Positions 1 through 20,175 of a stretch of DNA of 20,175 nucleotides are shown piece by piece. The stretch covers positions 1 through 20,175 of the IMG/VR virus record IMGVR_UViG_3300010354_000897; one strand, written 5' to 3'. Within the stretch, counting starts at the first letter, position 1, and each line of letters opens with the position of its first letter. This stretch comes from a virus. A model generated the notes under the pieces. The model saw only the letters and a program-made list of their open reading frames with translations, had not been told where the DNA came from and made no database searches. Made by a program: the position numbers and the translations under genes.

Positions 1-20
1 ATCCGGGGGATTTGTGCCAT
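1..20 (-). CDS. Probable tail tube protein, N-terminal six codons only
   Basis: An ATG on the minus strand at 20-18 opens a frame reading MAQIPR that runs off the window edge. It begins 11 bases after the sheath stop codon, and the GAGG partly inside that stop (TGAGG) lies at a workable distance to serve as ribosome binding site. In P2-like contractile tails the gene directly after the sheath (FI) is the tail tube (FII), and tube proteins of this family often begin with a short Met-Ala-(Gln/Leu)-Ile-Pro-type N-terminus. The assignment rests on position and six residues only; the body of the gene is outside the window. Confidence 0.5.
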
Positions 21-31
21 GGGTCAGTGCC

Positions 32-1444
32 TCAGCGGAACAGGTCGACGACGTAGCTGTTGACGAGGTGCGACCGGAAGGTCACGCGCTCGGCGGGATA
101 GGGCGGCGTGAAGTCGAAGTCGAAAGTCACGTTGCCGCTGGCAATCTGGGTGGGAGTGTTCAGGTCGGGATCGACCCAGACATCGCCGCCGAGGATGGCG
201 CCTCGGGCCTTGAGGCTGCGCAGGTAACCGCGCACCGACTCCTGCACCTCCTCCAGGTAGGTGGCGGTGATGCAGCGGTCGACGGCCCAGAGGTGGCCGC
301 GGAGGATCGACTCGTTCACCATGTCGGCGGTGCGCCGCACGGAGAGGAAGGCGTAGAGGGGATCGCTGGCCAGGGTGCGGTTGCCCCACAGGCGGAAGCC
401 CTGCTCGCGCACGATGGTGGCGATCTTGGCCTCGTTCAGCAGGTTGGCCCGGCTGGTGTAGTCGCCGAGGGTGAAGTCGATGGCGCGGGAGGTGCCCTCG
501 ATGCCGGCGATCTCGTTGTTCGAGGGGCTCCACCAGAAGCCGCGCTCGTTGTCGACCTTGTTGATCAGGCCGGCGACGGCAGGCGATGCGGGGACGGACT
601 CGCCATCACGCAGCACCCAGGGGTCGATCACGTAGATGCGATCGGAGCCGAAGTCATCAGCGATCTGGATCGCGGCGGCGTCGGTGGTGTTGGGGCCGTC
701 GGCAATGATCACCGCGCGGAGGCGGTTGGCGATGCCGAGCAGCTCAGCCAGCACCTCGGAGCGGACGGTGCCGCGGTTGACGGCGCCAGCCACGGCCTGC
801 ACGCCGCCGGAGGGAGGCGCAGCGATCGTGACGGTGGGGTTGCTGGTGTAGCCCTTGCCAGGGTTGGTGATCGTGAAGCTCATCACCTTGCCGGCATTGC
901 CGCCGGTGCCGAGCACGGCCACTGCAGTGGCGCCGGAACCGCCGCCGCCGCTGATGGTCACGGCCGGGGCTGTGGTGTAACCAGAGCCCTGGGTGGTCAC
1001 GGCAATCGAGAGGATGCCGTTGCTGGTGCGCTGATGGGTGAAGCCAGGAGCCAGCAGGATGCGAGGGCTGAAGCCGACCTCGCTCTCTGCGGCGAGGAAG
1101 GCGTGCACGCCCTCGTAGGCGCCGGTGGTGTTGTTGATGCCACCGCGCACGTTGTTGATGGTGGCGGCTTCGTCAGCGCCAGCAGCGACACGCACCACGA
1201 CGACGACAGCGCCGGCCTGGTCGTAGATCAGATCGAGCGCCGACTGGAGCGTGCCGGCTTCGCCGAGGCCCGCCATCTCGGAGCGGCGAGCGATCAGCAC
1301 CGGAGTGTTGAGCGGAAACGCGGTGGCGTCTGCATCAGGCGCCGTGCCGATCAAGCCGATCACGCTGGAGCGCACGGTCTGGATGGGCCGCGCTCCGGTG
1401 TCGATCTGCAGGACCTCCACACCGTGGAGGAAGGTAGTCGTCAT
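32..1444 (-). CDS. Contractile tail sheath protein (P2 FI-like) with inserted repeat domain
   Basis: The 470-aa product is the contractile sheath that surrounds the tail tube and shortens to drive it through the host envelope. The N-terminal part has the usual sheath opening ([15 protein letters not shown] near residues 7-20, then VIGLIGTAP at 28-36). The family core includes [10 protein letters not shown] at 129-138, [14 protein letters not shown] at 243-256 and YVIDPWV at 271-277. The conserved C-terminal domain carries [12 protein letters not shown] at 301-312, RLWGNRTL at 351-358 and [10 protein letters not shown] at 445-454. Between residues about 143 and 225 a glycine-rich segment interrupts the core, with two GxGYxxxPxVTI repeats (QGSGYTTAP and PGKGYTSNP). 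The ATG at 1444 follows an AGGAGG ribosome binding site. A CCTAGAATC element just upstream is shared with the capsid gene leader. Sheath identity is near certain; the role of the insert is unknown. Confidence 0.96.
768..1018 (-). other. Inserted GxGYxxxPxVTI repeat domain within the sheath
   Basis: This segment encodes roughly residues 143-225 of the sheath. It contains two copies of a short beta-type repeat: [20 protein letters not shown] followed about 40 residues later by [12 protein letters not shown]. Removing it would join [10 protein letters not shown] directly to the [20 protein letters not shown] segment, which is how I recall ordinary P2-type sheaths running. Similar repeats are common in cyanophage virion proteins (recalled, not searched). 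It probably forms a surface loop or small beta domain on the outside of the sheath. Confidence 0.7.
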
Positions 1445-1476
1445 GTGGAGAGTCCTCCTGTCTTGGGGATTCTAGG
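1445..1476 (-). promoter_or_regulatory. Sheath gene leader: CCTAGAATC element plus strong RBS
   Basis: Reading on the minus strand, CCTAGAATC at 1476-1468 is followed by an AGGAGG Shine-Dalgarno and the sheath ATG at 1444. The same nine bases occur at almost the same distance (24 versus 23 bases) before the start of the capsid gene and were seen nowhere else in the window. TAGAAT is one base from a TATAAT -10 box, but no convincing -35 is present. It could be a minimal late promoter, a processing site or a translational enhancer. Confidence 0.45.
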
Positions 1477-1481
1477 ACCGC

Positions 1482-1622
1482 TTAACGGCCCTGACCTCGC
1501 AGCGGTTTGCGGCCGCGGCGACGTGGACGCGAGTGCTGTCCCTGGCCTTGGCTGGTGGTCTTGGGCGGGCCTTGCTTGTGATCAATGCGGCCGAGGCTGC
1601 CGGTCTTTGCCTTGACTGCCAT
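1482..1622 (-). CDS. Small highly basic protein, 46 aa, function unknown
   Basis: A short reading frame fills the gap between the fibre gene and the sheath. Its ATG overlaps the upstream stop by one base (TGATG at 1624-1620) and it ends at TAA, leaving only a 37-base leader before the sheath. The product has 13 Lys/Arg and a single acidic residue. It starts MAVKAKTGSLGRIDHK and ends with an Arg-rich tail, RPRRRGRKPLRGQGR. There is no membrane segment or signal peptide. Start-stop coupling, preserved frame and GC-rich codon use like its neighbours support a real gene. No clear Shine-Dalgarno is present, so translation probably depends on coupling. Position beside sheath and tube suggests a tail-assembly or nucleic-acid/virion-binding role, but I recognise no named family. 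Confidence 0.72.
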   Translation of the reverse strand: MAVKAKTGSLGRIDHKQGPPKTTSQGQGQHSRPRRRGRKPLRGQGR

Positions 1623-2665
1623 CAGAGTTCAGCGTCGAGCCAGGAGCGATAGCCCACGGTGTAGGCGTTGCCAGCAGCGCCAGCGATCAGCTGCGCGGAG
1701 CCGCCGTAGGGCGTCGCCCTGGAGATGGTGTTGCCCGCGTTGTTGACGGCCGCCTGCCCGGTGTTCGGGTCGGCGACCAGCGCCCCCACCGTCGGCGTCT
1801 TGCGCATCTCCGGCCAGGTCACGGTCGTTTCGAGGATCGCGCTCGTCACCGGCGCGTAGAACAGCATGGAGAACGGCACCCACTGGCCGTAGCGCTTGCA
1901 CAGGGCCAGCTCAGCGGCAAGGGGCCGGCGCTCGGATGGCGTGGCGGCCGGGCCCGCCTCGATCTGCACTTGCGCGATGTCAAACGTGCCCGACTGCTGA
2001 CCCAGCGTCTGCGTCCTGGAGTTGTAGTTGCTGCCGGCATCAAACCAGATCAGCAGAAAGAGAGCGTCGCCATCGGCGCCGAGGGTCTTCCCGCTAACCG
2101 ACGGCAGCGTGGTGGTGACTGTCACCTTCTGCCAGGTCGTGCCGATCGACACCTTCGTGGCCCCAAGGCCCGTCACCTGCGCGCTGGGCGAGCCGCCGAG
2201 GCCGAAGTACTGGCTGAGCTCGACGGCGATCGAGCGCGCGGCGTCAGCCTTTGCCCAGAAGCTCACCGTAACGGTGCGGCCGGCGAAGCTGCTGACCCCC
2301 TCAATGGCCTGCGACAAGCCGGCGTAGTTGGCCGCACCGGCGGAGGAGGCGACGACGGCCCGAGCGAAGAACGACGGATTGTTCGGCACATCCGTCTGGC
2401 CCAGGGTGAAGGCCTGCCGGCTGATGGTGTTGCTGCTGCCTAAGCGGGCGTTGCTCCACCGATCGACGCTGCCGTAGCCCGCTGTCGAGTGGCTGGTGGC
2501 GCGCTGCCAGAAGTCGAAGTTGCCATTGATGACCGCGTTGCGGAAGCCGCTCAATGCGCCGCCATCGAAAGCAAGGTCAGCATTGAGGATGGTGCCGTCC
2601 TGGACGTCTTGGCTGGTGATGGTCGAGTCCGACACCATGGCGCCGGGAATCCTTTGCAGTGGCAT
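1622..2665 (-). CDS. Tail fibre / adhesin with carbohydrate-binding-type jelly roll
   Basis: The 347-aa protein resembles a widespread phage fibre family, notably of cyanophages (recalled similarity). The start, MPLQRIPGAMVSDSTITSQD, is a typical baseplate-attachment leader. Then come INGNFDFWQRATS at 47-58, SRQAFTLGQTDVPNN at 82-96, RTVTVSFWAKAD at 130-141, TTWQKVTVTTTLPSVSGKTLG at about 176-196 and GTFDIAQVQIEAG at 226-238. This layout is that of a beta-sandwich, carbohydrate-binding-like domain. SERRPLAAELALCKRYG at 244-260 is the usual closing segment, and about 87 further residues form a variable tip. It starts two codons after the tailspike stop, separated by TGA TCT ATG in the same frame. 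It probably recognises host surface glycans. Confidence 0.82.
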   Translation of the reverse strand: MPLQRIPGAMVSDSTITSQDVQDGTILNADLAFDGGALSGFRNAVINGNFDFWQRATSHSTAGYGSVDRWSNARLGSSNTISRQAFTLGQTDVPNNPSFFARAVVASSAGAANYAGLSQAIEGVSSFAGRTVTVSFWAKADAARSIAVELSQYFGLGGSPSAQVTGLGATKVSIGTTWQKVTVTTTLPSVSGKTLGADGDALFLLIWFDAGSNYNSRTQTLGQQSGTFDIAQVQIEAGPAATPSERRPLAAELALCKRYGQWVPFSMLFYAPVTSAILETTVTWPEMRKTPTVGALVADPNTGQAAVNNAGNTISRATPYGGSAQLIAGAAGNAYTVGYRSWLDAEL

Positions 2666-2668
2666 AGA

Positions 2669-5083
2669 TCAGTTCAGGTAGACAAACGAGTTGGAGTCGT
2701 CCGTGTAAAAGCGGACCCTAGTACCATCCCAGAAAAATGTCTGTCGCAGCTCCGAGTACGAACCGGCACCGCCAAACAAGGAATTGTTAAGCGCGCTGCC
2801 GCTCCAGGTGCGGTCAAGAAAATAAATGCCAGAGTTGTTTGTGAACTGGTTGTAGATGGAGAAAGCGTTTACGTCGCTTGTCTTGATGTACTTGACGTAA
2901 TCAAAGCGGTTGCCCTGGTTGCCCCACGGCGTATCAAAGCTCGCTCCAAGGCCGTCAGTCGTTGCATAGATGTAAGTTGTGCCGTAGACGTAGTTGCCGG
3001 TGAACTGAACCTCCCTAAGCGTTGTGGTTGATTGGCTTCCATTGCGAGAGATCAGCAGCGTCGCGTAAGTGTTCAGGGTTGTCGAAGTGCTGAACGACCC
3101 AAGGGTGAACGGCTTAGCACGGAACACATTACCTTTGATCAGGATCGTCGCGGCAAGATTGCCAATAAAGTAAACGCCAGACTTGTGATTCTGGAAGGTA
3201 TTGCTTTCGATTACAACCGAGCGCACTTGGCTCGTGAAGTTTGCATCTGTGTAATCGGTATTAATCCTGATTGCGCTGCCTTCGTTGCTGGTGTGAGCAG
3301 CCTCCTTCAATGTTACCGTGTTGCCTGCGATGGTGATTCTCTCCATGGCACGGTAGTTGCTGCCAAGGAAGGCTCGACCGTTGATGTAGGAGCTGAGTCC
3401 TGCCGCCTCAATCGAGATGACTCCTCCCTCGCCACCAGTGCAGTTAATAACGTTCCCGGTGATCGACACGTCAAAAGCTGGCTGACCGACGGTGATGCCA
3501 GCAACACAGTTAGAGATTGTATTGCCAGTAACAGTGCAAACTCGACTGCGGACCTTGATCTGATCGAATCCACAAATTGTCGTGCTGTCGCACACGATGT
3601 TGTTTCCGCTGATCGTCACGTCCATACCCTCAGGGTAGAAGGCATGTTCGCTAGCGTTGCGAACCACGTTGTTTGCAATCAGCCAGTTTCTGCCAACTCG
3701 CTTGATGGCCCCCAGGGTCCAGCCTGTCGTAGGGGTCCACGTATCGTTTTCAGTGTTTGACGGCAGGTCATAGGTGCCGCTGCCGATCACAGCGTTGTCG
3801 CACCAGAGGAACTGATTATTGCAGACAACAGCGTCGTCAACACCGCCAAGGTTTACTGCATGTAGCAATGCACGACCGTTGGTTGAGTGAGGCGTCGCAT
3901 TGAACAGGCAGTTCTGCACTCGAAGGCGATAATTCTTTGTTGTGTTGTAGTAGGCGCTGTTCGCGTAGTCGTAGTTGTAAGGTGTTTGCGTGAAGATCGC
4001 CTCGGAGTCGATGGCGTCAAAGCGGCAATTTTGGATGACGGTGTTCAGCGTATTCTTGAGTGCGATTGCGTAGCGGTTATCGGTCAGAGCGCTGCCAGCT
4101 GTGCTATGGCGGGTGTTTTCGCCAATAAAGTCGAGTCCGTCAATTACCGTGTCCTCAACCGCTGCAGCTACATTGCTATCTGTCGTGCCAACAAAGAGCA
4201 ACGGATAGGCCAGTGCATTTGTACTGATGTCAGTATTGAAGCGGCGCAGCTTTGCGCCATGCCCAAGCAGGGTAATGCCGCTGCTGCCGATCTTGATTCC
4301 CCACCTATCGTTCGTGCCGATGTTGCGGGCGATGCGATAGGTGCCAGGTGGGAAATAGACAACGCCGCCACTTGCGAGGCTGTCAATCGCAGCTTGAACG
4401 GCAGCCGTGTCGTTAGTCGTTGCATCACCAACCGCGCCAAAGTCTTTGACGCTGACGACATCCTTCAGCTTGCTGTCGACCGTCCGCGTAACGGCGCCAG
4501 TGCCGGCTTGAGTGAAGTTCAGCGTGCTCGCGCTTTGCACCGGCCCAGCGACGCCAAGCATCAGCACGCGAATCTTTGCGCCACTTGCCGGCGCTTCGCT
4601 CAGGATCAGGGCTGAGCCGCTGAGGTTGTACTCGCTGACCGGCTGCACCACACCGTCGACGGTCACCAGCAGTGACTCCCTGGTGGGCGGCGTCTGGCTC
4701 AGTGTGAAGGTGGTCTGGCTGCCGGTGCCGGTGAACGTGTTCTCGGTCTGTGTGACGCCCTGCACGTAGCGCGCATCAGCCTGCGTGCGCGTCCACACGT
4801 CTGCGAAGCCAGGCTTGCCCGCGAGCGCATTGGTGATCGTCGTTGCGAAGTTGGGGTCGTTCCCCATCGCAGCGGCCAGCTCGTTCAGCGTGTCGAGCGC
4901 ACCGGGGGCGCCGTTGATCAGATCCGCCAGCTTCTGATCGGCCTCGGACTTGGTGTAGCGGGCAAAGATGTCCGCGTCGATCGCGGTCAGCGCATCGCGC
5001 AGGCGCTGCACATCGTCGGCCAGGAAGTTGCCGGCGTTGGGCAGCTTGTAGCTGCGGTTCGTTGTGCGGTCGTCGATGGGCAT
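2669..5083 (-). CDS. Tailspike with pectate-lyase-type beta-helix
   Basis: An 804-aa receptor-binding and probably glycan-degrading spike. Residues 1-110 form a phage fibre N-terminal adaptor with YKLPN, DVQRLRDALTAIDADIFARY and WTRTQADARYV segments. Residues 115-180 are a beta-rich domain (TFTGTGSQTTFTLSQTPP, LLVTVDGVVQPVSEY). At 209-250 is the hallmark of the pectate lyase superfamily 3 domain: VVSVKDFGAVGDATTNDTAAVQ, then GGVVYFPPGTYRI. Residues about 260-700 carry many short N-rich turns (IQNCRF, VQNCLF, ISGNNIV, VTGNTI, ITGNVI, IAGNTV, IESNTF), as expected for right-handed parallel beta-helix coils. The DNA is GC-rich for the N-terminal anchor and clearly AT-richer from about 4450 downwards, suggesting exchange of the receptor-binding part. 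It begins four bases after the preceding stop. Confidence 0.9.
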   Translation of the reverse strand: MPIDDRTTNRSYKLPNAGNFLADDVQRLRDALTAIDADIFARYTKSEADQKLADLINGAPGALDTLNELAAAMGNDPNFATTITNALAGKPGFADVWTRTQADARYVQGVTQTENTFTGTGSQTTFTLSQTPPTRESLLVTVDGVVQPVSEYNLSGSALILSEAPASGAKIRVLMLGVAGPVQSASTLNFTQAGTGAVTRTVDSKLKDVVSVKDFGAVGDATTNDTAAVQAAIDSLASGGVVYFPPGTYRIARNIGTNDRWGIKIGSSGITLLGHGAKLRRFNTDISTNALAYPLLFVGTTDSNVAAAVEDTVIDGLDFIGENTRHSTAGSALTDNRYAIALKNTLNTVIQNCRFDAIDSEAIFTQTPYNYDYANSAYYNTTKNYRLRVQNCLFNATPHSTNGRALLHAVNLGGVDDAVVCNNQFLWCDNAVIGSGTYDLPSNTENDTWTPTTGWTLGAIKRVGRNWLIANNVVRNASEHAFYPEGMDVTISGNNIVCDSTTICGFDQIKVRSRVCTVTGNTISNCVAGITVGQPAFDVSITGNVINCTGGEGGVISIEAAGLSSYINGRAFLGSNYRAMERITIAGNTVTLKEAAHTSNEGSAIRINTDYTDANFTSQVRSVVIESNTFQNHKSGVYFIGNLAATILIKGNVFRAKPFTLGSFSTSTTLNTYATLLISRNGSQSTTTLREVQFTGNYVYGTTYIYATTDGLGASFDTPWGNQGNRFDYVKYIKTSDVNAFSIYNQFTNNSGIYFLDRTWSGSALNNSLFGGAGSYSELRQTFFWDGTRVRFYTDDSNSFVYLN
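2670..4450 (-). other. AT-richer swapped receptor-binding portion of the tailspike
   Basis: The stretch encoding the beta-helix and C-terminus has visibly lower GC content and different codon choice than the N-terminal anchor at 4450-5083 and the genes on either side. The transition coincides with the start of the pectate-lyase motif. This is the usual pattern when a tailspike head is exchanged between phages while its baseplate anchor is kept. Confidence 0.6.
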
Positions 5084-5087
5084 GGGA

Positions 5088-6515
5088 TCAGATCACCACA
5101 AGACGGAGTTGACGAAGCTGCGGGCGGGCCGCTGCAGAGCCAGTGAGCGTGAGGCGCACGCGCGTGGTCGTGCCGCCGGCCGTGAAGCTGGCGACGGTGT
5201 GGATCTGCTCAGTCCAGCCATCGCCGACCGAGGAGCTGCTGGTGAGCGAGACGGCCTGCCAGGTGCCGTCGCTCTTCTGAAACTCCACCGTGACGCTCGA
5301 TGCGCCAGGCAGCAGCGACTCGAAGGTGCAGCTCACCTTGGCGTTGGCGGCGCATGGCACCGCGCGGCTGATGTAGGTGCCGGTCTCGCCAAGGTTGCCG
5401 TAGACGGCCTGGCTGCCGGCGAACAGGTAGGGGCTTGCGGTGGATGTGCCGCGTAGCACTGCCTTCATGGTCAGCGCAACGTTGAGATCTTCGGCCAGCT
5501 GAATGCGGGCGTTGTCGGCGCCGCGAATCTGCGAGCCATCGGGCCGCTCGAAGATGAACTCCGCATCGGTGGCGCTGCTCACGCGCTCGACGCCAGCGAG
5601 CGCAACCAGATCGGTCACGTCGCCAGCGCTGATCAGGATGGTCCCTGTGGCCGGCGTCGCCGGGCTGTTGGCCACCGTGTAGGTGAAGGTGGTCGGGCCG
5701 GTCACGGTGACCGTGAAGGCGCCGTTGTAGTCGGCCTGCGTCGCGCCGCTGATCACCACCTTCTGGCCGGTAGTGAAGCCATGCGGCGTGCTGGTGGTCA
5801 CCGTCGCCGTGCCGCCCGAGCGGGTCAGGCTGCTCACCGTTGCGCCGCGGATCTGGCCCAGGTTCACCGTGCGGGTGGTGCTGGTGAAGTTGGCGCCGTA
5901 CATGCGGAAGGTGAGGTCCGATTCCTGCACCGGCGTCCAGGTGGAGGCATTGCTCGACTTGAGCATGGTGCCGATCGTGTACGGCTGCGAGGTGACGAAC
6001 TGCTGGGCGGCGGTGTCGAACTTGCCCAGCTCCGCCAGGCCCACGGCATGAATGGCGTCATCGGTCAGAAGCACCATCGCATATTCGACGTTGGGCTCCA
6101 GGTAGACCGGCCGGGTCAGGCTGATCTTGTTCCATGCGTTCACCGTGATGGCGCTGCCCTGCAGCACGCCTTCGGCTAGCGTGGTGGCGTTGGGCAGGCC
6201 CAGCTCCGTCTCCCGGATCTCCAGATAGACCTTGTTGGTGGTGCTTCCCTTGGCGGTGAACTTGAAGTCCACGCCGGTGACGTGGCGGCCCGCATCAAGG
6301 CGGAAGGTCTGAGCCAGCGGGTCCCAGAACCGCGTCTCGATCGTGGTGAGCTGCCGCTGCGTGCGGGTCAGGATCGTGCCGGAACCGATGAAGCGCGCAG
6401 CGCCGAAGCTGCCCTGGTTGCCCAGGAAGGTGACGCGCTTCGTGCCGGTGGGCACGTTTGCCGGGATCGTGAAAGACCCCGTGATCTGGCCGGAGCCGTT
6501 GGCGGTAAGGGGCAT
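5088..6515 (-). CDS. Large tail protein, probable detached C-terminal half of the DUF4815-type protein
   Basis: The 475-aa protein is beta-rich throughout. Residues 1-50 (SGQITGSFTIPANVPTGTKRVTF, then GSGTILT) look like the middle of a longer tail protein, not a natural N-terminus. FWDPLAQTFRLDAGRHVTGVD at about 63-83 begins a jelly-roll-like segment with VYLEIRETE and VEYAMVLLTDD. Residues about 225-295 hold a small module (TVTTSTPHGFTTGQKVVISG, then YNGAFTVTVTGPTTFTYTV) common in phage tail proteins. The C-terminus is another beta-sandwich (SVTVEFQKSDGTWQAVSL, TRVRLTLTG). Its ATG is in the same frame as the preceding DUF4815 gene, nine bases beyond that gene's stop, and has no Shine-Dalgarno. 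It is probably translated by reinitiation and likely sits at the baseplate periphery with its partner. Confidence 0.75.
   Translation of the reverse strand: MPLTANGSGQITGSFTIPANVPTGTKRVTFLGNQGSFGAARFIGSGTILTRTQRQLTTIETRFWDPLAQTFRLDAGRHVTGVDFKFTAKGSTTNKVYLEIRETELGLPNATTLAEGVLQGSAITVNAWNKISLTRPVYLEPNVEYAMVLLTDDAIHAVGLAELGKFDTAAQQFVTSQPYTIGTMLKSSNASTWTPVQESDLTFRMYGANFTSTTRTVNLGQIRGATVSSLTRSGGTATVTTSTPHGFTTGQKVVISGATQADYNGAFTVTVTGPTTFTYTVANSPATPATGTILISAGDVTDLVALAGVERVSSATDAEFIFERPDGSQIRGADNARIQLAEDLNVALTMKAVLRGTSTASPYLFAGSQAVYGNLGETGTYISRAVPCAANAKVSCTFESLLPGASSVTVEFQKSDGTWQAVSLTSSSSVGDGWTEQIHTVASFTAGGTTTRVRLTLTGSAAARPQLRQLRLVVI
5631..5843 (-). other. FCCH-like beta module inside the 475-aa tail protein
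   Basis: Residues about 225-295 contain TVTTSTPHGFTTGQKVVISG followed by YNGAFTVT and TFTYTV. I recall this short beta-barrel-like unit, often scored as similar to the FCCH domain of ubiquitin-activating enzymes, as a frequent cassette in tail proteins of unrelated phages. It carries no enzymatic implication and probably acts as a spacer or weak adhesion domain. Confidence 0.55.
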
Positions 6516-6527
6516 GGCTGGCTATCA
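6516..6527 (-). other. Tandem in-frame stop junction (TGA TAG) between two tail genes
   Basis: On the minus strand the DUF4815 gene ends with TGA (6527-6525) immediately followed by TAG (6524-6522). CCA GCC comes next and then the ATG of the following gene (6515), all in one frame. There is no Shine-Dalgarno before that ATG. The arrangement fits division of one long gene into two cistrons, with the second translated by reinitiation. Confidence 0.7.
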
Positions 6528-8474
6528 GGCGGGGGTGACGACGATCCCGTCGAACTTGACCTCGGTGAGGGTCTCACCCGGGTCGAAGCCCTCCAGGCTG
6601 AAGTTGATCTGAATCTGGCGCAGGAACTCCGCCGGCCGTTCGGACTCGCTCAGCAGCTCCGTGCGGGTGGTGACGGTCGTGGCTTCGGAGTAGCGACCCG
6701 TTGTGCCCATGAAGGTGCGGATCTGCTGCGTCGCCGGCGATGTCCAGATCGTGTCGATCTGCACGAAGCGGTCGACTGCAGGCGTCAGAGTGATCGCTGC
6801 AGGGATCGGATCGAAGGCCTGGTAGGGGTTGATCTTGCTGGAGCCGGTCTGCCGCGTCTGCTCCAAGATGATCTCCTCGGTGTAGGGGAGCATCCAATCC
6901 TGCGCGTTGTTGTCCGGCGCGCGGTAAACCGTGGGCGCGATCGGCAGCTGCAGAACGCCATCGACGATTGCCGCGGTCTGGGTCAGGCCCTGATCGCGCA
7001 TGTCGTCGTCAAGGAACGGATCGACGAAGACGCCACGCTTGCTGCTGGGTTCGCGCGAGCTGATGTCTGTCTTCAGCCGCTCGAGGGCCACCAGGTCGTA
7101 GAGGTCGACGATCAGCGAGCGCATCCGCTCCAGCTGGTCGAAGGGGATCGCCCGGATGCCGTCGTTGATGACGTTCGGCGTCAGGCCCCAGCGCTGCTCG
7201 ACCGTCGCCAGGTTGAGCAGGTTGGCAGGGGTCGCCGGTGGCAGCGGGTTGAAACGGCTGCTGATGCCCTTGACGCGGGAGAAGTTGCCCTCGCGGTCGA
7301 TGCAGATCCGGTCGTAGCGGGGGAGTTTCCAGCGGTAGTCGGAAAGCACCAGGGTGCCGTTGACGGCGCCGGTCACCGTGAAAGTGCCAGCCTGCAGGTC
7401 TACAGCGGTTGGCGTGACGCTGCCGAGGTAGCGGTAGACGACCGTGTAGGTGGAGCCAGGTGCGGGCTCGGTGGCGCCGCCGCCTGCGGGGCTCCAGTCC
7501 ACCTTGTCGCCGTTCAGGAAGTAGTCCTGCGGCGTGTGATAGGTGGTGACGCCCTGGGTGACGCTCTGGATGCTGAGCACCGACACGTCAGGCAGCGTGT
7601 CCTGCCCGCCGCTCGTGCCGCCGCGCGTCAGCGTGACGGTCTTCTCGCGGGTGATCACCACGCCCAGGATGCTCTCCAGGGGGTAGCGGTTCATCTGGAT
7701 CGTGGCGCTGCCGCCGGTCGTGCCCGTGAAGGTGTCGGGCTCCGAGGTGACCGTCTCAAGGTCAGGATCCTCGCTGTAGTTGAGCCGGGTGGCGGCCAGC
7801 TTGTCGATCTTGTAGCCGTAGATGTTGCCGGTGCCGTCCTTGACCGAGAAGGCGTTCACGCCGGCCGCCAGGCCCAGCGCCGTGACGCTGAGGCCGGTGA
7901 CGATGTAGGAGCCGTTGCTCTCCCGGTCGTAGCGGGCCAGCGCCTCGGCGAAGTTGTCGCCCACATTGCCGCCGCCCTGGTTGAGCAGCGCGCCGTCGAT
8001 GACGGTCCAGACGGGGTAGAAGACGCCAGTGCTGCCGTCGCCTTCGCGGCCCCAGGTGGCAGTGACGCGCAAACGGCCGGCGCCAGGCTCGGTGTAGCCG
8101 CGAGTGCCAACGGCAGGGTTGCGCAGGTCAGCGTCCTGCACCTCCGTGATCTCTTCGCTCAGGAGGTAGACGCCGACGCGCACCAGGCCGGTGGCGGCGA
8201 TCGTGAAGGTGCGAGCGGGGATCTCGCGCACCGCGCCGCGCAGGTAGATCAGGCTGAGCAGGCAGTTGATCGTCGTGCCGCTGATTGTCGGCGGCGTGCC
8301 GCTGATCACCGCGCCGTCCTTGAACACCGCGTCAGCGATGCGCTTCAGACGATCGATCAGGGTCGACTGCACCTCGTTGAGCTCGGCGCTCTGCGAGTGC
8401 TTGCCCGCGCGGAACAGGATCTCGTCGTAACGATCGGCCGCATCGAAGCGGTTGTAGTAGCCGGCGAGCGTCAT
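6525..8474 (-). CDS. DUF4815 domain tail/baseplate protein
   Basis: The 649-aa product matches the DUF4815 family as I recall it. The N-terminus YYNRFDAADRYDEILFRAGK followed by QSAELNEVQSTLIDRLKRIAD is characteristic. GAVISGT and a long beta-rich midsection follow, then SRVKGISSRFNPLPP and a helical segment DQLERMRSLIVDLYDLVALERLK. FVDPFLDDDMRDQG and a C-terminus ending SLEGFDPGETLTEVKFDG complete it. Such proteins lie beside baseplate and fibre genes in contractile phages and probably connect the baseplate to fibres; a molecular role is not established. The start overlaps the previous stop as TGATG at 8474. The gene ends in tandem stops TGA TAG and its frame resumes in the next gene, so the two may be halves of one ancestral protein. 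Confidence 0.82.
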   Translation of the reverse strand: MTLAGYYNRFDAADRYDEILFRAGKHSQSAELNEVQSTLIDRLKRIADAVFKDGAVISGTPPTISGTTINCLLSLIYLRGAVREIPARTFTIAATGLVRVGVYLLSEEITEVQDADLRNPAVGTRGYTEPGAGRLRVTATWGREGDGSTGVFYPVWTVIDGALLNQGGGNVGDNFAEALARYDRESNGSYIVTGLSVTALGLAAGVNAFSVKDGTGNIYGYKIDKLAATRLNYSEDPDLETVTSEPDTFTGTTGGSATIQMNRYPLESILGVVITREKTVTLTRGGTSGGQDTLPDVSVLSIQSVTQGVTTYHTPQDYFLNGDKVDWSPAGGGATEPAPGSTYTVVYRYLGSVTPTAVDLQAGTFTVTGAVNGTLVLSDYRWKLPRYDRICIDREGNFSRVKGISSRFNPLPPATPANLLNLATVEQRWGLTPNVINDGIRAIPFDQLERMRSLIVDLYDLVALERLKTDISSREPSSKRGVFVDPFLDDDMRDQGLTQTAAIVDGVLQLPIAPTVYRAPDNNAQDWMLPYTEEIILEQTRQTGSSKINPYQAFDPIPAAITLTPAVDRFVQIDTIWTSPATQQIRTFMGTTGRYSEATTVTTRTELLSESERPAEFLRQIQINFSLEGFDPGETLTEVKFDGIVVTPA

Positions 8475-8959
8475 CAGAAGGTCACCACAAACTCGAACAG
8501 CTGACGGGTTGTGATCTCGCGGATGATCGGCGCCCGACGCTCGATCACCAGGAGGGTGCCAGGCTGCGCCACCTCGGCAGGCAGCAGGTAGAGCTGGCCG
8601 GAGGGCACGCCGGCCGCGGCCACGGTGTCGAGGAAGATCGCCTGCTCGCGGATCGTGGAGCCAACCGCATCAGCGAACTCGAAGTGGAACTTGAAGTAGA
8701 GGTTGTTGGTCGGCGTGCTGGTGACGCTGAACCTGCCCTCAGGCACGCTGATCGCGCCGGCTGCGTCGGGCGTGCAGAAGTCGACCTGATTGGCCTTGCG
8801 CCGCGCGATCTCCGCCAGCAGCGCCGTAGCGTTGCCGGCAGGCGCCGGAGGGGTGTTGCCCCAGGCTGCGTCGCCGCTGCCCCAGGCCAGGTGGGCGGTG
8901 CGCGCCTTGATCGCCGTCGCGATGGCGATGCGCCCGCTGGTAGTCAGGACTGCCGCCAT
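8474..8959 (-). CDS. Small tail/baseplate-associated protein, 161 aa
   Basis: Begins MAAVLTTSGRIAIATAIKAR, then HLAWGSGDAAW at 23-33, a pattern I recall in a family of phage tail proteins encoded just after gpI in P2/Mu-like contractile phages. The middle segment has IARRKANQVDF and VPEGRFSVTSTPTNNLYFKF; the C-terminal half is beta-rich (REQAIFLDTVAAAG, GQLYLLPAEVAQPGTLLVIE) and ends TRQLFEFVVTF. No enzymatic motif is visible. The position between gpI and the DUF4815 protein suggests a role in attaching fibres to the baseplate. The gene is separated by 25 bases from gpI, with a GGGGCGAG ribosome-binding-type sequence before its ATG. Confidence 0.72.
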   Translation of the reverse strand: MAAVLTTSGRIAIATAIKARTAHLAWGSGDAAWGNTPPAPAGNATALLAEIARRKANQVDFCTPDAAGAISVPEGRFSVTSTPTNNLYFKFHFEFADAVGSTIREQAIFLDTVAAAGVPSGQLYLLPAEVAQPGTLLVIERRAPIIREITTRQLFEFVVTF

Positions 8960-8984
8960 GCTCGCCCCTTAGTCGCTCCTCATG

Positions 8985-9833
8985 CTACGCGGTCTGCGTT
9001 GTCACAGTGCTGGTGGCCACGACGTTGGTCGTAAGCCAGGTTGTTGTGGCTTGCCAGCTGAACGCGCCCCAGGTCTGATACAGGTAGGCGCCGCTCACGC
9101 CTTCTTGGTTGGTGAGCAGGCCAGGATGGTTGATCACATCGCGGTCTTGATCCCAGGCGCTGTGATCGAGCCGGAAGTGGTCGATCAACTGCGCCAGGAT
9201 GCCGATCACGTCGGTGTGCGTGCTGGCGACCGTTGTGTTCTCGGCCACCAGGCTGGCGTGGATCTGGCCGTAACTGATCTGCGGCCAGTCTGGGTTGGGC
9301 CGCACACCGCTGTGGTCGTCCCACATCCCGTCATCGAGTAAGCCCTGATCCCAGACCAGCTGGCGGATGTCATAGACCGCGTAAATCCGCTGCAGCCTGC
9401 TGCGGACCGGTGAGCTGATCTTGGCGATCCCGACGATGTTGTCGATGATCGCGCTGCCAGTGGTCGCCTGAGACAGTCCCAGCTGGTATTCAGCCCAGCG
9501 GTAGGAGCCGCCCTCGGATTCCTCGATCAGACCGGTAACGCCGATCCAACTCAGTGCGACGCGGACGGATTCGGGCGTGCCCCGGATGCGCTGCCACAGC
9601 ACACCCTCGGCGATGGCCAGGCGCTGATTGTTGCCCAGGTAGGGCAGGATCTCGCCGAGGCCGTATTCGTAGATCAGCCATGGCACCACCGAGTCGGGGA
9701 TGTTGGTGCGCTTGGCGGTGCGGATGATGGGCACCGGCGGTCCGGTGCGCACCAGGCTGGATGCCGCCCGGCTGAAGTCGCGCTCCAGCTGCGTGGCGTT
9801 GGGGGGCAGTAGGTCGTAGCGGCTGGCGGTCAT
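8985..9833 (-). CDS. Baseplate/tail protein I (P2 gpI-like) with C-terminal extension
   Basis: Residues 1-150 show the gpI pattern: LLPPNATQLERDFSRAASSL at the N-terminus, PDSVVPWLIYEYGLGEILPY at 46-65, AIAEGVLWQRIRGTPESVRV near 73-92 and a Trp-rich RWAEYQLGLSQAT. P2 gpI is about 176 aa and links gpJ of the baseplate to the fibres. This protein is 282 aa, and the extra C-terminal 110 or so residues are rich in Trp, Asp and aromatic-turn motifs (WDQGLLDDGMWDDHSG, YLYQTWGAFSW), suggesting an added beta domain. It overlaps the gpJ stop by four bases (ATGA). Identification is firm for the N-terminal half; the extension is unassigned. Confidence 0.85.
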   Translation of the reverse strand: MTASRYDLLPPNATQLERDFSRAASSLVRTGPPVPIIRTAKRTNIPDSVVPWLIYEYGLGEILPYLGNNQRLAIAEGVLWQRIRGTPESVRVALSWIGVTGLIEESEGGSYRWAEYQLGLSQATTGSAIIDNIVGIAKISSPVRSRLQRIYAVYDIRQLVWDQGLLDDGMWDDHSGVRPNPDWPQISYGQIHASLVAENTTVASTHTDVIGILAQLIDHFRLDHSAWDQDRDVINHPGLLTNQEGVSGAYLYQTWGAFSWQATTTWLTTNVVATSTVTTQTA

Positions 9834-10669
9834 CGGTCACGCCCAGCCATCGTGAGCGTGATCGCGCCCAGTGCCGGCGCCTGGCTGGGGCCGCAGACTA
9901 CATCAGCCGCCGGGGCAGTCAAGACCACGCGCTGCACGCCGGCTGGGTGCAGCTGGGCGATCAGCCAGGAGCGGGTGACGTCCCAGCCAAGGCCGGAGGA
10001 TGCGGCAAAGGCGGCGGTGAGGCTGGCCTGCAGGCCGTTGAACACCTCGATCGGGGTGTCGGGGTAGAGGTAGACCTGAGCGGTAACGGGCACCGTGTTG
10101 ATCGTGGCGCTGGCGACCGTCACCACATCGGTGATCACCCGCACGCTGTCGCTCTGGAGCACGTCGTCCACGGTCGCCAGCAGGCCGCTGCTGGCGGTGC
10201 CGTTGCCCTGGGTGGAGAGGATGTTGACGAGCACCTCGCCGGGCGCCGGGCTGGAGACGGCTGCATCCTTGACCAGCTCGCTCGCGGTCAGCGCCTGGTA
10301 GCGATACCAGGCGGCGCCACCAGCGGTGGAGCTGCCCATGATGCGCTCGATAACGCGCACGCGCAGGGCGGCATCCGTCTCGCTGGTGAGGCGGGTCACG
10401 GCGTAGAAGGCGGCCAGATTGTCGAGGTCGCCGCCGCCGGCGTAGCGCAGCAGGGTTGCCTGCAGAGCGTCGTTCACGCGCTGGCGAAGGATTAGCTCGC
10501 GGGCCGCGGCCACCTCCAGAATCTTCACGCCCGGATCCGACTCAAGGATCTCGGTGTAGGACGGGTCGCGCGCCTGCAGGTCGGCGATCATCTCAGCGAG
10601 GATCGACTCGAAGTCGAGCGGCTCGATGATCTCCGGCGCGGGGATGGAACTGAAGTCGATCGTGGCCAT
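9830..10669 (-). CDS. Baseplate assembly protein J (P2 gpJ-like)
   Basis: The 279-aa product matches the baseplate J family, which with gpW-like and gpI-like proteins forms the wedges around the tail tip. Diagnostic segments are LESDPGVKILEVAAARELIL at about 42-61, QRVNDALQATLLRYAGGGDLDNLAAFYAV at about 63-91 (ending GGDLDNLAAFYAV) and a conserved AWYRYQAL at about 119-126. The C-terminal half contains the usual beta-strand rich GEVLVNILSTQGNGTAS and the TAQVYLYPDT segment. Length agrees with typical gpJ (about 300 aa). Start and upstream stop overlap as TGATG at 10669, and the stop overlaps gpI, so wedge components are translationally coupled. Confidence 0.94.
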   Translation of the reverse strand: MATIDFSSIPAPEIIEPLDFESILAEMIADLQARDPSYTEILESDPGVKILEVAAARELILRQRVNDALQATLLRYAGGGDLDNLAAFYAVTRLTSETDAALRVRVIERIMGSSTAGGAAWYRYQALTASELVKDAAVSSPAPGEVLVNILSTQGNGTASSGLLATVDDVLQSDSVRVITDVVTVASATINTVPVTAQVYLYPDTPIEVFNGLQASLTAAFAASSGLGWDVTRSWLIAQLHPAGVQRVVLTAPAADVVCGPSQAPALGAITLTMAGRDR

Positions 10670-11010
10670 CAGATCACCAGGCCCTCAATGGCGACCCGCT
10701 GGCCGTTGATCAGATAGTAGCCAACCAGGCTGAGCTCGATCTGGCCGGCAGCGGAAACGTTCTCGATCTTGATCTGCTCCAGTCGGAGGCGCGGCTCCCA
10801 GCGGTCGAGGGCCTCGGCTGTGGCGGCCACCATCTCGGAGACCAGGCTGGCGTTCATTGGGCGGTCCACCAGGCGGGGCAGCCGGCTGCCGTAGTCGCGC
10901 CGATGCACACGCGTGCCGATCGGTGTCGTCAGGATGTCCTGGATCGACTGGCGCAGGTGATCGAACCCGCCGATCGCCTTGCCCGTCGTGCGGCTCATGC
11001 CAGCGGCCAT
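10669..11010 (-). CDS. Baseplate wedge protein, gp25/P2 gpW-like
   Basis: A 113-aa protein with the gp25-like fold signature: GFDHLRQSIQDILTTPIGTR at 15-34, then RRDYGSRLPRLVDRPMN at 37-53, and VSEMVAATAEALDRWEPRLRL near 57-77, finishing in strands (IELSLVGYYLINGQRVAIE). Length and motifs agree with the P2 gpW / T4 gp25 family, the innermost wedge component that starts sheath polymerisation. The first ATG (11010) overlaps the PAAR stop as TGATG and has GGAGG seven bases upstream, so it is preferred over the later Met at 10998. Confidence 0.93.
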   Translation of the reverse strand: MAAGMSRTTGKAIGGFDHLRQSIQDILTTPIGTRVHRRDYGSRLPRLVDRPMNASLVSEMVAATAEALDRWEPRLRLEQIKIENVSAAGQIELSLVGYYLINGQRVAIEGLVI

Positions 11011-11267
11011 CAGTTTGCCTCCACGTTGGGGCTGCCGCCCTGCAGCGTGGCGCCGCAGGCGGTGGTGTCTCCTACTCTCGCAACCTTCCGCCCATTGGCG
11101 AACGTGTTGGGGCTGCCGGTCGCGATCGGGTTGGAGCCATGGATCGGGCAGGCGTAGGTGTCGCCGACGCGCGCGACCTTCAGGCCGTTGGCGTAGGTGT
11201 CGGGGCTGCCGGTGACGACAGCGCCACCGTGACTGCCCGGGTCGCCGATGCGGATCACCTTGGCCAT
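11010..11267 (-). CDS. PAAR-type tail spike tip protein
   Basis: The 85-aa product is a PAAR-like cone that caps the gpV spike and pierces the outer membrane. It shows the N-terminal IRIGDPGSHGG motif and two tandem repeats built on GSPxTxANGxKVARVGDT, with a third incomplete copy, GSPNVEAN, at the C-terminus. Likely zinc-binding residues are His13, Cys and His in ACPIHG, and the Cys in ACGATL. The repeat is also visible in the DNA (copies near 11098-11122 and 11188-11212 on the plus strand). The gene sits directly after gpV with a four-base gap and overlaps the gp25-like gene, the canonical order. Confidence 0.93.
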   Translation of the reverse strand: MAKVIRIGDPGSHGGAVVTGSPDTYANGLKVARVGDTYACPIHGSNPIATGSPNTFANGRKVARVGDTTACGATLQGGSPNVEAN

Positions 11268-11271
11268 GACG

Positions 11272-11796
11272 TCAGGGGTTGAGGTGGATCGGGCTGCCCT
11301 TGATCGTGGCGGCGCCGCTGGCCTGCACGAACACCGTGGTGGCCTTCACCTCCACCGTGCTGTTGCTGGCTGTCGCGTCAATCTTCAACTTGTGCGCCTG
11401 GCGGTCGTACTCCACCACCGTCCCGTCCTGGAACGTGCGGCGCTGCAGGCCGGCCCGGTCGCCGTTGGCGTTGCCGTTGCTGAACAGGCCAGGGATGGCG
11501 ACGCCGGCGCCGAGCTCACCTGACGGGGCCAGCACCATCACGACCTCGCCCACCTCCGGCGGATCCCAGACGCGGTCGTTGCCCGCGCGCGGCGTGAACC
11601 ACGGCATCCAGTCGGTGAGGATCTCGCCCTCCTGGAGCTGCACGCGGATCGCCGGGAAGCCGGCCGTTGCGCCGGTGTAGTCGGCCTCCTGGACGGTGCC
11701 GTAGCGGGCGACGTTGCTGAGCCGCCGCGCGTGGTCGGTGCTCTCGGCGGAGCCGACGCCAGCGGTCAGCTGGTCGGAGCGATTAACTCCCAGCAT
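11272..11796 (-). CDS. Baseplate assembly protein V, tail spike (P2 gpV-like)
   Basis: A 174-aa trimeric central spike. The N-terminal helix (DHARRLSNVARYGTV at 21-35) and OB-fold carry RVQLQEGEILTDWMPWFTPR at 51-70, DPPEVGEVVMVLAPSGEL at 78-95 and IPGLFSNGNA at 101-110. The linker FQDGTVVEYDRQAHKLKID leads into repetitive strands (STVEVKATTVFVQASGAATI) forming the triple-stranded beta-helix needle. These are standard landmarks of the phage baseplate V family. It is followed by its PAAR tip. The start overlaps the end of the upstream gene by 14 bases and lacks a strong Shine-Dalgarno, consistent with translational coupling. Confidence 0.95.
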   Translation of the reverse strand: MLGVNRSDQLTAGVGSAESTDHARRLSNVARYGTVQEADYTGATAGFPAIRVQLQEGEILTDWMPWFTPRAGNDRVWDPPEVGEVVMVLAPSGELGAGVAIPGLFSNGNANGDRAGLQRRTFQDGTVVEYDRQAHKLKIDATASNSTVEVKATTVFVQASGAATIKGSPIHLNP

Positions 11797-12151
11797 CGGC
11801 GGCCTGCCAGAGGTAGCGGACGACGCCAGGGATCTCGGCGCCGGTCGGAGCTGCTTCGAGGGCGTCCTTGATCAGCAGCTGCGAGGCGAGCATGTGAACG
11901 CCGTGGCGGATGCCATGTGGGGCAGCGTCGCCAACGGGCTGGCCGGTGGCCGCCAGCGCGGCTTCCTTCGCCAGATCGAGCGCCAGGGCCAGGCGCGTGC
12001 GGTCCGGCTGCTCGATCTCCATGAACGCCGCCAGGCTGTCGACGGTCAGCGGCAGGTCCAGCGCAAAGGCCTCGTTGATTGCGGGCGTCGCCGGATCGTC
12101 GGCCTGGAACTTGCCCTCGTCGGTGCGAGCGCGTTTGCGGGTGGTAGCCAT
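11783..12151 (-). CDS. Unknown tail-region protein, 122 aa
   Basis: The start chosen is the ATG at 12151, which overlaps the upstream stop as TGATG; a longer frame opening 51 bases earlier would run into the preceding gene and encode an unlikely His/Arg-rich leader. The product begins with a basic stretch (MATTRKRARTDEGKFQADDP) followed by a mainly helical body: PATPAINEAFALDLPLTVDS, RTRLALALDLAKEAALAATG, HGVHMLASQLLIKDALEAAP, and ends IPGVVRYLWQAADAGS. There is no membrane segment or enzyme motif. Placed between a gpU-like tail terminator and the gpV spike, it may be a small head-tail adaptor or baseplate accessory protein, but I do not recognise the family. Confidence 0.82.
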   Translation of the reverse strand: MATTRKRARTDEGKFQADDPATPAINEAFALDLPLTVDSLAAFMEIEQPDRTRLALALDLAKEAALAATGQPVGDAAPHGIRHGVHMLASQLLIKDALEAAPTGAEIPGVVRYLWQAADAGS

Positions 12152-12768
12152 CAGGTGAGCTCCTCGCCGTTGGCGGTGATGGTGGCGTTGCCGACGGGGC
12201 ACGCCGCGCCGCTCTGCCCATCGCAGGTGATGCGGCCTCCAGGATAGGCGCCGCTCTGCTCCAACGGCTCGTCATCGCAGACGACGTAGGGGTTGGGTGT
12301 GTCGCGGTAGGGCTTGCGGTAGGTGACCGTGTAGCGGATCACGGCGGCGCCGGTGGCCAAGCTGCCGTCGAAGTCGGGATCTTGCGAGCTGGTGTCTTGA
12401 TACATCACCTCGACCGATTCAAAGCCGGAGATCTCCCAGGATTGCAGGGCTGCCTCGACCTGCTCGGTCATGTCGTCCAGGTCGTCGTCGATGTTGTCGA
12501 AGCTCTGCGCGACGCACACGATCGAGAGGATGCACTCGCGCTGCTCGAAGCCGTTCCAGTGGGATGGCGAGCGCTCAGTGTTGCGCTCGGTGTCGCGGGT
12601 GTGCACGACGATCGCCGGGAGCTCAGGCTCCTCGACTGGCATCAGCCGGCCGGCGAAGACGCGAGGCCCAGCTGCGGTGCGATAGGTGGGCGCAGCAGGC
12701 GGCGAAGTCAGGCTCTGCCCCAGCCTGGCGACGGCAGCGTTGCGGATCTGCGTGCGGGGGTGGGTCAT
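12151..12768 (-). CDS. Tail terminator / minor tail protein U-like
   Basis: Starting at the ATG at 12768 the protein has 205 aa: THPRTQIRNAAVARLGQSL, then RVFAGRLMPVEEPELPAIVV with HTRDTE. This layout (N-terminal helix, short strand with Arg, then a proline-aromatic LPAIVV strand and an acidic turn) resembles lambda gpU and related tail terminators. A helix DDLDDMTEQVEAALQSW and strand VIRYTVTYRKPY follow. About 50 C-terminal residues (with GGRITCDGQSGAACPVGNATI) are beyond the usual length, perhaps an added domain. A longer frame beginning at a GTG at 12810 is less likely because that codon lies inside the terminator-like hairpin. The ring formed caps the tail at the head end. Family assignment is by pattern only. 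Confidence 0.72.
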   Translation of the reverse strand: MTHPRTQIRNAAVARLGQSLTSPPAAPTYRTAAGPRVFAGRLMPVEEPELPAIVVHTRDTERNTERSPSHWNGFEQRECILSIVCVAQSFDNIDDDLDDMTEQVEAALQSWEISGFESVEVMYQDTSSQDPDFDGSLATGAAVIRYTVTYRKPYRDTPNPYVVCDDEPLEQSGAYPGGRITCDGQSGAACPVGNATITANGEELT

Positions 12769-12784
12769 ATGACAAGCCTGACAG

Positions 12785-12815
12785 AAAAACCGGGTCTGTT
12801 GGCGCAGCACCCGGT
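12785..12815 (-). terminator. Candidate intrinsic terminator upstream of the tail genes
   Basis: On the minus strand ACCGGGT (12815-12809) and ACCCGGT (12795-12789) form a perfect 7-bp stem. It is extended inward by CTG/CAG around a CGCCAA loop with one bulged G, and is followed at once by a T run (12789-12785). It lies 41 bases after the LamG-like gene's stop and 16 bases before the tail terminator start. With no room for a promoter downstream, the tail genes need read-through, antitermination or the alternative fold formed by an upstream CCCGGT copy (12837-12832). Confidence 0.65.
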
Positions 12816-12825
12816 CGAACGGTGG

Positions 12826-12851
12826 ACAGTCACCGGGATACTGTAACCGGG
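12826..12851 (-). repeat. Two tandem imperfect CCCGGT repeats before the terminator
   Basis: Reading on the minus strand, CCCGGTTACAGT (12851-12840) is followed by CCCGGTGACTGT (12837-12826). Their ACAGT and ACTGT tails are mutually complementary, and the second CCCGGT can pair with ACCGGG of the terminator's left arm. The repeats therefore could form structures that compete with the terminator hairpin. Confidence 0.5.
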
Positions 12852-12855
12852 GGCA

Positions 12856-13599
12856 CTACTGCGCTGGTCCGGCATCAGGGAACGGAGCAGCAGGTGGGGT
12901 GAAGTTAGCGGTGTAACGGGCGACGCCTTTGGTGATGCGGAGGTCGTCGATGTAGCCATCAAAAAGATACGGAGTATCATAGTATCCACCCACGACAAGA
13001 TTTGTTGCTGTTAAATTTGCAGATGAAGTCCTTGATCCAATCTCTGTCCCATTAACAAAAACTCTACATGTCGATCCAAAGCGTGTTACAGCAATATGCT
13101 GCCACTGATTTTCGGCTAATACTGCTGCGCCAACTTCCGAACCAAAAAAGTTGTTGCCATCTATTGCGACGCAAATGCCGTTTGCAGCTGAGCCGGCGTT
13201 TTTATTATTTCCTTGAAAAATAGCAATTCCAGAGTTGTAACCTGGTTGAAGCCCTCCTGTCGTTGTTGACACTTGAAACCATCCACGAGCTGCGATAGAG
13301 GTATCACGACTGTAAACCCAGGCTTCTATAGTAAAATCACCCGTACCAAAAGCAAAATCACTGCTAGCTGCGTATGTAATTCTGTCAGCTACTTTGTCAA
13401 AAACGATTGAAGATCCTCCAAACTTGCTTTGAGCTGTGCTTATCTGCACGTCACCTACAAGGGTGGCGGCTTTTGGCGTCGGGCTGCTGTCGGTGATCGT
13501 CGTGCTGCCGTTGGCGCCGTTGCCGTGAAGCAGCAGGGAGACGTTCCGATAGTCCTGATCCAATGGAGTTTTCTCCTGCGGCGTAATCAACCAGCTCAT
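12856..13599 (-). CDS. LamG/concanavalin A-like lectin domain protein
   Basis: The 247-aa product is a single lectin-like jelly roll. The leader MSWLITPQEKTPLDQDYRNV is followed by VSLLLHGNGANGSTTITDSS (20-39). Core LamG motifs are FTIEAWVY at 89-96, WQHIAVTR at 166-173, VFVNGTEIG at 180-188 and GYIDDLRIT at 215-223, ending with FTPPAAPFPDAGPA. No catalytic residues were noted, so glycan binding is more likely than hydrolysis. Codons for residues 1-50 and the last 30 or so are GC-rich like the neighbours, whereas the middle (about 12970-13450) is AT-rich, suggesting exchange of the binding core. A GGAGG ribosome binding site precedes the ATG. Location among head-completion genes raises the possibility of a capsid-borne adhesin; a tail fibre is the alternative. 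Confidence 0.85.
   Translation of the reverse strand: MSWLITPQEKTPLDQDYRNVSLLLHGNGANGSTTITDSSPTPKAATLVGDVQISTAQSKFGGSSIVFDKVADRITYAASSDFAFGTGDFTIEAWVYSRDTSIAARGWFQVSTTTGGLQPGYNSGIAIFQGNNKNAGSAANGICVAIDGNNFFGSEVGAAVLAENQWQHIAVTRFGSTCRVFVNGTEIGSRTSSANLTATNLVVGGYYDTPYLFDGYIDDLRITKGVARYTANFTPPAAPFPDAGPAQ
12970..13450 (-). other. AT-rich core of the LamG-like gene
   Basis: Base composition drops sharply here compared with the first 150 and last 120 bases of the same gene. The boundaries fall within the reading frame without disrupting it. This indicates recombinational exchange of the binding core between conserved flanks. Confidence 0.55.
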
Positions 13600-13652
13600 C
13601 GCAGCACCTCCGCAGGCAGATTAGTGGCAGTGGCTTGGGTGGGGGTCATCAT
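13596..13652 (-). CDS. Possible 18-aa linking ORF
   Basis: A frame MMTPTQATATNLPAEVLR begins at an ATG overlapping the glycine-rich gene's stop (ATGA at 13652-13649). It ends with a TGA overlapping the ATG of the LamG-like gene (ATGA at 13599-13596). It spans the whole 49-base gap and contains that gene's GGAGG ribosome binding site. It may be a translated coupling peptide keeping ribosomes on the message, or chance. No family is recognisable at this length. Confidence 0.25.
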   Translation of the reverse strand: MMTPTQATATNLPAEVLR

Positions 13653-14509
13653 ATTGCGTACCTCACGATGACGATGCCGGAGCCGCCTTTTCCATTTGCA
13701 CCATTCACTCCATGACCAGCGCCACCACCACCGCCTGTATTTGAGGTGCCATTTGTGCCAATAGATGCGCCAGTTCCACTTACGCCTGTGCCACCTCCGC
13801 CAATTCCACCAGCACCGGCAGATGTAGTTCCATCGCCACCACCTCCACCGCCGTAATACATTACTGATCCTGTGATGCTGCTGGCTATCCCAGCACCGCC
13901 ATTTCCTGCGTTTCCACCGGAAGCGTTTGCTCCTGTACCCCCTGCTCCTCCGCCACCCCCTCCCGCTGAGCCGGCTACAGCGGTTCCGCCATTATTGCCT
14001 TGACTTGCTGTTCCAGTTCCAGGAATTTGTAATGCACCACCTATACTTGCACCGCCGCCGCCTGATCCGTAGGGAGCTTCAGCATTTTCGTTTCCTCCGC
14101 CTCCACCTCCGTAAGCAATTAAGCCAAAAGCCGACGAGTTTTGCCCTTTTAATCCCACGGCGTTAATACTTACACTTGTCTTGTCGCCATCTCCCACAAC
14201 CAATGAATACGATGCTTTGATCAACGCAGTGGCTCCAGACAGGACACCGCCGCCGCCACCACCACCACCAAAACGATTGACACTATTGCCTGTTGCGCCC
14301 GATCCGCCACCGCCAACAATTAAATACTCAAAATTGCCAGCAGAAATGACATTCAGCGAATTAGTGCCAATAGTTTTAAATTCATGAACTCGGTAAGCAA
14401 TACCGGCAACTTCAATGTAATAAACATTATCACCGCCCTCGGCCCAAGTGCCCATTCCTTTGCGCAGCACCAACTTCTGCCCCGTTGCCCTGGGGATCAG
14501 CAGGCTCAC
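13649..14509 (-). CDS. Glycine-rich fibre/adhesin domain protein
   Basis: The 286-aa protein belongs by pattern to the phage glycine-rich domain family. The leader MSLLIPRATGQKLVLRKGMG is followed by YYIEVAGIAYRVHEFKTIG at 30-48. [15 protein letters not shown] at 60-74 then begins a long polyglycine-rich body with tracts at 81-88, 134-139, 149-153, 183-188, 220-225 and 259-263. It closes with GKGGSGIVIVRYAI. Such sequences form polyglycine-helix bundles or beta-type fibres at adhesin tips and vary between related phages. The DNA from about 14440 down to 13660 is AT-richer than its neighbours even though Gly codons dominate, a sign of recent exchange. The stop overlaps a possible 18-aa ORF and the start overlaps the upstream 89-aa gene by four bases. 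Confidence 0.85.
   Translation of the reverse strand: MSLLIPRATGQKLVLRKGMGTWAEGGDNVYYIEVAGIAYRVHEFKTIGTNSLNVISAGNFEYLIVGGGGSGATGNSVNRFGGGGGGGGVLSGATALIKASYSLVVGDGDKTSVSINAVGLKGQNSSAFGLIAYGGGGGGNENAEAPYGSGGGGASIGGALQIPGTGTASQGNNGGTAVAGSAGGGGGGAGGTGANASGGNAGNGGAGIASSITGSVMYYGGGGGGDGTTSAGAGGIGGGGTGVSGTGASIGTNGTSNTGGGGGAGHGVNGANGKGGSGIVIVRYAI
13660..14440 (-). other. AT-richer body of the glycine-rich fibre gene
   Basis: Apart from its first 20 or so codons, the gene uses GGA, GGT and AAT-type codons and is visibly less GC-rich than the genes at 14500-16450 and below 12850. Together with the LamG core, this marks the accessory island as the most exchanged part of the head-tail junction region. 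Confidence 0.5.
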
Positions 14510-14775
14510 GGCGTAGCCTCCGCCTCGCTCGAAGTGTCGTTGTTGTCGAGGGCTGGGGCGGTGTAAGGCGTGCCGTCAGCGTTGAACTGCGGAGGAATTG
14601 GGCCGGTGTAATACGGGCCAACCTTATGCTGCTCGCAGCGTTGGCGCATCAGCTCCACAGCGCTGGCCTGCAGATATTCCTCAGGCGTAGCGAACTCAGA
14701 TGAGCCGAGGCTGGCAAACTCAGCCACAAGGCCGGGCAGATACTCGTCAGGAACGGTCAGGGTGAACTTAGCCAT
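14506..14775 (-). CDS. Hypothetical protein, 89 aa, fibre-island associated
   Basis: The product starts MAKFTLTVPDEYLPGLVAEF, then has a helical stretch (ATPEEYLQASAVELMRQRCE at 29-48), GPYYTGPIPPQFNADGTPYT and an acidic, disordered-looking tail. The opening and the EEYLQASAVELMRQRC helix loosely resemble small DNA-binding or antitoxin-like folds, but no motif is conclusive. The ATG is preceded by a strong GGAGGT ribosome binding site immediately after the upstream TAA, and the stop overlaps the glycine-rich gene by four bases. It could be a chaperone or assembly factor for the adjacent fibre proteins, but this is inference from position. Confidence 0.72.
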   Translation of the reverse strand: MAKFTLTVPDEYLPGLVAEFASLGSSEFATPEEYLQASAVELMRQRCEQHKVGPYYTGPIPPQFNADGTPYTAPALDNNDTSSEAEATP

Positions 14776-14786
14776 GGTGAACCTCC

Positions 14787-15473
14787 TTAGGATTTGATGA
14801 TGGCAAAGCCAATCACTACAGCTTCGCTCAGTGATCCGGCTGTGACATTGGTGACATTGATCACCGCAGAACCTGCAGCAGCTTGTGCGTTCAGCACATA
14901 GGCGCCAACGGTTCCGCCGCTGACGTGATTCAACACCAGCAGATCAGTCGCTGCAATCGAGCTGTTGGTCAGCGTAAAGCTCACGATCGTCGTAGCCGCC
15001 AGCGCAGCACCGTTCATGGTGATGCGGCCGCATGGTGCGTTCAGTGTGACGCCAGTGCTTTTGTTTGTGGCCTGGGTGACAGAGCCACTACCAGCGCTGT
15101 AACCGAAGGTGCCCTTGGTGGAGTCATAGCCAAGGTTGCCGCCGGCATTGGCACCAGCATTGTTGTAGACGACCTGCCCACTAGACCCAGCAACTAGGGC
15201 GACGGTGCCTGTTGCATTTGGCAGGCTGATCGTGCGGTTAGCGGTCGGGGTAACCGTCTGCAGCGTGGTGGTGTAGGTGCCGCCGTCATCAAGGCTGATG
15301 TCACCCTTGACAGTCAAGAGCTTGGTGACCTTGTTCCACAGCAGCTCGATGAAGCCGGCAAACGTGCCGCCGTCGTTGACCTGGATCTGCGTGTTGCTGC
15401 CGCCTGGGGTTGCGGTGCCGCTCGACCCCACATCGTCGAAGTTCCCGGTGAACGGGTTGAACTGGTATCCCAT
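14787..15473 (-). CDS. Fibre-like structural protein, 228 aa
   Basis: Begins MGYQFNPFTGNFDDVGSSG, a leader I recall from cyanophage and cyanobacterial prophage structural proteins. GGSNTQIQVNDGGTFAGF at 24-41 and WNKVTKLLTVKGDISLDDGG resemble the repeating stem unit of phage fibres. The second half has TPTANRTISLPNATGTVALV (about 74-93), SSGQVVYNNAGANAGGN and a C-terminal beta domain (TTIVSFTLTNSSIAATDLLV, GAYVLNAQAAAGSAVINVTN). It is probably a trimeric fibre or head fibre. The start lies three bases after the previous stop (TGA GCC ATG, same frame), with only a weak ribosome binding site, suggesting coupled translation. Confidence 0.8.
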   Translation of the reverse strand: MGYQFNPFTGNFDDVGSSGTATPGGSNTQIQVNDGGTFAGFIELLWNKVTKLLTVKGDISLDDGGTYTTTLQTVTPTANRTISLPNATGTVALVAGSSGQVVYNNAGANAGGNLGYDSTKGTFGYSAGSGSVTQATNKSTGVTLNAPCGRITMNGAALAATTIVSFTLTNSSIAATDLLVLNHVSGGTVGAYVLNAQAAAGSAVINVTNVTAGSLSEAVVIGFAIIKS

Positions 15474-15476
15474 GGC

Positions 15477-15791
15477 TCAGCTCTTCGTGACGGAGGTGAG
15501 CACCGAACCCGAGTACGCCAGCGTCAGCGTCGCCACCGTCGTTCCACTGCTGCCGCCGGTCTTGTAGACCACGCCGGTCAGGTTGCTGCCCGTGTAGCTG
15601 AGCGCGATGTGATCGTGGGCAGGAATCGTCAGCCCGGTGATTGTCGGGATTGGACTGCCGGTGTCGTTCTTGATCTCGACGCCATCCGCCGTCACGCTCA
15701 GCGTCGCGCTGCCGATGTCGACCGGTAACGGCTCGCTTTTGGAAACGGACCGGGCCCGTCCATCAAGACCCAGGAAGCTCAGCAGGCTCAT
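15477..15791 (-). CDS. Small beta-rich structural protein, 104 aa
   Basis: The ATG at 15791 is chosen because it overlaps the upstream stop (TGATG) and has GGAG seven bases before it; the GTG one codon earlier is less likely. The N-terminus LLSFLGLDGRARSVSKSEPL leads into LPVDIGSATLSVTADGVEIK and a C-terminal strand-rich unit. That unit contains HDHIALSYTGSNLTGVVYKT (56-75) and TVATLTLAYSGSVLTSVTKS. I recall the SYTGSNLTGVVYKTGG motif as common in small hypothetical proteins of many tailed phages; its role is unknown. Placement after the head-tail connector suggests a decoration or adhesion subunit. Confidence 0.78.
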   Translation of the reverse strand: MSLLSFLGLDGRARSVSKSEPLPVDIGSATLSVTADGVEIKNDTGSPIPTITGLTIPAHDHIALSYTGSNLTGVVYKTGGSSGTTVATLTLAYSGSVLTSVTKS

Positions 15792-16114
15792 CACGATGCT
15801 CCGGTGTTGGTTCTGTGCAGCATCAGCAGCCAGCCGGTGTGACCATCAGGCTGCGCGTCTCGCACGCGGTAAGTGGTGCTGCGCGCCACCACGGTGTCGC
15901 CCTGCTTTGGATCCCAGGGCAGGCTTGTTCGATTGATCAGCAGGACAGGCTGCATTGAGCGCACCTGCACGCCGGTCTCTGGATCCAGGCCTACATGCGA
16001 GGCCTGGTAGACGCCGCGGACCTGGGCCGTGCTCTGGCCGCGGGTGATCGTGACAGGTTCCCCCATCACGCTCACCACAGCGGCCAGAGCACGGTTAGCC
16101 AGGTAGTTGATCAT
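15791..16114 (-). CDS. Head-tail connector, lambda FII-like
   Basis: The 107-aa protein matches the layout of lambda FII (117 aa): an N-terminal helix (NYLANRALAAVVSVMGEPV), the strand VTITRGQSTAQVRGVYQAS at 21-39, then VQVRSMQPVLLINRTSLPWD at about 49-68, PKQGDTVVARSTTYRVRDAQ at 69-88 and a final strand GWLLMLHR. FII joins the portal-proximal head to the tail. The gene overlaps the DUF2190 stop as TGATG at 16114. The position after the capsid genes agrees with the role; sequence similarity is modest, so family assignment is by pattern. Confidence 0.78.
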   Translation of the reverse strand: MINYLANRALAAVVSVMGEPVTITRGQSTAQVRGVYQASHVGLDPETGVQVRSMQPVLLINRTSLPWDPKQGDTVVARSTTYRVRDAQPDGHTGWLLMLHRTNTGAS

Positions 16115-16452
16115 CAGGCCACGAACTCGTTCAGACGAACGCGGGCCACGGCGTCAGCCGTCGCCTTTGCAGCCAGGAACACACCGACGTAGCTGTTGCT
16201 GGTGGAGACCGGCGTAATGCGCTTGTTGGTGTTGTCCCAGTAGGCCTTGGCGCCTACCACAGCGTCAGTGCTGGCGCCGGTGGCGGCGGTCAGGTCATAG
16301 ACGCCTTCGGTGTGGATGTTGATGGAAGCGCCAGAGGCGCCATCCACCACACACACGCCGAACAGGCTGCCGACAAGCACACCTTCACCCGACAGGCGGG
16401 CATAGGGCAGCGCCACTTCGACGTAGCAGCCCTCTTGAACGTAGTTCTTCAT
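16114..16452 (-). CDS. DUF2190 capsid decoration/cement protein
   Basis: The 112-aa protein fits the DUF2190 family of small capsid-associated beta proteins. Landmarks are NYVQEGCYVEVALPYARLSG at 3-22, GVLVGSLFGVCV at 24-35, HTEGVYDLTAAT at 47-58, VGAKAYWDNTNKRIT at 66-80 and SYVGVFLAAKATADAVARVR at 87-106. Family members lie next to the major capsid gene in many siphoviruses and Mu-like phages and are thought to stabilise the expanded shell. The gene starts 28 bases after the capsid stop with a GAGGA ribosome binding site eight bases before the ATG. Confidence 0.9.
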   Translation of the reverse strand: MKNYVQEGCYVEVALPYARLSGEGVLVGSLFGVCVVDGASGASINIHTEGVYDLTAATGASTDAVVGAKAYWDNTNKRITPVSTSNSYVGVFLAAKATADAVARVRLNEFVA

Positions 16453-16480
16453 GGATCAGTCCTCAGATAATAAGAGAGGG

Positions 16481-18364
16481 TCAGGCGCCAGTGGAGCGGT
16501 AGAAGCCCTGGTGCTGGCCGACGGCGCAGCCGAAGTCGTGACGCAGGTAGGTCACGATGCCGTCAGGATCGCGCTTGATCTCAGACTCAATGGTCGGGCC
16601 GGCCTCGCCTTCGAGGTAGCCGTAGATCAGCTTCGTCACGCCGGGGTAGTTGCCAGTGATGTAGTACTGGGTGGTGCTGCTGGCGTCCAGGCGAGGCTCA
16701 ACGATCGCCGTCAGCTTGCCGGTGAACGGGTTGACGTTGCTGGTCTGGGTCGGAGTGAAGGGAGCGTTGAACTGCTCGAAGGTCGTCTCCAGCGTGGTCG
16801 GCAGCAGGATGTACTGCGGCACCACGTAGAGCGGGTTCTTGCCGGTGAAGTCCTTCTGGTTCCGCATCGCCTGGCGGGCGGCCGCGATGGCCGTCACACC
16901 GATCGCGCCGCTGCCGGTGTTGTTGTGGCTGGCGTGGAACAGAGCCACACCATCCGACATGCACTTGGCGTTGCCGGTGATCAGGCCCCACATCTGGTTG
17001 GCCTCGAAGGTGGCGACGCCACGGGCCAGCACCTGCACAGCGCGGGTGATGTAGCCCAGGTTGTCGTTGATGATCAGGCGGCGGCCGATCACCAGCTTCT
17101 TGCCGTACTCCGAGAGGTTCCAGGTGCCCTGTTGCTCCTGGATGGTGCCGGTTTTGTACTCGCCGCCTTCCTTGATCTCTTCAGGCAGGATCTGACCGCC
17201 GACCTCGATCTCCTTCATGTCGCGGAAATCGGGCAGGTTGCGCTGCTCAGCCAGCGGCGCCCAGGTCTGCACCTCTGCGCCATAGGCGGCCTTCAGGCTC
17301 ACGCGCTGAATGGAAGCCATCAGCAGCGGGAAGTCGGAGGTCGAGTGGAACGCACGAACGGCGATCTCGCTCTTGTCCATCCCGCGGTGGCTGACGCCAG
17401 CCAGTTCCAGGGACTCACGGGCCATGTCGAGCAGCGTGCTGCCGCGATACTCGCGGGCGCCGCCGTCAGTCAGTTCGCCCAGGTTGGAGCGGAACTTCAG
17501 GTAGTCGAGCTTGGCGTCGAAGCGCTTCTGGCCGTGATCCTGGGTCACCTCGATCCGGGACTGTGCGGGGGTGCGCAGTTCGTCCTGGGCCTTGGCGTCG
17601 ATCAGCTGCAGGCGGGCCTCGTCGAGGGTGACGCCATCAGCGATCAGCTTGTGAGCCAGATCGTCGCCGACCTTCAGCTTGCGAGCAGCGTCGAGGATCC
17701 CGGCGGTGCGGCGACGCTCTTCAGCGCGCACCTCATCGGCGTTCACCACAGACGCAGCCACAGGGGTCGCGGCGCGGGTTTCGTTCTCCTGGGTGGGCTC
17801 GGGAGCCTGCACCCCATCAACGGGAAGGGTCATGGATCGTTCCTTTTCAGGTTGGGTTGCAGGCGGCTCCTCGGAGCGCACCTGGGCCCCGGCGTCGGCC
17901 GGGATCGGGACCAGTGAGAGCTCATAGGGCTCCCAGTCCACAGCGCGCTCAACCGGCACAGCGCCGGTCTCGTCGCGCTCCGTCTTGTGGACCTTGTAGC
18001 CCACGCTGACGTTGCGGTAGATGCCGTCTTGCACATCTTGGAAGATGGGCTCCACGTCATCACGCCGGCTGAACTTCACCAGGGCGCGGCCCTCGTTGCC
18101 GTCCAGCCATGCTCGCTGCACCACACCGATCTGGCTGCGCAGCGAGAAGGAGTCGTGCGCATCGAGCAGCGGCGCGCCTTTGTTGAGGCGATCCATCCGC
18201 ACGGCGCCGGGCGCCATGCTCAGCTCCTCGATGTAGTCACCGCGCGACCAGCTGGCGCGCTTCACCTGGGCGCCGGTCGACCAAACCAGCTCAACAGTTC
18301 GCTCCTCGACGTTGATCGTCTCCGGCGCGAACATCGCGCGGGTCTGTAGAAGACCGTCGCTCAT
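16481..18364 (-). CDS. Prohead protease-scaffold-major capsid fusion protein
   Basis: I choose the ATG at 18364 because GGAGG lies about ten bases before it; a GTG nine bases upstream abuts the Shine-Dalgarno. Numbering follows the 627-aa product. Residues 1-170 are a HK97-type (U35/S78) prohead protease with His70 (LLDAHDSF), Ser120 (YRNVSVGYKV) and Glu148 (PYELSLVPIPAD), the expected His-Ser-acidic arrangement. Residues about 178-285 are charged and helical (ERRRTAGILDAARKLKVGDD), as in scaffold segments. From about 285 onward is a Mu gpT-like capsid with SDFPLLMASIQRVSLKAAYG, GTWNLSEYGKKLVIGRRLII, NPLYVVPQYILLPTTLETTF and a C-terminus ending GFYRSTGA. Single-chain protease-capsid proteins are known. 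The internal ATG at 17833 could separately make a protease-free capsid precursor. Confidence 0.93.
   Translation of the reverse strand: MSDGLLQTRAMFAPETINVEERTVELVWSTGAQVKRASWSRGDYIEELSMAPGAVRMDRLNKGAPLLDAHDSFSLRSQIGVVQRAWLDGNEGRALVKFSRRDDVEPIFQDVQDGIYRNVSVGYKVHKTERDETGAVPVERAVDWEPYELSLVPIPADAGAQVRSEEPPATQPEKERSMTLPVDGVQAPEPTQENETRAATPVAASVVNADEVRAEERRRTAGILDAARKLKVGDDLAHKLIADGVTLDEARLQLIDAKAQDELRTPAQSRIEVTQDHGQKRFDAKLDYLKFRSNLGELTDGGAREYRGSTLLDMARESLELAGVSHRGMDKSEIAVRAFHSTSDFPLLMASIQRVSLKAAYGAEVQTWAPLAEQRNLPDFRDMKEIEVGGQILPEEIKEGGEYKTGTIQEQQGTWNLSEYGKKLVIGRRLIINDNLGYITRAVQVLARGVATFEANQMWGLITGNAKCMSDGVALFHASHNNTGSGAIGVTAIAAARQAMRNQKDFTGKNPLYVVPQYILLPTTLETTFEQFNAPFTPTQTSNVNPFTGKLTAIVEPRLDASSTTQYYITGNYPGVTKLIYGYLEGEAGPTIESEIKRDPDGIVTYLRHDFGCAVGQHQGFYRSTGA
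17831..17847 (-). promoter_or_regulatory. Internal ribosome binding site and start within the protease-capsid fusion
   Basis: On the minus strand, AAAAGGAA (17847-17840) is followed six bases later by ATG at 17833, in frame with the fusion gene. It falls exactly at the end of the protease domain, at residue 178 of 627. Starting here would give a 450-aa scaffold-capsid polypeptide without protease. Lambda makes its scaffold (Nu3) from an in-frame internal start in the protease gene, a direct precedent. Confidence 0.55.
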
Positions 18365-18396
18365 GATGTGCACTCCTCCATCGTTGCGATTCTAGG
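18365..18396 (-). promoter_or_regulatory. Capsid gene leader: CCTAGAATC element plus GGAGG
   Basis: CCTAGAATC at 18396-18388 (minus strand) lies immediately beyond the portal stop and is followed by GGAGGA and the capsid ATG at 18364, 23 bases after the element. The sheath leader has the same nine bases and nearly the same spacing. Capsid and sheath should be the two most abundant virion proteins, so a shared expression signal is plausible. No -35 box is seen. Confidence 0.45.
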
Positions 18397-18397
18397 G

Positions 18398-19951
18398 TCA
18401 GCCTGCTGGCGGGGATTTTGGCGCGGCGGGCGCTGGCGGCGGTTCTGCCTCGGCTGGCGGCTCGCCTGTCGGCGGCATCGCCGAGCCGAGCGGACGCGCC
18501 TGCGTCAGGCCCGCAGCGCTCACCTTCCGCGGGTCGGTGTCGAGCACGATGCCGGCCGCATCGAGCAGCGCATTCCATTCGCCGAACTGACGCAGCACCT
18601 CGTCCGGCTCATAGCCATCGGCGCGGATCGCCTCCTGCGGCGGCAGCAGGCCTGCGCGCACGCGCGAGATCGTGCTGCTCGTCTCGCTCTGCGGATCGAA
18701 CAGTTCACGCCGCGGCGGCGTCCAGTCGGCGCTCAGCCCTTCAGTCGGGATCCCCACCGTGCTGGCCTGCGTCGACCACCAGGTCCAGATGCGGTCGAAC
18801 AACATCGGCGCGAGCACCTGCCAGGTGTCGCTTTGCAGCCGCCGCTGGAAGCCGATCCAGCCCATGCGGCCCTGCGTGAAGCTGCCCCCCGAGTAGTCGC
18901 CCGTGAGCTCCTCGTAGGTGATGCCGATGCCGGCCGCGATCTCCAGCAGGTAGGTCTTGATCACCCGGTCGATCTCGCCGGCAGCCGGCGGGTTGATTGC
19001 CCTGATGTCTTGCCCAGGGCCTAGCCGCACGATGGCGCCTGGCTCCAGCCGGTCGCCGATCGTCGACTTCTGATCGCTCGTGCCGTCAAGGTCCACCACC
19101 GCGGCGCTCAGGCACGCGGCCACCTTCTCCTTCATCAGCCGGGCGTCGAGCAGATCGCCCAGGTCTTTCAGCCGCACCATCACCGGCGCCAGGCAGCTCA
19201 CGCCCCGCGTCAGGCCCGGCCGCTCAGGCGTGTAGAGGTGGATGATCTCGTCGGCCGGCACCGTGTTGCTGTTGATCGCCGTCGCCTGCACCGCACCCTC
19301 GCCCGGGTGGTAGTTGTAAATCCAGAAGCGGTCGCGGCGGCCCTCGCTGTCGTAGACGATCCCGCGCTTCGTCCAGCCTCCAGCACCCTCGGCTGGCGTG
19401 TCGTGGTTCTCGTCGATCCAGTCGCCCTCCATCACCTGCAGCTGCAGGGGCACCGTCAGCCCCAGGCGCTGCACCGTCGCGCGGCTCGGCGTCCGCATCC
19501 GGATCAGCACCTCGCCCGACTCTTTCCAGCAGCGCACCGCCTGCGCCATCAGGCCGTCGAAGTTCAGCACGCCGTGGTAGTCGCACTGACGCGGGTCCGC
19601 CATCCAGGCCCGCATCAGCTCCGTGACGCGCTCACCTTGGCGGCCGTTGCGCCGCGCCTGCTTCGCCTTGAAGCTCCAGCCGGCGCCGATCAGGTTGGTG
19701 ACCCAGCTCTCGACCGCCTTCTTGGCGTAGGGGTTGTTGCGCACCAAGTCGCGCGCGCGGTCGCGCATCACGCCAAACCCGCGCGCGGTTGCAGCATCCG
19801 CCGAGCTGCCCTGCGTCACCCAGCTGTCGGTGCGCCGGCCTCGTGCCGCGCCGTCGTAGCGGCGCATCTGCTCCAGCTGCAGGCGGGCCGCCTGGCGCTT
19901 CAGCGCTGCGCGTGGCGCGACCGCTGCGATCAGCTGCTCGAAAGGGTTCAT
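18398..19951 (-). CDS. Portal protein, lambda gpB family
   Basis: The 517-aa product (lambda gpB is 533 aa) forms the dodecameric DNA-entry ring. Landmarks are DRARDLVRNNPYAKKAVESW at about 63-82 with VTNLIGAGWSFKAK, then LQLQVMEGDWIDENHD, the RFWIYNYHPGE strand and PADEIIHLYTPERPGLTRGV at about 232-251. The long helix KDLGDLLDARLMKEKVAACL and the C-terminal LEIAAGIGITYEELTGDYSG with SFTQGRMGWIGFQRRLQ complete the family pattern. The last 25 or so residues are Pro/Ala-rich (GEPPAEAEPPPAPAAPKSPP), a probably disordered tail. The ATG overlaps the gpW-like stop by four bases (ATGA). The protease-capsid gene follows after 33 bases. Confidence 0.95.
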   Translation of the reverse strand: MNPFEQLIAAVAPRAALKRQAARLQLEQMRRYDGAARGRRTDSWVTQGSSADAATARGFGVMRDRARDLVRNNPYAKKAVESWVTNLIGAGWSFKAKQARRNGRQGERVTELMRAWMADPRQCDYHGVLNFDGLMAQAVRCWKESGEVLIRMRTPSRATVQRLGLTVPLQLQVMEGDWIDENHDTPAEGAGGWTKRGIVYDSEGRRDRFWIYNYHPGEGAVQATAINSNTVPADEIIHLYTPERPGLTRGVSCLAPVMVRLKDLGDLLDARLMKEKVAACLSAAVVDLDGTSDQKSTIGDRLEPGAIVRLGPGQDIRAINPPAAGEIDRVIKTYLLEIAAGIGITYEELTGDYSGGSFTQGRMGWIGFQRRLQSDTWQVLAPMLFDRIWTWWSTQASTVGIPTEGLSADWTPPRRELFDPQSETSSTISRVRAGLLPPQEAIRADGYEPDEVLRQFGEWNALLDAAGIVLDTDPRKVSAAGLTQARPLGSAMPPTGEPPAEAEPPPAPAAPKSPPAG

Positions 19952-20157
19952 TCGTAGTCCCGCACCACGGCCGGGTAGTCGATCCGCACCACCGGCGATG
20001 TGGCCGCGGCCAGGCTGCTGGCGATCAGATTGCGGGCCTTCAGCAGATCGCCCATCGACTGGTACTTCACCACCTTGTCGTCGTAGCGCACCTCCAGGTA
20101 GCCGCCGGCGATCGCTTCCTCGATGGCCGCCAGATGCGCCTGCGTGAATGTGCTCAT
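19948..20157 (-). CDS. Head-tail joining protein, gpW-like
   Basis: The 69-aa product (lambda gpW is 68 aa) starts STFTQAHLAAIEEAIAGG, then LEVRYDDKVVKYQSMGDLLK at 22-41 followed by ARNLIASSLAAA, the helix-hairpin-helix layout of gpW family head-tail joiners. Start choice: GGAGG at 20170-20166 is eight bases from the ATG at 20157, while a GTG at 20166 overlaps the Shine-Dalgarno itself. It precedes the portal gene with an ATGA overlap, the usual order after the terminase large subunit, which should lie just beyond the right edge. Confidence 0.9.
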   Translation of the reverse strand: MSTFTQAHLAAIEEAIAGGYLEVRYDDKVVKYQSMGDLLKARNLIASSLAAATSPVVRIDYPAVVRDYE

Positions 20158-20175
20158 CCGGGCCACCTCCTTCCG

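Follow-up and report, generated by a model that had tools for sequence, protein, structure and literature searches.

A DUF4815 baseplate protein encoded as two genes in a viral fragment, with a cut that appears to fall inside one small β-rich domain

VrlC, described as a component of the two-layered baseplate (PMC7029224), is already annotated in Wolbachia phages as a pair of genes, vrlC.1 and vrlC.2. In the phage WO genomes WOVitA1 and WOcauB1 the two genes adjoin baseplate genes and are separated by a spacer of 5 nt in the former and of 11 nt, followed by a GTG start, in the latter, with the second gene out of frame with the first in both. Other phages produce the same protein as a single polypeptide: in Staphylococcus phage 812 (PDB 9euf) it is one 1152-aa chain, Gp48 of Acidithiobacillus phage AcaML1 and gp15 of Acidovorax phage Alfacinha1 are single fused ORFs, and in the fused homologues of Bacillus phages the C-terminal half adopts lectin-like and carbohydrate-binding-module folds (PMC11406892, Table 1). 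The open-access literature searched yielded no report of a recurrent cut within a domain, nor any on the structure of the phage 812 baseplate.

The window analysed here, meaning the whole 20,175-base viral fragment, carries a comparable pair on its minus strand. VrlC.1 (6525..8474, minus strand; 649 aa, with a TGA stop) is a DUF4815 baseplate protein that matches Pfam PF16075 over residues 7-577 (E=1e-183), and VrlC.2 (5088..6515, minus strand; 475 aa) is the C-terminal half of that baseplate protein. The two ORFs map consecutively to a single PHROG and a single PDB chain, VrlC.1 covering columns 9-705 of the 1141 columns of PHROG 877 and residues 9-618 of 9euf, and VrlC.2 covering columns 720-1138 and residues 733-960; the AlphaFold2 (AF2) model of VrlC.2 also matches 9euf_0 (E=2.7e-16). 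A profile built from fused relatives aligns to 9euf residues 9-1147 in a single stretch that spans the junction (E=4e-152), and the AF2 model of one fused relative, L083, matches 9euf structurally (E=6e-54). Together, VrlC.1 and VrlC.2 account for the chain that other phages produce in one piece, each supplying one half of it, as the original prediction had proposed for related phages. The pair corresponds along its whole length to the protein of phage 812 and other Herelleviridae, although the loop that is cut in the window is intact and longer in phage 812, where it lies near residues 715-731 of 9euf. AcaML1 Gp48 and Alfacinha1 gp15 share its domains and its baseplate gene order but, unlike the window, have no stop at the junction, and the Wolbachia WO pair is cut at the same protein position but branches separately from the window's clade in the tree.

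The genes around the pair form a contractile-tail module in the order portal, capsid, gpV, PAAR, gpW, gpJ, gpI, BW3TFN, VrlC.1, VrlC.2, fibre/spike genes and sheath, which places the VrlC pair after the baseplate wedge genes and ahead of the tail sheath gene. The gene immediately upstream (8474..8959, minus strand) encodes a baseplate wedge 3/tail fibre network component (BW3TFN; Pfam PF25691, E=2e-50) and overlaps the start of VrlC.1 by 1 nt, while the downstream gene (2669..5083, minus strand), a tail fibre or spike with a pectate-lyase-like domain (PF12708, E=1e-15), begins 4 nt past the VrlC.2 stop. Most genes in the window overlap their neighbours or sit within a few nucleotides of them.

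On the minus strand the junction between the two genes reads TGA (6527-6525), TAG (6524-6522), CCAGCC (6521-6516) and ATG (6515-6513). The tandem in-frame stops TGA TAG occupy 6522..6527 and the 9-nt stop-to-start spacer, TAGCCAGCC, occupies 6516..6524; the VrlC.2 ATG lies in the same frame as VrlC.1, unlike in the Wolbachia pairs, and no Shine-Dalgarno (SD)-like pairing is present in the 20 nt upstream of it. The arrangement is as originally described. Conservation supports the start codon assigned to VrlC.2: of 89 split representatives, 74 have this start exactly 14 residues ahead of an FxIP motif. The same junction, TGATAGCCAGCCATG, is common to four independent contigs (L002-L005) whose VrlC.1 sequences are 88-95% identical, and therefore is not an assembly error. 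Two other junctions in the window restart in frame after a 3-nt spacer, from a 105-aa to a 228-aa gene (TGA GCC ATG) and from an 804-aa to a 347-aa gene (TGA TCT ATG), and an immediate second in-frame stop follows 5 of the 22 window genes, so the motif is ordinary for this genome. The spacer TAGCCAGCC looks like the 5-nt TAGCC of relatives with GCCA duplicated, a putative duplication that would shift the start by 4 nt and bring VrlC.2 into frame; the tandem stop, whose second codon is missing in most relatives of the clade, looks like an incidental by-product of it.

About 228 full-length, non-redundant relatives comprise 124 split and 104 fused forms, and wherever the protein is split the two separate ORFs are cut at one conserved loop, in all lineages. 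The split type includes a cultured phage, Dolphis of Pseudomonas putida. Trees of the DUF4815 part show 12 changes of state with 145 rows and 9 with 71 rows, the latter without long branches; at least six changes are forced by well-supported branches in each, and a single split clade is rejected (p-AU 1e-88), which rules out one origin of the split. The fused form is likely ancestral, since the distant outgroups (Herelleviridae and a Rhizobium phage) are fused. Within the clade of the window the split has been stably inherited; all members are split apart from L083, which is probably a re-fusion, the branches near it being weakly supported. With the split found across the clade and the same junction in four contigs, the earlier claim of a stable split and not a sequencing error holds. 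Swapping of C-terminal modules is unsupported as the cause of the split, as the identities of VrlC.1 and VrlC.2 are correlated (rho about 0.70-0.72 in split pairs and 0.80-0.86 in fused pairs). A scan of bacterial genomes returned no matches with the window protein as sole query and 54 loci with a five-sequence alignment. Internal stops in VrlC.1 were present in L161, L167, L266 and L309, two of which are in Wolbachia-like genomes; these are likely decayed prophages or sequence errors and were set aside.

The usual expectation for large structural proteins is that splits fall in the linkers that join domains. In VrlC the cut appears to fall within one folded domain and not in a linker, as judged from AF2 order along the chain and a profile match to 9euf. 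VrlC.1 in split forms usually ends 9-11 residues past an FDG-like motif, and in fused forms the distance from the FDG-like motif to FxIP is mostly 22-23 residues; the end of VrlC.1 and the start of VrlC.2 thus stand at fixed motif distances, which localizes the cut to one loop. For the fused L083, AF2 gives a model with a whole-chain pTM of only 0.42, in which the junction (near residues 661-667) sits in an ordered block of about residues 630-713. Disorder is predicted on either side of this block (565-628 and 714-724), and the block comprises strands 638-644 and 651-657 as well as those that follow the junction. A profile of this block matches 9euf residues 685-773 as one unit (E=5e-10), and Pfam offers no confident name for it. 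The predicted junction domain is about 85 residues long, β-rich and Ig-like in appearance, where "Ig-like" refers to predicted strands only. VrlC.2 therefore appears to open mid-domain, as first proposed. The original prediction had also named, as evidence that would weigh against it, homologues consistently encoded as separate genes with their own ribosome-binding sites and with unrelated domain ends at this point; many homologues do have separate genes with ribosome-binding sites of their own, but the second part does not hold, as the ends that face each other at the cut are related.

The reading that we favour, at a probability of about 0.72, is that VrlC.1 and VrlC.2 are separately translated subunits of one baseplate protein, the second produced by reinitiation at its ATG, and that they are rejoined through the split domain. 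The N-terminal half of this β-rich domain would be formed by the last ~35 residues of VrlC.1 (6528..6632, minus strand), as delimited by the AF2 model of L083 and by conservation in split forms, and the C-terminal half by the first ~43 residues of VrlC.2 (6387..6515, minus strand), as delimited by AF2 and the 9euf profile match. The first strands of the domain would come from VrlC.1 and the last from VrlC.2, the two chains would rejoin by completing it, and the assembled baseplate would be the same as with a fused chain; the strand pairing across the cut is a prediction drawn from AF2 order and DSSP. In split forms of the window's clade the two half-domains are conserved at 3.57 and 3.74 bits per column, compared with 3.54 for the whole of VrlC.1, and in other split forms at 2.80 and 2.89 compared with 2.78. 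The share of the block contributed by VrlC.2 is predicted with a pLDDT of about 65-71 when this protein is modelled alone and of about 83-90 in the fused chain, the VrlC.2-alone model being less confident over the same strands despite a deeper alignment. Other contacts within the baseplate may instead hold VrlC.2 in place, leaving the half-domains dispensable and the chains not rejoined through them; the strand pairing across the cut is a predicted one, which leaves room for such an arrangement, but we consider it unlikely, as the half-domains are equally conserved in split and fused forms and that of VrlC.2 is predicted less well alone than in the fused chain.

Rejoining through the split domain may also bear on where the cut falls. 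If a flexible linker were cut instead, nothing would tie the sugar-binding half to the rest, a possible reason for the restriction of cuts to this loop; no cuts in disordered linkers were found among the split relatives. We lean, by a modest degree, towards the broader view that this chain has been cut again and again in phage evolution, with at least six gains or losses, inside a small Ig-like domain, that the separately made proteins rejoin by completing the domain, and that linker cuts are absent since they would detach the sugar-binding half.

How translation of VrlC.2 begins is suggested by the spacing of the two genes. An SD-like site lies upstream of VrlC.2 in 13% of the window's clade, compared with 93% of the 58 other split forms, and the spacers of the clade never exceed 10 nt. 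Because there is no SD and the spacers remain within 10 nt, we infer that ribosomes terminating VrlC.1 at the TGA would restart at the ATG 9 nt downstream, and on these sequence features the stable gene pair is probably translated by termination-reinitiation, which keeps the reinitiation first suggested for this junction plausible. Translational coupling drops steeply with intergenic distance, and closely spaced pairs often encode subunits of a complex (PMC10666635). The window shares with bacterial termination-reinitiation pairs a very short spacer, the lack of an SD and products expected in one complex (PMC10666635), although coupled genes typically overlap, by 4 or 1 nt, whereas these genes lie 9 nt apart, a distance that permits reinitiation but exceeds its optimum, and the coupling is putative. 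VrlC.2 might alternatively be started independently of VrlC.1 translation, by SD-less 30S initiation and not by reinitiation. The weakening of coupling with distance (PMC10666635) would fit this, as would the usable SD of 93% of other split relatives, in which independent initiation of VrlC.2 evidently works; the missing SD in the window, its rarity in the clade and the short spacers there make it doubtful.

The original prediction had also raised stop suppression, that is, a programmed read-through of the stops with a long VrlC.1-VrlC.2 chain as a minor product. In its favour, the window has both ORFs in one frame, fused forms exist among relatives, and about half of the window-clade representatives (16 of 31) happen to be in frame. 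Stop-to-start spacers in the clade measure 2, 3, 4, 5, 9 or 10 nt, however, and frames 0, 1 and 2 are used by 16, 3 and 12 representatives, and in close relatives with spacers of 2, 4, 5 and 10 nt VrlC.2 is not in frame with VrlC.1. Nor are the stop codon and its 3' context conserved: the clade has TGATAG, TGATAA, TGAGCC, TGATCG, TGATCC, TAAGCC and others, and further out its junctions read TGA GCC ATG, TGA TAGCC ATG, TGA TCGCC ATG and the like, often with a single stop. With all three frames in use and the tandem stop not conserved, a conserved read-through product is excluded at the level of sequence comparison. Read-through in the window itself would require both tandem stops to be read, TGA, TAA and TAG each terminate other window genes, and in L230 a stretch of 1.6 kb with a HipA gene lies between VrlC.1 and VrlC.2, all of which renders it very improbable. 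An alternative genetic code is likewise unlikely, as the 22 window genes end in TGA (18), TAG (2) and TAA (2). Assembly error, or recent pseudogene formation from the single gene that some relatives retain, can be dismissed in view of the four contigs sharing the junction and a clade-wide split with conserved start codon and coding regions.

The L230 insertion (L230:5582-7248) carries a gene for a HipA-like kinase (HipA_C, E=3e-55, plus an N-terminal HipA domain) and what is likely a small HTH partner, and resembles a toxin-antitoxin insertion at the split, with vrlC.1 and vrlC.2 both intact.

If correct, separate translation and rejoining through the split domain would make VrlC a natural, recurrent split-protein system inside a contractile tail, in which one intradomain loop is reused repeatedly under two modes of translation, driven by an SD in most lineages and without one in the clade of the window. 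The naturally matched fused and split versions lend themselves to studying how two subunits are kept equal in dose and joined by a phage. In practice, VrlC.1 and VrlC.2 are best annotated as a single functional unit, without mistaking the split for a sequencing error.

Several further features were observed in the window and its relatives. VrlC.2 of the clade is about 475 aa long, compared with about 400 aa in most split relatives, and contains an extra stretch (residues ~235-297; window 5624-5812, minus strand) resembling a repeat-like domain matched by other virion-protein PHROGs (phrog_9998, 5838, 701 and 19630). Residues ~139-229 of the tail sheath protein (755-1030, minus strand) match a domain of many baseplate wedge and fibre PHROG profiles. 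A 740-aa open frame antisense to VrlC.1 (6282-8504, plus strand) probably arises from the high G+C content of 64%. A 630-aa ORF (16481-18373, minus strand) has a capsid domain in its C-terminal half only, and its N-terminal half, which has no Pfam match, is prohead protease-like by eye, suggesting a protease-capsid fusion. A relative 74% identical in VrlC.1, L154, is a contig of a Cyanobium MAG, which weakly suggests freshwater cyanobacteria as possible hosts of the window's phage group; the Synechococcus elongatus control genome also has a DUF4815 match.
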